Source: Crossiella cryophila (GTDB lineage Bacteria > Actinomycetota > Actinomycetes > Mycobacteriales > Pseudonocardiaceae). Taken from it: a DNA stretch of 64,000 bases. The notes under the pieces are model-generated. The model worked only from the letters and a program-made list of their open reading frames with translations, did no database searches and had not been told where the DNA came from. The position numbers were made by a program, and so were the translations under genes. Shown in pieces: positions 1-64,000 of the stretch. The stretch covers positions 9,833,501 through 9,897,500 of the forward strand of contig NZ_JACHMH010000001.1 in assembly GCF_014204915.1 (NCBI RefSeq). Direction: 5' to 3'. Numbering within the stretch: position 1 is the stretch's first letter; each line of letters opens with the position of its first letter.

Positions 1-614
1 ACCTCGTTGTAGATGGCCGCGGACAGCCCGCCCATCGTGGTGTAGGCGAGCACGACCACCGCGGCGATCACGATGGACAGCCAGATCGGCCAGCCGAGCA
101 GCACGTTGATGATCACCGAGAGGGCGAACAGGTTGATGCCCGCGATGAGCACCTGGGCCACCGCGAAGCTCAGCGCGTTGACCAGGTGCGCGGGCCTGCC
201 GAAGCGGCGCCGCATGAACTCGGGAACGCTACGGACCTTGGAGCCGTAGTAGAACGGCATCATGACCAGGCCCAGGAAGACCATGGCCGGGATGGCGCCG
301 ATCCAGTAGTAGTGCACCGTGGCCAGGCCGTACTGGGCGCCGTTGGCCGTCATGCCCATCAGTTCCAGGGCGCCCAGGTTGGCCGAGATGAAGGCCAGGC
401 CGGTCACCCAGGCGGGCAGCGATCGGCCGGAGAGCAGGAAGTCGAGGCTGGTCGACACCGAACGCCGGGCCATATACCCGATGCCCAGCACCAGTACGAA
501 GTACACCGCGAGCAACGCGTAGTCGAGCAGGCTTGCGTCTAGACGCAGGCTCGAAGCGGCGAGCGCTTCCACCCGGGCTCCACCTCCAAGGTCAGCACGG
601 TCGTCATCCGACAT
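1..614 (-). CDS. Sodium:solute symporter (SSS/SLC5 family), C-terminus cut by window edge
   Basis: Reading leftward from 614 there is an open frame that runs off the window edge, so only about the first 204 residues are present. It contains a hydrophobic first segment (LLAVYFVLVLGIGYMARR), then SGRSLPAWVTGLAFISANLG, YYWIGAIPAMVFLGLVMMPF and a segment ending TTMGGLSAAIYNEV. These match the first transmembrane helices of SGLT-like sodium-coupled transporters, where the N-terminal half forms the sodium site. Substrate cannot be told. Two starts are possible: ATG at 614 with AGGAGG about 18 nt upstream, or GTG at 572 with a better placed GGAGGTGG. Transcribed away from the zinc-ribbon gene on its right. 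Family assignment is secure; substrate and start are not. Confidence 0.85.
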   Translation of the reverse strand, partial: MSDDDRADLGGGARVEALAASSLRLDASLLDYALLAVYFVLVLGIGYMARRSVSTSLDFLLSGRSLPAWVTGLAFISANLGALELMGMTANGAQYGLATVHYYWIGAIPAMVFLGLVMMPFYYGSKVRSVPEFMRRRFGRPAHLVNALSFAVAQVLIAGINLFALSVIINVLLGWPIWLSIVIAAVVVLAYTTMGGLSAAIYNE

Positions 615-759
615 GACGGCGGTACCGTAATACCTCCTTGACAAAGCAGCGACACAGAGGTCAGAGGCATCTCCATCGATGCAGGTGAGAGCGCTTTCAA
701 ATTTTTGACCTGTGGCTGCCTCCACCACATGCCGGACAAAGCTGCGTAATCTTGCATAT

Positions 760-1116
760 GTGATTTGTCCGAAGTGCCAGAACGTGATGCAGACCGTGGA
801 CCGCGGTGGGGTGCACATCGAGCAGTGCCAGGGCTGTCGGGGGATCTTCCTCGACCGCGGCGAGCTCGAGCAGATCGCCGGCGCCGAGCGCAACTACTAC
901 GCCGCCGCACCGGTCCCGCCGCCGCCCCCGCCGATGCCGGGCTACCGGCACGACTCGCCGCCGCCGTATGGCCACCGCGGTAGTCACGGCCACCGCGACT
1001 CGCCCCCGCCCTACGGCGGACACCGGCCGGGTTACCGCGATTCGCCGCCCCCCTACGGCGGCCACGGCTACGGCCACAAGCGGAAGAAGAGCTTCCTGGA
1101 AGGGCTGTTCGACTGA
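760..1116 (+). CDS. TFIIB-type zinc-ribbon protein with Pro/Tyr/His-rich tail
   Basis: Short protein (about 118 residues) beginning with a zinc ribbon: CPKCQNVM then CQGCRGIFLDRGELEQI, i.e. two CxxC pairs about 20 residues apart, typical of the zf-TFIIB family of uncharacterised bacterial proteins. The second half is low complexity with three near copies of DSPPPYG(G)H and ends in a basic stretch and SFLEGLFD, a common ending in this family. No catalytic motif is visible; a role in protein or nucleic acid binding is only inference. GTG at 760 is preferred because homologues usually begin at the first Cys pair; TAATCT lies at 747-752, 7 nt before it, which fits a leaderless transcript. An in-frame GTG at 712 is the alternative. 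Confidence 0.75.
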   Translation: MICPKCQNVMQTVDRGGVHIEQCQGCRGIFLDRGELEQIAGAERNYYAAAPVPPPPPPMPGYRHDSPPPYGHRGSHGHRDSPPPYGGHRPGYRDSPPPYGGHGYGHKRKKSFLEGLFD

Positions 1117-1133
1117 TTCCCGGCCCCAACCCC

Positions 1134-1769
1134 GTGGACCTCAAGATCTGCGTCAACTGCGGCGACAAGGCCGAGGTCCCGGTGGTCCTGCCGGGCGACC
1201 CGGTCCTACTCTGCGTGCGTTGCGGACATCGGCAGCCGTTCCTGCGGCTGCCGATGTTCGCGCTCACCGGACCCAGTGGCACCGGCAAGTCCACCGTGGG
1301 CAAGATGCTGACCGCCGAACTCGGTGACGCGGTCGTGGTGATGGAACAGGACGTGCTGTGGTCGGCCGGGTTGCAGGACCCGGCAGATGACTACCGGGTC
1401 TTCCGCGCGACCTGGCTGCGCATGGTGGCCATGGTCAACCAGAGCGGTCGCCCGGTGGTGCTGTGCGGCACCGTGGTGCCGGTGCAGTTCGAGCGGCTGC
1501 CCGAACGCGCCTTCCTCGGCGACATCCACTACCTGGCGCTGACCTGCGCGCCGGACCTGCTGGCCAAGCGGTTGCGGGTGCGACCGGCCTGGCGGGAGTG
1601 GGACGACGAGGACCGGATCAGCGAGATGCTGGAGTTCAACGAGTGGGTCCGGGCCACCGCGGCCACCATGGAGCCGCCGATGGAACTGCTGGACACCACC
1701 GACATCAGCCTGGCCGAGTCGGTGCGGGCGGTGGCCGACTGGGTCCGGCGCGGACTGGCCGAACGCTGA
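1134..1769 (+). CDS. P-loop nucleoside/shikimate-kinase-like protein with N-terminal zinc ribbon
   Basis: A 211-residue protein. Residues about 6-30 carry a CVNC...CVRC zinc-ribbon-like pair, followed by a Walker A loop FALTGPSGTGKSTVGKML at about residues 42-59 and a small P-loop kinase fold with a candidate lid region (AKRLRVRPAWREWDDEDRI). The layout resembles AAA/shikimate-kinase-type ATPases annotated as hypothetical kinases; the phosphate acceptor is unknown. The GTG start lies 17 nt after the preceding zinc-ribbon gene, so the two probably share a transcript, and both carry Cys-pair zinc-binding motifs. It ends at a strong hairpin (1778-1811) shared with convergent nucS. Confidence 0.7.
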   Translation: MDLKICVNCGDKAEVPVVLPGDPVLLCVRCGHRQPFLRLPMFALTGPSGTGKSTVGKMLTAELGDAVVVMEQDVLWSAGLQDPADDYRVFRATWLRMVAMVNQSGRPVVLCGTVVPVQFERLPERAFLGDIHYLALTCAPDLLAKRLRVRPAWREWDDEDRISEMLEFNEWVRATAATMEPPMELLDTTDISLAESVRAVADWVRRGLAER

Positions 1770-1777
1770 GTCGTCAG

Positions 1778-1811
1778 CTCCGCCGGGGAACGCGAGCGCG
1801 CCCCGGCGGAG
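1778..1811. terminator. Bidirectional terminator between the P-loop gene and nucS
   Basis: A perfect 11 bp stem, CTCCGCCGGGG at 1778-1788 and CCCCGGCGGAG at 1801-1811, with a 12 nt loop lies in the 46 bp gap between two convergent stop codons. No strong U tract follows on either side, which is common in high-GC actinomycetes. Its position between converging genes supports terminator function. Confidence 0.7.
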
Positions 1812-1815
1812 TCGC

Positions 1816-2475
1816 TCAGAACAGGCGGAACTCGTCCGGCTCGATGCCGCGCAGCGCGTCGTAGTCCAGCGTGACGCAGCGGATGCCGCGGTCCTCGGCC
1901 AGCGTGCGGGCCTGCGGCTTGATGATCTGGGCCGCGAACACGCCCTTGACCGGGGACAGCAGCGGGTCCCGGTTGAGCAGCTCCAGGTACCTGGTCAGCT
2001 GTTCGACGCCGTCGATCTCGCCGCGGCGCTTGATCTCCACGGCCACCGCGCCGCCCTTGCCGTCGCGGGCCATGATGTCCACCGGCCCGATCGCGGTCGG
2101 GAACTCGCGGCGGACCAGCGTGTAGCCATCGCCCAGGGTCACGATGTGCTCGGCCAGCAGCTCCTGCAGGTGCGCCTCGACGCCGTCCTTGACCAGGCCG
2201 GGCTCGGGGCCCAGCTCGTGCGCGGAGTCGTGCATGACCTCCTCGAGGGTGATCACCAGCTTCTCCCCCGCCTTGTTCTGCACGGTCCACACGCCGGGGT
2301 CCTGGATCAGCCAGCAGGGCGGGCTCATCCAGTTCAGCGGCTTGTACGCGCGGTCGTCGGAGTGGATCGACACCGAACCGTCGGCCTTGATCAGCAACAG
2401 CCGATTGGCCATGGGCAGGTGGGCGGTCAGCCGTCCGACGTAGTTGACCTGGCAGCGGGCGATCACAAGGCGCAC
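1816..2475 (-). CDS. nucS: Mismatch-specific endonuclease NucS (EndoMS)
   Basis: 219-residue DUF91 protein matching actinobacterial NucS along its length, beginning [16 protein letters not shown] (GTG start at 2475). The C-terminal nuclease domain shows GPVDIMARD and [13 protein letters not shown], the D...ExK core of the restriction-like fold, and it ends DEFRLF, a beta-clamp-binding type tail. NucS cuts both strands at mismatches and provides mismatch repair in Actinobacteria that lack MutS and MutL, acting with the replication clamp. It is divergent from the permease gene across a 128 bp promoter region and convergent with the P-loop gene. Very secure assignment. Confidence 0.95.
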
Positions 2476-2603
2476 CGCGACAGGTTAGTGACTGCCGGGC
2501 ACAGCCGTTTCACCGGCGCTCCGCTGCGGCCGGCCGCGGGCCGTATTCGACATGTCACACCGCACTGGAGCGCACCGGTGACTCACCGGTAGGTTCGCGC
2601 CTC

Positions 2604-4007
2604 GTGCCGCCAAACAGTCAGCGCAGCCTGTTGCGCACCAAGCCGGTCGAACAGCTCACCAGCGAGGGCGCGCACAGCGGCCTGCGCCGCAGCATGGGCC
2701 TGATCTCGCTGGTCTCGCTGTCGGTGGGGGCCACCCTTGGCACCGGGATCTTCGTGGTGCTCGGCGAGGCCGCGCCCAAGGCCGGGCCCGCGGTGGTGGT
2801 CTCCTTCGCGCTGGCGGCACTGGCCGCGTTGTTCTCCGCGCTCTCCTACGCCGAACTGGCCGGCGCGGTGCCGGTGTCCGGTTCCGCCTACTCCTACACC
2901 TACGCCACCCTGGGCGAACTCATCGCCTGGGTGTGCGGCTGGTGCCTGCTGCTGGAGTACGGCGTGTCGGTGGCCGCGGTCGCGGTGGGCTGGGGCGGCT
3001 ACCTGAACGTGTTCCTGGAGGCCACCGTCGGGGTGCGGATCCCGGAGGAGCTGGCCGCGCCGCCCGGCGCCGGTGGCGTGGTGAACATCCCGGCGGCCGT
3101 GGTGGTGCTGCTGGCCACCGCGGTGCTCATCGCCGGGGTCAGGGAGAGCGCGCGGGCCACCACGGTCACCACGATGATCAAGGTCGCGGTGCTGATCTTC
3201 TTCGTCGCGGTGGCGGCCACCGCGTTCGACTCCGGCAACATGACCCCGTTCGCACCGGAGGGCCTGGTGGGCATCGCCGGTGGCGCCTCGGCGGTGTTCT
3301 TCTCCTTCATCGGCTTCGACGCGGCCTCTACCGCCGGCGAGGAAGCGCGCAACCCGCAGCGCGACCTGCCGCGGGCGATCATGATCTCGCTGGGCATCGT
3401 GACCTTCGTCTACGTGGCGGTCGCGCTCACCGCGATCGGCGCGATCGGGGTGGACCGGCTCAGTGCCAAGGGCGCCTCGCTGTCCACGGTGATGGCCGAG
3501 GTGACCGGGTCCAGCTGGGCCTCCACCGTGCTCGCGGTGGGCGCGGTGATCGCGATCGCCTCGGTGGTGCTGACCGTGCTCTACGGCCAGACCCGGGTGC
3601 TGGTCTCGATGTCCCGGGACGGCCTGATGCCGCCGGTCTTCGCCAAGGTCGGCGCCCGCGCGGTGCCCACCACCAACATCCTGGTGGTCGGCGTGCTGGT
3701 CGCGGTGCTGGCCGCGCTGGTCCCGCTCGGCGAGCTGACCAACGCCACCAGCATCGGCACCCTGGTCGCCTTCGGACTGGTCAACGTGGGTGTGCTGGTG
3801 CTGCGCCGGACCAAGCCGGACCTGCCGCGCTCCTTCCGCACCCCGCTGATGCCGGTGGTGCCGCTGCTCGGCCTGGTGCTGTGCGTGATCCTCATCGTCG
3901 GCCTCGGCGCCAAGACCTGGATCGCGTTCCTGATCTGGACCGCGGTCGGCCTGGTGGTCTACTTCGGCTACGGCAGGCGGCGCTCGCGGCTCAACCAGGA
4001 CGCCTAG
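2604..4007 (+). CDS. APC-superfamily amino acid permease (cationic amino acid transporter-like)
   Basis: 467 residues with about 12 predicted membrane helices. The N-terminal region has SLSVGATLGTGIFVVLG, the glycine-rich helix 1 break that binds substrate in APC transporters, followed by AGPAVVVSFALAALAALFSALSYAEL. The helix 6 equivalent is AVFFSFIGFDAASTAGEEARNPQRD, typical of the CAT/YfnA group. It should import amino acids across the cytoplasmic membrane; the exact substrate is unknown. GTG start at 2604 follows a weak TAGG. The Nudix gene starts 10 nt after its stop, suggesting co-transcription. Confidence 0.88.
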   Translation: MPPNSQRSLLRTKPVEQLTSEGAHSGLRRSMGLISLVSLSVGATLGTGIFVVLGEAAPKAGPAVVVSFALAALAALFSALSYAELAGAVPVSGSAYSYTYATLGELIAWVCGWCLLLEYGVSVAAVAVGWGGYLNVFLEATVGVRIPEELAAPPGAGGVVNIPAAVVVLLATAVLIAGVRESARATTVTTMIKVAVLIFFVAVAATAFDSGNMTPFAPEGLVGIAGGASAVFFSFIGFDAASTAGEEARNPQRDLPRAIMISLGIVTFVYVAVALTAIGAIGVDRLSAKGASLSTVMAEVTGSSWASTVLAVGAVIAIASVVLTVLYGQTRVLVSMSRDGLMPPVFAKVGARAVPTTNILVVGVLVAVLAALVPLGELTNATSIGTLVAFGLVNVGVLVLRRTKPDLPRSFRTPLMPVVPLLGLVLCVILIVGLGAKTWIAFLIWTAVGLVVYFGYGRRRSRLNQDA

Positions 4008-4017
4008 GCTGGGCGGC

Positions 4018-4551
4018 GTGGACAAGGTCGACACCCGCGAGGTCTACGCGAACGCCTGGATGACGGTGCGCGAGGACGGCATCCGCCGCGCCGACGGCTC
4101 CCTCGGCATCTACGGCGTGGTGGACAAGCCCGACTACGCCCTGGTCATCCCCATGGACGGCGAGCGGCTGCACCTGGTCGAGCAGTACCGCTACCCGCTT
4201 GGCCTGCGCCGCTGGGAGTTCCCGCAGGGCACCGCGCCGGACCGGGCCGAGCTGGACACCGCCGAGCTGGCCGCCAGGGAGCTGCGCGAGGAGACCGGGC
4301 TGCGGGCCGGGCGGATGGTCGACCTCGGCCTGCTGGACGTGGCGCCGGGCATGTCCAGCCAGCGTGGCCGGGTGTTCCTGGCCACCGAGCTGACCGCGGG
4401 CGAGCCCGCGCGTGAGCTGGAGGAGCAGGACATGCGCACGGCCTGGTTCGCGCGGGCCGAGTTCGAGGAGATGATCGCCTCGGGTCAGGTGACCGACGCG
4501 CAGTCGATCGCCGCGTACACCTTGCTGCTGCTGCACGAGCACCGCGGTTAG
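4018..4551 (+). CDS. Nudix hydrolase (ADP-ribose pyrophosphatase-like)
   Basis: 177 residues with the Nudix fold. The N-terminal part has VIPMDGERLHLVEQYRYPL and WEFPQGTAP, typical of ADP-ribose/NDP-sugar pyrophosphatases, and the Nudix helix AELAARELREETGL with the REx2EE metal ligands. The loop before the helix is longer than the textbook GX5EX7REUXEEXGU box by about two residues, which is seen in some relatives. Likely cleaves a nucleoside diphosphate linked to another moiety, using Mg2+. GTG start 10 nt after the permease. Its stop overlaps the stop of the convergent 66-residue gene. Confidence 0.85.
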   Translation: MDKVDTREVYANAWMTVREDGIRRADGSLGIYGVVDKPDYALVIPMDGERLHLVEQYRYPLGLRRWEFPQGTAPDRAELDTAELAARELREETGLRAGRMVDLGLLDVAPGMSSQRGRVFLATELTAGEPARELEEQDMRTAWFARAEFEEMIASGQVTDAQSIAAYTLLLLHEHRG

Positions 4552-4748
4552 TACACGCTGATCGGTTCCTCCAGCGCGATCTCCTCGACCTCGGTGAGGC
4601 TGACCGAGGTCCAGTGCCCCGGCGCGTAGATCGCCACCACCGCGCCACCGGCGTCGGACACCAGCAGATGTCCGTCGGCGACGCTGGCGATGACACCGTC
4701 GGCGATGACGGCCCGCTGGTACTTGTTGACGCTCACAGTTGCGGCCAT
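4548..4748 (-). CDS. Small conserved-type hypothetical protein, 66 residues
   Basis: I do not recognise this gene. It begins MAATVSVNKYQRAVIADGV and is a single mixed hydrophobic/acidic domain with no Cys, no signal peptide and no membrane segment, ending EEPISVY. The regular beta-like alternation (SVADGHLLVSD, GAVVAIYAPG) suggests a small beta barrel. ATG at 4748 has no clear ribosome site. Its TAA overlaps the Nudix stop by 2 nt on the opposite strand. Coding is supported by the intact frame and codon use, but function is unknown. Confidence 0.55.
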   Translation of the reverse strand: MAATVSVNKYQRAVIADGVIASVADGHLLVSDAGGAVVAIYAPGHWTSVSLTEVEEIALEEPISVY

Positions 4749-4858
4749 ACGATCCAGCGAAGCAGGCGAAACTCGCTGTTACCAGCGACGATACCCAACC
4801 GAGTCGGCAAAGCGGACCTGGCCGCAACAGGTCACGACTTCATGTCCGGCGCTAGGAC

Positions 4859-5632
4859 CTAGTCCGGCCAGACCGGCTTGCGCTTGGCCAGGAACGCGGT
4901 CATGCCCTCCTTGGCGCCCTCGGTCTGCGAGGCGGCCGCCATCACCTCCAGCGCGATCGCGTAGGCGTCCGCCTCCGGCCGGTCCAGCTGGGCGTAGAGG
5001 GTCTGCTTGCCCAGCGCCTTGCTGGCCAGACTTCCCCTGGTGGCACGGGAAAGCAGGTCGAGCACTGCCCCGTCCAGCTCGGCGTCGGGCACCACCCGGT
5101 TCACCAGGCCCCAGGACTCGGCGGTGCGGGCGTCGATGGCATCGCCGGTGAGGGCCAGTTCCATCAGGCGTTTGCGGCCGACCGCGCGGGCCACCGGCAC
5201 CGCGGGGGTGTGGCAGAACCAGCCGCCTTTGCCGCCGGGCAGGGCGAATCCGGCCGATTCGGCGGCCACCGCGAGATCGCAGGAGGCCACCAGCTGGCAG
5301 CCCGCGGCGGTGGCCAGGCCGTGCACGCTGGCGATCACCACCTGCGGGATGGACTGCATGGTGTGCATCAACTTGGTGCACAGCCGCAGCATCTCCCGCA
5401 CACCCAGCAGATCCCGGTCCACCAGGTCGGCGAAGTCGTGGCCCGCGGAGAACACCGGACCGTTGCCTGCCAACACGATCCCGGTCGCCGCGGTGTCCGC
5501 GACCGTGACAAAGGCGTGCTGTAGCTCGGCCAGGTGCTCGCCGGAGAGCGCGTTGCGCCGGTCCGGCCGGTTCATGGTGATCCGCGCGATGTTCCCGTCC
5601 AGCGAGACCAGCAGGTTGCGGTAGTCGGCCAT
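4859..5632 (-). CDS. Crotonase-fold protein of the ECHDC3 type, lacking catalytic glutamates
   Basis: 257-residue enoyl-CoA hydratase/isomerase family member. It has RPDRRNALSG, the oxyanion-hole segment FSAGHDFADL, then GLATAAGCQLVASCDLAVA and GKGGWFCHTP, and ends FLAKRKPVWPD. This pattern closely follows eukaryotic ECHDC3 and bacterial relatives. The two glutamates used by true hydratases are missing: GGCEL is replaced by AGCQL and the PE motif by PGGKGG. It may bind an acyl-CoA without classical hydration; the reaction is unknown. ATG start at 5632. The monooxygenase gene ends 18 nt upstream on the same strand, so the two are likely one operon. Confidence 0.85.
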   Translation of the reverse strand: MADYRNLLVSLDGNIARITMNRPDRRNALSGEHLAELQHAFVTVADTAATGIVLAGNGPVFSAGHDFADLVDRDLLGVREMLRLCTKLMHTMQSIPQVVIASVHGLATAAGCQLVASCDLAVAAESAGFALPGGKGGWFCHTPAVPVARAVGRKRLMELALTGDAIDARTAESWGLVNRVVPDAELDGAVLDLLSRATRGSLASKALGKQTLYAQLDRPEADAYAIALEVMAAASQTEGAKEGMTAFLAKRKPVWPD

Positions 5633-5650
5633 GCCGCCGACGGTAGCGGC

Positions 5651-7159
5651 TCAGCCCGCCGCGGTCAGCGTGGCGCCGAACCAGGTGTCCAGCGCGGCCA
5701 GCAGCCCCTCCCGGTCCGGCCGGTCCCGATCGGCCGCCCAGGCCACGTAACCGTCCGGGCGGATCAGCACCGCGGCCAGTTCCGGCCGGAGCGGATCGCG
5801 GGCCGGGAACACCCGGATCTCCCGGCCGGCCAGCTCGGCCAGCGCCGCGTCGCCGGTCAGGTCGGCCAGCACCCAGCCAGGGTGGATCGGCAGGTCCAGC
5901 GGCGGGGCGAACCGGCCGGTCAGCTCGTGGCCGCCGCCCAGGTCGTAGCGGGTGTGCTGGCCCGCGATGAACTTGGTCAGGTACTGGTTGCCGTCCGCGG
6001 TGGCCATCAGGTCGGTGATCACCTCGCGCAGCGCGCCCGCCTGCGGGGTCGGCCGCATGGCCGCGACCTGCGCCCTGGTCATCCGCAGTACGAAGGCGGC
6101 GGCCGGGTGGCGCTCGGCGGTGTAGGTGTCCAGCAGCGCCTCCGGGGCGTCGCCGGTGGCCACCGCGGCCAGTTTCCAGCCCAGGTTGGCCGCGTCCTGC
6201 AGGCCCAGGTTGAGGCCCTGGCCGCCGAAGGGCGCGTGCACGTGCGCGGCATCGCCTGCCAGCAGCACCCGGCGGTCGCGGTAGTCCGGGACCTGACGGG
6301 CGTTGTCGGTGAACCGGGTGGCGGTCTTGATCGCGGTGACGGTGACCTCGGTGCCGCTGACCCGGCGCAGTGCCCTGGTCAGCTCGGCGGCGGTGATCGG
6401 CGCGTCCCGGTCGGCCGGCGGGCCGTCCAGTTCCACCGTGAGCAACCGGCCCGGCGTCGGCCCCCAGACCATCACCCCGCCTGGAAGGTGTTGCCAGCCA
6501 AGGGGAAGCGCCGTCGGATCGTCCAGTTCGACCATGGCCTGGTAGGCGGTGATGGTCGCCAGGGTGCCGGGGAAGGCGAAGCCGCCCTGCTTGCGCACCA
6601 GGCTCCGGCCGCCGTCGCAGCCGACGAGATGGCTGCCGCGCAGGCGCTCGCCGGAGGTCAGCGTGACGGTCACCCCGTCGGCGTCCTGGCCGAACCCGGC
6701 CAGCTCAACGCCCCGGCGCACCGGCACGCCCAGCCGGGCCGCCCAGCCGCCGAGGATGGCCTCGACCTCCTGCTGGGTCATCGGGTACACCCCCTCGGCC
6801 GAGCGCGGGCTGAGGTCGGGATCGGTGAGGTCCAGCCGGGCCAGGTCCAGCCCGGTCAGCCCGGCGAAGTGGCCGCCGAAGGCAGGCGGGCGGTAGTCCT
6901 CGGGCAGCTCCGGATCCCGCGAGCGCAGCAGCTCGATGAACTTGGCCAGGTTGCCCGAGATCGCCCTGCGCACCTCGGTCAGCAGGCCGTGCCTGGCCAG
7001 GGTGTCCGCGGTGCGGGTGTTGATCGCGCCCGCCTTGATCACCTGGCTCGGCGCGGCAAGGCGTTCCAGGACAAGCACCTCGGCGCCGTGCGTGCGCAGC
7101 TCGCAGGCGAGCATCAGTCCGGTCGGGCCAGCGCCGACCACGATCACCGGTTCGGTCAT
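5651..7159 (-). CDS. FAD-dependent aromatic-type monooxygenase
   Basis: 502 residues of the p-hydroxybenzoate-hydroxylase fold. Residues about 6-12 are the dinucleotide-binding VVGAGPTG, LVGCDGGRSLVRKQ is the middle DG motif, and LAGDAAHVHAPFGGQGLNLGLQDA is the FAD/ribityl-binding GD motif near residue 300. The C-terminal thioredoxin-like domain found in polyketide and rifampicin hydroxylases (HPGWVLADLTGD..., ...VLIRPDGYVAW) is present. It should use NAD(P)H and O2 to hydroxylate an aromatic or polyketide compound, possibly an antibiotic. ATG start with GGGGAGC just upstream. Divergent from a TetR gene, the usual local regulator arrangement, so it is probably induced by its substrate. Confidence 0.88.
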   Translation of the reverse strand: MTEPVIVVGAGPTGLMLACELRTHGAEVLVLERLAAPSQVIKAGAINTRTADTLARHGLLTEVRRAISGNLAKFIELLRSRDPELPEDYRPPAFGGHFAGLTGLDLARLDLTDPDLSPRSAEGVYPMTQQEVEAILGGWAARLGVPVRRGVELAGFGQDADGVTVTLTSGERLRGSHLVGCDGGRSLVRKQGGFAFPGTLATITAYQAMVELDDPTALPLGWQHLPGGVMVWGPTPGRLLTVELDGPPADRDAPITAAELTRALRRVSGTEVTVTAIKTATRFTDNARQVPDYRDRRVLLAGDAAHVHAPFGGQGLNLGLQDAANLGWKLAAVATGDAPEALLDTYTAERHPAAAFVLRMTRAQVAAMRPTPQAGALREVITDLMATADGNQYLTKFIAGQHTRYDLGGGHELTGRFAPPLDLPIHPGWVLADLTGDAALAELAGREIRVFPARDPLRPELAAVLIRPDGYVAWAADRDRPDREGLLAALDTWFGATLTAAG

Positions 7160-7188
7160 GCTCCCCAGAGTCCAGCGAAACTTTTACC

Positions 7189-7220
7189 GAGTCAAATTAT
7201 ATGTTTGGTACATTTCCGAC
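7189..7220 (-). promoter_or_regulatory. Divergent promoter region of the monooxygenase and TetR genes
   Basis: The 61 bp between the two divergent starts is locally AT-rich. On the minus strand a perfect TATAAT lies at 7201-7196, about 37 nt before the monooxygenase ATG, with no good -35 element. Neither TetR start candidate (ATG 7221 or 7227) has a ribosome site. The TetR protein probably binds here, but I see no clean long palindrome. Confidence 0.5.
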
Positions 7221-7829
7221 ATGGACATGGGACTGCGGGAGCGGAAGAAGCGCGAGACCCGGGAGCGGATCTCCACCGTCGCGACCGAGTTGTTCATCGC
7301 GCGTGGCTTCGACGCGGTGACCGTGGCCGAGGTCGCCGAGGCGGCCGAGGTGTCCAAGATGACCGTGTTCAACTACTTCCCGCGCAAGGAAGACCTCTAC
7401 CTCGACCGGCACGAGGAGATCATCGAGGTGCTCAGCACGGCCATCACCGGCCGCGGCGAGCTGTCGGTCACCGCCGCGGTACGCCGGATGTGCCATCAGC
7501 TGACCGCGGCCAACCACGCGCTCTCCGGCGCGGTGGACGGCTTCGGCGTGTTCTGGGGCGTGATCAACGCCAGTCCCGCGCTCCAGCTCCGACTGCTGGA
7601 ACACCTGCGCAACACCGAGGAGGCGCTGGTGGATCTGCTTGGCGGGCAACGGGATCCGCGGGCCTGGCAGGTCGCGGGCATGCTGCTGGCCACCGTGCGC
7701 TCGGTGTTCTACGCCAACGCCCGCGCGATCCTGGACGGCACCCCGGCCAAGACCGTCGCCCGGCGGCGCGCGCACATCGACAAGGCATTCGACCTGCTGG
7801 AATCAGGGCTGGGTCAGCACACCTGGTAG
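7221..7829 (+). CDS. TetR-family transcriptional regulator
   Basis: 202 residues. The N-terminal helix-turn-helix is classical: ERKKRETRERISTVATELF, then GFDAVTVAEVAEAAEVSKMTVFNYFPRKEDL (residues about 25-55). The remaining helical ligand domain is unspecific. Start chosen at ATG 7221, since the frame open further upstream would run through the divergent monooxygenase gene. It most likely represses the divergent FAD monooxygenase operon and is released by a ligand. Its end overlaps the convergent AraC-type gene by 16 bp. Confidence 0.9.
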   Translation: MDMGLRERKKRETRERISTVATELFIARGFDAVTVAEVAEAAEVSKMTVFNYFPRKEDLYLDRHEEIIEVLSTAITGRGELSVTAAVRRMCHQLTAANHALSGAVDGFGVFWGVINASPALQLRLLEHLRNTEEALVDLLGGQRDPRAWQVAGMLLATVRSVFYANARAILDGTPAKTVARRRAHIDKAFDLLESGLGQHTW

Positions 7830-8764
7830 TTGCGGCGGTAGGCGGCCGGGCCCACACCCAGTTCGGCGTGCAGGCGGCGGCGCAGGTTGGCCGCGGTGCC
7901 CAGCCCGGCCCGCTGCGCCACCCTGGCCACCGGCAGCCCGGTGGTCTCCAGCAGCTGCCGGGCGAAGCGCAACCGCTCGGCCAGCAGCCAGCGGCCCGGC
8001 GTGGTGCCGGTGGCGGCGACGAAGGCACGGTGGAAGGTGCGCTCGCTCATCCCGGCCCGCCCGGCGAGTTCCGGCACGCCAAGGGGTTCGGCCAGCCGCA
8101 GCCGCGCCCAGTCCACAGTGGACGCGATGTCCGGGCCCTCAGGGCGGTGTGGCAGCGGGGTGTCCACGAACTGTCGCTGCCCGCCGGAGCGCGCCGCGGG
8201 CATCACCATCCGCTTGGCCAGCCGGGCGGCCATCGCCGCGCCCTGCACCCGCCGGACCAGGTGCAGGCACAGGTCGACCCCGCCGACCACACCGGCCGAG
8301 GTGAGCACGTCGCCGTCGTCGGTGAAGAGCACCTCCGGGCGCAACTCGGCCGCGGGCGCGTGTTCGGCCAGCGCGGCCAGGTACCGCCAGTGCGTGGTGG
8401 CCGGGCGGCCGTCCAACAATCCGGCCGCGGCCAGGGTGAACGCGCCGGAACACAACGAGGCCAGCGGGATCCCGGCCGCGTGCGCCTGCCGCAGCACCCG
8501 GATCGCGCTGTCGGGCACCGGCGCGTGCGGGTCGGCCCGGCCGGGCACGAGCACCAGATCGCAGTCCAGCAGGCCGGAAAGCCCATGCGTGGCCCGGATC
8601 TCGCCGACCGGGTGCATGGTCACCGGCCGGCGGCCAGGGGTGCAGGTGCGCAGCGCGAAGGGGCCGATCGAGCCGTCCGTGCGGTCCACGCCCCACACCT
8701 CGGCAGGCACCGCGACGTCGAAGGTCCGGGTGCCGGGCAGCACGAGCAGGCCGACGGTGTACAT
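7814..8764 (-). CDS. GlxA/FtrA-type AraC regulator with DJ-1/PfpI domain
   Basis: 316 residues. Residues 1-170 are a DJ-1/PfpI (class I glutamine amidotransferase-like) domain starting MYTVGLLVLPGTRTFDVAVP and including the nucleophile-elbow LASLCSGAFTLAAAGLLDG. The C-terminal about 100 residues are an AraC/XylS double helix-turn-helix (GVPELAGRAGMSERTFHRAFVAATGTTPGRWL... VARVAQRAGLGTAANLRRR). Such proteins usually activate or repress a neighbouring catabolic gene, here the divergent isochorismatase-fold gene. ATG at 8764 fits the domain start; ATG at 8782 in frame is the alternative. Confidence 0.88.
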   Translation of the reverse strand: MYTVGLLVLPGTRTFDVAVPAEVWGVDRTDGSIGPFALRTCTPGRRPVTMHPVGEIRATHGLSGLLDCDLVLVPGRADPHAPVPDSAIRVLRQAHAAGIPLASLCSGAFTLAAAGLLDGRPATTHWRYLAALAEHAPAAELRPEVLFTDDGDVLTSAGVVGGVDLCLHLVRRVQGAAMAARLAKRMVMPAARSGGQRQFVDTPLPHRPEGPDIASTVDWARLRLAEPLGVPELAGRAGMSERTFHRAFVAATGTTPGRWLLAERLRFARQLLETTGLPVARVAQRAGLGTAANLRRRLHAELGVGPAAYRRNYQVC

Positions 8765-8798
8765 GGCAGAAAAGTAGCGCATCGTGCCAGTTCTGCCA
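8764..8798. promoter_or_regulatory. Probable operator: inverted TGGCAGAA repeats between divergent genes
   Basis: In the 72 bp gap between the AraC-type gene and the cysteine-hydrolase gene, TGGCAGAA at 8764-8771 is repeated in inverse orientation as TTCTGCCA at 8791-8798. On the minus strand a further TGGCAC follows directly (TGGCAGAACTGGCAC). AraC proteins with DJ-1 domains such as AdpA recognise TGGC-type boxes, so autoregulation and control of the divergent gene are plausible. The left box overlaps the proposed start codon. Confidence 0.5.
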
Positions 8799-8836
8799 CT
8801 CCCCCTCGGCAACCCCGGCAGCGCAGACTCGGTGCC

Positions 8837-9388
8837 ATGACCACCGCACTCATCGTGATCGACGTGCAACGCGGCTTCGACGACACCGCCTACTGGGGCC
8901 GCCGGAACAACCCCGCCGCCGAGGCCAACATCCGCGCACTGGCCACCGCCTGGCAGCAGGCCGGACTGCCGATCGTGGTGGTGCACCACGATTCCGGCAC
9001 GCCGGGCTCACCGCTGGCACCCGGCACCCCCGGCAACGCGCTCAAGTCCGAACTGGACGGCATCGTGCCCGCGCTGACCGTGCGCAAGAGCGTGCACTCG
9101 TCCTTCCACGGCGATGTGGACCTGCACAAGTGGTTGCAGGACAACGGGATCCAGGAGGTGGTGACCACCGGCGTGCAGACCAACCGGTGCGTGGAGACCA
9201 CCAGCCGGGTGGCTGGCGACCTGGGTTACCGGCTGCGCTACGCGCTGGACGCGACCTTCACCTTCGACGACACCGCGCCGGACGGTTCGGCGATCACCGC
9301 GGACGAGTTGAGCCGGGCCACCGCGACCAACATCCACGGCCACTTCGGCGAGGTCACCACGACCGCGGCGGTGCTGGCGAGCCTGTGA
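8837..9388 (+). CDS. Isochorismatase-family cysteine hydrolase
   Basis: 183 residues of the isochorismatase/nicotinamidase fold. Catalytic Asp is in ALIVIDVQRGF (residue 9), catalytic Lys in VRKSVHSSF, and the nucleophilic Cys in TTGVQTNRCVETTSR with the preceding cis-peptide region. The family hydrolyses amide or vinyl-ether bonds in nicotinamide, N-carbamoyl compounds, isochorismate and others; the substrate here is unknown. ATG at 8837 has no strong ribosome site. Divergent from the DJ-1/AraC regulator, which probably controls it. Confidence 0.88.
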   Translation: MTTALIVIDVQRGFDDTAYWGRRNNPAAEANIRALATAWQQAGLPIVVVHHDSGTPGSPLAPGTPGNALKSELDGIVPALTVRKSVHSSFHGDVDLHKWLQDNGIQEVVTTGVQTNRCVETTSRVAGDLGYRLRYALDATFTFDDTAPDGSAITADELSRATATNIHGHFGEVTTTAAVLASL

Positions 9389-9393
9389 TGGGA

Positions 9394-9434
9394 CCGGTGG
9401 CCTCGTCGGTCTTCGAGCCCGGCGAGGCCACCGG
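9394..9434. terminator. Bidirectional terminator between the cysteine hydrolase and meaA
   Basis: A perfect 12 bp stem (CCGGTGGCCTCG at 9394-9405, CGAGGCCACCGG at 9423-9434, 17 nt loop) fills the 51 bp gap between two convergent stop codons. No U tract is present. Confidence 0.7.
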
Positions 9435-9439
9435 AGTCC

Positions 9440-11464
9440 TTATCTGGCAGGCAATCCGTGCGCTTCCCGGACCACCGAGACGATCTCGTCCATGATGTCG
9501 GTCAGCTCGTAGTCCTTGGGGGTGAACACCCTGGCCACGCCCTTGGCCAACAGGATCTCGGCGTCCGCGGGCGGGATGATGCCGCCCAGGATCACCGGCA
9601 CGTCGTCGGCGCCTGCCGCGCGCAGGCCCTCGACCACCGCCGGCACCACCTCCAGGTGCGAGCCGGAGAGCACGGAGAGCCCGACCACGTGCACGCCCTC
9701 CTGCACCGCGGCGGCCACGATCTGCGCCGGGGTCAGCCGGATCCCCTGGTACACCACCTCGAAACCGACGTCCCGCGCCCGCACCGCGACCTGCTCGGCG
9801 CCGTTGGAGTGCCCGTCCAGACCGGGCTTGCCGACCAGGATGCGCAGCCGGGACCCGATGTCCTCACCCGCGGCCAGCACCCGCTCGCGCACCTTGGCCA
9901 GTGCCGCGCCCGCCGGGCCCGCGGCCGAGGCCGCCGCCACCCCGGTGGGCGCCCGGTACTCGCCGAAGACCTCGCGCAGCGCGCCGGCCCACTCGCCGGT
10001 GGTCGCCCCGGCCTGCACGCAGGCGATGGTCGCCGCCACCAGGTTGGTCTCGGTCTTGGCCGCGTCCCGCAGTTCGCCAAGCGCTCTGTCCACAGTGGAC
10101 TGATCGCGGTTGCTCCGCCACACCCCGACCGCCTCGGCCGCGTGCCGCTCCACCGCCGGGTCGATGGACTCGATCGCCTTGGCGCCCTCGGCCTGCAGCG
10201 GGCTCGGCTCGGTGGTGGCGAACTTGTTCACCCCGACCACCACGTCCTCGCCGGACTCGACCTTCCGCCGCCGTTCCACCAGCGAACTGACCAGCGCGGA
10301 CTTCATGTAGCCGCTCTCCACCGCGGTCACCGCGCCGCCCATGGCCTGCACCCGGTCGATCTCCGCGCGCGCGCCGCTGACGATCTCCTCGACCTTGGCC
10401 GCCACCACCGGCGAGCCGTCGAAGAGGTCCTCGTACTCCAGCAGGTCGGTCTCGTAGGCCAGCACCTGCTGCATGCGCAGTGCCCACTGCTGGTCCCATG
10501 GCCGCGGCAGGCCGAGCGCCTCGTTCCAGGCAGGCAGCTGGATGGCGCGGGCGCGGGCATTGCGGGACAGGCTCACCGCGAGCATCTCCAGCACGATCCG
10601 CTGCACGTTGTTCTCCGGCTGCGCCTCGGTCAGCCCGAGCGAGTTGACCTGCACGCCGTAACGGAACCGCCGCTGCTTGGGATCGGTGATGCCGTAGCGC
10701 TGCTCGGTGATCTCCTCCCAGAGCTGACCGAAGGCGCGCATCTTGCACATCTCCTCGACAAAACGCACGCCGGCGTTGACGAAGAAGGAGATCCGCGCGA
10801 CCACCGCGCCGAACCGCTCCGGCGGCACCTGCCCGGAATCACGCACCGCGTCCAGCACCGAGATCGCCGTGCACATCGAGTAGGCGACCTCCTGCACCGG
10901 CGTCGCGCCGACCTCCTGCAGGTGGTACGAGCAGATGTTGATCGGATTCCACTTCGGCACGTGCTGCACCGTCCAGGCCACCATGTCGGTGATCAGGCGC
11001 AGGCTCGGCCCCGGCGGGAAGACGTAGGTGCCGCGGGAGAGATATTCCTTGATGATGTCGTTCTGCGTGGTGCCGGACAGCTTGCCCAGCACCGCCTCCG
11101 GGTCCTCGCCAGCCTCGACCGCCTGCTCCTGGGCGACCGTGACGTACATGGCCAGCAACCACATCGCGGTGGAGTTGATGGTCATCGAGGTGTTCGCGGT
11201 GTCCAGCGGGATGCCGTCGAAGAGCTGCCGCATGTCGCCGAGGTGACTGACCGGCACACCGACCTTGCCGACCTCGCCCTTGGTCAGCTCGTGGTCCGGG
11301 TCGTACCCGGTCTGGGTCGGCAGGTCGAAGGCGACCGAGAGCCCGGTCTGGCCCTTCTCCAGGTTCCGCCGGTAGAGCGCGTTGGACGCCGCCGCCGAGG
11401 AATGGCCCGCGTACGTGCGCATCACCCACGGACGGTCGCGTTCGCGATCGGTCGGGTACGGCAT
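9440..11464 (-). CDS. meaA: Ethylmalonyl-CoA mutase (B12-dependent, MeaA type)
   Basis: 674 residues in one chain. The N-terminal catalytic barrel begins PWVMRTYAGHSSAAASNALY, with GQTGLSVAFDLPTQTGYD, which separates ethylmalonyl-CoA mutases from the methylmalonyl-CoA mutase large subunit. The C-terminal about 140 residues are the cobalamin-binding domain with ILVGKPGLDGHSNGAEQ, matching the DxHxxG ligand motif. It interconverts ethylmalonyl-CoA and methylsuccinyl-CoA in the ethylmalonyl-CoA pathway of acetate assimilation and in supply of polyketide precursors, using adenosylcobalamin. Start ATG 11464 has GAGGTGG well placed. Its usual partner crotonyl-CoA carboxylase/reductase is not in the window, but a cobalamin adenosyltransferase is 1.5 kb away. 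Confidence 0.9.
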   Translation of the reverse strand: MPYPTDRERDRPWVMRTYAGHSSAAASNALYRRNLEKGQTGLSVAFDLPTQTGYDPDHELTKGEVGKVGVPVSHLGDMRQLFDGIPLDTANTSMTINSTAMWLLAMYVTVAQEQAVEAGEDPEAVLGKLSGTTQNDIIKEYLSRGTYVFPPGPSLRLITDMVAWTVQHVPKWNPINICSYHLQEVGATPVQEVAYSMCTAISVLDAVRDSGQVPPERFGAVVARISFFVNAGVRFVEEMCKMRAFGQLWEEITEQRYGITDPKQRRFRYGVQVNSLGLTEAQPENNVQRIVLEMLAVSLSRNARARAIQLPAWNEALGLPRPWDQQWALRMQQVLAYETDLLEYEDLFDGSPVVAAKVEEIVSGARAEIDRVQAMGGAVTAVESGYMKSALVSSLVERRRKVESGEDVVVGVNKFATTEPSPLQAEGAKAIESIDPAVERHAAEAVGVWRSNRDQSTVDRALGELRDAAKTETNLVAATIACVQAGATTGEWAGALREVFGEYRAPTGVAAASAAGPAGAALAKVRERVLAAGEDIGSRLRILVGKPGLDGHSNGAEQVAVRARDVGFEVVYQGIRLTPAQIVAAAVQEGVHVVGLSVLSGSHLEVVPAVVEGLRAAGADDVPVILGGIIPPADAEILLAKGVARVFTPKDYELTDIMDEIVSVVREAHGLPAR

Positions 11465-11578
11465 TTCGCCACCTCGCTCACGACTGTGTGTGCGAGTTAG
11501 CGTACTGGCCGGTAACCACGCTGCGACGTGCAATTCCTCACAGCGGGTGAGTCGGCGAAACCTATTCCGGCGAATTCT

Positions 11579-11593
11579 CCGGGGTTTCCCCGG
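11579..11593 (-). terminator. Short hairpin directly after murA
   Basis: CCGGGG (11579-11584) TTT CCCCGG (11588-11593) abuts the murA stop codon. It separates murA from meaA, which is transcribed in the same direction. On the minus strand AGAATT follows. Small stem, so moderate confidence. Confidence 0.45.
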
Positions 11594-12862
11594 TCAGCGT
11601 TCCGGGTCGGCGCTGACCCGCTGGACGTCGGCGCCCAGCCGCTGCATGTTCTCCACGAACCGGGGGTAGCCGCGGTCGATGTGGAAGACGTCCCAGACCT
11701 CGGTGACGCCCTCGGCGACCAGTCCGGCGATGACCAGTCCGGCGCCCGCGCGGATGTCGGAGGCCCACACCGGCGCGCTGGAGAGCTTCTCCACGCCGCG
11801 GACCACCGCGTGGTGGCCGTCGGTGCGCGCGTCCGCGCCCAGCCGCATCATCTCCTCGATGAAGCGGAAGCGGGCCTCGAACACGTTCTCGGTGATCATC
11901 GAGGTGCCCTCGCAGACCGCGGCCAGCACCACGGCGAAGGGCTGGTTGTCGGTGGCGAAGCCCGGGTAGGGCAGGGTGACGAAGTCGACCGCCTGCGGAC
12001 GGCCCTCCTGCACCACCCGGAAGCCCTGCTCGGTCAGGGTGACCTCGGCGCCGGCGGCGCGCAGCTTCTCCAGCACCAGGTCCAGGTGGTGCGGGTCAAC
12101 ACCCTTGATGTGCAGGTCACCGCGGGTGGCCACGGCGGCGAGTGCCCAGGTGGCGCCGACGATGCGGTCGCCGATGACCCGGTGCTCGGTTGGCTCCAGC
12201 TTCGAGACCCCGTGCACGGTGAGCGTGGAGGTGCCCGCGCCCTCGATCTTGGCGCCCATCTGCTGCAGCATCACGCACAGGTCGACGATCTCCGGCTCGC
12301 GCGCGGCGTTGTCGATCAGCGTGGTGCCCTCGGCCAGCACCGCGGCCATCAGGATGTTCTCGGTGGCGCCCACGCTGGGGAAGTCCAGCCAGATCTGCGC
12401 GCCGTGCAGGTTCTCCGCCTCGGCCACCACACAGCCGTGCTCGATGCCGCTGGTGGCGCCCAGCTTGCGCAGACCGGCCTGGTGCATGTCCAGCGGCCGG
12501 GAGCCGATCGCGTCCCCGCCGGGCAGCGCCACGACCGCCTTGCGGCAGCGGGCCACCAGCGGGCCCAGCACGCACACCGAGGCACGCAGCTTGCTCATCG
12601 AGGCGAAGTCCGCGCGGTGGTTCAGCTCCGCGGGGGTGGTGATGGTGGCCACGTCGCCCACGATCTCCACCTCGCAGCCGAGGCCCCGCAGCACATCGCC
12701 CATCAGGGGGACGTCCAGGATCTCCGGGCAGTTCGTGATCGTGGTTGTGCCCTCGGCCAGCAACGCGGCCGCCATGAGCTTCAACACGCTGTTCTTCGCG
12801 CCTACGACGTCGACCTCGCCGACCAGTCGTGCGCCACCCGTCACCCGGAAATGCTCACCCAC
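11594..12862 (-). CDS. murA: UDP-N-acetylglucosamine 1-carboxyvinyltransferase
   Basis: About 422 residues, full length for MurA, starting near [26 protein letters not shown]. It transfers enolpyruvate from PEP to UDP-GlcNAc, the first committed step of peptidoglycan synthesis, in the cytoplasm. The active-site loop reads [15 protein letters not shown]: the usual Cys (Cys115 in E. coli) is Asp, as in M. tuberculosis, which makes the enzyme insensitive to fosfomycin. GTG at 12862 is preferred by homology; TTG at 12883 in frame is the alternative. Divergent from the adenosyltransferase gene over about 56 bp. The same neighbour pair is found in M. tuberculosis. Confidence 0.95.
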
Positions 12863-12918
12863 GATGACCCATCGTATGGGCAACCCGGAGAGTGACCGAA
12901 ACCCGTACTGTGCAGGAC

Positions 12919-13491
12919 ATGTCGGTGCACCTCACGCGTATCTACACCCGTGTCGGCGATGACGGCACCACCGCGCTCGGCGACGGCGCCAGGGTTCCCA
13001 AGACGGACCCCCGGCTGGCCGCCTACGCCGATGTCGACGAGACCAACGCCTCGCTCGGCGTGGCCCTGGCCCTCGGCAACCTGGCCGAGGACGTGGCGCC
13101 GGTCCTGAAGGCCATCCAGAACGACCTCTTCGACGTCGGAGCGGACCTGTGCGCGCCGATCGTGCCCGACCCGCCGTATCCCCCGCTGCGCATCACCCAG
13201 GCGTACGTGGACCGGCTGGAGGGCTGGTGCGATGAGTTCAACGGCAGGCTGGGCAAGCTGAACTCGTTCATCCTCAACGGCGGCACCCCCGGCGCGGCCC
13301 TGCTGCACCAGGCGCGGACCATCTCCCGCCGGGCCGAGCGCAGCACCTGGGCGCTGCTGGAGGTCGACGCGGAGCGCACCAACAAGCTGGCCGCCAAGTA
13401 CCTGAACCGGCTCTCCGACCTGCTGTTCATCCTGGCCAGGGTGGCCAACCCGGACGGCGACGTGCTGTGGGAGCCGGGCAAGAACGGCTGA
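12919..13491 (+). CDS. PduO-type cob(I)alamin adenosyltransferase
   Basis: 190 residues. The N-terminal [24 protein letters not shown] is the ATP-binding signature of the PduO/MMAB family; [12 protein letters not shown] and [18 protein letters not shown] are the C-terminal cobalamin- and ATP-contact motifs. It converts cob(I)alamin and ATP to adenosylcobalamin, the cofactor of the nearby ethylmalonyl-CoA mutase. ATG 12919 gives the normal family length with AGGA just upstream; a GTG at 12892 is in frame. Ends at a hairpin shared with the convergent DUF2550 gene. Confidence 0.92.
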
Positions 13492-13496
13492 GACGA

Positions 13497-13532
13497 CCGT
13501 GGCCCGCCGGCAGGTTCGCCGACGGGCCACGG
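13497..13532. terminator. Bidirectional terminator between adenosyltransferase and DUF2550 gene
   Basis: CCGTGGCCCG (13497-13506) pairs perfectly with CGGGCCACGG (13523-13532) in the 50 bp gap between convergent stops. It also ends the ATP synthase transcript, since the DUF2550 gene is the last gene of that run. Confidence 0.7.
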
Positions 13533-13541
13533 ATCACGTCT

Positions 13542-13985
13542 TCAGGACGCCCAGGGAATGGATCTTCCCGGTGGCGCGGACTCCAGCCAGGACAGGAAAC
13601 CGGTGAGCGCGTCGGCTGGCATGGCCAGCTCCAGCTCGAGGTCCTCGCCCCGGCAGCGCAGCACGGTGGACCCGGCCGGGACCACGTAGGTCTCCGACCC
13701 GGTCGGCTCGCGCCGGGTGTCGATCTCCAGTCCGGCCCGGCTGATCACCTTGTCCGGACCCGACCGCAGGCTGAGCACCCGGTACCAGGTGAACTCGTCG
13801 CCGCGGTACTTGCCGATGCCCAGGTGCCAGCCACGTTCTTTCTCACCCAGCTGGTCGCGCAGGGCCACGTCGATGCCGCCCTGGCGCAGCAACCGCAGTC
13901 GCCGCCAGGCGAGCAACGCGATGGCGATGGCCACCGCAGCCAGGACCAGTCCGATGATTTCGGCGATGTCCACGGCTGCGTCCAC
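13542..13985 (-). CDS. DUF2550 membrane-anchored protein
   Basis: 147 residues with one N-terminal membrane helix (IIGLVLAAVAIAIALLAWRRLRLL) and a small soluble domain containing RGWHLGIGKYRGDEFTWYRVLSLR. This matches the actinobacterial DUF2550 family, whose M. tuberculosis member Rv1312 also sits directly after atpC. Function is unknown; the constant position suggests a tie to the ATP synthase operon or merely conserved order. Only 15 bp separate it from atpC. Confidence 0.8.
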   Translation of the reverse strand: MDAAVDIAEIIGLVLAAVAIAIALLAWRRLRLLRQGGIDVALRDQLGEKERGWHLGIGKYRGDEFTWYRVLSLRSGPDKVISRAGLEIDTRREPTGSETYVVPAGSTVLRCRGEDLELELAMPADALTGFLSWLESAPPGRSIPWAS

Positions 13986-14000
13986 CCGTCCGTTCGCGCG

Positions 14001-14366
14001 TCAGACCGGCTGGCCGGCGGCCTTGAGGCGGGTCGCTGCCCGTGCCCTCGCCTGCTCATCGGAGTGGCCGAGGTCCTCGCGGGCCTGATCCACGTCAATC
14101 TCGTGACCCAGCTCGGCGCTCTCGGCCAGAATGCTCACCGTGTCACCGGTGACGGAAAGGAAACCACCGTGAACGGCGGCGGTGACGACTTCACCATCGG
14201 TGGTGGTGACTCGCACCACACCACCCTCGACCAACTGACCCAGCACCGGCTCGTGGCTGGGCAGGATGCCGATCTCGCCCTCGGTCGTCTGCGCGACCAC
14301 CATTTTCGCGGTCCCGGACCACAGGCGGCGCTCGACAGCGACCAACTGGACGGACATCTCAGCCAC
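14001..14366 (-). CDS. atpC: ATP synthase epsilon subunit
   Basis: 121 residues, beginning [15 protein letters not shown] with the beta-sandwich signature [16 protein letters not shown] and the short C-terminal helical part. Epsilon joins the gamma stalk to the c ring and can restrain ATP hydrolysis. The GTG at 14366 is chosen because GAAGGAG lies at 6 nt; the ATG six bases upstream overlaps that ribosome site. Last structural gene of the atp operon; 5' side faces a divergent sigma factor gene across an intergenic gap from atpD that is filled by opposite-strand genes, so atpC is separated from atpD by 2 kb. Confidence 0.93.
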
Positions 14367-14481
14367 GGGCATCTCCTTCGCGTGCTCGTTGGAGGCCAGT
14401 TTAGTCGGTGCCCTCGCAACTTGGTGGGGCGGGCCGGTGTCAGAAGTACTGAGGAGACGAAAGAACTGGGGAGGGGGGCTC

Positions 14482-15024
14482 ATGGGGCAGGCCGAGGAGG
14501 GCTTCGACGTGTTCGTCGAAACCCGTTCGACCGCCTTGCTGAGAACGGCGTACCTGTTGTGCGCCGGTGACCGGGGAGCGGCCGAGGACCTGTTGCAGGA
14601 CGTGCTCGAACGCACCTACGGGAAGTGGCGCAAGATCGACTCCGCACCGGAGGCCTACGTGCGCGCCGCACTGGCCAACGCGGCGGCCAACCGCTGGCGG
14701 CACCGCTCCCGCCGGGTCAGGGAGGCGCCGCTGGAGGAGGTGATCCCGCCGAGTGAGCCGGGTCACGAGGAGCGGGTGGCCGACCGCGACGCGCTGCTGC
14801 GGGCACTGGCCGAGCTGCCGCAGAAGATGCGGGCCGCGGTGGTGCTGCGCTATTTCGACGATCTGACCGAGGCCCAGGCCGCGCACGCGCTCGGCTGCGG
14901 CGTCGGCACCATCAAGAGCCAGACCTCCCGCGGTCTCGCCCGACTCCGAGACCTGCTCGACCCCGTGGGGGCCGACACCACCGCCGATCAAGACCGGGGT
15001 AGCCGATGCGCACCGACGAGCTGA
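14482..15024 (+). CDS. SigE-family (streptomycete-type) ECF RNA polymerase sigma factor
   Basis: 180 residues. Region 2 is [20 protein letters not shown]...[21 protein letters not shown], typical of the SigE-like extracytoplasmic group common in Streptomyces and relatives. Region 4 is [51 protein letters not shown] at 14482 has GGAGGGGGG five bases upstream. Its end overlaps the next gene by 19 bp, so the two are translated together; the second gene is a membrane protein and may hold the sigma factor. Inserted, with that gene, between atpC and atpD on the opposite strand. Confidence 0.9.
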
Positions 15025-16343
15025 AGGAAGCACTCACCAAAGTGGCGTCCACTGTGGACACCCTGCCCGGGTTCACCGAGCGGGTGGTCCTCGGCGGGCG
15101 TCGGCGCAAACGGCGCAGACTGCTGGTGCTGGCCACCGCGCTGAGCATGGTGGGGGCCATCGGCTTCGGCGGTCTGGCGTGGACCTTCCTGAACCAGTTC
15201 CGCCCTGAGCAGCTCACCGCCGACGCCCGCTTCGGCCAGAACGCGCTGGGCCCGAGGGCCGGGGACGACCCGCTGCGCAAGGAGGCGCTGGCCGTCTTCG
15301 CCAGGGACTGGGCCCGCAGCCTGCCGCAGACCGGGCCGGTGCTGATCCTGCACGGCCAGCCGCACGTCTACTGGGCGGGCGAGACCGCGGCCGGACCGGC
15401 CGTGGTGCTGCTGCAACGGGTCGGCCGGAGCAGCGGGGAGACCACCATGCCCGTGCTGGTCGGCCGGGCGCCTGGCGAGACGGCGCTGCGACTGCTCGCG
15501 GTGGACCTGCCTGCCAAGGCTGGCGCGCCGTCGGGCGCGTTCCTGTTCGGTCAGGGGGACCGGACCCTGCTCGCCCTGGCCCAGCAGAACGAGGTGCGCT
15601 GGTCGCCGGGCCTCCGGGTGGCGGCGGACGGCAAGGTGAGCCGGGACTTCCAGCGACTGGACCTTGTCGACGGGGTCGCACTGGCCCAGGTTCCGCCGGA
15701 ACTGCACCCTGGCGCCGCGGTGGTCACCACCGTGGGGCAGGCGGACCAGCTCGTCTCGCTGCGTCCCCGGCTCGCCTCGGCGCATCCCCGCGAGCTGGCC
15801 GGTCTGCTCGGATCCGCCGGCCGGGAGGACGAGGTGGTTCCAGGCACCGGCACCGGCATCCGTCCGGACGGGGCCCGGCCGCGCAGGTTCATCGCGGCGC
15901 CCACCCTCCGGCCACCGGATGAGATCAGCACGGCGGGTGTGGTCTCGCTGATGCACACCGACTACCTGGACAGGTTCCTGCCGAAGAAGCGGAATGCCTG
16001 GGAACTGCTGGCCGGACTGCCCGGCGACCGCTCGCTCTACCTCAGCGAGGTCGACGAGGGCGGCCCGACCCGGCTCTACGGCGTGCTGATGACGGGCGCG
16101 CGGAACAAGACCGAGCAGGTGATCTACGGCGGCCCCGGTGAGCCCTCCGCGCTGCCGGTGCGGGTCCGGCTGCCCGGTCAGGACGGCTGGGTGGTCGCGG
16201 GGCAGGACGTGCGGCTGAGCTGGCGCACCGGGCCGTCGGCGGACTGGCAGGAGGCGGGCCAGGACGCCGCGCTGCTGCCGGCCACCGCCACCGAGGTGCG
16301 CGCGGTCGGCAACGGGAAGACCGCCGAGTTCCGGCTCGGCTAG
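15006..16343 (+). CDS. Single-pass membrane protein co-translated with the sigma factor
   Basis: 445 residues. A basic stretch GGRRRKRRRLL precedes one membrane helix (LVLATALSMVGAIGFGGLAWTFL, about residues 39-61); the rest is predicted outside the cell. No zinc-binding anti-sigma motif (HxxxCxxC) is visible. The start ATG lies within the sigma gene (19 bp overlap), which is the usual arrangement for sigma/anti-sigma or sigma/sensor pairs, so it is a candidate regulator of that sigma factor. I do not recognise the extracellular domain. Followed by a strong terminator. Confidence 0.7.
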   Translation: MRTDELKEALTKVASTVDTLPGFTERVVLGGRRRKRRRLLVLATALSMVGAIGFGGLAWTFLNQFRPEQLTADARFGQNALGPRAGDDPLRKEALAVFARDWARSLPQTGPVLILHGQPHVYWAGETAAGPAVVLLQRVGRSSGETTMPVLVGRAPGETALRLLAVDLPAKAGAPSGAFLFGQGDRTLLALAQQNEVRWSPGLRVAADGKVSRDFQRLDLVDGVALAQVPPELHPGAAVVTTVGQADQLVSLRPRLASAHPRELAGLLGSAGREDEVVPGTGTGIRPDGARPRRFIAAPTLRPPDEISTAGVVSLMHTDYLDRFLPKKRNAWELLAGLPGDRSLYLSEVDEGGPTRLYGVLMTGARNKTEQVIYGGPGEPSALPVRVRLPGQDGWVVAGQDVRLSWRTGPSADWQEAGQDAALLPATATEVRAVGNGKTAEFRLG

Positions 16344-16354
16344 TCGGGGAAACG

Positions 16355-16392
16355 CGAAGACCGGGCCTCCTTGGGGGGAAGCCCGGTCTTCG
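16355..16392. terminator. Strong bidirectional terminator after atpD
   Basis: CGAAGACCGGGC (16355-16366) and GCCCGGTCTTCG (16381-16392) form a perfect 12 bp stem with a 14 nt loop between the convergent membrane-protein and atpD genes. If efficient on the minus strand it would separate atpD from atpC, which lies 2 kb further on. Confidence 0.8.
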
Positions 16393-16413
16393 TGGTGTTC
16401 AGGGTGCTACCGG

Positions 16414-18769
<2,356 letters not shown>

Positions 18770-18777
18770 GGGTCACG

Positions 18778-20424
18778 TCACTTCTTCGCGGGGTCGGGAC
18801 GGTTCACCTTGACCGACTCGGCGCCCAGCTTGTCGGCGTCGATCGCACCAGCCGCCGCCTCGTTGACGACCCTGGAGCCGTCGGAGGCGGTGAACTCCTG
18901 CTTGAACTTGGTGATCGCCTCGACCAGGCGCTCCTCGTTCTCCTTGGAGAAGTCCTTGGTGTCGCGGATCTCGTCCAGGATGCCCTTGTGGTTGCGGCGG
19001 ATCGAGTCCAGCAGCTCGGACTCGAAGCGGCGGACATCGCCCACCGGCACCGAGTCGAGGTGGCCGCGGCTACCGGCGAAGATCGAGACGACCTGCTCCT
19101 CGACCGGGAACGGGCTGTACTGGGACTGCTTGAGCAGCTCCACCAGCCGCGAACCACGGGCCAGCTGGGCCTTGGAGACCGCGTCCAGGTCGGAGGCGAA
19201 GGCCGCGAAGGCCTCCAGCTCGCGGTACTGGGACAGCTCCAGCCGGAGCGAACCCGCGACCTTGCGCATCGCCTTCACCTGCGCGGAGCCACCGACCCGG
19301 GAGACCGAGATACCGGTGTTGACCGCGGGGCGGACACCCTGGTTGAACAGGTCCGACTCCAGGAAGCACTGGCCGTCGGTGATGGAGATGACGTTGGTCG
19401 GGATGTAGGCCGACACGTCGTTGGCCTTGGTCTCGATGATCGGCAGACCGGTCATCGAACCCGCGCCCAGCTCGTCGGAGAGCTTCGCGCAGCGCTCCAG
19501 CAGACGGGAGTGCAGGTAGAAGACGTCACCCGGGTACGCCTCGCGGCCCGGCGGGCGGCGCAGCAGCAGCGAGATGGCGCGGTAGGCCTCGGCCTGCTTG
19601 GTCAGGTCGTCGAAGACGATCAGGACGTGCTTGCCCTGGTACATCCAGTGCTGACCGATGGCCGAGCCGGTGTACGGCGCCAGCCACTTGAAGCCTGCCG
19701 CGTCGGAGGCGGGGGCCGCGACGATGGTGGTGTACTCCATCGCACCGCGGTCCTCCAGCGCCTTCTTCACCGCGGCGATGGTGGAGCCCTTCTGGCCGAT
19801 CGCGACGTAGATGCAGCGGACCTGCTGCTTCGGGTCGCCGGTCTCCCAGTTGGCCTTCTGGTTCAGGATGGTGTCCACGCAGACCGCGGTCTTGCCGGTC
19901 TTGCGGTCACCGATGATCAGCTGGCGCTGGCCACGGCCGATCGGGGTCTGCGAGTCGATCGCCTTGATGCCGGTCTGGAGCGGTTCCTTCACGCTCTGCC
20001 GCTGCACCACGGTGGCCGCCTGGAGTTCCAGCGCGCGCCGGGTCTCCGAGACGATCTCGCCGAGGCCGTCGATGGGGTCACCCAGCGGGTTCACCACGCG
20101 GCCGAGGAAGCCGTCGCCGACCGGCACGGAGAGCACCTGGCCGGTCCGCTTGACCTCCTGGCCCTCTTCCAGACCCTCGTAGTTGCCGAGGATGGCCGCA
20201 CCGATCTCGCGGACGTCCATGTTCAGCGCGACGCCAAGCACACCGCCGGAGAACTCCAGCAGCTCGTTGGTCATCGCCGAGGGCAGGCCCTCGACAGTGG
20301 CGATGCCGTCACCGGTGGTGGCGACGACCCCGACCTCTTCCCGGCTGACCTCCGGGGAGTAGCTGGAGACGTAGTTCTCGATCGCACTGCGGATCTCGTC
20401 CGACGAGATCGTCAGCTCCGCCAT
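18778..20424 (-). CDS. atpA: ATP synthase alpha subunit
   Basis: 548 residues. Starts [18 protein letters not shown], Walker A is [14 protein letters not shown], and the arginine-finger region [10 protein letters not shown] follows [14 protein letters not shown]. The non-catalytic nucleotide-binding subunit of F1. The C-terminal tail is longer than in E. coli (extended by about 35 residues, rich in acidic and Ala residues), as in other actinobacteria where an alpha extension lowers ATP hydrolysis. ATG at 20424 with AGGA at 6 nt. An 86 bp gap with a hairpin separates it from atpH. Confidence 0.97.
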
Positions 20425-20475
20425 TGTCGTTCCTGCTCTCGCTTCGATCTTCAAAGAAGGGGGGTGCTTCGTCGT

Positions 20476-20500
20476 GGGGGATCCGGGTCCCGGACCCCCC
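20476..20500 (-). other. Intercistronic hairpin between atpH and atpA
   Basis: A 25 bp near-perfect palindrome (11 of 12 pairs; GGGGGATCCGGG and CCCGGACCCCCC arms) sits in the 86 bp between atpH and atpA. It could stabilise or partly terminate the mRNA and so help set the high alpha/beta to b/delta stoichiometry. Only structure is seen; the function is inferred. Confidence 0.5.
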
Positions 20501-20510
20501 TGCCCTGGCG

Positions 20511-21353
20511 TCAGCCGGCCAGGGTTCGGCGCAGCGCCTCCAGGCGGCCTGCCGCGCTTCCGTCGATGACCTCGTCACCGACCTTGATCACCAGACCACC
20601 GGACACCGACGGGTCCAGCTCGACGTGCAACGCGATCGGCCGCGAGTAGATGCGCGTCAGGGTGGCGGTGAGCCGATCCTGCTGCGCCTCGGTCAGCTCG
20701 AAGGCGGTGCGGACGTGGGCGACCGAGCGCTCCCGGCGCTTGGCTGCCGCGTCGGCCAGCTCCTCAAGGCCGGTCACCACGCCACGGCCGCGCAGGCTCG
20801 TGGCGAGCTGCTCGACCAGTGCGAGGGTGACCTTCTCGACCTTGCTGCCGAGCAGCCCGCGCAGCAGCGCGCGCTTGCCCTGCACATCGCCGGTCGCATC
20901 GGAGAGCAGCCGGTCGAGCTGACCGTCCGCGGCCACGATGCGGCCGAGCCGGAACAGCTCGTCCTCGACCGCGTCCAGCCGCTCGGCCCGCTCGGCCTGC
21001 GTGAGCAGGGCGGTGCGGCCGAGCGTCTCGATGCCGTCCACCAGCTCACGCGGGCTGGACCAGCGCGCGGTGACCACCGCGGAGAGCACGTTCATGGTCT
21101 CCGCGGCCACCTTGCCGCCGAGCAGCTGGCGGGCCAGCTGCTCCCTGGCTGCCGGGTCGGTGGCCGGATCGGCCACCGTCCGCCGCAGCGCGGGCTCCTT
21201 GCCGAGCAGGCTGACGACGGCGAACAGCTCGTCGGCGAGCGTGCCCAGCGTGTCGCCGCTGGCGTCGGAGGTGACCTGGGACAACCGCGTTTCCGCGGCG
21301 GCGAAGGCCTCTCGGCTCGCGGCGTGCTGCGTCGCAGTCATCGTTCCGCTCAC
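20511..21353 (-). CDS. atpH: ATP synthase delta subunit
   Basis: 280 residues, longer than the about 180 of E. coli but normal for actinomycetes, with the conserved C-terminal region [47 protein letters not shown]. Delta caps F1 and ties it to the b stalk. It is separate from the b subunit, unlike mycobacteria, where b and delta are fused. GTG at 21353 overlaps the atpF stop in GTGA; ATG 21341 is an in-frame alternative. Confidence 0.93.
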
Positions 21354-21907
21354 TTCCCGGCCGGCGCCGACGTGGCGTCCAGCTCGTCGAGGAAGCGGTC
21401 GACGGTGCCGCGCCTGCGGGCCTCGTCCTCAAGGGACTCGCCCACCACACGACCGGCCAGGTCGACCGCGATCCGACCCAGGTCGCCGCGAAGTTCCGCG
21501 ACGATCTGCGCCCGCTGCGCGGCCAGCGCGGCCTGGCCCTGAGCCACGATGCGCTCGGACTCGGCCTGTGCCTGCTCCCGCAGCTCGATGACGATCTGCT
21601 GGCCCTCGGCCCGCGCGTCGTCCCGGATGCGAGCCGCCTCGGCCCGCGCGTCAGCGAGCTGCGCCTTGTACTGCTGAAGCGCTTCCTGCGCCTGCGCCTG
21701 GGCCTGCTCGGCCCTGGCGATACCGCCCTCGATCGCCTCGGTGCGAGCTTCGTACGCCTTCTCGAACTGCGGGAAGGCGTACTTCTTCAGCACGAAGAAG
21801 ACAACACCGAAGGCGATCAGGCCGAGGATGATCTCGCCGATGGGCAGGCCAAGCGGGAAGACGGTGTCCCCCGCGGCCAGCACGACGGCTGCCGATACCT
21901 CACTCAT
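21350..21907 (-). CDS. atpF: ATP synthase b subunit
   Basis: 185 residues with one membrane helix ([22 protein letters not shown]) and a long Ala/Glu/Arg/Gln-rich helix (residues about 50-160) that forms the dimeric peripheral stalk. ATG at 21907. It overlaps atpH by 4 bp. Confidence 0.94.
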
Positions 21908-21936
21908 CGCGACTCCTAGCCGTCAGTGGGACGAGG

Positions 21937-22194
<258 letters not shown>

Positions 22195-22235
22195 TTACTT
22201 GCCGCACTGGGTGCGGAAGATCCTTGCTGGGCGAC

Positions 22236-23036
22236 TCAGTGCTCGTCGGCGAGAGCACTCTGGATGTAGAAGGCGGCCAGTACGGTGAACACGTACGCCT
22301 GCAGAGCGGCCACCAGCAGCTCGAAGAAGGTCATGATGATCAACATGCCCGCGGACAGCGGGGCGACCACGGTGACCAGGCTGCCCGAGCTGATCATGTA
22401 CAGAGTGGCGGTGCCGAAGATCGTCAGGATCAGGTGGCCGGCGAAGGCGTTCGCGAACAACCGGACGGCCAGGGTGAACGGCCGGATCAGGAAGTTCGAG
22501 GCGAACTCGATCAGCGCGACCAGCGGCAGCACCGCGACCGGCACACCGGGCGGGATGGTCATCAGCTTGAAGTAGCCGAGGAAGCCGTGCTTCTTGATGC
22601 CCACCACGTTGTAGATGATGTAGACGAGGATGGACAGCACCGCGGGAATGGCCAGGTGGCTGGTCACCGGGTACTGCGCCAGCGGCACGATGCCGAAGAG
22701 GTTCAGCACCAGGATGAAGATGAACAGCGAGGCCAGGAAGGGCGCGTAACGCAGCCCGTCCCGCTTGCCCATCATGTCCACGGCGATCGAGTTCCGGACG
22801 AAGCCGTAGATGCTCTCACCGAGGAACTGCAGCTTGCTGGGGATGACCTTCGCGTTGCGCGAGGTCCAGAGCATGAGGGCGATGACGATGACCGCCCCGA
22901 GGCCCAGCAGAGTCATCGCCTTGACCGAGGCGATGATCGTCCCGTCGCCCACCTTGTCGAAGAAGAAGGTGTGTTCGACGGTCGGCGGCTTGAAGCCGTC
23001 GCCCTCGCCGGTCGCGGCCAGCAGCATCTGGCTCAC
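22236..23036 (-). CDS. atpB: ATP synthase a subunit
   Basis: 266 residues with five or six membrane helices. The essential Arg is in LIRPFTLAVRLFANAFAGH, and the last helix is FELLVAALQAYVFTVLAAFYI. Forms the half-channels for protons next to the c ring. GTG at 23036 has GGAGGA at 7 nt and overlaps the end of the preceding gene by 4 bp. Confidence 0.95.
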   Translation of the reverse strand: MSQMLLAATGEGDGFKPPTVEHTFFFDKVGDGTIIASVKAMTLLGLGAVIVIALMLWTSRNAKVIPSKLQFLGESIYGFVRNSIAVDMMGKRDGLRYAPFLASLFIFILVLNLFGIVPLAQYPVTSHLAIPAVLSILVYIIYNVVGIKKHGFLGYFKLMTIPPGVPVAVLPLVALIEFASNFLIRPFTLAVRLFANAFAGHLILTIFGTATLYMISSGSLVTVVAPLSAGMLIIMTFFELLVAALQAYVFTVLAAFYIQSALADEH

Positions 23037-23374
23037 CCTTTGTCCTCCGTGTCGTCGGTCCTACTAGGCGGCACGTCAGCCTTGGGGGAACCAGTAAGGT
23101 CGCCCGGGCGGCCGTACTTCACGATGATCAGGTAGATCGATCCGCCGAAGCCGATTAGCGCTCCGATCGGGGTGAGGAACCGGGTGTCCAGCAGCTTGTC
23201 GAGCCCCATCCCGATGCCGCCCCAGATGATGAGGCCGGCGAACAGGACAGAGAGCACCGACCAAGCCTGGCCGACTCCTGCTTGATCCGAGGAGGCTGAT
23301 CTTCCCTCATCGGTCGAAGGCACCATATCAGGCGATTGCGTGCCGCCCGGACGGGGGTTTTCCGTGTTGTTCAT
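23033..23374 (-). CDS. AtpZ/AtpI-family F0F1 accessory membrane protein
   Basis: 113 residues: a polar acidic N-terminal 35 residues and two membrane helices, WSVLSVLFAGLIIWGGIGMGLDKLLDTRFLTPIGALIGFGGSIYLIIV. The glycine-rich GxGMGLDKLLDT motif is that of the ATPase gene 1 (AtpZ) family, small proteins at the head of many atp operons that help assembly or ion supply. Its ATG overlaps the preceding stop (TAATG) and its end overlaps atpB, so it belongs to the operon. Confidence 0.8.
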   Translation of the reverse strand: MNNTENPRPGGTQSPDMVPSTDEGRSASSDQAGVGQAWSVLSVLFAGLIIWGGIGMGLDKLLDTRFLTPIGALIGFGGSIYLIIVKYGRPGDLTGSPKADVPPSRTDDTEDKG

Positions 23375-23796
23375 TACTTACCGGAGCCAGGTCGAACGCC
23401 GCCGAGACCCGGTCGCATCCGCACCACGGTGACCGTCATCGAGACGACCCAGCCGAGTACGGCGGCAACCACGCCAACAGCGATCCACGTGGGTGTCAGA
23501 CCGACCGCACGCAGCAGGAACAGCGTCCCGAGCACCGCGAGCAGCCGGAAGATGTAAGAGGCGAGACCGACCGCGAGGACCATCTCGGGCATGTGCCGGG
23601 CGACCCGGGAGACCACCCAGGCGCCGGTGAAGAAGAACAGGACCGTGATCAAGGCGCCGGTCAGCGAGGACAGCGCGCCCAGCGGACCGACCACGAACCA
23701 GCCCACCACGGCGACCGCCACGGCAAGGCCCCCGACGACGAGGATCGTCGGCCTCGTCTTCGGTTCCACCCAGTTGACCTGGACCTCTTCGCTCAC
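23374..23796 (-). CDS. AtpI-like four-helix membrane protein at head of atp operon
   Basis: About 140 residues with four membrane helices (PTILVVGGLAVAVAVVGWFVVGP, SSLTGALITVLFFFTGAWVV, MVLAVGLASYIFRLLAVLGTLFLL, TWIAVGVVAAVLGWVVSMTVTVV). Position and shape match Rv1303 of M. tuberculosis and ATP synthase I proteins, thought to assist c-ring assembly. GTG 23796 starts SEEVQVNWVEPKTRP; GTG 23802 is equally possible and neither has a ribosome site. First gene of the eight-subunit operon. Confidence 0.75.
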   Translation of the reverse strand: MSEEVQVNWVEPKTRPTILVVGGLAVAVAVVGWFVVGPLGALSSLTGALITVLFFFTGAWVVSRVARHMPEMVLAVGLASYIFRLLAVLGTLFLLRAVGLTPTWIAVGVVAAVLGWVVSMTVTVVRMRPGLGGVRPGSGK

Positions 23797-24275
23797 GGGC
23801 ACCAGTGTGTCAGCTACGTTAAGCCGCCCTAACAGGGGGGTTGACCCAGGGCCGGAACAGGCGTATCTAGACGATCTTGACTGGCCCCCGCGGACGGTCC
23901 GCGCGCGGCTTCCGGACGAATTTCTCCGCAATTTCCGGCGTACCGGACATTTGACCCCACCGAGCCTTGCCACAAAAGGCCGTCGCGCATTTCCCCGAGG
24001 GTCCTGGAAAAATCACCCAATGGAATTCATCGGTGAATTCCCCGCCGGGTTGTCCGGCGGCCCGCGCCAGACAAGCCGGTCAGACCACGGGTCCCGGCCG
24101 GGCCGGCCCGGCGGACGTCCGCCGGGGGACGGCACCGCCCGGCGGTCGGCCGGATCCGCGCAATAGGCGGCTCACACCCCGTCCTCGGACGCGGAATAAC
24201 GGAAACCGGGGTGTCGGACAGTGATTTCCGCGGCCAGACTGAGCACTCTTCCGAATGAATCAAGCCAGCAGTCGA
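23797..24275. other. 479 bp intergenic region between atp operon and wecA, with promoter-like and palindromic sequences
   Basis: No convincing gene. It must hold the leftward atp operon promoter and the 3' end of wecA. Visible signals: a rightward promoter-like pair TTGACC (23841-23846) and TATCTA (23864-23869) at 17 bp spacing with no gene downstream on that strand; a palindrome GGAATTCA-TCGG-TGAATTCC at 24022-24041 (8 bp perfect arms); and a perfect 20 bp palindrome CCCGGCGGACGTCCGCCGGG at 24107-24126 that could terminate wecA. The stretch 23900-24040 is less GC-rich than its surroundings. Confidence 0.5.
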
Positions 24276-25421
24276 TCACCGCGCGCGACGGGTGTCCCGC
24301 AGCCGGGGGACGGCCGAGGCAAGCAGTGCGAGCAGCAGCCCGATGCCCACCCCCCAGACCACCGTGGTGATCTCGAACAGGCTCAGCGAGACCGCGCCGA
24401 AGGCCAGTACGGCGGCCCACAAGTAGATCAACAGCACCGCGCGGCGGTGGGAGTGACCGATCTCCAGCAGGCGGTGGTGCAGGTGCATCTTGTCCGCGGA
24501 GAACGGGCTGCGGCCTGCCCTGGTCCGGCGGATCACGGCCATCACCAGGTCCAGCAGTGGGACGAAGAGCACCGCGGCCACCACGACCAGCGGGGACAGC
24601 ATCGCGATCAGGTCGGAGGCCTTGTAGGCGCTGTAGTCCATCTTGCCGGAGGCGGTGGTGCTGGCCGCGGCCAGCATCAGGCCGATCAGCATGGAGCCGG
24701 AGTCGCCCATGAAGATCCGGGACGGGTTGAAGTTGTGCGGCAGGAAGCCCATGCAGGCACCGGCCAGCACGGCGCCGATCAGCGCCGGCGAGTAGACCTG
24801 CACGTCGCCGTTGCGCTCGACCAGCAGTCCGATGGAGAAGGCGCAGGTGGCCGCGGCCGCGATCAGGCCGATCCCGGCGGCCAGGCCGTCCAGGCCGTCG
24901 ACGAAGTTCATCGCGTTGATCATGGTCACGGACAGGAACACGGTCAGCAGCGCGCCCTGGTCCGGGCCGAGCGAGAGCACCCCGCCGCCGTTGGCCTCCC
25001 ACGGCACCCAGAAGTAGAACCAGGAGACGCCGAAGAGCACCAGCAGGCCGGAGGCGGTGATCTGGCCGGCCAGTTTGGTCAGCGAGTCCAGCTCGAACCG
25101 GTCGTCCAGCGCGCCGACCAGGACGATCACCCCGCCGGCGACCACCACCGCGACGATGTCGGAGGAGTAGTCGAAGGCCCGGCGCAGCGCCGGCAGGTGG
25201 AAGGCGAGCACCATCCCGGCGAGCACCCCGCCGTACATCGCCACCCCGCCCATCCGGGGCATGGGTTTGGCGTGCACGTCGCGTTGCCTCGGGTAGGCCA
25301 CCGCGCCGACCTTGCGGGCCAGCAGCCGGACGAGCCCGGTGAGCAGGAAGGTCACCGCGGCGGTGACCAGGCAGACGAGCAGGTACTCCCGGATGGGGAG
25401 TCCGGCTGCGATGGCAGGCAT
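24276..25421 (-). CDS. wecA: Undecaprenyl/decaprenyl-phosphate GlcNAc-1-phosphate transferase
   Basis: 381 residues with about 11 membrane helices. Family motifs are all present: VVLVGALDDRFELDSLTKL (Asp-Asp), MINAMNFVDGLDGLAAG, MGDSGSMLIG and the cytoplasmic His loop DKMHLHHRLLEIGHSHRR. It links GlcNAc-1-phosphate to the polyprenyl phosphate carrier, starting linker-unit synthesis for cell-wall arabinogalactan or teichoic-type polymers. M. tuberculosis rfe (Rv1302) has the same place next to the atp operon. ATG 25421 preferred; GTG 25430 possible. Confidence 0.92.
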   Translation of the reverse strand: MPAIAAGLPIREYLLVCLVTAAVTFLLTGLVRLLARKVGAVAYPRQRDVHAKPMPRMGGVAMYGGVLAGMVLAFHLPALRRAFDYSSDIVAVVVAGGVIVLVGALDDRFELDSLTKLAGQITASGLLVLFGVSWFYFWVPWEANGGGVLSLGPDQGALLTVFLSVTMINAMNFVDGLDGLAAGIGLIAAAATCAFSIGLLVERNGDVQVYSPALIGAVLAGACMGFLPHNFNPSRIFMGDSGSMLIGLMLAAASTTASGKMDYSAYKASDLIAMLSPLVVVAAVLFVPLLDLVMAVIRRTRAGRSPFSADKMHLHHRLLEIGHSHRRAVLLIYLWAAVLAFGAVSLSLFEITTVVWGVGIGLLLALLASAVPRLRDTRRAR

Positions 25422-25810
25422 CGGGCCCACTTCGGAGACAAACCTCGCGGATCGGGGGCGCGGATGGGGAGGACCTTCGGGGAGATGATCTTCCCAGCCG
25501 TGCGACGGGGGTGTGCAGGGTGGCTGGCTGTGCTCCAACGTTACTCGCCTGAGATGCGGCGGCCGGAGCGAGGCCAAGCGTAGGGGCAGGCGTGGTTGGC
25601 GTCTGAAGAGGGGACGCCCGAAGGGTGGGTGGGGTTGCACGGGCGGGATGGGTGGCGTGGGTTCGGGGGCTGGGCGGGGCAGCTGGGCGGGGGTGCCCGG
25701 GTTCGGCCCTGATGACCGATCAGCTCAGCCGGACGTGGCGGGGAACACGTTCCGGCTAACAACCGATCATCCCGGCGCGCGTCTGAACCCATGTGAGGGA
25801 CGCACGATGG
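25422..25810. promoter_or_regulatory. Divergent 389 bp region between wecA and deacetylase, with hairpin at 25727-25757
   Basis: No gene seen. The plus strand from 25560 to 25710 is unusually G-rich (runs such as GGGTGGGTGGGG). Upstream of the deacetylase, AGCCGGACGTG (25727-25737) pairs with CACG-T-TCCGGCT (25746-25757), an 11 bp stem with one bulged T. It could be a 5' leader structure or an operator. I could not fit a known riboswitch to it. Confidence 0.4.
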
Positions 25811-26586
25811 ATGACTTTGGTCGCTCTGGGTATCGCCGCTGCCGCGTTGGTCGCCTGTGGTTCTCCGGATCGGGTGGAACAACCACCCCCGTCGGCGACC
25901 TCGGACGCCCCCGATCCGGCCGGTCGCCCGCTGCCGCCGATCCCGCCGCCCAGGCCCGGCGACCCCCAGGTCGTCCGCAAGGGGCCCGCCGAGGCCGGGA
26001 ACCGGTTCGCGCTCACCATCGACGACGGGACCTGCAAGGAGTGCGTTGGCGGGTACGTGGCGCTGGCGGAGAAGGGGCTGCACCTGACCTTCTGTCCCAA
26101 CGGGCAGTACCACGCCAACTGGGAGCCCTTCGCCGAGCGGATCCGCAAGCTGGAGGCGGCCGGGGTCATCCAGCTCTGCAACCACACCTACAGCCATCCC
26201 AACCTGCTGAAACTCTCCGATGAGGAGATCGGCAAGGAGATCGAGCGCAACGAGGCGTGGATCCAGAAGACCTTCGGGGTGACCGCGCGGCCCTGGCTGC
26301 GGCCGCCCTTCGGCAACCGGGACGCGCGGGTGGACCGGATCGCGGCCAAGCACGGCTACACCCGGATGGTGCTGTGGAACGGGTCGTTCGGGGACTCCGG
26401 GAAGCTGGCGCCGGACGTGCTCTACGCGGAGGTCGAGAAGTGGCTGCGGCCAGGCTCGATCATCCTGGCGCACGCCAACTTCCCGACCGCGATCCACGAG
26501 TTCGACCGGATCCAGGCGCTGATCAACCAGCGTGGGTTGCGACCGGTCACGCTGGACGAGCTGTTCGGCACCTCCCGGGCGGACGG

Positions 26587-26590
<4 letters not shown>
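25811..26590 (+). CDS. Polysaccharide deacetylase-family lipoprotein
   Basis: 259 residues. MTLVALGIAAAALVACGSPD is a lipoprotein signal with lipobox LVAC, so it is anchored outside the membrane. After a Pro-rich linker, the NodB domain shows FALTIDDGTC (motif 1 Asp-Asp), LCNHTYSHPNL (motif 2 metal-binding His pair) and RPPFGNRDARV (motif 3). It likely removes N- or O-acetyl groups from cell-wall glycan. Extra Cys residues (CKEC, FCPNG, LCNH) are unusual and could form disulfides. ATG 25811 chosen with GAGGGA 10 nt upstream; a GTG at 25793 is in frame. Its stop overlaps the stop of the convergent UvrA-like gene. Confidence 0.85.
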
Positions 26591-29058
<2,468 letters not shown>

Positions 29059-29083
29059 CGTGTCTCCATCGGTCACCGGCGGT

Positions 29084-29494
29084 TCAGCGGGCTTGCTGGA
29101 TGCGGATCATGTTCCCCGCGGGGTCGCGCAGGGCGGCGTCACGCACGCCGTAGGGCTGGTCGGTCGGCTCCTGGATGACGTCCGCGTCACCGGCCTGCAG
29201 CCGCTCGAAGAGGCCGTCGATGTCCTTGGTGGACAACACGATGCCGCCGTAGGTGCCCTTGGCCATCATCTCGGTGATGGTGCGGCGCTCCTCCTCGGTG
29301 ATGCCGGGGTCGGCGCCGGGCGGGTGCAGCACGATGGAGGTGCCGGGCTGGCCGGGCGGGCCGACGGTGATCCAGCGCATGCCGTCGTAGCCGACGTCGT
29401 TGCGGATCTCGAAGCCGAGGGTGTCCCGGTAGAAGGCGATCGCGGCCTCCGGATCGTCCTGGGGCAGGAAGCTCGCGTGAATGCTGATGTCCAT
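29084..29494 (-). CDS. VOC-superfamily (glyoxalase/bleomycin-resistance fold) protein
   Basis: 136 residues with two beta-alpha-beta-beta-beta units. Features: [36 protein letters not shown] at the start and [19 protein letters not shown] at the end. Metal-type residues (His at the start and Glu/Gln late) are only partly visible, so catalysis is uncertain. It is placed 10 nt after an AraC-type gene; such AraC-VOC pairs are common in actinomycetes, the AraC protein controlling the VOC gene. ATG 29494 or GTG 29503. Confidence 0.82.
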
Positions 29495-29504
29495 GGCGGC
29501 CACG

Positions 29505-29948
29505 TTAGGTGCGGTTCACCGGCCGCGCTTCTTGATTCCTGACCGGTCGGGTGACCTGCTTGGCCACGCAGGACGGGATGCCGGCGGTGGCGCCGGTGGC
29601 CTCGCGGCGGTAGGCGCTGGGTGGCATGCCGACCAGCTCGGTGAAGCGGGTGCTGAAGGTGCCGAGCGAGGAGCAGCCGACCGCGAAGCAGACCTCGGTG
29701 ACGCTCAGGTCGCCGCGGCGCAGCAGGGTCATGGCGCGCTCGATCCGGCGGGTCATCAGGTAGCTGTACGGCGATTCGCCGTAGGCCCGGCGGAACTCCC
29801 GGCTGAGGTGCCCTGCGGACATGTGCACGCCGCGGGCCAGGGCCGCGACGTCCAGTGGCTGCGCGTAGTCCCGGTCGATCCGATCCCGGACGCGGCGCAG
29901 CAGCCTGAGGTCGCGCAGCCGCTGCGCGTCGGTGGAACCGCTGGTCAC
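29505..29948 (-). CDS. AraC-family regulator paired with the VOC gene
   Basis: About 147 residues, essentially only the DNA-binding domain: two helix-turn-helices, [33 protein letters not shown] and [35 protein letters not shown]. No ligand domain. Start uncertain: GTG 29948 or TTG 29987. It probably regulates itself and the VOC gene just downstream. Confidence 0.85.
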
Positions 29949-30023
29949 CAGCGGATCGTGCCACGTCAGGGCGGGTATGCCCAACAACGCCGAGGTTACG
30001 GGTCGGCTTCGGCCGGGGTCCGC

Positions 30024-30671
30024 TCAGTCCGGCAGGACCGCCACCGCGCGCACCGGCAGGGTGGCCATCCCGGCCACCGGGGCGGGCAGCGCGGTGAACC
30101 GGGCGCCGCGGGCGGGCAGCGCGGCCAGGCCGGTGAGGTGCTCCACGATCGGGATGCCGGCGCCGAGCAGGCCGTGGTGGGCCGGGCGGGCCGGATCGGT
30201 GTTGTCGTCGATGTTGAGCGAGTCGATGCCGACCAGCGCGGGCTCGGCCGCGATGAGCGTGGCGACCAGGTCGGCGGTCAGGAACGGGTGCCCCGTGAAG
30301 TAGGCATCGCTCCCCCAGTGCCGGGAGTGGCCGGTGTGGATGAGCACCGCACAGCCACGCAGCTCGCCAGCGCCGTCGAGCAGGTCTGGGCCGATGCCGC
30401 CGGTGGCGTCGAGCACCACCGCTGGCACGTCGACCACGCGTTCCAGCGGCAGGTCGGCCAGGTCGTAGCCGTCCGGGTAGAAGTGCGCCGGGGTGTCGAG
30501 ATAGGTGCCGGTGTTGCCGACCAGCTCGATCCGGCCGATGGCGAAGCTGACGCCTGGAGCCATCCTGGCCGCGGTCTCGGCGAAGCTGACCTCGGTGCTG
30601 ATCCGCGGCGGGGCCATCCCCGGATAGGTCAGCAAGCCGTCGGTGATCCGGTGGCTGAGATCGACGATCAC
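30024..30671 (-). CDS. Cyclase-family (kynurenine formamidase-like) metal hydrolase
   Basis: 215 residues of the cyclase family. VIVDLSHRITDGLLTYPG starts the domain. The metal motif, normally HxGTHxDxPxH, reads NTGTYLDTPAHFYPDG, a known variant subgroup with Asn and Tyr in place of two His. Family members hydrolyse N-formylkynurenine or act on polyketide-like compounds; the substrate here is unknown. GTG start overlaps the stop of the upstream threonylcarbamoyl-AMP synthase gene in GTGA, so it is translationally coupled. Confidence 0.82.
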   Translation of the reverse strand: MIVDLSHRITDGLLTYPGMAPPRISTEVSFAETAARMAPGVSFAIGRIELVGNTGTYLDTPAHFYPDGYDLADLPLERVVDVPAVVLDATGGIGPDLLDGAGELRGCAVLIHTGHSRHWGSDAYFTGHPFLTADLVATLIAAEPALVGIDSLNIDDNTDPARPAHHGLLGAGIPIVEHLTGLAALPARGARFTALPAPVAGMATLPVRAVAVLPD

Positions 30672-31318
30672 TGGGCGAGCTGGACGTCGAAGCCCAGCAC
30701 CTCGGTGATCTCGGCCAGCTTGACCGCGCCCTCGCGCAGCACCAGCGGGTCCGAGCCGGTCAGGTCGACGATGGTGGAGGGCACCGCGTGCTCGCACGGG
30801 CCGCCGTCGAGGTAGATCGGCACCAGCTCGCCGAGCTGGTCCCTGGCCTGCGCGGCGGTGGTGGCTGGCGGGTGCCCGGACCGGTTGGCGCTGGAGACGG
30901 CCATCGGGCCGACCTCGCGCAGCAGCTCGATGGCCACCGGGTGCAGCGGCATCCGCAGCATCACCGTGCCCCTGGTGTCGCCGAGGTCCCAGGCCAGCGA
31001 GGAGGCGTGCGGCAGCACGATGGACAGGCCACCCGGCCAGAACGCCTCGATCAGCGAGCGGGCCTGGTGCGGCACCGAGAGCACCAGGCCGTCGATGGTG
31101 GACCAGCTGCCGACCAGCACCGGGACCGGCATGTCCCGGCCCCGGCCCTTGGCGTCCAGCAGACCCTGCACGGCGTTGGCGTCGAAGGCGTCGCAGCCGA
31201 TGCCGTAGAGGGTGTCGGTCGGCAGGACCACGAGCTGGCCGGCGCGCAACGCGCCGGCCGCCGCGGCCAGTCCGGCCACCCGGGACTCCGGCTGGCCGCA
31301 GTCGTAGACGGTGCTCAC
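30668..31318 (-). CDS. L-threonylcarbamoyladenylate synthase (Sua5/YrdC family)
   Basis: 216 residues with the YrdC fold: QLVVLPTDTLYGIGCDAFD, VLVGSWSTID, FWPGGLSIVL, VMLRMPLHPVAIELLREVGPMAVSSANRSGHPPATT. It makes threonylcarbamoyl-AMP from threonine, bicarbonate and ATP for the t6A37 modification of ANN-decoding tRNAs. GTG start. Position between wecA and prmC is conserved with M. tuberculosis Rv1301. A single YrdC domain without the Sua5 C-terminal domain. Confidence 0.92.
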   Translation of the reverse strand: MSTVYDCGQPESRVAGLAAAAGALRAGQLVVLPTDTLYGIGCDAFDANAVQGLLDAKGRGRDMPVPVLVGSWSTIDGLVLSVPHQARSLIEAFWPGGLSIVLPHASSLAWDLGDTRGTVMLRMPLHPVAIELLREVGPMAVSSANRSGHPPATTAAQARDQLGELVPIYLDGGPCEHAVPSTIVDLTGSDPLVLREGAVKLAEITEVLGFDVQLAQ

Positions 31319-31328
31319 ACCGTGCAGC

Positions 31329-32468
31329 CTACGAGACCGGCGTCAGCACCTGACGCGGCTCCTCCACCTTGGCGGGCTCGGCCGCCGCGGCCACGTCCGT
31401 CTTGACCGGCTGGCGCGGCTTGAGCACCTTGCGGCCGACGTTGATCATCGGCACCTCGACGGTGCGGTAGAGCACGCTGGCCAGTACCAGGGCCAGGGCC
31501 ACCACGCTGAGCGCGAGCGGCCAGCCGCCCAGGCTCGGGAAGAGGAAGTGCAGCGGGGCCGCGGCGATGGACTGCACCAGGTAGAGCGAATACGAACGTT
31601 CGCCGACGTAGGCCATCGGGCGGACCGAGAGCACCTTGGCCACCGGGCCGGGCGCGATCACCGCGGGCAGCAGCAGGGTGACGGCGATCGGGTAGAAGGC
31701 CATCAGCCAGATGAACCCCGGCACGCCGGCGACCTGGTTGAGCGCGTCGCCGATCGGCTTGAGGAAGCTGTGCAGCACGATCACCGCGACGGCCATGCCC
31801 ACCCCGACCGCCGGGTGGGTCAGCGGCTGGATCAGCCGGTAGGTGCGCGGGTTGTGCATCAGCATCGCCAGCACGCAGCCGAGCAGGATCGAGACGTAGT
31901 GCACCGGCCAGCCGGAGGCGTGCGGGCCGAAGGTGAACGGGGTGGCCACCAGCGCGCCGACGATCAGCAGCCCGGTGATGCCCAGGCGGCGGCGCAGCGG
32001 CAGCACGCCGAACGCGAACGCCACCAGCGGCCAGACCAGGTAGAACTTCTGCTCGATGCCCAGCGACCAGGACTGGCCGAACGGGTTGGAGCCGGCGAAC
32101 TCGTTGAAGAAGCTCAGGTACAGCGGCATCGCCTCGCCGAGGTGGCTGCTCTGGTAGATGCCCAGGATCGCGGTGGCCGCGGCGAGGAAGGCCAGCACCA
32201 CGAAGTAGACCGGCAGGATGCGGAAGACCCGGCGCAGATAGAACGCCTTGAGCGCGACCCGGCCGGTGCGGGCCTCCTCACGCAGCATGAGCGTGGTGAT
32301 CAGATACCCGGAGAGCACGAAGAAGACCTGCACACCGATCCAGCCCTGGAGCCGGTCCGGACCGCCGTAGTGGAAGACCACGACCATGACCGCGGCGATG
32401 GCGCGCAGTCCGTCGAGGCCGTCGAACCGGCGCATGGCCATGTACCCAGCGTGCGTTAGTGACTTCAT
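31329..32468 (-). CDS. Acyltransferase-3 family membrane protein
   Basis: 379 residues with about 10 membrane helices. RRFDGLDGLRAIAAVMVVVFHYG is the family signature including the catalytic-type His, and GWIGVQVFFVLSGYLITTLML follows. These proteins move acyl groups onto extracellular carbohydrates or lipids such as O-acetyl groups on peptidoglycan or antibiotics. ATG 32468 with GGGAG at 8 nt. Lies between prmC and sua5, where M. tuberculosis has no gene. Confidence 0.88.
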   Translation of the reverse strand: MKSLTHAGYMAMRRFDGLDGLRAIAAVMVVVFHYGGPDRLQGWIGVQVFFVLSGYLITTLMLREEARTGRVALKAFYLRRVFRILPVYFVVLAFLAAATAILGIYQSSHLGEAMPLYLSFFNEFAGSNPFGQSWSLGIEQKFYLVWPLVAFAFGVLPLRRRLGITGLLIVGALVATPFTFGPHASGWPVHYVSILLGCVLAMLMHNPRTYRLIQPLTHPAVGVGMAVAVIVLHSFLKPIGDALNQVAGVPGFIWLMAFYPIAVTLLLPAVIAPGPVAKVLSVRPMAYVGERSYSLYLVQSIAAAPLHFLFPSLGGWPLALSVVALALVLASVLYRTVEVPMINVGRKVLKPRQPVKTDVAAAAEPAKVEEPRQVLTPVS

Positions 32469-32605
32469 TCAGCTTGCTCCCGACTGTGGTGCGTTCGGAG
32501 AGCAAGTTGCCCGAACGGGCTATGTAGTTGCAAAAAACGCCGAAAAGTGACGACGATCACGACTACTTGCGCGGGTCAAGCTAGTCCATTTGGCGGAATA
32601 CAGCC

Positions 32606-33472
32606 TCAAAGTGTCCGTCGTGCGGTGACAAAACGTGGTCGACCGGTCAGGTCCAGGTGACCGGTGACCCCGGCCAGCACCCGGCGCGCGGCCAGTAGCG
32701 CGACCGCGGACTCACCCTGCGTGTCGTCGTGCTCCACGACCAGCGCGCCGCCGGGCTTGAGCAGCCGGGCCGCGCAGCGCACCACGTGCCGGATCACCGC
32801 CAGCCCCTCGTCCTCGGCGAAGACCGCCGCGTGCGGGTCGTGCTCGGCCACCTCCGGCGGCACCGGGGTGCCCTCCGGCACGTACGGCGGGTTGCACAGC
32901 ACCAGGTCCACCGCCCCGTCCAGCTCGGCCAGCAGCCCGGGATCGGCCACATCGCCCGCGTGCAGCCGGACCGGGGTGTCGCCCCGGTCGGCCTGGGCGT
33001 CGGCGTTGCGCCGGGCCCAGGTCAGCGCGGCCGGATCGCGTTCCACCGCGTGCACCAGCGCGTCCGGCCGCTGGTGCGCCACGGCCAGCGCCAGCGCGCC
33101 CGAACCGGTGCACAGGTCCACCACCAGGGGTCGTCGCACGCCGTCGAGTGCCTTCAGGCCCCACTCCAGCAGCAGTTCGGTCTCCGGCCGCGGGGTGAAC
33201 ACGCCGGGCCCCACCGCCAGCTCCAGCGGCCCCAGCCAGGCCTTGCCGAGCAGGTGCTGCAACGGCACCCGGCTGGCCCGCCGCCGCACCAGCCGGTGGA
33301 ACGCCTCGATCACCGGCGGGTCCACCAGTGGGATGAGGCCCAGCCTCATCCGCTCCACGCCGAGCACGTGCGCGGCGAGCAGTTCGGCGTCCACCCTGGG
33401 GCTGGCCACCCCGGCCTCGGTCAGGATCCGCTCGGCGTCCATGACCGCGAGACGCAACGGCTGTCGGTTCAC
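32606..33472 (-). CDS. prmC: Release factor glutamine methyltransferase
   Basis: 288 residues. SAM-binding VVDLCTGSGALALAVAH and the catalytic NPPYVPEGT (NPPY) motif are clear, after the helical N-terminal release-factor-binding part. It methylates the Gln of the GGQ motif of RF1 and RF2. GTG start at 33472. In M. tuberculosis it is adjacent to prfA; here a secreted HAF-repeat gene on the other strand lies between. Confidence 0.93.
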   Translation of the reverse strand: MNRQPLRLAVMDAERILTEAGVASPRVDAELLAAHVLGVERMRLGLIPLVDPPVIEAFHRLVRRRASRVPLQHLLGKAWLGPLELAVGPGVFTPRPETELLLEWGLKALDGVRRPLVVDLCTGSGALALAVAHQRPDALVHAVERDPAALTWARRNADAQADRGDTPVRLHAGDVADPGLLAELDGAVDLVLCNPPYVPEGTPVPPEVAEHDPHAAVFAEDEGLAVIRHVVRCAARLLKPGGALVVEHDDTQGESAVALLAARRVLAGVTGHLDLTGRPRFVTARRTL

Positions 33473-33606
33473 AACGCGCGAGGTTACCGACTACCCGGTA
33501 TCACTCGATTGATCGACGCGTTGCGCCGATCAGCAGTCAGCCCCCCGGAGGCCCGCTCACTAGCTTCAGCACCGAGTTCATTCGTTCCGGGGAGGGGACA
33601 TCGAAC

Positions 33607-34581
33607 GTGCGTAATTCACTCGCGCTCATCACGATCACCGGGGCCCTGCTGCTGGGTGGTTCACCCGCCCAGGCCGCGCCCGTCATCACCGACCTGGGCG
33701 CGCTGCCCGGGTACCACCTGTCCTGGGCCAACGACATCGGCCCTGACGGCGTGGTCGGGGCCTCCAGCACGCCCGGCCAGGTCCAGGGGGTCTTCTGGCC
33801 CAACGACGGCGTCACGGTCAAGCTGCAGCCCACCGCGGCGGGCTGGGCGGTCGCCGAGGCGATCAACAACAGCCGGGTCATCGTCGGCACCTCCGGCGAC
33901 AAGGCGGTCCGCTGGGCCCATCCCGGCGCCGCGCCGGTCGTGCTGCCCAGCCCGGCGGTCTACACCAAGACCTTCGCGAAATCGATCAGCAACAAGGGCG
34001 TGATCGCGGGCAACGGCGATCACCCGGAGACCTTCCAGACCAGGGCCCTGCGCTGGACCTCTGGCCGGGCGCCCAAGGTGCTGCCACCGCTGCCCGGCCA
34101 CCAGGAGAGCGAGGTCGGCTCCGCGGGCGCGGTCGGGGAGAACTCGGTCGTGGTCGGCAAGTCCGATGACGACGCGGTGTTCTGGGACGCCGCCGGGAAC
34201 GTGCACAAGCTGCCCCAGCTGGCCGGCTGGGCCAGCAGCACGGCGCACGCGATCAACCGGCACGGGGTGATCGTCGGCTCCTACGACCTGCCCGGTGGTG
34301 GCGGCGGCGCGGTGCGCTGGGAACGCGGCCGGGTCACCGTGCTGCCGAACCTGCCCGGCGCCGACCACAGCGGCGCCTACTCGATCAACGACTCGGGCGT
34401 GTCGGTCGGCGCCTCCAGTGGGCGCGCGGTCCGCTGGGACGCCGCGGGGGTGGCCACCGAGCTGCCCAAGCTGAGCGATCAGCTGCCTGGGCACGCCAAG
34501 GCGATCAACGAGCGTGGCCAGGTCACCGGCACCAACAGCCCGCAGTGGCGGCAGGACCACGCGGTGCGCTGGACGCCCTGA
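33607..34581 (+). CDS. Secreted HAF-repeat (beta-propeller-like) protein
   Basis: 324 residues. Signal peptide MRNSLALITITGALLLGGSPAQA, cleavage after AQA. The mature part is a tandem array of about 40-residue units with the pattern A-INxxGVIVGxxxxxxAVRW...LPxLPG (e.g. EAINNSRVIVGTSGDKAVRW, HAINRHGVIVGSYD, SINDSGVSVGASSGRAVRW), the HAF family repeat. Probably folds as a propeller outside the cell; no enzyme motif. GTG start with GAGGGG about 11 nt upstream. Inserted between prmC and prfA. Confidence 0.75.
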   Translation: MRNSLALITITGALLLGGSPAQAAPVITDLGALPGYHLSWANDIGPDGVVGASSTPGQVQGVFWPNDGVTVKLQPTAAGWAVAEAINNSRVIVGTSGDKAVRWAHPGAAPVVLPSPAVYTKTFAKSISNKGVIAGNGDHPETFQTRALRWTSGRAPKVLPPLPGHQESEVGSAGAVGENSVVVGKSDDDAVFWDAAGNVHKLPQLAGWASSTAHAINRHGVIVGSYDLPGGGGGAVRWERGRVTVLPNLPGADHSGAYSINDSGVSVGASSGRAVRWDAAGVATELPKLSDQLPGHAKAINERGQVTGTNSPQWRQDHAVRWTP

Positions 34582-34591
34582 CGGGTAGGCG

Positions 34592-35671
34592 CTAGGCAGT
34601 CGCTCCGGCCGCGGCGAGGCGTTCCGCCTTGTCCGCGGTCGAGAGCGCGTCCAGCAGTGCGGTCAGCTCGCCGTCGAGCACCTGGTCCAGGTTGTAGGCC
34701 TTGTAGTTGACCCGGTGGTCGGAGATCCGGTTCTCCGGGAAGTTGTAGGTGCGCACCCGCTCGGAGCGGTCCACCGTGCGGACCTGGCTGCGCCGGTCGG
34801 CCGAGGCCTTGCGGGCGGCCTCCTCCTCGGCCAGCGCGACCAGCCGGTTCTGCAGCACGGCCATCGCGCGGGCCTTGTTCTGCAGCTGGCTGCGCTCGTT
34901 CTGGCAGGAGACCACGATGCCGGTGGGCAGGTGGGTGATGCGCACCGCGGAGTCGGTGGTGTTCACGCTCTGCCCGCCGTGGCCGGAGGAGCGGAAGACG
35001 TCCACCCGCAGGTCCTTCTCGTCGATCTCGACCTCGACGTCCTCCTGCTCGGGGTAGACCAGCACCCCGGCCGCGGAGGTGTGCACGCGGCCCTGGGACT
35101 CGGTCACCGGCACCCGCTGCACCCGGTGCACGCCAGCCTCGTACTTCAGCCGGGCCCACACCCCGTCCAGCTCGGCGCCGCCCTTGCTCTTGACCACCAC
35201 GGTGACGTCCTTGAACCCGCCCAGGTCGGACTCCACCGAGTCGAGCACCTCGGTCTTCCAGCCCTGCCGCTCGGCGAAGCGCAGGTACATCCGCAGCAGG
35301 TCCCCGGCGAACAGCGCCGACTCCTCGCCGCCCTCGCCGGACTTGATCTCCATGACCACGTCCGCGGCGTCGTGCGGGTCCCTGGGCAGCAGCAACTCGG
35401 TCAGCTTCTGCTCCAGCGCCGGAATGGTCTCGGCCAGCGCGGCGGCCTCGGCGGCGAAGGCCGCGTCCTCACTGGCCAGCTCCAGCGCGGCCTCCCGGTC
35501 GGAGCGGGCCGTGTCCAGCTCGCGCAGGGTGCGCACGACCGGGGTCAGCTCGGCGTAGCGACGGCCCAGCTTGCGTGCCATCGCCTGGTCGGCGTGCACC
35601 GCGGGATCGGCCAGCCGACCCTCCAGCTCGGTGTACTCCACGAGCAGGGTGTCCAGCGAGGCGGTGTCCAC
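34592..35671 (-). CDS. prfA: Peptide chain release factor 1
   Basis: 359 residues. Stop-codon reading motif [12 protein letters not shown] (PxT type, UAG/UAA) and peptidyl-tRNA hydrolysis motif [19 protein letters not shown] are present. GTG at 35671 with GAGGA at 5 nt. Lies 79 bp after rpmE, with a hairpin between, and is modified by the PrmC encoded 1.1 kb downstream. Confidence 0.95.
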
Positions 35672-35711
35672 GGCGTCCTCTTCCCGGTAAGACCTTCAGG
35701 CCGACACGACA

Positions 35712-35742
35712 ACGGCGCCCACCCCAGCGGGATGGGCGCCGT
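35712..35742 (-). terminator. Terminator/attenuator between rpmE and prfA
   Basis: ACGGCGCCCA (35712-35721) and TGGGCGCCGT (35733-35742) form a perfect 10 bp stem, 11 nt loop, just after the rpmE stop on the minus strand. No U tract follows, so partial readthrough into prfA is possible. Confidence 0.6.
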
Positions 35743-35750
35743 GAAGTCGG

Positions 35751-35963
35751 CTACTTGTTGCGCTTGCCGTAGCGGGCCTCGAAGCGCGCCACGCGGCCGC
35801 CGGTGTCGAGGATCTTCTGCTTGCCCGTGTAGAAGGGGTGGCAGTTGGAGCAGACCTCGACCGTGATCTGGCCGGTCTTCTTGGTGCTGTGGGTCTGGAA
35901 GGAGTTGCCACAGCCGCAGTTCACCTGGGTGACCACGTAGTCGGGGTGGATACCGCTTCTCAC
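35751..35963 (-). CDS. rpmE: Ribosomal protein bL31, zinc-binding form
   Basis: 70 residues, GTG start. [18 protein letters not shown] then [13 protein letters not shown]: Cys16, Cys18, Cys38 and Cys41 make this the zinc-containing (C+) type of L31, normally used when zinc is sufficient. Part of the 50S subunit at the inter-subunit bridge. AAGGA 8 nt before the start. Confidence 0.96.
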
Positions 35964-36215
35964 CGTCTTGTTCCTTTCTCAGGGGCCGCCGGGTCCCCAC
36001 GAGCCGTACAACGGGGTGAACCGGAGCCTTATTCCGACCCCTGAGTATGCCAGGTCTTCGGCAGTGCTCTCGCCGTGGTACCGCTCACCTCCAGAATCCG
36101 ACCTCCGGGCGCAATGGCCGGACCATCGGGCGCATTGCCAGCGCAGACTGCTGTTATCGGTCACGGGCCGCAGCAAAATCATCACGTGCTGTGTGCGGCG
36201 AGCTGGCGAGTACCC

Positions 36216-36587
36216 ATGCTGACCTGGCTGGGAATCCCGCTGCTGGTCATCGGATCGATGGTCGGCATCGGTGGTCTCGGCCTGCTGGCCTTCGGCTCCC
36301 CCACCCAGCTCTACAGCGCGACCTTCGGCGTCGCCGCCGCGCTCGGCCTGGTCACCAGCCGCAACGTGGTCTGGCAGGCCGGCTGGCAGCGGCACGGCCT
36401 GCGCTGGCCCTACCTGCTGGCACTGGTGGCCGCCGGGGTCGCCCTCGACGGGCAGGAGCTGCCCTCCTGGCTCGCGGTCACCCTCGGCGTGCCCTGCCTG
36501 CTGCTGCTCGTGCGCACCCTGCGCAAGTTGCCCACCCTGGACGCCGACGGCGGCTGTGCCGAGACCAGGGATCTGATCAGCACCTGA
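36216..36587 (+). CDS. Small four-helix membrane protein, unknown function
   Basis: 123 residues, almost entirely hydrophobic with four predicted helices (LTWLGIPLLVIGSMVGIGGLGLLAFG, LYSATFGVAAALGLV, WPYLLALVAAGVALDG, LAVTLGVPCLLLLVRTL). No recognised family. ATG 36216 chosen because the hydrophobic run starts right there; the open frame continues upstream without codon-like sequence. Divergent from rpmE. Followed by a very strong terminator that also serves the convergent ketosynthase gene. Confidence 0.6.
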   Translation: MLTWLGIPLLVIGSMVGIGGLGLLAFGSPTQLYSATFGVAAALGLVTSRNVVWQAGWQRHGLRWPYLLALVAAGVALDGQELPSWLAVTLGVPCLLLLVRTLRKLPTLDADGGCAETRDLIST

Positions 36588-36612
36588 TGAGCCCGCTCCC
36601 CTGCTGAAACGG

Positions 36613-36651
36613 AAACGGCGCGTCCCCCGCAGGCCCGGGGACGCGCCGTTT
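36613..36651. terminator. Strong bidirectional terminator at left edge of the accessory block
   Basis: AAACGGCGCGTCCCC (36613-36627) and GGGGACGCGCCGTTT (36637-36651) form a perfect 15 bp stem with a 9 nt loop, T-rich on the plus side. It lies between convergent genes: the small membrane protein and the ketosynthase. Confidence 0.85.
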
Positions 36652-36668
36652 TCGGTGTGGCTGAGGGC

Positions 36669-37931
36669 TCAGCTCTCCCAGCTCTTGGCGACCAGCACCG
36701 CGTTGTGCCCGCCGAAGCCGAAGGAGTTGCTCATCGCGTACCGCACCTGGTGCTCCTGCGGCGCGTTGGGCACGAAGTTCATTTCCGCATCCAACGGGTT
36801 GTGCAGGTTGATCGTGGGCGGCACCACGCCGGTGCGCATGGCGAACCCGCAGGCGATCAGCTCGATCGCACCCGCGGCGCCGATCATGTGCCCGGTCATC
36901 GACTTGGTGGAGCTGACCGGGATCTTGGTGGCGTGCTCGCCAAGCACGTTGCGGATGGCCAGGGTCTCGGTCTTGTCGTTCAGCTCGGTGCTGGTGCCGT
37001 GCGCGTTGATGTAGTCGATCTGCTCGGGAACCACCCCGGCGTCGGCCAGCGCCCTGGTCATCGCCCGCCGCGCGCCCGCGCCCTCCGGGTGCGGGGCGGT
37101 CCAGTGGTGCGCGTCGGAGGTCGAGGCGTAACCCACGATCTCGGCCAGGATCGGCGCACCCCTGCGCAGCGCGTGATCCAGCGACTCCAGGATGACCACG
37201 CCGGAACCGGCGGCCATCACGAAGCCGTCCCGGTCCGCGTCGAAGGGCCTGCTGGCCCGCTCCGGGTCGTCGTTGCGCCGGGACAGCGCCCTGGCGTTGG
37301 AGCTGGAGGCGATGTCCAGCGGGGTGACGCTCATCTCCGCGCCACCGGCGATGACCACGTCGGCCTCGCCGTACTGGATCCAGCGGGTGGCGGTGCCGAT
37401 CGCGTCGGTGCCGGTGGCACAGGCCGAGTTGAGCGCCAGGGTCGGGCCGGCCGCGCCGAACATCAGGCTGACCTCGCCGGTGGCCGAATCGTGCGCGCCG
37501 GTGATGGCCTGGTAGGCCCCGACCGCGCGACCGCCCTTCTCGGTGAGCAGCTTGACCGAGTCCTGCATGTACTTCATCGCGCCGTAGCCGGTGCCGATGA
37601 GCACGCCGCAGCGCGGGGCCAGCTCGCTGTCGATGGTCAGCTTGGCCGCTTCGACCGCCTGGATCGAGGCGGCCACCCCGTACTGGGCGAAGAGGTCCAT
37701 CCGCCTGCTGAGCTTGCGCGGCATGTGGTCCTCGGCCACGAATCCCTTGACCTCGCCCGCGATCTGGGACGGGAAGGGCTCGGCGTCGAAGGTGGCGATC
37801 CGGGCGATCCCGCTGCGCCCGGCCATGAACGCGGACCAGGTGTCCTCCGCGGTCAGGCCGACCGGGCTGATCGCGCCCCAGCCGGTGACGACCACCCGCG
37901 GCCGGTGCTTCCGGAACTCTGCTACCGACAT
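36669..37931 (-). CDS. Beta-ketoacyl-ACP synthase II-type ketosynthase
   Basis: 420 residues of the FabF fold. The catalytic triad is intact: nucleophile Cys in LALNSACATGTDAIG, His in INAHGTSTELND and His in KSMTGHMIGAAGAIE. It would catalyse decarboxylative condensation of a malonyl-carrier with an acyl chain. No acyl carrier protein, ketoreductase or malonyltransferase gene is near, so it is not a housekeeping fab operon. It lies 31 bp after the ligase-reductase fusion gene and is likely its operon partner. ATG 37931 with GGAG at 8 nt. Confidence 0.88.
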   Translation of the reverse strand: MSVAEFRKHRPRVVVTGWGAISPVGLTAEDTWSAFMAGRSGIARIATFDAEPFPSQIAGEVKGFVAEDHMPRKLSRRMDLFAQYGVAASIQAVEAAKLTIDSELAPRCGVLIGTGYGAMKYMQDSVKLLTEKGGRAVGAYQAITGAHDSATGEVSLMFGAAGPTLALNSACATGTDAIGTATRWIQYGEADVVIAGGAEMSVTPLDIASSSNARALSRRNDDPERASRPFDADRDGFVMAAGSGVVILESLDHALRRGAPILAEIVGYASTSDAHHWTAPHPEGAGARRAMTRALADAGVVPEQIDYINAHGTSTELNDKTETLAIRNVLGEHATKIPVSSTKSMTGHMIGAAGAIELIACGFAMRTGVVPPTINLHNPLDAEMNFVPNAPQEHQVRYAMSNSFGFGGHNAVLVAKSWES

Positions 37932-37962
37932 TGGCTTTTCTCCACCTCGTATGTCCGACCGG

Positions 37963-40593
37963 TCAGGCGTTGGCCATGCGGTTCTTGCGGGCCGCGGGCA
38001 GGTGTTCGGCGACGACCTTGGAGATCAGCAGCGGCTCGGCCACCCGCTGTCCCTGGTAGGCCACGTAGTTGGCGGCCACGCCGTACCCACCGAACGGCTT
38101 GTTGCCGTCGTCGGTGTCCAGCACGGTGAGGTTGACCGACACGTAGTGCCGCTTGCCCAGCGTGGAGACGACATCCGGCGCGTCGCCGTAGACCATCGCG
38201 CCCATCGCCCGCTCGTTCACCGTGGGGTGGTTGGCGAAGGCCCGCAGTTGCTGGGTGTTCTGGTAGACGACCACGTTGAAGATCGGCGCGAACGTCTCCT
38301 CGATGGGCATCTTCTTGTTGTAGGGGCGCACCAGCACCGCGGGCTCCAGGTGCCGGGAGCGGAAGTCCAGCCGCCCGCCGGCCACGATGTGCTCGCGGTT
38401 GAGGCGCAGGTAGTCCGCTGCCGCCTCGATCGCGGTCTCGTAGTACAGCGGGCCGTAGTCCGCGGCCGGGTCGGTGTAGCTGCCGTAGCGCAGTTCGCCG
38501 ACCCGCTTGGTGAGCTGGTCCACGAACGCCTCGGCCTCACCGGCGTGCACCAGGAAGACGTCGGGGGCGAAGCAGTCCTGGCCGGAGTTGAGCATCCGGA
38601 TCCGCACCGCGTCGGTGACCGCGAGGTCGATGTCCGCGCCCTCGGCCACCACGAACGGGTTCACGCCCTGGCCGAAGAACAGCAGCATCTGGTCATCGCG
38701 CAGCTGGGCCCGGACCAGTTCGGCGTTCTGGTAGGCGCCGGTGAACACCAGCACGTCCGCCTCGGCCACCGGGACCTCGACGAACTGCCGCTGGCTCAAC
38801 GTGGTCAGCTCGATGGTCTCCAGCTTGTGCACCGGCGCGAGCAGGTCGTGCAGCCGCCTGGTGGTGCCGGTGACCTGGCTGGACGGCCGGAAGATGATCT
38901 CGTCGGTGTAGAGCGACGGGATCAGCGTGTAGAGCACGTAGGAGTAGAACAACACGTTGGAGGACATGAACACGGCCATCTTAGGCACCCGGCCGGGCCG
39001 GTAGGCCGAGACCTCCTCCAGGGCGCCTTCCAGCGCGCTCAGCCCGGCCTCGACCTCGTCGAGCACGGCCTTGTGGTTGGAGATCTCGGTCAGCACGTCG
39101 ATCAGCGGCTGCGGGTCGTTGCGGATGTACTCGGCCACCGCGCGCAGTGCGGCCAGTCGCTGCGGGTGCGGCACCGCGGCCAGGTCGGTGAGCCGGGTCA
39201 GATCGGGCTTCCCGTTGTTGTTCAACGGGAACTCGGTCACCACCAGCACCTGGTTGGGCTGCTCGTAGGAGGGCAGCAGCGCGCAGATCTTCTCCCGCCA
39301 GTACCTGGCCTCGCGCAGGTCGGGGTCGGCCACCACGAACACCAGCTGGCTGCCCCGGCGCTCGTCGTCCAGTGCGACCACCTTGACCGCCGCACCGGCC
39401 TCCTCGGCCTTGCGCGCCAAGGCTTCCGGGTAGAGCGTGTGGCCCATCCGGTGCACCGCGTACTTGCGGCCGACCACGTAGAGGTTGCCCTCCTCGTCGG
39501 TGTAGCCGATGTCGTTGGTGCGGTAGACGTCCTCGGCGCGCTCGGTGACCGAGCCGTCCGCGGCCAGGTAGCCGGTGAGCTGACCTGGCGAGCTGACCAG
39601 GATCTCGCCGATCTCGCCCGGCGGGACCGCGTTGCCGTCCTCGTCCAGGATCCGCACGATGACCCCGTCCAGGGGCTGGCCGCAGCCGATCGCGTTGCCG
39701 GGAGCCGCGAGGGCGATGTTGCCGACCTCGGTGCTGCCGTAGCCGTCCAGCAGCGGGTGCCCGGTGGCCACCACGAACTTCTCCGCCAGCGCCCGGTCCA
39801 GCGGCGCGCCGCCCACGCACCACATCCGCACGTCACGCAGGCCAGCCGCGGACTCCGGCCGGCGTTCCACCAGCTTGAGCATGGTGTGGTAGGTCGCGGG
39901 AGTCGCGTCCACCACGGTGGCCCGGTAGCGGCCCGCCATGTCCACCGCGTGGTCCAGCCGGGCATAGGGCGCCACGATCAGCGAGCAGCGCGCGATCCAC
40001 CACAGCAGCACGAGCGAGAGCCCGTACTGGTGGGAGAAGGGCAGCAGCGGCATCAGCACGTCGGCCTCGGTGTAGGCCATCCGCTGCTGGGTGCGCTCGA
40101 TGTTGCCGAGGAAGGACTTGCCCGAGCGCACGATGCCCTTGGGTTCGCCGGTGGTGCCGGAGGACCAGGCGATCAGCGCGTCGGAGCGGGTGAACCAGTC
40201 CACGAAGGACAGTGAGCCGCCAAGGGCCGGGATGGCCGTGGCGTCCTCAAGCAGGCCGTCCAGGCTGATCACCCGGTCGGCGTCGAGCACGGTCAGGTCC
40301 TGGCTGACCTCCGGGCGCACCAGCGCCCAGCCCGCCCGAGCGAAGGCGGTGATCCGCGCCGTCTCCTCGGGGGTCTGCCGGTGGTCCACCAGCACGATCG
40401 AGATGTCCAGATGCACCAGGGCCAGAAGCACGGTGACGTATCCGGCCGAGTTGTCCGCCTTGAGGATCACGCGGTTCCCGGGACACAGCCCTCGAGCGCG
40501 CAGTGCGGCCGCCACCCGCAGTGCGTCCTGCTCGACCTCGGCCGTGGATCGCACGGAGTTCGCTGTCACCAACCTGGCTGCCACAGGTTCCAC
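37963..40593 (-). CDS. Fusion of acyl-AMP ligase and aldehyde-dehydrogenase-fold acyl reductase
   Basis: 876 residues. Residues 1 to about 480 are an adenylate-forming (ANL) ligase: SSGTTGEPKG at 144-153, YGSTEVGN near 285, RTNDIGY near 358, and catalytic-type NGKPD with Lys462. Residues about 530-876 follow the aldehyde dehydrogenase fold: SSNVLFYSYV (Asn546), VFTGAYQN, LNSGQDCFAPD (Cys674), ETFAPIFNVVVY and KPFGGYGV. The general-base Glu of true aldehyde dehydrogenases is absent (LLFFGQGVNPF), as in acyl-transferring reductases. Inferred role: activate a carboxylic acid as AMP ester, pass the acyl to Cys674 and reduce it to aldehyde, like LuxE plus LuxC in one chain and without a carrier protein. 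GTG start with GGGAG at 8 nt. The direct link between domains is my inference. Confidence 0.82.
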   Translation of the reverse strand: MEPVAARLVTANSVRSTAEVEQDALRVAAALRARGLCPGNRVILKADNSAGYVTVLLALVHLDISIVLVDHRQTPEETARITAFARAGWALVRPEVSQDLTVLDADRVISLDGLLEDATAIPALGGSLSFVDWFTRSDALIAWSSGTTGEPKGIVRSGKSFLGNIERTQQRMAYTEADVLMPLLPFSHQYGLSLVLLWWIARCSLIVAPYARLDHAVDMAGRYRATVVDATPATYHTMLKLVERRPESAAGLRDVRMWCVGGAPLDRALAEKFVVATGHPLLDGYGSTEVGNIALAAPGNAIGCGQPLDGVIVRILDEDGNAVPPGEIGEILVSSPGQLTGYLAADGSVTERAEDVYRTNDIGYTDEEGNLYVVGRKYAVHRMGHTLYPEALARKAEEAGAAVKVVALDDERRGSQLVFVVADPDLREARYWREKICALLPSYEQPNQVLVVTEFPLNNNGKPDLTRLTDLAAVPHPQRLAALRAVAEYIRNDPQPLIDVLTEISNHKAVLDEVEAGLSALEGALEEVSAYRPGRVPKMAVFMSSNVLFYSYVLYTLIPSLYTDEIIFRPSSQVTGTTRRLHDLLAPVHKLETIELTTLSQRQFVEVPVAEADVLVFTGAYQNAELVRAQLRDDQMLLFFGQGVNPFVVAEGADIDLAVTDAVRIRMLNSGQDCFAPDVFLVHAGEAEAFVDQLTKRVGELRYGSYTDPAADYGPLYYETAIEAAADYLRLNREHIVAGGRLDFRSRHLEPAVLVRPYNKKMPIEETFAPIFNVVVYQNTQQLRAFANHPTVNERAMGAMVYGDAPDVVSTLGKRHYVSVNLTVLDTDDGNKPFGGYGVAANYVAYQGQRVAEPLLISKVVAEHLPAARKNRMANA

Positions 40594-41654
40594 CGCTGGT
40601 CTCCCACCCCTCGCCCGGATTCACCCCGCCGATGGCCTGCCCACAGCTCGCGGCGAGCGCGCGCGATTGCCATCCGGGGTTTAGATGCCCTACTTTTGCT
40701 CACGTTGTGTGTCGGACCACTGACAGTGGGTTCACACCCGGGTCAGTCGCCCCTGTGCCCCGTGGCCCGCCACCGGCCACGGTTCCGTTCCACCAATTTC
40801 CGCAATGGCCGGAACACCCACTCAAATTACCGGGGCGTAGTCATGTTTCGACAATGAGAACTTTCTGACGTTCTTCCGGCTAGATAAAACTTCCTGAAGC
40901 AGGTCTCCCGCTGCGGCCGGCCGGGGGCTGCGTTCAAGCGGCACGCGAGCTACCACCCGATCTACGCAACAACCCCAGTATGCCTGGCCGGTTCCGGCGC
41001 ACCCTGGCTGATCTGCCGCGATCAGGAGAACTTCCACCCACCTGGCGGCCCGATCGGGCTGGTCGGGGCCACCTGGACCGACTCTCGTCGCCTAGTCCCG
41101 ATCACCCAGGAGCTAGGCCGAACAGGCTATTCGAGCTACCGCCGAACGGCTGTTCGCGGACTGTTCGCGCGTCCGGGAGAGCGGGCAAAGGGGCCGGTTG
41201 ACACAGAGCGCGCCAACTCCGGCAAACCATTCCCTCAGTCTCGCGACCTACGTGAACTTATTATCGAACAGTCGACCGAATTAACCTGATCCAGCGAAAA
41301 AGACGTCAAGCCAGCGCAAAGTGCGAGGGTGAATAACCGACCGCGTTCTGGAAGAACAACAGAGGTGCCGACGACCAGGAGCCCGCCCCCCTCGGTCCAC
41401 GACCGACTGGACGGTCGGCCCATGTGGTACCGGTCTCACGCGTCCGACCTGCGGCGAAGCCGGGGCAGGCGGAGCGGGGCCGGGGTGACCCCCGGCACAG
41501 CACGTGCGGGCCAGGAAGTCCAGCGGCAACGCGTTCCGGGATCAGCGAACTGAGAGTCGCCGGGCCGCCAGGCTGGCATCGCGCAAGCCGGTCGAAGCGG
41601 ACGGCCGGGCGAACAGGATGTCGATGCGGCCGGCGGAACCCCTGGGAATAGGGT
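40594..41654. other. 1.06 kb gene-poor region between the ligase-reductase operon and the lanthipeptide locus
   Basis: I see no convincing gene on either strand. The 71-codon minus-strand frame at 40822-41037 resembles nothing and has mixed codon use. It must contain the promoter of the ligase-reductase operon. Structures: palindrome CCACTG-A-CAGTGG at 40717-40729; hairpin CCGTGGCC/GGCCACGG at 40760-40782; CGAACAGGCTATTCG at 41119-41133 and CGAAC-GGCT-GTTCG at 41143-41156, two similar dyads 24 bp apart; and a TTGACA at about 41198 on the plus strand without a good -10. The stretch 41221-41340 is clearly less GC-rich than the surroundings. Confidence 0.5.
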
Positions 41655-41691
41655 CGGGGGATGCTCCCGGTCGCGGCGAGAGCATCCCCCG
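41655..41691 (-). terminator. Terminator of the lanthipeptide operon
   Basis: CGGGGGATGCTC (41655-41666) and GAGCATCCCCCG (41680-41691) form a perfect 12 bp stem with a 13 nt loop, 24 bp after the precursor-peptide stop on the minus strand. It marks the end of the synthetase-precursor transcript and separates it from the ligase-reductase genes. Confidence 0.8.
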
Positions 41692-41715
41692 ATGGCACAC
41701 ATGGTGTGCGGTGTG

Positions 41716-41820
41716 TCACCAGCAGATCAGCAGACTCAGCGTGCTGATCAGGCCCGCGCCGAACTCGGCGGAGCCGTCGACCTCGGCAGGCTCGATCGCC
41801 TGCAGGTCCAGTACGTCCAT
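41716..41820 (-). CDS. Class III lanthipeptide precursor peptide
   Basis: A 34-residue gene, too short for normal gene calling. The leader starts MDVLDLQAIEPAEVDG and carries LDLQ at residues 4-7, the (I/L/V)xLQ recognition motif of class III leaders. The C-terminus is GAGLISTLSLLICW: Ser26, Ser29 and Cys33 form SxxSxxxC, the labionin/lanthionine ring motif, and resembles the SLLLC ring of SapB. One ring only, with a very short hydrophobic core and a terminal Trp. GGAGGTGA lies 8-9 nt before the ATG and overlaps the synthetase stop, so it is coupled to the synthetase. The product would be a small, hydrophobic, morphogen- or antibiotic-like peptide. Confidence 0.85.
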   Translation of the reverse strand: MDVLDLQAIEPAEVDGSAEFGAGLISTLSLLICW

Positions 41821-41828
41821 CCGGGTTG

Positions 41829-44387
41829 TCACCTCCCCTCGTGCGCTCGGGCGAACAGTGGCAACGCCCCGGTGGTCACGGCGTGCAGCGCGAGCAGCAC
41901 GCCTGCCGAACCGGTGGCGAGATCGTGGGACAGCCGCAGCAGCGCGTCACCGGGGAAGGCCAGCCCGCCCCCGTGCGGCACCGCGTGCCAGGCCAGCCTG
42001 CTGACGTGACCGCGCAGGGTGTCCTGCACCCGGTCACCGTCCACCCCGGGCAGGCCGCGGAGCGCGGCGAGCGCGCACACCAGTCCGGCCCGGCCGGTGA
42101 ATAGTCCGCTGTGAATGGTGAACTCTGCTTCCAGTGCCCGCTGCACAGCCGGCAGCGCCCCGGTGAACACCGGGTCCGGCCGCTGCCGCAGCAGTTCGGC
42201 CATGGCCAGGCCGATCCCGGCGGTGCCCGCGGCCAGGTAGGGCAGCAGCCTGCGACCGGCGCGGACCCGCAGGGCCCCGTCCGCGGTCAGCTCGGCCTGC
42301 TGGAGGTCCCGGTGCAGTGCTCGACCGGCCGCGTCCAGCAGTCGTTCCGGGCCGCCCTCGGCGTGGGCACGACTGAGGAACAGCGCCGCGCCCGCACCGC
42401 CCCGGGTGAGTCCGGGCAGTCCGAAGGGCACCGCCTCGGCCCCGGCCAGCAGCCGGGTGGCCACCCGGTCGGCCAGGTCCAGGCCCCATTCGGTGAGCCA
42501 GCTCCGGCCGATCACCCGGCCCAGGTGCAGCAGGGTCAGCCCGATCCCTGCCAGGCCCTCGTACAGATCGAGACCCGCGCAGGCCTCGGTGGCCGCGGCC
42601 GCCCGCCGCAGCAGCTCCTGCGCGGTCTCGGTGTGTCCGAACTCGGCCAGCACCAGCGCGATGCCGTGCCCGCCCGCGAACAGTCCCGGCCGGCCGGCGC
42701 CGCGCCGGGCCAGTGCCCGCAGCAGCCAGTCCTCGTACTCGGGGAAGCGGCCGGATCCGCTGGTGTGCAAGGCGTAGAGCACCCCGGCCGCACCGTGCGC
42801 CAGCCCGAGGCCGTCCTCGGCGAACTGGGCGATGTCGCCGGGGAAGAGCCGGTCACTCCGCTGCGGGGTGGCCGCGGCCACGATCGCCGCGGTGATCCGC
42901 TCGCGCAGCCGGGCCAGGTCGGCGGGGCCGGTGGCGAAGGCGGGCGGCACCGGGTCCCGGGTGCTGGGTGGCGGGGACCCGGCGCCGGCACAGAGTCGCG
43001 CCAGGATCGGCCGCACGTACTCCGGCGGCAGCGGGAACCGGGCCAGCACCGCGGCGCAGAGCGAGCGGACCTTGCCGGGTGCCAAGGCGCACAAGGAGTT
43101 CAGCGGCAGGAACAGCGCGAGGCGGAGCGCGGCCAGCGCGTAGTGGTCCACGTCGAAGCCGCCAACCCCCGGCGGGGCGGTGTAGCCGGGCGCGCCCAGC
43201 GGGGCGCGGGTGGCCGCCGAGACCGGGGCGGCCAGCTCGAAGTCCAGCAGGGTGATCCGGCCGTCCGGCCCGACCATGATGTTCATCGGGTGCAGGTCGC
43301 CGAAGACCACCCCGCGCTCGTGCAGTGCGGCCACCGCCGCGGTGACCTTGGCCACCACCTCCAGCGCCCACTGGGTGTACCCGGCCACCGCGGCGTCGTC
43401 GGCCCCGGCGCCAGCCAGTGGGTAGCGGCGGACCAGTTCGGTGGCCAGCGGCACGCCCTCGACGTGGCTGAGCGCGAGGAACTCGTGCTCCCAGCAGGTG
43501 AAGCGGCCCAGCACCTCGGGCACCCCCGGCAGTCCGGCCAGCAGGCCGAGCATGGCGTGCTCGTTGGCCAGCCGGTGCACCGCGTCGTGCCCGTCCACGT
43601 CCAGCCCGGCGTGCGGGCGGGCCTCCTTGAGCACCAGCTGCCGCGAGCCGTCCGGCTCCTCGGCCAGGTAGACCCCGCCGGCGTTGGAGAAGTGCAGCGG
43701 GCGCAGCACCCGGTAGGGCAGGCCGGCCCGCGCGCGGCGGCGGTCCAGGTGCGGCCGCAGCACCTCGGGCAGCGCCACCCAGGCCGGCGGGCTGAACCTC
43801 GGGCCGCGCTCGTCCGGCACCAGGTTGCCCTCGGGGTCGGCCAGTGCGGGCACCAGCTCGCCGTCGGCGGTGACGCAGCGCCGCTCGGCGAAACCGCCGT
43901 AGCGCACGTAGAGCGGGCCCTGGCCCCAGCGCAGGTCGTTGAGGATGTACGGACCGGGGCGGCCGGCCAGCTGCGGGTCGAGCCGGTGCAGTGCCCTGGC
44001 GAACTGGGTCTCGTCGGCCGGGTAGAGGGTGATGAACTTGCCGCTGGCGCCGCGGGCGGCGTACTTGGCGTTGTGCGCGAGCACCGCGGCCCTGCTGTCC
44101 AGGAACTTGAACGGCACCCGGTGCAGCAGGCAGTCGGCGGCGACGGTCTCCAGCACCTCGGCCGCCCCGTCCGGAGTGGCCGAGACGTGGATCTTCCAGC
44201 CCTGCTCCGGGGTGGGCGCGCCCTGGGGGTGGAAAACCACCCAGGATTGCTGCCTGCTGCGCCGCCAGTGCGGTGGCAGCGGGGCGCTGACCAGCGGGTA
44301 CCGCTCGACCGCCGCGGTCCGGTGCGCCGGGGAGTCGTAGAAGTAACGATCGACGAAACAATACTTCTCGTATTCGACTTCAATCAC
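41829..44387 (-). CDS. Class III lanthipeptide synthetase (LanKC)
   Basis: 852 residues in three domains. The N-terminal lyase domain (about 1-200) contains WKIHVSATPDGAAEVL. The Ser/Thr-kinase domain (about 225-480) has LVLKEARP (Lys254), the catalytic loop VVFGDLHPMNIMV (Asp364) and LLDFELA. The C-terminal LanC-like domain (about 510-852) keeps the GxxG barrel repeats (LAHGAAGVL, FAGGHGIAL, LYEGLAGIGL, LTRGGAGAAL, LAAGTAGIGL, LFTGRAGLVC, LATGSAGVLL) but not the Cys-Cys-His zinc ligands, which makes it class III, not IV. It phosphorylates and eliminates Ser residues and forms the thioether or labionin ring in the adjacent precursor. GTG at 44387 with GAGGAGG at 9 nt. Confidence 0.93.
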   Translation of the reverse strand: MIEVEYEKYCFVDRYFYDSPAHRTAAVERYPLVSAPLPPHWRRSRQQSWVVFHPQGAPTPEQGWKIHVSATPDGAAEVLETVAADCLLHRVPFKFLDSRAAVLAHNAKYAARGASGKFITLYPADETQFARALHRLDPQLAGRPGPYILNDLRWGQGPLYVRYGGFAERRCVTADGELVPALADPEGNLVPDERGPRFSPPAWVALPEVLRPHLDRRRARAGLPYRVLRPLHFSNAGGVYLAEEPDGSRQLVLKEARPHAGLDVDGHDAVHRLANEHAMLGLLAGLPGVPEVLGRFTCWEHEFLALSHVEGVPLATELVRRYPLAGAGADDAAVAGYTQWALEVVAKVTAAVAALHERGVVFGDLHPMNIMVGPDGRITLLDFELAAPVSAATRAPLGAPGYTAPPGVGGFDVDHYALAALRLALFLPLNSLCALAPGKVRSLCAAVLARFPLPPEYVRPILARLCAGAGSPPPSTRDPVPPAFATGPADLARLRERITAAIVAAATPQRSDRLFPGDIAQFAEDGLGLAHGAAGVLYALHTSGSGRFPEYEDWLLRALARRGAGRPGLFAGGHGIALVLAEFGHTETAQELLRRAAAATEACAGLDLYEGLAGIGLTLLHLGRVIGRSWLTEWGLDLADRVATRLLAGAEAVPFGLPGLTRGGAGAALFLSRAHAEGGPERLLDAAGRALHRDLQQAELTADGALRVRAGRRLLPYLAAGTAGIGLAMAELLRQRPDPVFTGALPAVQRALEAEFTIHSGLFTGRAGLVCALAALRGLPGVDGDRVQDTLRGHVSRLAWHAVPHGGGLAFPGDALLRLSHDLATGSAGVLLALHAVTTGALPLFARAHEGR

Positions 44388-44437
44388 GCCGGCCCACCTC
44401 CTCGATTTTTCCGCGATTTCCCCGTCGAGCAATTAGA

Positions 44438-44465
44438 ACCCTACCCGCACCACGCATTTCCTCAA
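44438..44465 (-). promoter_or_regulatory. Candidate promoter of the lanthipeptide synthetase-precursor operon
   Basis: On the minus strand TTGAGG (44465-44460) and TAGGGT (44443-44438) are 16 bp apart, placing a start about 45 nt before the synthetase GTG. The 160 bp gap after the response regulator gene is AT-rich for this genome, supporting a separate promoter. Confidence 0.4.
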
Positions 44466-44547
44466 TACGCTAAGCGGTCTACCTTTTTCGCCACGAAAGT
44501 CGCAGGAAAGGATCGGCGCGCAACTTTAGTCGCGGGCAATCCGTTGC

Positions 44548-45225
44548 CTACTCCGGGGAAATCGAGACCAGCCCGGTCCGGTACGCGAAGATGGCCAGCT
44601 GAACCCGGTTATCCAGCCCCAGCTTGGCCAGCACCCTGGTCACCCGGCTCTTGACCGAGGACTCGGTGCTGTCCAGTTTTTCCGCAATGGCGGCATTGGA
44701 CCAGCCGGTGGCCACCAACTTCACCACATCGATCTCCCGCTCACCGAGTAGACCAATTCCCCTGGCCACCGCCGGATCGGGCTGCACCATCCGGTGCACG
44801 GTGTGCTCGATCAGGCGCAGGGTCACCGCGGGGGACAACATGGCATCGCCCCTGGAGACCACCCGGACCGCGTGCGCCAGCTCCTCCGGCGAGGTGTCCT
44901 TGCGCAGGAACCCGCTGGCCCCGGCGGCCAGCGCGGAGTAGACGTGGAAGTCGGAGTCGAAGGTGGTCAGCATCAGCACCCTGGGCCGCGGCGCCGGGCC
45001 GGTCCACTCCCCGACCAGCCTGCGGGTGGCGCCGATGCCGTCGAGTTCGGGCATCCGCACGTCCATCAGCACCACGTCCGGGCACAGCTCGGCGGCCTTG
45101 GCCAGCGCGGCCACCCCGGTGGCGGCCTCGCCGACCACCTCCAGGTCGGGGCGCAGCGAGAGCAGGGTGGACAACCCCGCCCGCACCACCGCGTCGTCGT
45201 CGACGAGCAGCAGGCGAATGCTCAC
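44548..45225 (-). CDS. NarL/FixJ-family response regulator
   Basis: 225 residues. Receiver domain with acidic pocket DDD, phosphorylated Asp in PDVVLMDVRMPELDG, and Lys in GFLRKDTSPEEL; C-terminal LuxR helix-turn-helix GEREIDVVKLVATGWSNAAIAEKLDSTESSVKSRVTRVLAKL. GTG start overlaps the kinase stop in GTGA. By position it should control the lanthipeptide operon 160 bp downstream, in the role RamR plays for SapB in Streptomyces. Confidence 0.92.
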   Translation of the reverse strand: MSIRLLLVDDDAVVRAGLSTLLSLRPDLEVVGEAATGVAALAKAAELCPDVVLMDVRMPELDGIGATRRLVGEWTGPAPRPRVLMLTTFDSDFHVYSALAAGASGFLRKDTSPEELAHAVRVVSRGDAMLSPAVTLRLIEHTVHRMVQPDPAVARGIGLLGEREIDVVKLVATGWSNAAIAEKLDSTESSVKSRVTRVLAKLGLDNRVQLAIFAYRTGLVSISPE

Positions 45226-46418
45226 GAGACGCTCCGCAGCGGGATCCGCGCGTCCACCACGTACCCGCCGTCGGGCGCGGCGGCCGAACTCAGCTCGCCA
45301 CCCAGCCTGGCCACCCTGGCCTGCATGCTGAGCAGCCCCAGCCCACTGCCGGGCACCGAGGGCAGCCGGGCCGCCCTCGGCGGCTCGTTGACCACCCGCA
45401 ACCGCAGCGCGTCGGTGGCGGTGTCCACGCCGACCTCGATGCTCACCCTGGTCGGCGAGGCGTGCTTGACCACGTTGGTCAGCGCCTCCTGCAGCACCAG
45501 GAACCCCTCCGCGCCCACCTCGGGGCGCATCGAGCGCGGCAGCTCGGCCACCGAGAACTCCACATCGTTGCCCGCGTTGCGCACCGCGGAGGCCAGCCGG
45601 GTCACCCCCTCCGGCCCGCAGTCGGCGCCGTCAGGGGAGTCCGCGATGCCGCGCAGCAGGTTCTGCAGCCGGACCATCTCGGTCATCGCCTGCCTGCTGG
45701 ACTCGCGGATCTGGTTGGCCGCCAGCACCGCCTGCGGATCCCGCCGGGCCAGCAGCTCCTCGAAGACGTGCGTCTGCACGGACAGCGCGCTGAGGTGGTT
45801 GCCCACCACGTCGTGCAGGTCCAGCGCGATCCGCTCGCGTTCGGCGCCCACCGCCGAGCGCACCTCCCGGCTGCGCCGCTCGCGCTGCCGGTGCACGCTG
45901 CGGCGCAGCGAGCCCACGTGCGCGGCGAAGCGGTGCTGATGGCTGCCGATCATGTAGGCCAGGCCCACCGCCAGCGCCACCACCAGCCAGTCGGCCAGCT
46001 GGATGTGCTTCTCATACATCAGGCTGACGATCACCGCGTGCGCCCCGCCCCAGCCCGCCACCACCCAGACCACCCACGGCCGGTGCCTGCGCGCGCCGTA
46101 GCGGCCCAGCGCGTGCGCGGCGATGAGCAGCGGGATCCCGCCGGTCATCTCCGGCACCCCGAGCACCCCTCGGGCCAGCACCATCGCGCCCACGATCAGG
46201 AAGATCACCACCGGCCTGCGCCTGCGCAACAGCAGCGGCAGGGTCGCCCCGTAGGCCGCCAGCGCGCCCGCGGCCAGCCGCCAGGGTTCGGCGGGGACCA
46301 GGAACAGCGCGAGCAGGTCCAGCGCCCCGAGCGCGCCGACCAGCAGCACGTCAGGGGTGCTTTGCCTCGCGCCACGCGACCACACCGACAGCCGCCTCCC
46401 ACTAGACGCCCGTGTCAC
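45222..46418 (-). CDS. Sensor histidine kinase (HisKA_3 type)
   Basis: 398 residues. The N-terminal half has about five or six membrane helices with little extracytoplasmic sequence. Then come the dimerisation box ERIALDLHDVVGNHLSALSVQ with the phosphorylated His, and the ATPase domain ALTNVVKHASPTRVSIEVG with GSGLGLLSMQARVARLGGEL. Partner of the response regulator. GTG 46418 is preferred because TTGAGC and TACCTA promoter-like elements lie just upstream; an ATG at 46457 would sit within them. Confidence 0.9.
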   Translation of the reverse strand: MTRASSGRRLSVWSRGARQSTPDVLLVGALGALDLLALFLVPAEPWRLAAGALAAYGATLPLLLRRRRPVVIFLIVGAMVLARGVLGVPEMTGGIPLLIAAHALGRYGARRHRPWVVWVVAGWGGAHAVIVSLMYEKHIQLADWLVVALAVGLAYMIGSHQHRFAAHVGSLRRSVHRQRERRSREVRSAVGAERERIALDLHDVVGNHLSALSVQTHVFEELLARRDPQAVLAANQIRESSRQAMTEMVRLQNLLRGIADSPDGADCGPEGVTRLASAVRNAGNDVEFSVAELPRSMRPEVGAEGFLVLQEALTNVVKHASPTRVSIEVGVDTATDALRLRVVNEPPRAARLPSVPGSGLGLLSMQARVARLGGELSSAAAPDGGYVVDARIPLRSVS

Positions 46419-46725
46419 CGTTCCGCCCACCACTCCCAGTAGGTAAATACCTGGCATCCGCGCCGCTCAACCACCCAGGACAGAAGCCGTCACCTAATCG
46501 GCCCAATGCCCTTATTGTCTGCGCAACGACAGCTGCCGCCTTTCGGTCAGGGCTATTGCGCCCACCGGACTACTGCACACGGAGCCAACCGATCGCGTCA
46601 CCTGCTGACTCCCGGACAGCGCTGTTGGCGATCGGCTAACCTGGCGGATTTCTTGACTCCCAAAAGGATCGTTCTGGGGCAACAGCGCGATCCGGTCACA
46701 AACCGAACGTCCCTTTGGCGACAAA
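46419..46725. promoter_or_regulatory. 307 bp region between the histidine kinase gene and the rho terminator
   Basis: No gene seen. It holds the kinase promoter (TTGAGC at about 46470 and TACCTA-like element near 46445, minus strand) and part of the rho 3' region. It marks the right border of the block inserted between rho and rpmE. Confidence 0.4.
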
Positions 46726-46764
46726 AAGCGGGCGCCCCCGGCCATCGGCCGAAAGCGCCCGCTT
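46726..46764 (-). terminator. Intrinsic terminator of rho
   Basis: AAGCGGGCGC (46726-46735) and GCGCCCGCTT (46755-46764) form a perfect 10 bp stem, with a smaller GGCC/GGCC hairpin in the loop. On the minus strand it is followed directly by TTTTTG, a clear U tract. 15 bp after the rho stop codon. Confidence 0.8.
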
Positions 46765-46779
46765 ACTTACCGACGAGTA

Positions 46780-48849
46780 TCAGTCGTCGTTGCTGCCTGG
46801 CGTGTTCTTCGAGACCGTCATCAGGAACTCGATGTTGGTCCGGGTCTTGCGGAGCCGGTCCAGCAGCAGGTCGATGGCCTGCTGGTCGTCCAGCGCCGCC
46901 AGCACCCGACGGAGCTTGATGGTGACCGCCAGCTCGTCCGGAGAGAGCAGCAGCTCCTCCTTCCGGGTGCCGGAGGCATCCACGTCGACCGCCGGGAAGG
47001 TGCGCTTGTCGGCGATCTTGCGGTCCAGCTTCAGCTCCGCGTTACCGGTGCCCTTGAACTCCTCGAAGATGACCGTGTCCATGGTGGACCCGGTCTCCAC
47101 CAGCGCGGTGGCGAAGATGGTCAGCGAACCGCCACCCTCGATGTTGCGCGCGGCGCCGAGGAAGCGCTTGGGCGGGTAGAGCGCGGTGGAGTCGACACCA
47201 CCGGAGAGGATCCGGCCCGAGGCGGGGGCGGCCAGGTTGTAGGCGCGGCCCAGCCGGGTGATCGAGTCCAGCAGCACGACCACGTCGTGTCCCATCTCCA
47301 CCAGGCGCTTGGCGCGCTCGATGGAGAGTTCGGCCACGGTGGTGTGGTCGCCCGGCGGCCGGTCGAAGGTCGAGGCGATGACCTCGCCCTTCACCGAACG
47401 CTGCATGTCGGTGACCTCCTCAGGGCGCTCGTCCACCAGGACGACCATGAGGTGGCACTCCGGGTTGTTCGTGGTGATCGCGTTGGCGATCGCCTGCAGC
47501 ACCGAGGTCTTGCCCGCCTTGGGCGGGGAGACGATCAGCGCGCGCTGTCCCTTGCCGATCGGCATCACCAGATCGATGACGCGCGTGGTGAGGATGTGCG
47601 GCTCGGTCTCGAGGCGCAGTCGCTCGTTCGGGTACAGCGGGGTCAGCTTGGTGAATTCCGGGCGGCCGCGCACGGCCTCCGGCTCCAGGCCGTTGATGGA
47701 GTCCACCCGCACCAGCGGGTTGAACTTCTGCCGCTGCGCCTCCCCGTCCCGGGGCTGGCGCACGGCGCCGGTGAGCGCGTCACCACGGCGCAGGCCGTAG
47801 CGGCGGACCAGCGACAGCGAGACGTAGACGTCGTTCGGGCCCGCCAGGTAACCGGAGGTGCGCACGAAGGCGTAGTTGTCCAGCACGTCGAGGATGCCGG
47901 CCACCGGCAGCAGCACGTCGTCCTCGCGGACCTCGGTGTCGCCACCGCCGCCGCCACGACCGCCCCGCTCGCCACGGTCACCGCGATCTCCACGGTCACC
48001 GCGCTCGGTCCCGCCACCCTCGCCATCCCGGCCACGGTTGCGCCGACGGTCCCGGAAGCGGCGGCCACGCCGCCCCCTGCCGTCCTCGTCCTCGTCGTCC
48101 TCCACGCCCTGCGGCTGACTCTGGGCCGCCGCGGCACGTTCGCCCCGGTCCCCGCGGTCATTGCGGTCGCTGCGGTCGTTGCGATTGCGGTTGCGGTCGT
48201 TCCGGTTGCCCCGGTCTCCCCGCTCACCACGGTCGCCCCGCTCACCGCGTTCCTGCCGCTCGCCACGCTCGGCCCGCTCCTGGCGCTGCTCGGCCGGCTT
48301 CTCCCGCTGCTCGGTGGCGACAGCGACAGGCTGCTCCACCTGCTCGACGGGCTTGTCGGCCTGGGGCTGCTCCGGAGCGCGCTCGCGGGGGTTCCGCTGC
48401 TCGCCCTCCGGGCTCCCGGCCGGACGGGTGGCCGCCCGACGGCGGCGGTTGCGCCGGGCATTGTCGCCCCCGGCGTCGCCCTCACCAGCCGCGTTGTCCG
48501 CGGCGGCGGGGGTTGCGGCGGGCGCCGGGGCGCTCTCCACCGCGGTGGCCTTTGGCGCGGGGGTGCTTTCGGCACCCAGCGCCAACTGACCGGTCTCGGC
48601 CTTGGCCGGCTTGGCAGCCTCGGCGCGTGGCGCCGAACCGCCGCCTTGCCGCTCCTTGATGGCGGCGATCAAGTCGCCCTTGCGCATCCCACTGGTGTTG
48701 CCGATGCCCAGCTCACCAGCGAGCTGACGCAGCTCGGCGAGCACCATCCCGGAAAGGCCGCCACGACGTCGAGTCGCCGTGCCATTGGCCGAAGGGCTGG
48801 CAGCGGTCGTCTCGACCGCGTCGCCGCCCAGTAGTTCGGTTTCGCTCAC
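46780..48849 (-). CDS. rho: Transcription termination factor Rho with long basic insertion domain
   Basis: 689 residues, against about 420 in E. coli. The N-terminal Rho_N helix bundle (LSGMVLAELRQLAGELGIG...MRKGDLIAAIKERQ) is followed by about 200 residues of low complexity rich in Arg, Asp, Gly, Gln and Asn with RGDRGERGDRG-type repeats. Then come the RNA-binding OB fold (VAGILDVLDNYAFVRTSGYL), Walker A VSPPKAGKTSVLQ, Walker B HDVVVLLDSITRL and R loop. The insertion is a known actinobacterial feature that helps RNA binding and alters response to inhibitors. GTG start with AAGGA at 6 nt. Confidence 0.96.
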   Translation of the reverse strand: MSETELLGGDAVETTAASPSANGTATRRRGGLSGMVLAELRQLAGELGIGNTSGMRKGDLIAAIKERQGGGSAPRAEAAKPAKAETGQLALGAESTPAPKATAVESAPAPAATPAAADNAAGEGDAGGDNARRNRRRRAATRPAGSPEGEQRNPRERAPEQPQADKPVEQVEQPVAVATEQREKPAEQRQERAERGERQERGERGDRGERGDRGNRNDRNRNRNDRSDRNDRGDRGERAAAAQSQPQGVEDDEDEDGRGRRGRRFRDRRRNRGRDGEGGGTERGDRGDRGDRGERGGRGGGGGDTEVREDDVLLPVAGILDVLDNYAFVRTSGYLAGPNDVYVSLSLVRRYGLRRGDALTGAVRQPRDGEAQRQKFNPLVRVDSINGLEPEAVRGRPEFTKLTPLYPNERLRLETEPHILTTRVIDLVMPIGKGQRALIVSPPKAGKTSVLQAIANAITTNNPECHLMVVLVDERPEEVTDMQRSVKGEVIASTFDRPPGDHTTVAELSIERAKRLVEMGHDVVVLLDSITRLGRAYNLAAPASGRILSGGVDSTALYPPKRFLGAARNIEGGGSLTIFATALVETGSTMDTVIFEEFKGTGNAELKLDRKIADKRTFPAVDVDASGTRKEELLLSPDELAVTIKLRRVLAALDDQQAIDLLLDRLRKTRTNIEFLMTVSKNTPGSNDD

Positions 48850-49132
48850 GAATGTCCTTCCTGACCGGTCCCCGCCTCCTACGTGGACCAGCGGACTTGC
48901 CGCCCGACGGAACGCGGGACAGCAGGTCGTCCAGTACCGGTGGGAAGACTCGGTACGGGACTGTCAATCACCGCCTCGGTGTACCCGTCAGCGTGGATCC
49001 CGTCCTGGAGGGGATCGAGACCTAGCTTCAACGGGGATGCGACCCAGGAACGAGGCCCGGGAACGGCACCGGCGACCGTGCGCGCGGTGACTGATTGCCT
49101 CTGAGGGTAGACCCCGGGTCAACGGGGTGCAA
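48850..49132 (-). promoter_or_regulatory. rho promoter and about 250 nt 5' leader
   Basis: On the minus strand TTGCAC (49132-49127) and TACCCT (49109-49104) are exactly 17 bp apart, predicting a start near 49097 and a leader of about 250 nt before the rho GTG. A long C-rich untranslated leader fits autogenous control of rho by Rho-dependent attenuation, known in other bacteria. No small upstream gene is convincing. Confidence 0.55.
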
Positions 49133-49189
49133 CAACCGGGTGGGTCCTGGCGTGGCGGGAAGGGCCTTGGCTACCTCGGCTTTACTCCC

Positions 49190-50095
49190 TCAGACGGGTT
49201 CATCGGACCCCCCGATCGGTTCCACCACCACCCCGCCCTGGTCGATGGGCAGGGCCATCGGGGTGAACCCGGACAGGTCAGCCTCGTCAGGCAGGTGACC
49301 CCCGCGCGGGAAGGCGATCACGGTGGGTCCCGCTCCGGAGACCATCGCCGGGATCCCGGCCCCCCGCAACGAGTCCACCAGCGCCATCGTGGCCGGGAAG
49401 GCGGGACGGCGGTATTCCTGGTGCAACCGGTCCGCGGTGCCGGGCAGCAGCAGCCAGGGATCGGTGGTCAGGGCGTAGACGGCCAGCGCGGACCGGCCGG
49501 CGGCGAAGGCCGCGTCGCTGAGCGGGACCTGCTCGGGCAGCAACCCGCGTGTGGTCTTCGTCTCGGATTCGGTGTCCGGCACGAACACCAGCGGCGCCAG
49601 CTCCTCATGCGGCTCCAGCCGGATGGCCTGGTAGTCCTTGCCGTCCTGCCAGGCGATCACGATCCCGCCGTAGACACTGGCCGCCGCGTTGTCGGCGTGC
49701 CCCTCGAACTCGGCGGCGAGCTGCAACACCCCGTCATCCAGCTCCCGATCCGCCAGCGCGAACCCGGCCGCCACTCCCGCGACCGCGGCCGCCGCGGAGG
49801 ACCCGAGTCCCCTGGCGTGCGGGATCCGGTTCCGGCACACCAGGTCCAGCCCCAGCCCGGTGACCCCACAACTGGACAAAGCAGACAGCACCGCCCGCAC
49901 GACCAGATGCCGCTCATCCGTCGGCACCCGCCCCGCACCCTGGCCTTCGACCCGCACCCGGATCTCCCCCACCGGCGCGACCCGCACCTCGACCTCGTCG
50001 TAGAGGCCAAGCGCCAGCCCGAGCGAGTCGAACCCCGAACCGAGGTTCGCCGTCGACGCGGGCACCGTGACCCGCACACCACTACCGATCCGCAC
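49190..50095 (-). CDS. thrB: Homoserine kinase
   Basis: About 301 residues of the GHMP kinase family: [23 protein letters not shown] at the start, ATP loop [19 protein letters not shown], and [16 protein letters not shown] near the end. Phosphorylates homoserine on the way to threonine. GTG 50095 has AGGGTG 7 nt upstream; GTG 50101 is also in frame. It is separated from thrC by 5.2 kb of inserted genes, unlike the compact thrA-thrC-thrB of M. tuberculosis. Confidence 0.93.
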
Positions 50096-50171
50096 CAGCA
50101 CACCCTAGATGAGCGGTCCTGGCCCTCAACCCGGCCGGACAACCGGCCCTACCTGCGCCTCCGGCTTCGGC

Positions 50172-50687
50172 TCACATCAGCCAGCCGTGCTCGGTCCGCG
50201 CCCGATCGGCCTGTGCCAGCTGCCTGTGCAGCGTCGTCGCGAGCAGGTGGGGCATGGGCAGGCACAACAGCGCCATCACCGCGGCACTCACCTGCACGGT
50301 CACCACCGCCTCAGCCGTCCCCGGCCTCGCCTGCCCCGCCGCCAGCAGCCCGATGACAACACCGGCCAGGCACAACACCAGCGCGACACCGGCGAACCAG
50401 GCGAACATCACGCGGTACCGGGCGGGCAGCGGCAGGTGCACGTGGCCGTTCCGGACCGCCAGGCACAGCAGCAGGTCGAGCAGCCCCGCCACCAGCAGCA
50501 GGCTTGCCGTGACCAGCGCCTGGGCAGTGACGAACCTGGCTGGCCAGCTGCCGGGCGGGTAGTCGCTGGGGCCCAACTCACCGAGCAGGAACCACAGCAC
50601 CAGGGCCAGCGCGGCGGAGGCGATCGCCATGCCGAGGGCGGTGCCGCGGGTCCGGTCGGCGGCGAGCGCGAACCGCCACTCGGTCAT
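50172..50687 (-). CDS. Membrane protein of unknown function, about 4 helices
   Basis: 171 residues: a short cytoplasmic start TEWRFALAADRTRG and four hydrophobic segments (LGMAIASAALALVLWFLLGEL, ALVTASLLLVAGLLDLLLCLAV, VMFAWFAGVALVLCLAGVVIGLL, VVTVQVSAAVMALLCLPM). No known motif. ATG overlaps the preceding stop in ATGA, so it forms a pair with the next membrane protein gene. Confidence 0.6.
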   Translation of the reverse strand: MTEWRFALAADRTRGTALGMAIASAALALVLWFLLGELGPSDYPPGSWPARFVTAQALVTASLLLVAGLLDLLLCLAVRNGHVHLPLPARYRVMFAWFAGVALVLCLAGVVIGLLAAGQARPGTAEAVVTVQVSAAVMALLCLPMPHLLATTLHRQLAQADRARTEHGWLM

Positions 50688-51268
50688 CGGCCACCACCAG
50701 TGTGCGGCACGGGCCCCCAACCCACCCGGAACCCCTGCGCTATCCGGGCCTCCACCTTCTCGATGGCTCCTCGGGGCATCCCGCCCACTGCCCAGGGCAG
50801 GAGCATGGCGGGCAACTGAACGAACAACAGGGGATGGATGACCTCGGCACCAGCGGCCCACGGGACCACGATCACCAGCGCGACGATCAGAACGCACAGC
50901 CCGCTGACGGTCCAGGAACCAGCGATCGAGATCCGGCGCAACCGCTTCAGCGCCCACAGATCAACGTGGTCACGGACGAACGCCGCGCTCCCGCACAACA
51001 GGAAGACCCCGGCCCAGCCAAGGGCCAGCGTGGTGGACACCTGGATGCCGGTGATGACGGCGTATGTGCCGAAAGCCGTCAACCCGGCAGGGATAATGAT
51101 CATCAGCAGGAACCCGGCGGAGAGCAGCGCCGGACAGATCAGCAGGATGCCGGTCGCCAGCCACCGCCGTCTGGTCTGGGTGACTCCGGGCACGAACAAC
51201 CACCGCTGCGGCCCGGCAGGGAAACCACTCGGGTTCCCCGTCACCCGGCCATCGCCGGACGGCGACAT
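50684..51268 (-). CDS. Membrane protein of unknown function, about 4 helices
   Basis: 194 residues with four hydrophobic segments (LATGILLICPALLSAGFLLMIII, TGIQVSTTLALGWAGVFLLCG, SWTVSGLCVLIVALVIVVPWAAG, HPLLFVQLPAMLLPWAVGG) and a soluble N-terminus. No family recognised. It ends in an ATGA overlap with the next gene. Lies next to the EspG gene and may belong to the ESX-related block, but this is only location. Confidence 0.6.
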   Translation of the reverse strand: MSPSGDGRVTGNPSGFPAGPQRWLFVPGVTQTRRRWLATGILLICPALLSAGFLLMIIIPAGLTAFGTYAVITGIQVSTTLALGWAGVFLLCGSAAFVRDHVDLWALKRLRRISIAGSWTVSGLCVLIVALVIVVPWAAGAEVIHPLLFVQLPAMLLPWAVGGMPRGAIEKVEARIAQGFRVGWGPVPHTGGGR

Positions 51269-51372
51269 CCTCTCCCCCTGCGGTCCGGACCGACGCCTCC
51301 CCCAGCCCGGCCCACACCCGAACCTAGAGGATCAGCGATCACCCCGCACCCGAACCCGGTAACACCGCCGGG

Positions 51373-52158
51373 TCAGTGTTCGACGACCTCGCCCAGCAGG
51401 CTGTCGAGTTGTTCGATCACCTTGCGGTTGTCCACGCCGAAGAAGTTGATCCACCCGTTGCGTTCCCGGCTGCCGCAGCGGCCGGCGTGGGTGTCGAAGA
51501 CGTTGAGCACGCTGCTCGCGCGCACGCTGCGCCCGTACTGGTCCCGCGCACTGGCACCGAACTGGGCGTACAGGGTGCGGTCGGCGTCGCCGATCTCCCA
51601 GAGGAGTTGGGCGTCTTCGGGGCGGACGCCGCGGGAGGTCAGGATCTGGACGAAGACCTTGCCTGCTTCGGCTGCCTGGCTGACGGCGGACTCCAGCACG
51701 TCGGCGGCGACGGTGACCGAGCCGATGCGGCCGGGTGGGGGCTGGGGCAGCAGGCCGGCGGCTGCGGGGGCCAGGCCGGTGCCGCGGACCCAGCCGAAGC
51801 GGTACCGGTCGCCGTCGTGCACGGCCAGTACCCCGGTGTCACCGACGGCGGAGCAGATCGCCTTGATCTCGGGCAGGATCTGCTCGCCGACCCGCCAGGA
51901 GAAGCGGATGTCGACGGACCGGTTGGGGCGGGCCAGCAGGACCAGCAGGTCCTCCAGTTCCACGTCCAACCGGCCGTCCTCGGCGCGGCCACGCTGTTCC
52001 AGGGAATCCCAGGCCCGGCGGCGGAAATGCGCGCGTTCCTCGTCGGTGACGCCGTGGGACAGCGTGTTCAGTTCGGTGGGCTTGTCGCCCAATTGCAGGT
52101 GCTCCCAGAGGACCTCGAACTCCAGTGCGTTCAGTTCGAGGTCGAGTGAAACAGTCAC
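51373..52158 (-). CDS. EspG-family ESX (type VII) secretion chaperone
   Basis: 261 residues: LDLELNALEFEVLWEHLQLGDKPTEL at the start, LARPNRSVDIRFSWR in the middle and ERNGWINFFGVDNRKVIEQLDSLL at the end, the pattern of the EspG/ESAG family. EspG binds PE-PPE heterodimers and keeps them soluble for secretion through an ESX system. Here it directly follows, with a GTGA overlap, the PPE-like gene, which is its probable client. No ESX membrane components (EccB-E, MycP) are in the window. Confidence 0.88.
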   Translation of the reverse strand: MTVSLDLELNALEFEVLWEHLQLGDKPTELNTLSHGVTDEERAHFRRRAWDSLEQRGRAEDGRLDVELEDLLVLLARPNRSVDIRFSWRVGEQILPEIKAICSAVGDTGVLAVHDGDRYRFGWVRGTGLAPAAAGLLPQPPPGRIGSVTVAADVLESAVSQAAEAGKVFVQILTSRGVRPEDAQLLWEIGDADRTLYAQFGASARDQYGRSVRASSVLNVFDTHAGRCGSRERNGWINFFGVDNRKVIEQLDSLLGEVVEH

Positions 52159-53363
52159 AGGCCCGGATTCTCGCCAATTACCGGCGGCGCGACCAGCATG
52201 CCGTCGCCGAAGATGTCGTCGGTCTCGATGAGGTAGTCAGGACGCTGGTGTTCCTTGTCCTCTTCGCCATTGGCACGCGCGCCGCCGCCCATGGGGCCGC
52301 CCATGCCGCCCGCGCCGCCCCGGCCACCGGGGCCGAAGCCGCCAGCGCCACCGGGACCGCCGAGGCCACCCGCGCCGACCCCGCCCATGCCGCCGGGACC
52401 GAAGCCGGGCCGCATGCCTGCCGCGTTCGCGCCGCCGAAGCCGCCGGGCATCCCGCCCATCGGCACCCCGCCGCCACCGAAGGGGCCGGGGCCGCCGCCG
52501 GGGCCGACCGGCACCGGGTTGTTGGGCAGCGGCTGGTTGAGCACGGGGGTGGGGGTGACCCGGTTCGGGTCGACCTGGTCGTTGGGCAGCTCGATCGGGA
52601 ACCGGTTGTCGATCGGGTCCCGGTCATCGGGGATGCCGTCGCCGTCCTTGTCCCGGCCGGGGTTGCGCTCGGGGTTGCGGTCGTCCACCGGGTCGCGGTC
52701 GTCCGGGATGCCGTCGCCGTCCCGGTCGCCGACCCCGCCGCGGTCGCGGTTGCGGTCGTTGTTGCCGGTGCTGCCACGCCGGGTGGGCGTGCCGGTGGTG
52801 CCACCGATCTCGGTGGTGCCACCGCCGCCGGTGCCGACGCCGACGTCGATCGGGTCGGGCGCGATGAAGGTGGGCAGGTTCGAGGTCGAGGAGAGCACCG
52901 TGGTCTCGTAGCCGCGCATGGTCTCGCGGGCCTTGCGCTCGGCGTTGTCCTTGTCCTGCTGCTCACGCTGCTTGTCGGTCATGCCACCGGTCAGCGAGGC
53001 CCAGCCGCGCGAGATCACGTTGTCGCTGGAGGTGACCTCCTTGGGCGGCTCGATCTTCTTCTGGGTGTCCACAAAAGTATTGGTGCTGGTCTGCGAGGTG
53101 CTGCGCATCGTGCCGGCCATCGTGGAAGCCTGCGTGGCCCACTGGTGCGCGGGCGAGACCCGCTCCTGCATCTGGTCGAAGGACTTGCCCTGCATGACGC
53201 CGGAGGCCACCTCGAACGCCTTCTTGACGTTGTCGCCGATCCGGCTCAAGCGCTCGGCCTGCTTCTCCCAGAGCAGATCACGACTGCTGAGGGCGTAGTG
53301 CCCGCGGCCTTCGTTGATCATCTTGTGGATCTGCTCGTGGCTGTACGCGTCCCAGTTGGTCAT
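52155..53363 (-). CDS. PPE-like ESX substrate with thrombospondin-type-3-like repeats
   Basis: 402 residues. Residues 1 to about 140 are helical with a PPE/WXG-like layout (LLWEKQAERLSRIGDNVKKAFEVASGVMQG, SPAHQWATQASTMAGTMRSTS). A middle region has two repeats DRDGDGIPDDRDP and DKDGDGIPDDRDP, the calcium-binding thrombospondin type 3 pattern. The third part is Gly/Pro/Ala/Met-rich (GGPGGAGGFGPGG type). ATG 53363. Placed between the PE-like gene and EspG, so it is a likely ESX-exported surface protein. Confidence 0.75.
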   Translation of the reverse strand: MTNWDAYSHEQIHKMINEGRGHYALSSRDLLWEKQAERLSRIGDNVKKAFEVASGVMQGKSFDQMQERVSPAHQWATQASTMAGTMRSTSQTSTNTFVDTQKKIEPPKEVTSSDNVISRGWASLTGGMTDKQREQQDKDNAERKARETMRGYETTVLSSTSNLPTFIAPDPIDVGVGTGGGGTTEIGGTTGTPTRRGSTGNNDRNRDRGGVGDRDGDGIPDDRDPVDDRNPERNPGRDKDGDGIPDDRDPIDNRFPIELPNDQVDPNRVTPTPVLNQPLPNNPVPVGPGGGPGPFGGGGVPMGGMPGGFGGANAAGMRPGFGPGGMGGVGAGGLGGPGGAGGFGPGGRGGAGGMGGPMGGGARANGEEDKEHQRPDYLIETDDIFGDGMLVAPPVIGENPGL

Positions 53364-53392
53364 GTCCTCACCCCAGTTGTGCCCGTGCGGTC

Positions 53393-53707
53393 TCAGGCCC
53401 GCTTCATGGTTGAGCGGTTCGCCTGCTCCTGCCGCTCGTAGTCCGCGAGACCGTTCTTCAAGTTGGTGATCATGGCCTCCAGTGAGGCGATGAGCTTGTC
53501 AGCGGCGGCCACGAGCCCGGTGGGGCCAGTGGCGGGCACGTCGAGGCGCTTGGCCAGCTCGACGCTCGCGGGGTCCTTGGCGGGTGCTTCCTGGGTGCCG
53601 ATCGCGGAGGTGTACTCCCGCAGATCCTTGGCCTCCAGCAGCTCGGCCTCCAGCTTGGCGATCAGGCCCGGCACCTCGGTCGGCTTGATCATCACTCGGT
53701 CCGCCAT
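53393..53707 (-). CDS. PE-like small helical ESX partner with YxxxE signal
   Basis: 104 residues, all helical, no signal peptide: MIKPTEVPGLIAKLEAELLEAKDL..., ending NGLADYERQEQANRS. The YERQE near the end fits the YxxxD/E export signal of type VII substrates. 30 bp upstream of the PPE-like gene, so the two probably form a heterodimer. ATG 53707 with GGAGGG at 5 nt. Confidence 0.7.
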   Translation of the reverse strand: MADRVMIKPTEVPGLIAKLEAELLEAKDLREYTSAIGTQEAPAKDPASVELAKRLDVPATGPTGLVAAADKLIASLEAMITNLKNGLADYERQEQANRSTMKRA

Positions 53708-53824
53708 GGGTTCCCTCCAGCAACGTCCTCCCAGACAGGACTTAGGATGTCACAAGGCATGACGCCGGTTCCCGGCTTTGCCGACTAGTGAGCCAGCTCA
53801 CATGACAATCGCAAATATAGCGGG

Positions 53825-54412
53825 TCAGGCTGCTGCGGGGAGCTTCTCGATCACGGCCGTGAGCACCTTCTCCGCGAGGCCGCAGGCGTCCTGGGTGACC
53901 TCGGGCATGCTCCGGTACGAGCTGAAATACGCCCGCAGCGTCTCCTTGGCCGAGATGGACGCGAAGACCATGCAGCCGCGCTGGTCCTTGCCCTCCGGCG
54001 AGCGGACCGCCGGGTAGCCCGCGACCTTGCCGACAACCAGGCCGGACTCCGGCTTCGGCGCGTCCGGCCCGAACTTCTGCAGCAGGGTGGAGTTGTACAG
54101 CTCGACCTCGACCGAGGCCCTGCTGTTCTCGTAGTTGGTCCAGGTGCAACTCGCGGTGGCGGCCTTGGGCTTGTCAGGCAGCTTGAACTCGGTGAGCTGG
54201 GCCGGGGTCAGGGCCTCGCAGGGGGCGGTGCGGAAGCCGCCCTCGACCGTCTTGGGCTGGGTGGTCACCTTCGTCCAGTCCCCGGCGGCCGTGGCAGAGG
54301 AGGTAGCGGCCTGCGTGCCGGGCGGAGTGGGCGCCGCGCCGCCCCCACAGGCGGTGACCAGCACCGCGACCGAGACCAACATGGACCCGAGAACCCAACG
54401 ACGTACCGTCAC
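53825..54412 (-). CDS. DUF3558-type lipoprotein
   Basis: 195 residues. Signal and lipobox LVTACGGG (Cys about 23), then a Thr/Ala/Pro linker. The DUF3558 domain shows PCEALTPAQLTEF, ATASCTWTNYENS, VAGYPAVRS and QDACGLAEKV, with paired Cys. Such lipoproteins are widespread in Pseudonocardiales next to PE/PPE-like genes. GTG 54412. Paralogue of the next gene. Confidence 0.82.
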   Translation of the reverse strand: MTVRRWVLGSMLVSVAVLVTACGGGAAPTPPGTQAATSSATAAGDWTKVTTQPKTVEGGFRTAPCEALTPAQLTEFKLPDKPKAATASCTWTNYENSRASVEVELYNSTLLQKFGPDAPKPESGLVVGKVAGYPAVRSPEGKDQRGCMVFASISAKETLRAYFSSYRSMPEVTQDACGLAEKVLTAVIEKLPAAA

Positions 54413-54431
54413 GCCCGCAGCATACGGACGT

Positions 54432-54995
54432 TCAGCTGCCCTCGGGCAGCGTTGCGATAACCCGCTCGGCCACCTGCTGGGCGAGGGCGCAGGCATCCGG
54501 CACGGCCTCCGGACCAGTGCGCGGCGAGCTGAACGTCGCCGCGAGCGCCTCGGTGGCCGACACGCCGATCCGCAGGGTGCAGCCGCGCTGGTCAGTGCCC
54601 TCCTTGGCGCGGACAGCCGGATACCCCGCGATCTGCACCACACTCAGGCCCGTCCCGGTCGGCTCGTGGTCGAAGCGCTGGGCGAGGGAGAGCTGGTCCA
54701 GTTCCACCCGGACCGCGGCGCCGGTGCCCTGGTCGCGCCAGGTGCAGCCGGCCGGTTCCTCGGCGGTGGCCTGGACCGGGGCCGAGGGCAGGCCGACGGT
54801 GCGGCGTTCGGCCGCGGTCAGCGCCTCGCAGGGTTTGGTGCGGAAGCCCATGTCCACCGACTTGGGTTTGCCGACCTTGGTCCACTCCTTGACCACCGTG
54901 CTCGGTCCTGGCGGCGGCGCCGGTGCCTGCGCAGTGCAGGCGGTGGTCAGGGCCGTCAGCAGGACAGCGGCCAGTGCCCAGCAGCGTCGAGCCAT
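54432..54995 (-). CDS. DUF3558-type lipoprotein (paralogue)
   Basis: 187 residues: MARRCWALAAVLLTALTTAC with lipobox LTTAC, then PCEALTAAERRTVGLP, GCTWRDQG, IAGYPAVRAKEGTDQRGC and PDACALAQQVAERV. Same domain, motifs and order as its 54412-53825 neighbour, 19 bp away, so they are a tandem duplication. ATG 54995 with GGGGA 9 nt upstream. Confidence 0.82.
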   Translation of the reverse strand: MARRCWALAAVLLTALTTACTAQAPAPPPGPSTVVKEWTKVGKPKSVDMGFRTKPCEALTAAERRTVGLPSAPVQATAEEPAGCTWRDQGTGAAVRVELDQLSLAQRFDHEPTGTGLSVVQIAGYPAVRAKEGTDQRGCTLRIGVSATEALAATFSSPRTGPEAVPDACALAQQVAERVIATLPEGS

Positions 54996-55063
54996 CGCAC
55001 GCACTCCCCTTGCCTCGGCTGATCCGGCTGCTGCCCCAGTCTAGGCCGATCACCAGGCCGGGG

Positions 55064-55339
55064 TCAGCGGCCGAAGGAGGCCGGGTGGCCGTGGAAGAGG
55101 TAGATCATCCACAGGCCGGCCAGCAGGGCGAGCAAGGCGGGTAACGGGAACCACGCCCAGCCGAACCAGCCGGTGCGCAGGCTGGCGCGGACCAGCAGCA
55201 CCGCGAGCACCGCGGCGGTCAGCGCGCCCAGTGCCCACAGGTAGGCCCGCGCCGGGGCAGGCGCGGCCGAGGCCACCAGCAACCCCAGCGCGATCGCGTT
55301 GAGGATCCAGTAGCCGGACCGCAGCAGCCCGCGGCTCAC
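55064..55339 (-). CDS. Small membrane protein coupled to thrC
   Basis: 91 residues with three hydrophobic segments ([56 protein letters not shown]). GTG 55339 overlaps the thrC stop in GTGA, so it is translated with the threonine operon. Unknown function; no family recognised. Confidence 0.6.
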
Positions 55340-56421
55340 CCGAGTTCGAGCGCCGTGGCCACCGCGGCCGGGTCCACCGGGAGGGCTTCCACCTCGGTCA
55401 TCCCCAGCAACGCGGTGTCCGGGTCCTTGAGTCCGTGGCCGGTGACCGTGCACACCACCACCGAACCCTTCGGCAGCCGTCCGTCCTCCGCCGTGGTCAG
55501 CAGGCCGGCCACGCTGGAGGCCGAGGCGGGTTCCACGAACACGCCCTCGCGGGCGGCCAGCAGCCGGTAGGCGGCCAGGATCTGCTCGTCGGACAGCGCG
55601 TGGAAGAGGCCATCGGACTCATCCCGCGCGGTGACCGCGCCGGTCCAGGAGGCCGGGCTGCCGATCCGGATGGCGGTGGCGATGGTCTCCGGGTTGGGCA
55701 CCGGGTGACCCAGCACCAGCGGCGCCGCGCCCTCGGCCTGGAAGCCGAACATGCGCGGGGTCGCCGGCACCACGCCGTCGGCGGCGTACTCCCGGTAGCC
55801 CTTCCAGTACCCGGTGATGTTGCCCGCGTTGCCCACCGGCAGGCAGTGCACGTCAGGGGCGCGGCCGAGCACGTCGCACACCTCGAAGGCGGCCGACTTC
55901 TGGCCCTCGATGCGCACCTGGTTGACCGAGTTCACCAGGTAGACCGGGTGCGCGGAGGCGGTCTTGCGGGCCAGTTCGAGGCAGTCGTCGAAGTTGCCGT
56001 CGACCTGCAGGATGCGCGCGCCGTAGGCCACCGCCTGGGCCAGCTTGCCCAGCGCGATCTTGCCCTTGGGCACCAGCACTGCGCTGGTCAGCCCGGCCCT
56101 GGCGGCATAGGCCGCGGCCGAGGCCGAGGTATTGCCGGTGGAGGCGCAGATGACCGCCTTGCTGCCCTCGGCCTTGGCGTAGGTCATGGCCACGGTCATG
56201 CCGCGGTCCTTGAACGAGCCGGTCGGGTTGACGCCCTCGATCTTGAGGTAGACCTGGCAGCCGGTCAGCTCGGACAGGTGCGCCGCGGGCAGCAGCGGGG
56301 TGCCGCCCTCGTGCAGGGTGATGATCTCCGCGCCCTCCGGCACGGCGATCCGGTCCCGGTAGGCGTTGATGATCCCCGGCCAGCCGGGGCGCACCGAGGC
56401 GTCGGTGACGAGCGCGGTCAC
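55336..56421 (-). CDS. thrC: Threonine synthase
   Basis: 361 residues, short (type II-like actinobacterial) form. PLP-binding Lys in [15 protein letters not shown], substrate motif [18 protein letters not shown], and phosphate-binding [10 protein letters not shown]. Converts O-phosphohomoserine to threonine. GTG overlaps the hom stop in GTGA. Confidence 0.95.
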
Positions 56422-57731
56422 AGTTGCTCACCTTCCACCCGCATCACGGCCGCCACCTCGCGCACGATCGGCAGCCCGGCGATCTTGTCCACAGTGGAGC
56501 GCAGCGCCTCGTCCGGCGCCATGTGCGTGACCACGACCAGGCTGGCGGCCTTGCTCTCGCCCTCGCGGCCCTCCTGGCGGACCGCGGCGATGCTGACGCC
56601 GTGCTCGGCGAACATCGCGGCCACCTGGGTGAGCACACCCGGCTGGTCGTCCACGTCCAGGCTGATGTGGTAGGCCGTGAGCGTCTCGCCCATCGGCCGC
56701 ACCGGCAGGTCGGCGTAGGCGGACTCCCTCGGTCCACGCCCGCCGAGGACCTTGTTGCGGGCCACCGCGACCAGGTCGCCGAGCACCGCGCTCGCGGTGG
56801 GCGCGCCACCGGCGCCTGGCCCGTAGAACATGAGCTGACCGGCTGCCTCGGCCTCCACGTACACCGCGTTGAACGCGCCGTTGACGCTGGCCAGCTGGTG
56901 CGTGCGCGGGATCATCGCCGGGTGCACCCGCACCGAGACCGACTCGGTGCCGTCCTCGCCGAGCACCCGCTCGCAGATGGCCAGCAGCTTGACCGTGCGG
57001 CCGAGCAGGCTGGCCGCGGCGATGTCGGAGGCGGTGACCGAGGCGATGCCCTCGCGGTAGACATCCGAGGCGGTGACCCTGGTGTGGAAGGACAGCGAGG
57101 CCAGGATCGCGGCCTTGGCCGCGGCGTCGAAGCCGTCCACGTCCGCGGTCGGATCGGCCTCGGCGTAGCCCAGCCGGGAGGCCTCCTCCAGCGTTTCGCC
57201 GTAGCCGGAGCCGGTGGCGTCCATCGCGGAGAGGATGTAGTTGGTGGTGCCGTTGACGATGCCCATCACCCTGGTGATCCGGTCACCGGCCAGGGATTCG
57301 CGCAGCGGGCGCAGCAGCGGGATGGCCCCGGCCACCGCGGCCTCGAAGTAGAGGTCGGCGCCGGAGGCGTCCGCGGCGGCGAACAGCTCGCCGCCGTGCT
57401 CGGCCAGCAGCGCCTTGTTCGCGGTGACCACCGCCTTGCCCTCGCGCAGCGCGCTGGTGAGCAGGCCGCGGGCCGGGTCGATGCCGCCGATGACCTCGAC
57501 GATGACATCGGCCTCGCCTGCCACCAGGGCGGCGGCGTCGGTGGTCAGCAGCTCCGCAGGCACGTCGGTGTGCTTGTGCGGGCGGCGGACCGCGATGCCC
57601 ACCAGCTCCACCGGGGCGCCGATGCGCGCGGTGAGGTCGTCGGCCTGCTCACGCAGCAGCCGCACGACCTCCGTGCCGACGGTGCCGCAGCCCAGCAGCG
57701 CGACTTTGATCGGCTCTCCGCTGTTGGTCAC
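56418..57731 (-). CDS. hom: Homoserine dehydrogenase
   Basis: 437 residues. NAD(P)-binding [17 protein letters not shown], catalytic-domain [18 protein letters not shown] and [17 protein letters not shown], and a C-terminal ACT domain ([21 protein letters not shown]) typical of threonine feedback control. It reduces aspartate semialdehyde to homoserine. GTG overlaps the lysA stop. Confidence 0.95.
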
Positions 57732-59146
57732 AGCACCTCCAGGCGCAGCAGGTCGTCCTCGGTCTCCCGGCGCAGCACCAGCCGGTGCTCGCCGTCGCGC
57801 ACGGCGACCACCGCGGGCCGGGGCAGCCGGTTGTAGCTGCTGGCCATCACGTAGCAGTAGGCCCCGGTCGCGGCCACCGCGACCAGGTCACCCGGGGCGA
57901 TGTCCTCGGGCAGCCAGCAGTCTCGCACCACCACGTCGCCGGACTCGCAGTGCTTTCCCACCAACCGGGACAGCAGCGCGGCGGACTCGGTCTCCCGCGA
58001 GACCAGGCGGCAGTCGTAGACCGCGTCGTAGAGCGCGGTGCGGATGTTGTCGCTCATCCCGCCGTCCACGCTGACGTAACGGCGCCGGGAACCCCCGGTG
58101 ACCGCGACGTCCTTGATGGTGCCGACCTCGTAGAGGGTCACCGTGCCCGGCCCGACGATGGCCCGGCCGGGCTCCACCGCGACCTTGGGCGTCGGCAGCC
58201 CGGACAGCTCGCACTCCCTGGCCACGATCGCGCGCAGCTGGTCGGCCAGCTTCGACGGCGGCGGCGGGTTGTCCTCCGGTGTGTAGGCGATGCCCAGGCC
58301 ACCACCGAGGTCCACAATGGACAGTGCGGCCAGCGCGTCCGCGCCGTGCTCCTTGTGCAGTTCGGCGAGCAGCCCGATCACCCGGTGCGCGGCGATCTCG
58401 AAGCCGTCCGCCTCGAAGATCTGCGAGCCGATGTGGCTGTGCAGGCCGACCAGGCGCAGGCCCTCGGCGGCCAGCACCCGGCGGGCCGCCTCGGCGGCGT
58501 CGCCCGCGGCCAGCGAGAAGCCGAACTTCTGGTCCTCGTGCGCGGTGGCGATGAACTCGTGCGTGTGCGCCTCGACGCCCACGGTGACCCGGACCAGCAC
58601 CGACTGGATGATGCCCGCCTCGCGGGCGATCTGGTCCAGCCGGGCGATCTCGTGGAAGGAGTCGACCACCACGGTGCCGACCCGGCCGTCCACCGCGGCC
58701 TGCAGCTCGGCAACGGACTTGTTGTTGCCGTGGAAGGTGATCCGCTCGCCGGGGAAGTCCGCGCGCTGCGCCACGGCCAGTTCGCCGCCGCTGCAGATGT
58801 CCAGGCTCAGCCCCTCCTGGGCCACCCAGCGGGCGATCTCCACGGACAGGAACGCCTTGGACGCGTAGTGCACCAGGGTCGGGTCGCCGAATGCCTCGGC
58901 GTGCTCGGCGCAGCGCGCGCGGAAGTCCGCCTCGTCCATCACGAACAGCGGCGTGCCATAGGTCTCGGCCAGCTCGCGCACGTCGACCCCGGCCAGCCGC
59001 ACGACCCCGTCGGGACCGCGTTCGGCGCCCCGGGGCCACACGGACTCGTGCAGCTCACCGAGTTCAGCCACGGTGGACGGCCGGGGACCGGCCGTCGCGG
59101 GAACAATGACGTCAGCGTGCCGAGGACCGGCGGGGTGTGCCCTCAC
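57728..59146 (-). CDS. lysA: Diaminopimelate decarboxylase
   Basis: 472 residues. PLP Lys in [56 protein letters not shown] and the second-subunit Cys region [11 protein letters not shown]. Makes lysine from meso-DAP. It branches from the threonine path at aspartate semialdehyde, so lysA-hom-thrC form a logical operon. GTG 59146 with GAGGA at 9 nt. Confidence 0.95.
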
Positions 59147-59200
59147 GGTCGCTAATCCTCACACACTGCCCGCGCGGCCGTCCGTCGGCATAGACGCTGG

Positions 59201-60871
59201 TCACATCCGCTCGGGTGCGCTCACCCCGAGCAGACCGAGTCCGTTGGCCAGCACCTGGCGGGTGGCCGCGCACAGCAGCAGCCGGGCGGAGTTGAGCGGA
59301 CCGGCCTCCTCATCGCCCTGCGGCAGCACCCGGCAGTTGTCGTAGAACTTGTGGTAGGCCCCGGCCAGCTCCTCGAGGTAGCGCGCCACCCGGTGCGGTT
59401 CGCGCAGCTCAGCGGCTGAGGCGAGCACCTTCGGGAAGTCGCCGATGGTGCGGATCAGCTTGCCTTCCTTCTCGTGCTCGAGCAGCCCGAGCAGCTCGGA
59501 GCTGATCTCGGCCGCGGCGGGCACCGTGATGCCCAGCTCGGCGGCGTTGCGCAGCAGCGAGGACAGCCGGGCGTGCGCGTACTGGACGTAGAACACCGGG
59601 TTCTCGCTGGTGCTCTTGGTCCACAGGTCCAGGTCGATGTCCAGGGTGGAGTCCACCGAGGAGCGGATCAGCGCGTACCGGGCCGAGTCCACGCCGATGG
59701 CCTCGACCAGGTCGTCCAGGGTGATCACGTTGCCCGCGCGCTTGGCCATCCGGACCGGCACGCCGTCCTTGAGCAGGTTGACGATCTGGCCGATGAGCAC
59801 CTCGACGCAGTTCGGGTCGTCGCCGAAGGCGGCCGCGGCCGCGCGCAACCGGCCGATGTAGCCGTGGTGGTCCGCGCCGAGCAGGTAGATGCACAGGTCG
59901 AAGCCGCGGGAGCGCTTGTTCCGCAGGTAGGCGATGTCCGCGGCGATGTAGGCGGCCTCGCCGTTGCCCTTCATGACGACGCGGTCCTTGTCGTCGCCGT
60001 AGTCGGTGGAGCGCAGCCACCAGGCGCCGGCCTCCTTGTACAGGTGGCCGGACTCCTTGAGCGCGTCCAGCGTGGTCTGCACCTCGCCGGAGGCGTGCAG
60101 CGACTTCTCGCTGAAGTAGACGTCGAACTCGGTGTGGAACTCGTGCAGGGTCTGCCGGATCGAGGCCAGCATCAGCTCGACGCCCAGGTCGCGGAAGCGG
60201 GCCTCCCGCTCGGCCTCGGGCAGCGCGAGCACCTCGGGCTCGCGCTTGAGGATCTCCGCGGCGACGTCGGTGATGTACTCGCCCGCGTAGCCGTTCTCCG
60301 GGGTCGGCTCACCCTTGGCCGCGGCCACCAGCGAGGCGGTCAGCCTGCCGATCTGGGCGCCGGCGTCATTGATGTAGAACTCGCGGGTGACCTGGCCACC
60401 GGCGGCCAGCAGCACCCTGGCCAGCGCGTCGCCGACCGCGGCCCAGCGGGCGTGACCCAGGTGCATCGGGCCGGTCGGGTTGGCCGAGACGAACTCCAGG
60501 TTGATCTTCTGCCCGGTCAGCGCGGTGCCGTGGCCGTAGCCCTCGCCCGCGACCAGGACCTCCTTGACCAGCTGCCCCTGCGCGTCGGCGGCCAGGCGCA
60601 GGTTCACGAAACCGGGGCCGGCGATCTCCGCGGCCGAGATGCCCTCCTGGGCGGCCAGCGCCTTGGCCAGGTCCTCGGCCAGCTCACGCGGGGCCACACC
60701 CAGCTTCTTGCCGATCTGCAGGGCCAGGTTGGTGGCGTAGTCGCCGTGCTCGGGGTTTCGGGGTCGCTCGACCGTGACCGCCGCGGGCAGCACCGCGGTG
60801 TCCAGCCCGCGCGTGGTGAGCACGTCGAGGGCGACGGAACGAACCAGGTCAGCCAAGGCAGCAGGAGTCAC
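59201..60871 (-). CDS. argS: Arginyl-tRNA synthetase
   Basis: 556 residues. HIGH-type motif [21 protein letters not shown], the KMSKS-equivalent [29 protein letters not shown] and the C-terminal DALR anticodon domain [24 protein letters not shown] at 60871 chosen by homology ([13 protein letters not shown]); the frame stays open far upstream but that part is not coding. A promoter abuts the GTG, so the mRNA is probably leaderless. Confidence 0.95.
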
Positions 60872-60878
60872 GCGAGGT

Positions 60879-60907
60879 AGTCTATTCGCGCCCGGATACC
60901 CGTTCGA
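60879..60907 (-). promoter_or_regulatory. Promoter of argS (leaderless)
   Basis: On the minus strand TCGAAC (60907-60902) and TAGACT (60884-60879) are 17 bp apart. TAGACT ends 7 nt before the argS GTG, so transcription should begin at the start codon itself. This may drive argS, lysA, hom and thrC. Confidence 0.55.
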
Positions 60908-61060
60908 CCTTGTATCGAAGCGGTTGAGTTTCCGGCAGTAATGCTCTGTGATCGAGCGAGCACCTGAAGCTTCCCCCAAAGAGCTGACTCGCACCTGACA
61001 GCCGATCCTTACACTGACGCGCGGTAACCCGTACGGCATGCAGACAGGGGCCGGGCAGAC

Positions 61061-61945
61061 ATGGTCAGCGGTAAGAGCAGCAAGAACGCGCGAGCGGGCA
61101 ACCGGGTGCCGATCGCGATGAGCAAGCCCAAGCCTTGGGGCACGATCGCGGCTGTGCTCGCGGTGCTGGTCTTCGCGGGTGGTGTGTTCGGCTACGCCTA
61201 CGTGCAGAACTCCGAGCAGGCGGACAAGCGGGCGGCGCTGGCTGAGTACACGCCGTCGGAGACGAACAAGGACCCCTCGGAGAAGATCCAGGGCGTCGTC
61301 AAGCAGAACTACGAGGCGGGCAAGCACGTCTCGGGCGCGCAGCGGGTGGCCTACGACCACTACCCGCCCATCGGCGGACCGCACGACGAGGTGTGGGCGA
61401 CCTGCACCGGCGTGGTGTACCCGAACCCGGTGCGCAACGAGAACATGGTCCACTCGATGGAGCACGGCGCGGTCTGGATCGCCTACCACCCTGACCAGAT
61501 CAAGGGCGCCGACCTGGACAAGCTGAAGGTGCGCGCGCAGGGCCAGCAGTTCACCATGCTGTCCCCGTACCCGGGCCTGGACAAGCCGATCTCGCTGCAG
61601 GCCTGGGGCCGTCAGCTCAAGCTGGACAGCGTGGACGACCCGAGGGTGGACCAGTTCATCTCGGCGTTGCGGCGTAACCAGTTCACCTACCCGGAGGTCG
61701 GCGCGACCTGCGCGACCAACGCCTTCGACCCGGACAACGCGCCGCCGTTCGTCGCGGAGAAGCCGGGCCCGGACGCGGTGCCGATGGACGGTGGCACCAA
61801 GGCTCCTGACGAGAAGACCGGCGGCCAGCCGGGTGGGCAGCCTGGCGGTCAGCCGGGTGGACAGCCTGGCGGCCAGCCCGGTGGTCAGCAGGGCCAGCCG
61901 GGTGGGCAGCCCAGCGGGCAGCAGAACCCGCCGCCCGGTGGCTGA
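61061..61945 (+). CDS. DUF3105 membrane-anchored extracytoplasmic protein
   Basis: 294 residues. One N-terminal membrane helix ([23 protein letters not shown]), then the DUF3105 domain with [36 protein letters not shown] and [15 protein letters not shown], conserved His and Cys that suggest metal binding. The last about 60 residues are a run of GGQP repeats. The next gene starts inside its final codons. Unknown function. Confidence 0.8.
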
Positions 61946-62681
61946 GTCAGAGCCCCGGATCGTGGACGAGGCGGACCCGGGGGAGACCGAAGAGGTCGCC
62001 CCCCGGGCTCCGTCCCCCGCGATGCGGATCCTGGTGGCCACCGCGGCCGTGCTGGCGATCCTGATGCTCGGCGCGGCCGGTGGCCTGTTGATCAACCTGC
62101 CGAGCCAGACCACGGACAGCTCGGTGCCCGCGCTGGACTCGCCGGACACCGGCTTCGCCCAGGACATGGCAGTGCACCACCTGCAGGCCGTGGAGATGGC
62201 CGCGATGGTGCGCGATCGCAGCTCGGACAAGCTGATCAGGGAACTGGCCTTCGACATCGAGAGCACCCAGCTCGAACAGGTCGGCCGGATGAAGGGCTGG
62301 CTGGCGCTGTGGGGGCACCCCGAGCAGTCGCCCAGCGGCAAGTACATGGAGTGGATGAAGGACGCGCCTGCCGGGCACGGGCACAAGCCGGTGCAGCCCG
62401 GTCAGTCGCCCGGGATCTACACCATGCCGGGCATGGCCACCCAGGAGGACCTGTCCAAGCTGCGCAGGCTCAACGGCGTGGAGTTCGAGGTGTACTTCCT
62501 CCAGCTCATGCGGCGGCACCACATCGGCGGCGCGGAGATGGCCAACTACGGCCGCAAGAACGCCAAGCTCGCGGTGGTGCGCAACCTGGCGGAGAACATC
62601 CTCAAGGCCCAGCACTCCGAGCTGGACGTGCTGGACCTGCGCCTGGTCGAGCGCAACGCGGAGCCACTGCCGCCGAACTGA
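61938..62681 (+). CDS. DUF305-family His-rich membrane protein
   Basis: 247 residues with a membrane helix ([24 protein letters not shown]) and a helical DUF305 domain: [16 protein letters not shown] and [16 protein letters not shown], the HHxxAxxMA motif twice, a ferritin-like layout that often binds copper or other metal. GTG 61938 overlaps the DUF3105 stop by 8 bp, so the two are coupled. Followed by a hairpin. Confidence 0.85.
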
Positions 62682-62707
62682 CCGCTCGGCAAGGACCACC
62701 CGAGCGG
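62682..62707 (+). terminator. Hairpin terminator after the DUF305 gene
   Basis: CCGCTCGG (62682-62689) and CCGAGCGG (62700-62707), 8 bp perfect stem with a 10 nt loop, starts at the base after the stop codon. No U tract. Confidence 0.6.
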
Positions 62708-62719
62708 CGACCTGCGCGC

Positions 62720-62748
62720 ATTACCCGCCGGTAGTACCGTCGGGTAAT
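62720..62748. promoter_or_regulatory. 29 bp double palindrome (probable operator) before acyl-CoA dehydrogenase
   Basis: ATTACCCG-C-CGGTA-G-TACCG-T-CGGGTAAT is a dyad centred on 62734 with 13 of 14 pairs matching. It can also be read as two tandem TACC-N4-GGTA boxes joined by one base. It lies 20 bp before the ATG of the acyl-CoA dehydrogenase gene, a typical place for a TetR-family fatty-acid regulator. No such regulator is next to it. Confidence 0.6.
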
Positions 62749-62768
62749 CCGACGGCAGGGGGTCAGCG

Positions 62769-64000
62769 ATGACCGCAGTGGATCCAGCCCGCACGACCGA
62801 GCGCGAGGCCCGTCAGGTAGCGGAGCAGGCGCGCGAGACGCAGTGGCGCAAACCCAGCTTCGGCAAGGAGCTGTTCCTCGGGCGGCTACGCCTGGAACTG
62901 ATCCACCCGCATCCGCAGGGCGATGAGCTGACCCGCCGCCGCGGTGAGGAGTTCCTCACCCGGCTGCGGGCCTTCTGCGCCAGCGAGATCGACGGCGCCC
63001 GGATCGAGCGCGAGGCGAAGATCCCGGACGAGGTCTTCGACGGGCTGCGCCGGATCGGCGCGCTGGGCATGAAGATCGACCCGGAGTACGGCGGGCTCGG
63101 GCTGTCCCAGGTCTACTACAACAAGGCGCTGATGCTGGTCGGCTCGGTCAGCCCGGCCATCGGCGCGCTGTTGTCCGCGCACCAGTCGATCGGGGTGCCG
63201 CAGCCGCTCAAGCAGTTCGGCACGCCGGAGCAGAAGCGCAAGTACCTGCCGCGCTGCGCGAGCACCGACATCACCGCCTTCCTGCTCACCGAACCGGATG
63301 TGGGCAGCGACCCGGCCCGGCTGGCCACCACGGCCACCCCGACCGAGGACGGCGGCTACCTGCTCGACGGCGTGAAGTTGTGGACCACCAACGGTGTTGT
63401 CGCCGATCTGCTGGTGGTGATGGCCCGGGTGCCCAAGTCCGAGGGACGGCGCGGCGGGATCACCGCGTTCGTGGTGGAGGGCAACGCCGAGGGCGTCACC
63501 GTTGAGCGGCGCAACGCGTTCATGGGGTTGCGCGGGCTGGAGAACGGGGTCACCCGGTTCCACCAGGTCAAGGTGCCTGCCGAGGATCGGATCGGCGAGG
63601 AGGGGCAGGGTCTCAAGATCGCCCTGACCACGCTGAACACCGGCAGGCTCTCGCTGCCCGCGATGTGCGCCGGCGCGGCCAAGTGGTGCCTGAAGATCGC
63701 TCGGGAGTGGGCGGCGGAGCGGGTGCAGTGGGGCCGTCCGGTCGGCGAGCACGAGGCGGTGTCGAGCAAGATCGCCTTCATCGCGGCCACCGCGTTCGCG
63801 CTGGAGGCGGTGCTGGACCTGTCCAGCGAGATGGCCGATGAGGAACGCAACGACATCCGGATCGAGGCCGCGCTGGCCAAGCTGTACGGGTCGGAGCTGG
63901 CCTGGCTGGTCGCGGACGAGCTGGTGCAGATCCGCGGCGGCCGCGGCTACGAGACGGCCGAGTCGCTGGCCGCCCGCGGCGAACGCGGCGTGCCTGCCGA
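62769..64000 (+). CDS. Acyl-CoA dehydrogenase, C-terminus beyond window edge
   Basis: About 410 residues are present and the frame is open at the edge. Features: DPEYGGLGLSQVYYNKA, FAD-binding LTEPDVGSDPARLATTATPTEDGGYLLDGVKLWTTNG, and GEHEAVSSKIAFIAATAFALEAVLDL. The N-terminal extension (about 70 residues) and overall length suggest a two-domain form longer than the usual 380. It oxidises an acyl-CoA to the enoyl-CoA. ATG 62769 with AGGGGG 6 nt upstream. Confidence 0.9.
   Translation, partial: MTAVDPARTTEREARQVAEQARETQWRKPSFGKELFLGRLRLELIHPHPQGDELTRRRGEEFLTRLRAFCASEIDGARIEREAKIPDEVFDGLRRIGALGMKIDPEYGGLGLSQVYYNKALMLVGSVSPAIGALLSAHQSIGVPQPLKQFGTPEQKRKYLPRCASTDITAFLLTEPDVGSDPARLATTATPTEDGGYLLDGVKLWTTNGVVADLLVVMARVPKSEGRRGGITAFVVEGNAEGVTVERRNAFMGLRGLENGVTRFHQVKVPAEDRIGEEGQGLKIALTTLNTGRLSLPAMCAGAAKWCLKIAREWAAERVQWGRPVGEHEAVSSKIAFIAATAFALEAVLDLSSEMADEERNDIRIEAALAKLYGSELAWLVADELVQIRGGRGYETAESLAARGERGVPA

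Follow-up and report, generated by a model that had tools for sequence, protein, structure and literature searches.

A Conserved Class III Lanthipeptide Precursor with a Single Ring Motif beside Its LanKC Synthetase in Crossiella

Introduction

A gene of only 34 codons, which lies directly behind a LanKC-type synthetase gene of Crossiella cryophila, raises the question of whether it encodes the substrate of that enzyme, what kind of product would be formed, and whether the lipid-type genes lying farther along the same strand take part. An earlier note, made from the DNA letters, had proposed a class III lanthipeptide precursor with one ring motif and had regarded its product as probably new. 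A total of 2304 class III precursors, over half of them unannotated, are given in PMC7268733.

Organization of the Locus

The window, which is the whole analysed stretch of 64,000 nt, sits in a genome of 10.06 Mb. Its minus strand carries, in order, thrB, rho, a histidine kinase gene, a NarL-type response regulator gene, LanKC, LanA and a hairpin, beyond which a spacer of 1.1 kb, an acyl-ligase/aldehyde-dehydrogenase (ALDH) fusion gene and a FabF-type ketosynthase gene are found. Past the ketosynthase lies one plus-strand frame, followed on the minus strand by prfA and, before it, a small frame which we take, from reading its sequence, to be rpmE. The genes of the island between rho and the plus-strand frame are as follows.

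45222..46457, minus strand: sensor histidine kinase (HisKA_3/HATPase_c), the first island gene after rho; Pfam HisKA_3, 4.6e-13; syntenic in 5/5 Crossiella genomes
44548..45225, minus strand: NarL/LuxR-type response regulator; Pfam Response_reg and GerE
41829..44387, minus strand: LanKC class III lanthipeptide synthetase, GTG start; NF038151; RamC_N, Pkinase and LANC_like
41716..41820, minus strand: LanA precursor, 34 aa; RamS and SapB_AmfS above curated cut-offs; kept in 5/5 Crossiella genomes
37963..40593, minus strand: acyl ligase (AMP-forming)/aldehyde-dehydrogenase-like fusion, 876 aa; Pfam AMP-binding and Aldedh; syntenic in 5/5 Crossiella genomes
36669..37931, minus strand: FabF-type ketosynthase, 420 aa; TIGR03150, 542 bits against a cut-off of 494

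The regulator gene overlaps the kinase gene by 4 nt, and its product is 94-99% identical in the other four Crossiella genomes. In all 20 sampled genomes of other genera, rho and prfA are 0.4 to 8.0 kb apart; none of these intervals contained a match to LanKC, the kinase, the regulator, the ligase/ALDH fusion or the ketosynthase, and a relative of the plus-strand frame was present in eight of them. The six co-oriented island genes are common to all five Crossiella genomes, and because they are missing from the rho-prfA interval in 20/20 genomes of other genera, they would have entered between rho and the plus-strand frame in Crossiella, either together or stepwise. The island holds a two-component system next to LanKC, and neither a relative of the multi-ring-type ABC exporter nor one of the MFS transporter of lipolanthine loci was detected within 5 kb of LanKC at any of the five Crossiella island loci. 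This missing exporter relative, like the possible link of the ligase/ALDH and ketosynthase genes, had gone unmentioned in the earlier note.

The Precursor Peptide and Its Conservation

LanA, MDVLDLQAIEPAEVDGSAEFGAGLISTLSLLICW, is read on the minus strand from an ATG at 41820 to 41716 (34 aa plus stop) and begins 8 nt after the LanKC stop, directly after the synthetase as had been claimed. The residues named earlier are all in place, namely LDLQ at positions 4-7, Ser26, Ser29, Cys33 and the terminal Trp34, which give one SxxSxxxC motif with a single cysteine. The Shine-Dalgarno sequence that had been described corresponds to a Shine-Dalgarno-like GGGGAGG overlapping the final LanKC codons. The start codon is not certain, since an alternative GTG at 41832, which overlaps the LanKC stop, competes with the ATG at 41820 and would extend LanA by four residues (MTTR).

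The assignment to class III is carried by curated families, as LanA scored 32.0 bits against RamS (PF19402, cut-off 24.3) in a Pfam profile search and 30.1 bits against SapB_AmfS (NF033212, cut-off 25) in an NCBIfam profile search, and it matched three further class III precursor models below their own cut-offs. Moreover, LanA adjoins an orthologous LanKC in all five Crossiella genomes including that of the window, so that the related precursor which the earlier note expected in sister strains is present in 4/4 of them, and its claim of a class III precursor beside its own synthetase is borne out by both the model matches and the conserved pairing.

The leader block MDVLDLQAIEP and the core block ISTLSLLICW are invariant in all five peptides, whereas the linker differs between genomes, with an in-frame gain of two codons in G016. 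Between the window and G086, LanA differs by 6 synonymous and 2 non-synonymous codon changes, and between the window and G016 by 5 synonymous and 7 non-synonymous ones, the latter all outside both conserved blocks; synonymous changes are found within the unchanged leader and core block. The combination of motifs is rare by chance. Control loci around rho from 20 other genera, 278 kb with 2262 frames, gave no frame combining the two motifs (2 had the leader and 91 the core motif, which gives 0.08 joint occurrences expected), and the window holds one such frame, directly behind LanKC.

That LanA is a chance frame, or a remnant that has decayed or lost its function, would agree with the absence of a known product and with a single remaining motif where two are usual among relatives, but the two blocks kept unchanged across five genomes amid synonymous changes, the curated family matches and the intact LanKC render this explanation highly improbable. 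From comparison of the sequences, LanKC and LanA form a real and conserved class III pair, probably a functional one, whose predicted product has one ring.

A search with LanA at E 0.001 matched one of 394 genomes of the class, namely its own, and this 34-residue query reaches close relatives only; the same search missed the precursors of genus g3 described below and is uninformative on distant relatives. No description of this peptide was found in a literature search with most subscription journals outside its coverage. The wording 'single-ring' or 'single-labionin' lanthipeptides likewise gave no match and is too narrow, as one-motif peptides are worded differently in PMC8960859. The exact LanA sequence looks uncharacterised.

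The LanKC Synthetase and the Predicted Ring

LanKC runs on the minus strand from a GTG at 44387 to a stop at 41829 and encodes 852 aa. It reached 988.7 bits with the class III model NF038151 (cut-off 575) as against 391.5 bits with the class IV (LanL) model (cut-off 650), and its membership in the LanKC-type class III follows from passing the class III cut-off and from scoring better there than as LanL. The orthologues in Crossiella are 75-96% identical, and among 95 columns with at least 97% constancy in 146 LanKCs from outside the five Crossiella, the enzyme of the window deviates at none. In addition, PMC10604976 names eight lyase residues for ThurKC, and all of them, located by motif and matching spacing, are present here together with the DFE motif.

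These genes and motifs, their conservation and the enzyme residues make it likely that LanKC-LanA is a working class III lanthipeptide operon, a SapB-like surface role of its product being included in that judgement, and the ring chemistry, the protease and the regulation proposed here are modelled on known systems. The two-component system would switch the operon on, probably via tandem sites upstream of LanKC, and LanKC and LanA would be made from one transcript ending at the hairpin. LanKC is expected to recognise the leader through its LDLQ helix, and the kinase and lyase domains of the enzyme would turn Ser26 and Ser29 into dehydroalanines. Cys33 would then add to them and close a single C-terminal ring that leaves Trp34 free, a labionin or, with lower likelihood, a lanthionine. 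The calculated monoisotopic masses are 3575.78 for the 34-mer with Met, 3539.76 for the same peptide with two dehydrations, and 1900.98 for a twice-dehydrated core beginning at Gly16. After cleavage of the leader, presumably by a protease encoded elsewhere, the mature short hydrophobic peptide would most likely be located at the cell surface like SapB and act as a surfactant or developmental signal, a role which is the weakest step of the explanation. Counter to the explanation stand the exporter relatives missing within 5 kb, the chance-level counts of the operator motif, the single ring and the ambiguous start codon.

The nature of the ring deserves separate consideration. LanKC might make a simple lanthionine, in which one Ser is joined to Cys33 and the other Ser stays as dehydroalanine. 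Depending on the class III peptide, Sx2Sx3C yields lanthionine or labionin (PMC7268733), and SapB and AmfS contain lanthionine (PMC13380574). The eight lyase residues, which PMC10604976 describes as common to labionin-forming enzymes, speak against it and do not decide the matter; on balance, the lanthionine is considered doubtful. What dictates labionin formation is named as an open question in the same article, and the ring motif of two Ser and one Cys, being a near-minimal substrate, would be useful for finding what makes a LanKC form labionin.

Transcript Boundary and Candidate Regulatory Sites

The following sites accompany the genes.

44519..44533, minus strand: candidate operator 1, the near-palindrome GCGACTAAAGTTGCG; its first 14 nt unchanged in 5/5 Crossiella genomes
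44489..44503, minus strand: candidate operator 2, GCGACTTTCGTGGCG, at a spacing of 30 bp from the first; its first 14 nt unchanged in 4/5 Crossiella genomes, one change in G016
41654..41692, minus strand: hairpin after the LanA stop with a 16-bp stem, probable terminator lacking a T-run; fold stability; kept in 5/5 Crossiella genomes
40857..40874, minus strand: AGAAC-N8-GTTCT inverted repeat, located upstream of the ligase/ALDH gene at a distance of about 265 nt; identical in 4/5 Crossiella genomes, one change in G016

The hairpin region of 81 nt folds at -48 kcal/mol (z -5.8, with 0/200 shuffles as stable), and across the five Crossiella genomes the hairpin differs at a single base, the last one in G016, where A has become G and pairs as U-G, although its flanks have diverged. 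The terminator proposed earlier is thus a stable and conserved structure and a probable terminator; it has no T-run and was missed by a consensus terminator scan.

The genome has five exact matches of the operator motif, of which two are the candidate pair upstream of LanKC. There is no excess of the motif in the window (3 against 2.3 expected, with 42/100 shuffles having as many) or in the genome (5 against 7 for the reversed control), and because these counts are at chance level, the candidate operators are proposed on the strength of conservation and pairing. The AGAAC-N8-GTTCT box is found once exactly in the genome and otherwise just at 2.71 Mb, with 3 mismatches, and its position and conservation signal a putative separate promoter region for the ligase/ALDH gene. 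An operator common to LanKC and the ligase/ketosynthase genes was considered and dismissed, as the LanKC sites were not found upstream of the ligase gene and the ligase box is single-copy. The idea that the spacer from LanA to the ligase gene hides a further gene was likewise rejected, since the spacer is constant in length in the five genomes, most of it has diverged with indels, no Rfam family matched between 36000 and 47000, and no conserved frame was seen by inspection.

Single-Motif Precursors in the Family

The survey comprised 151 distinct LanKC frames among the matches listed, 145 from the family Pseudonocardiaceae and 6 from named contigs of other families; four LanKC places (G037:C377, G061:C231, G061:C783 and G157:C1:4493853) were left out. 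By a motif rule, the nearest precursor was multi-ring at 81 loci, single-motif at 22 and lipolanthine-like at 12, the last label being taken from precursor motif and length and denoting a predicted product only, and none was found at 36, a figure to be read knowing that the rule would miss precursors with unusual leaders. The single-motif loci are the 5 of Crossiella, 13 from nine genomes of genus g3 and 4 others. A single cysteine is found in 10 of the 22 precursors (the 5 of Crossiella, 3 of g3, L162 and L183).

A tree was built by a quick method, to which long-branch warnings apply, from 78 of the 151 LanKCs, namely all single-motif and lipolanthine-like ones, every third multi-ring and every second precursor-less one within the length limit. 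In it, the Crossiella LanKCs group on a fully supported branch of their own, apart from the g3 clade and the lipolanthine-like group, and the single-motif label requires 6 changes, at least 4 of which are forced by well supported branches. As the single-motif precursors do not fall into one clade with the LanKC of the window, the one-ring form seems, from this tree, to have arisen or been kept more than once in the family.

Comparison with Known Class III Peptides

LanA resembles the SapB/AmfS (RamS) type in the short precursor with an LxLQ leader beside a LanKC, the curated cut-offs passed, the NarL-type regulator nearby and the hydrophobic core. It differs in having one ring motif instead of two and only 34 aa, in having no ABC exporter relative within 5 kb, and in its regulator, which is paired with its own kinase, whereas RamR is an orphan regulator. 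At the other Crossiella LanKC loci, no two-ring SapB-type precursor was found among the matches listed, so that LanA could be the SapB counterpart of the genus. The characterised SapB-like morphogens have two rings, as do durhapeptin, SapB, AmfS and rochsin A in PMC13380574, and for this reason a one-ring peptide may act differently.

Paenithopeptins and bacinapeptins, isolated products of Firmicutes class III precursors (Pre_24) with one motif, share with LanA one S-(X)2-S-(X)2-5-C motif per core, and labionin has been shown in them (PMC8960859). They differ in coming from Firmicutes, in several precursors per cluster in the ptt case and in the disulfide that paenithopeptins carry besides labionin, as opposed to the single Cys of LanA. 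Closer in taxonomy are the 13 g3 precursors (L014-L018, L021, L028, L037, L092-L095 and L099), which belong to the same family and likewise have an LDLQ leader, SxxSxxxC and an LLLC/LLIC hydrophobic ring; their LanKCs, however, are only 45-48% identical to that of the window, form a separate clade and adjoin ABC exporters, and 10/13 of the precursors have an extra Cys, many being rich in His/Asp.

The deduction that a single ring makes the product probably new was overdrawn, because one-motif precursors are known experimentally, are widely predicted (179 single-cysteine precursors in PMC11251773, where the lipolanthines are named as the characterised ones) and occur next to 13 LanKC genes in a second genus of this family. 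One SxxSxxxC motif alone does not make a product new in kind. What the locus adds is a genus-wide, single-cysteine, one-ring class III peptide predicted from an actinomycete outside the lipolanthines.

The Lipid-Type Genes

The lipolanthines (microvionin, nocavionin, goadvionins and nocaviogua), which are class III lipid hybrids (PMC10435860), are also single-ring short class III peptides, and the lipolanthine-like loci of the family resemble the island in having ligase/ALDH and ketosynthase genes near LanKC. The island might accordingly be one hybrid pathway, in which the ligase/ALDH fusion and the ketosynthase produce a fatty acyl or aldehyde unit that is joined to the single-ring peptide, giving a lipid-bearing labionin peptide and lipolanthine analogue without avionin. 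Such a pathway would suit the co-orientation of all six genes and their joint presence in Crossiella and absence from this interval elsewhere. Neighbour counts over a 5-kb span, which cover 148 of the 151 loci, point the same way, as LanKC has the ALDH part within 5 kb at 9/12 lipolanthine-like loci and all five Crossiella island loci and at 0/81 multi-ring, 0/34 precursor-less and 0/16 other single-motif loci; the contrast of 9/12 with 0/81 gives a Fisher value of 2e-10 for loci that are not independent. Both fusion parts are near LanKC at 5/12 lipolanthine-like loci by the thresholds used, and the nearest ketosynthase of the same genome (61%; six others 30-41%) is that of its lipolanthine-like cluster.

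Several observations weigh against such a pathway. The five Crossiella loci represent one evolutionary event, the fusion is widespread (matches in 44/200 genomes of the family at E 1e-100, many of which cover just the ligase part), and a ketosynthase is also near 17/81 multi-ring loci, which makes that gene alone weak evidence. No GNAT acyltransferase relative was found within 5 kb of LanKC at the Crossiella island loci, whereas lipolanthine-like loci have GNAT in 10/12 and MFS in 9/12 cases, and an ABC exporter is near 77/81 multi-ring loci. LanKC is absent from the loci of the nearest relatives, which are, for the fusion outside its orthologues, a paralogue at 2.476 Mb (74-77%) and, for the ketosynthase, one with 68% identity (L085). 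Furthermore, a gap of 1.1 kb separates the hairpin from the ligase/ALDH gene, whose own conserved upstream region is devoid of the LanKC operator sites, and the lipid genes look, from the sequence, to be transcribed separately from LanKC-LanA. Owing to this separate upstream region, the intervening hairpin and the closest relatives at LanKC-free loci, the hybrid pathway is kept as an unlikely rival to the two-gene operon.

Further differences from the lipolanthines concern the core and its tailoring. In 5/5 Crossiella genomes Cys33 is followed by Trp34, so that the core offers no terminal Cys and is not expected to be decarboxylated to avionin; neither GNAT nor a flavoprotein decarboxylase was found beside LanKC in the window. 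A clustered LanD decarboxylase was looked for and discarded, as none of the five PF02441 matches in the genome is within 1.6 Mb of the island. The lipolanthine-like locus of the same genome at 2.39 Mb is also without PF02441 beside it.

If the neighbouring ligase/ALDH and ketosynthase do act on the LanA peptide, they would constitute a second route to lipid-peptide hybrids. The more specific proposal, in which a single-labionin SapB-type peptide receives a lipid- or aldehyde-derived group from the fusion and the ketosynthase by a GNAT-free transfer step, is given less credence still; if true, it would provide the first lipidated labionin, rather than avionin, peptide and a new way of joining lipids to ribosomal peptides.

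A Spacer within the Island and a Frame beside It

Two stretches, one inside the island and one next to it, were compared with other genomes:
40594-41653, spacer from the hairpin to the ligase/ALDH gene
36075-36587, plus strand, 170-aa frame with no Pfam match

The length of the spacer, about 1.1 kb, is kept across the five Crossiella genomes while most of its sequence is divergent, and the approximately 250 nt adjoining the ligase/ALDH gene are well conserved among them. Relatives of the 170-aa frame were found between rho and prfA in eight of the 20 other genera, and the frame is therefore assigned to the old neighbourhood rather than to the island.

Related Loci in the Same Genome and Beyond

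The same genome carries a second class III cluster, at locus L072 (2386001-2406000):
9776-12415 within L072, LanKC (class III synthetase)
3-400 nt downstream of LanKC, three short precursors, MAILDLQGLDTNAAELTMTGSTVSNNC and alike

The cluster further harbors GNAT, ketosynthase, ligase/ALDH-like and MFS genes, a set that looks like a lipolanthine cluster; a flavoprotein decarboxylase gene was sought in this genome, and none was found near L072. Ketosynthases also lie 1.3-3.2 kb from LanKC in 17 of the 81 multi-ring loci (L096, L101, L111, L113, L120 and others).

In another Pseudonocardiaceae genus, g3, single-motif class III precursors (L018, L021, L092-L095 and others; for example, YDDCHDDCRRHRDCGSDISLLLCG) contain many His, Asp and extra Cys residues ahead of the ring and possibly bind metal. 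Two single-motif LanKC loci per genome occur in 4/9 g3 genomes.

The ligase/ALDH fusion itself has a paralogue in the Crossiella cryophila genome:
8286-12766 of locus L086 (genome ~2.476-2.481 Mb), ligase/ALDH fusion, 74-77% to the window's copy, together with a thiamine-diphosphate (ThDP) enzyme gene immediately behind it

The set of fusion, ThDP enzyme and ketosynthase, lacking LanKC, is encountered again in L084, L085 and L088.
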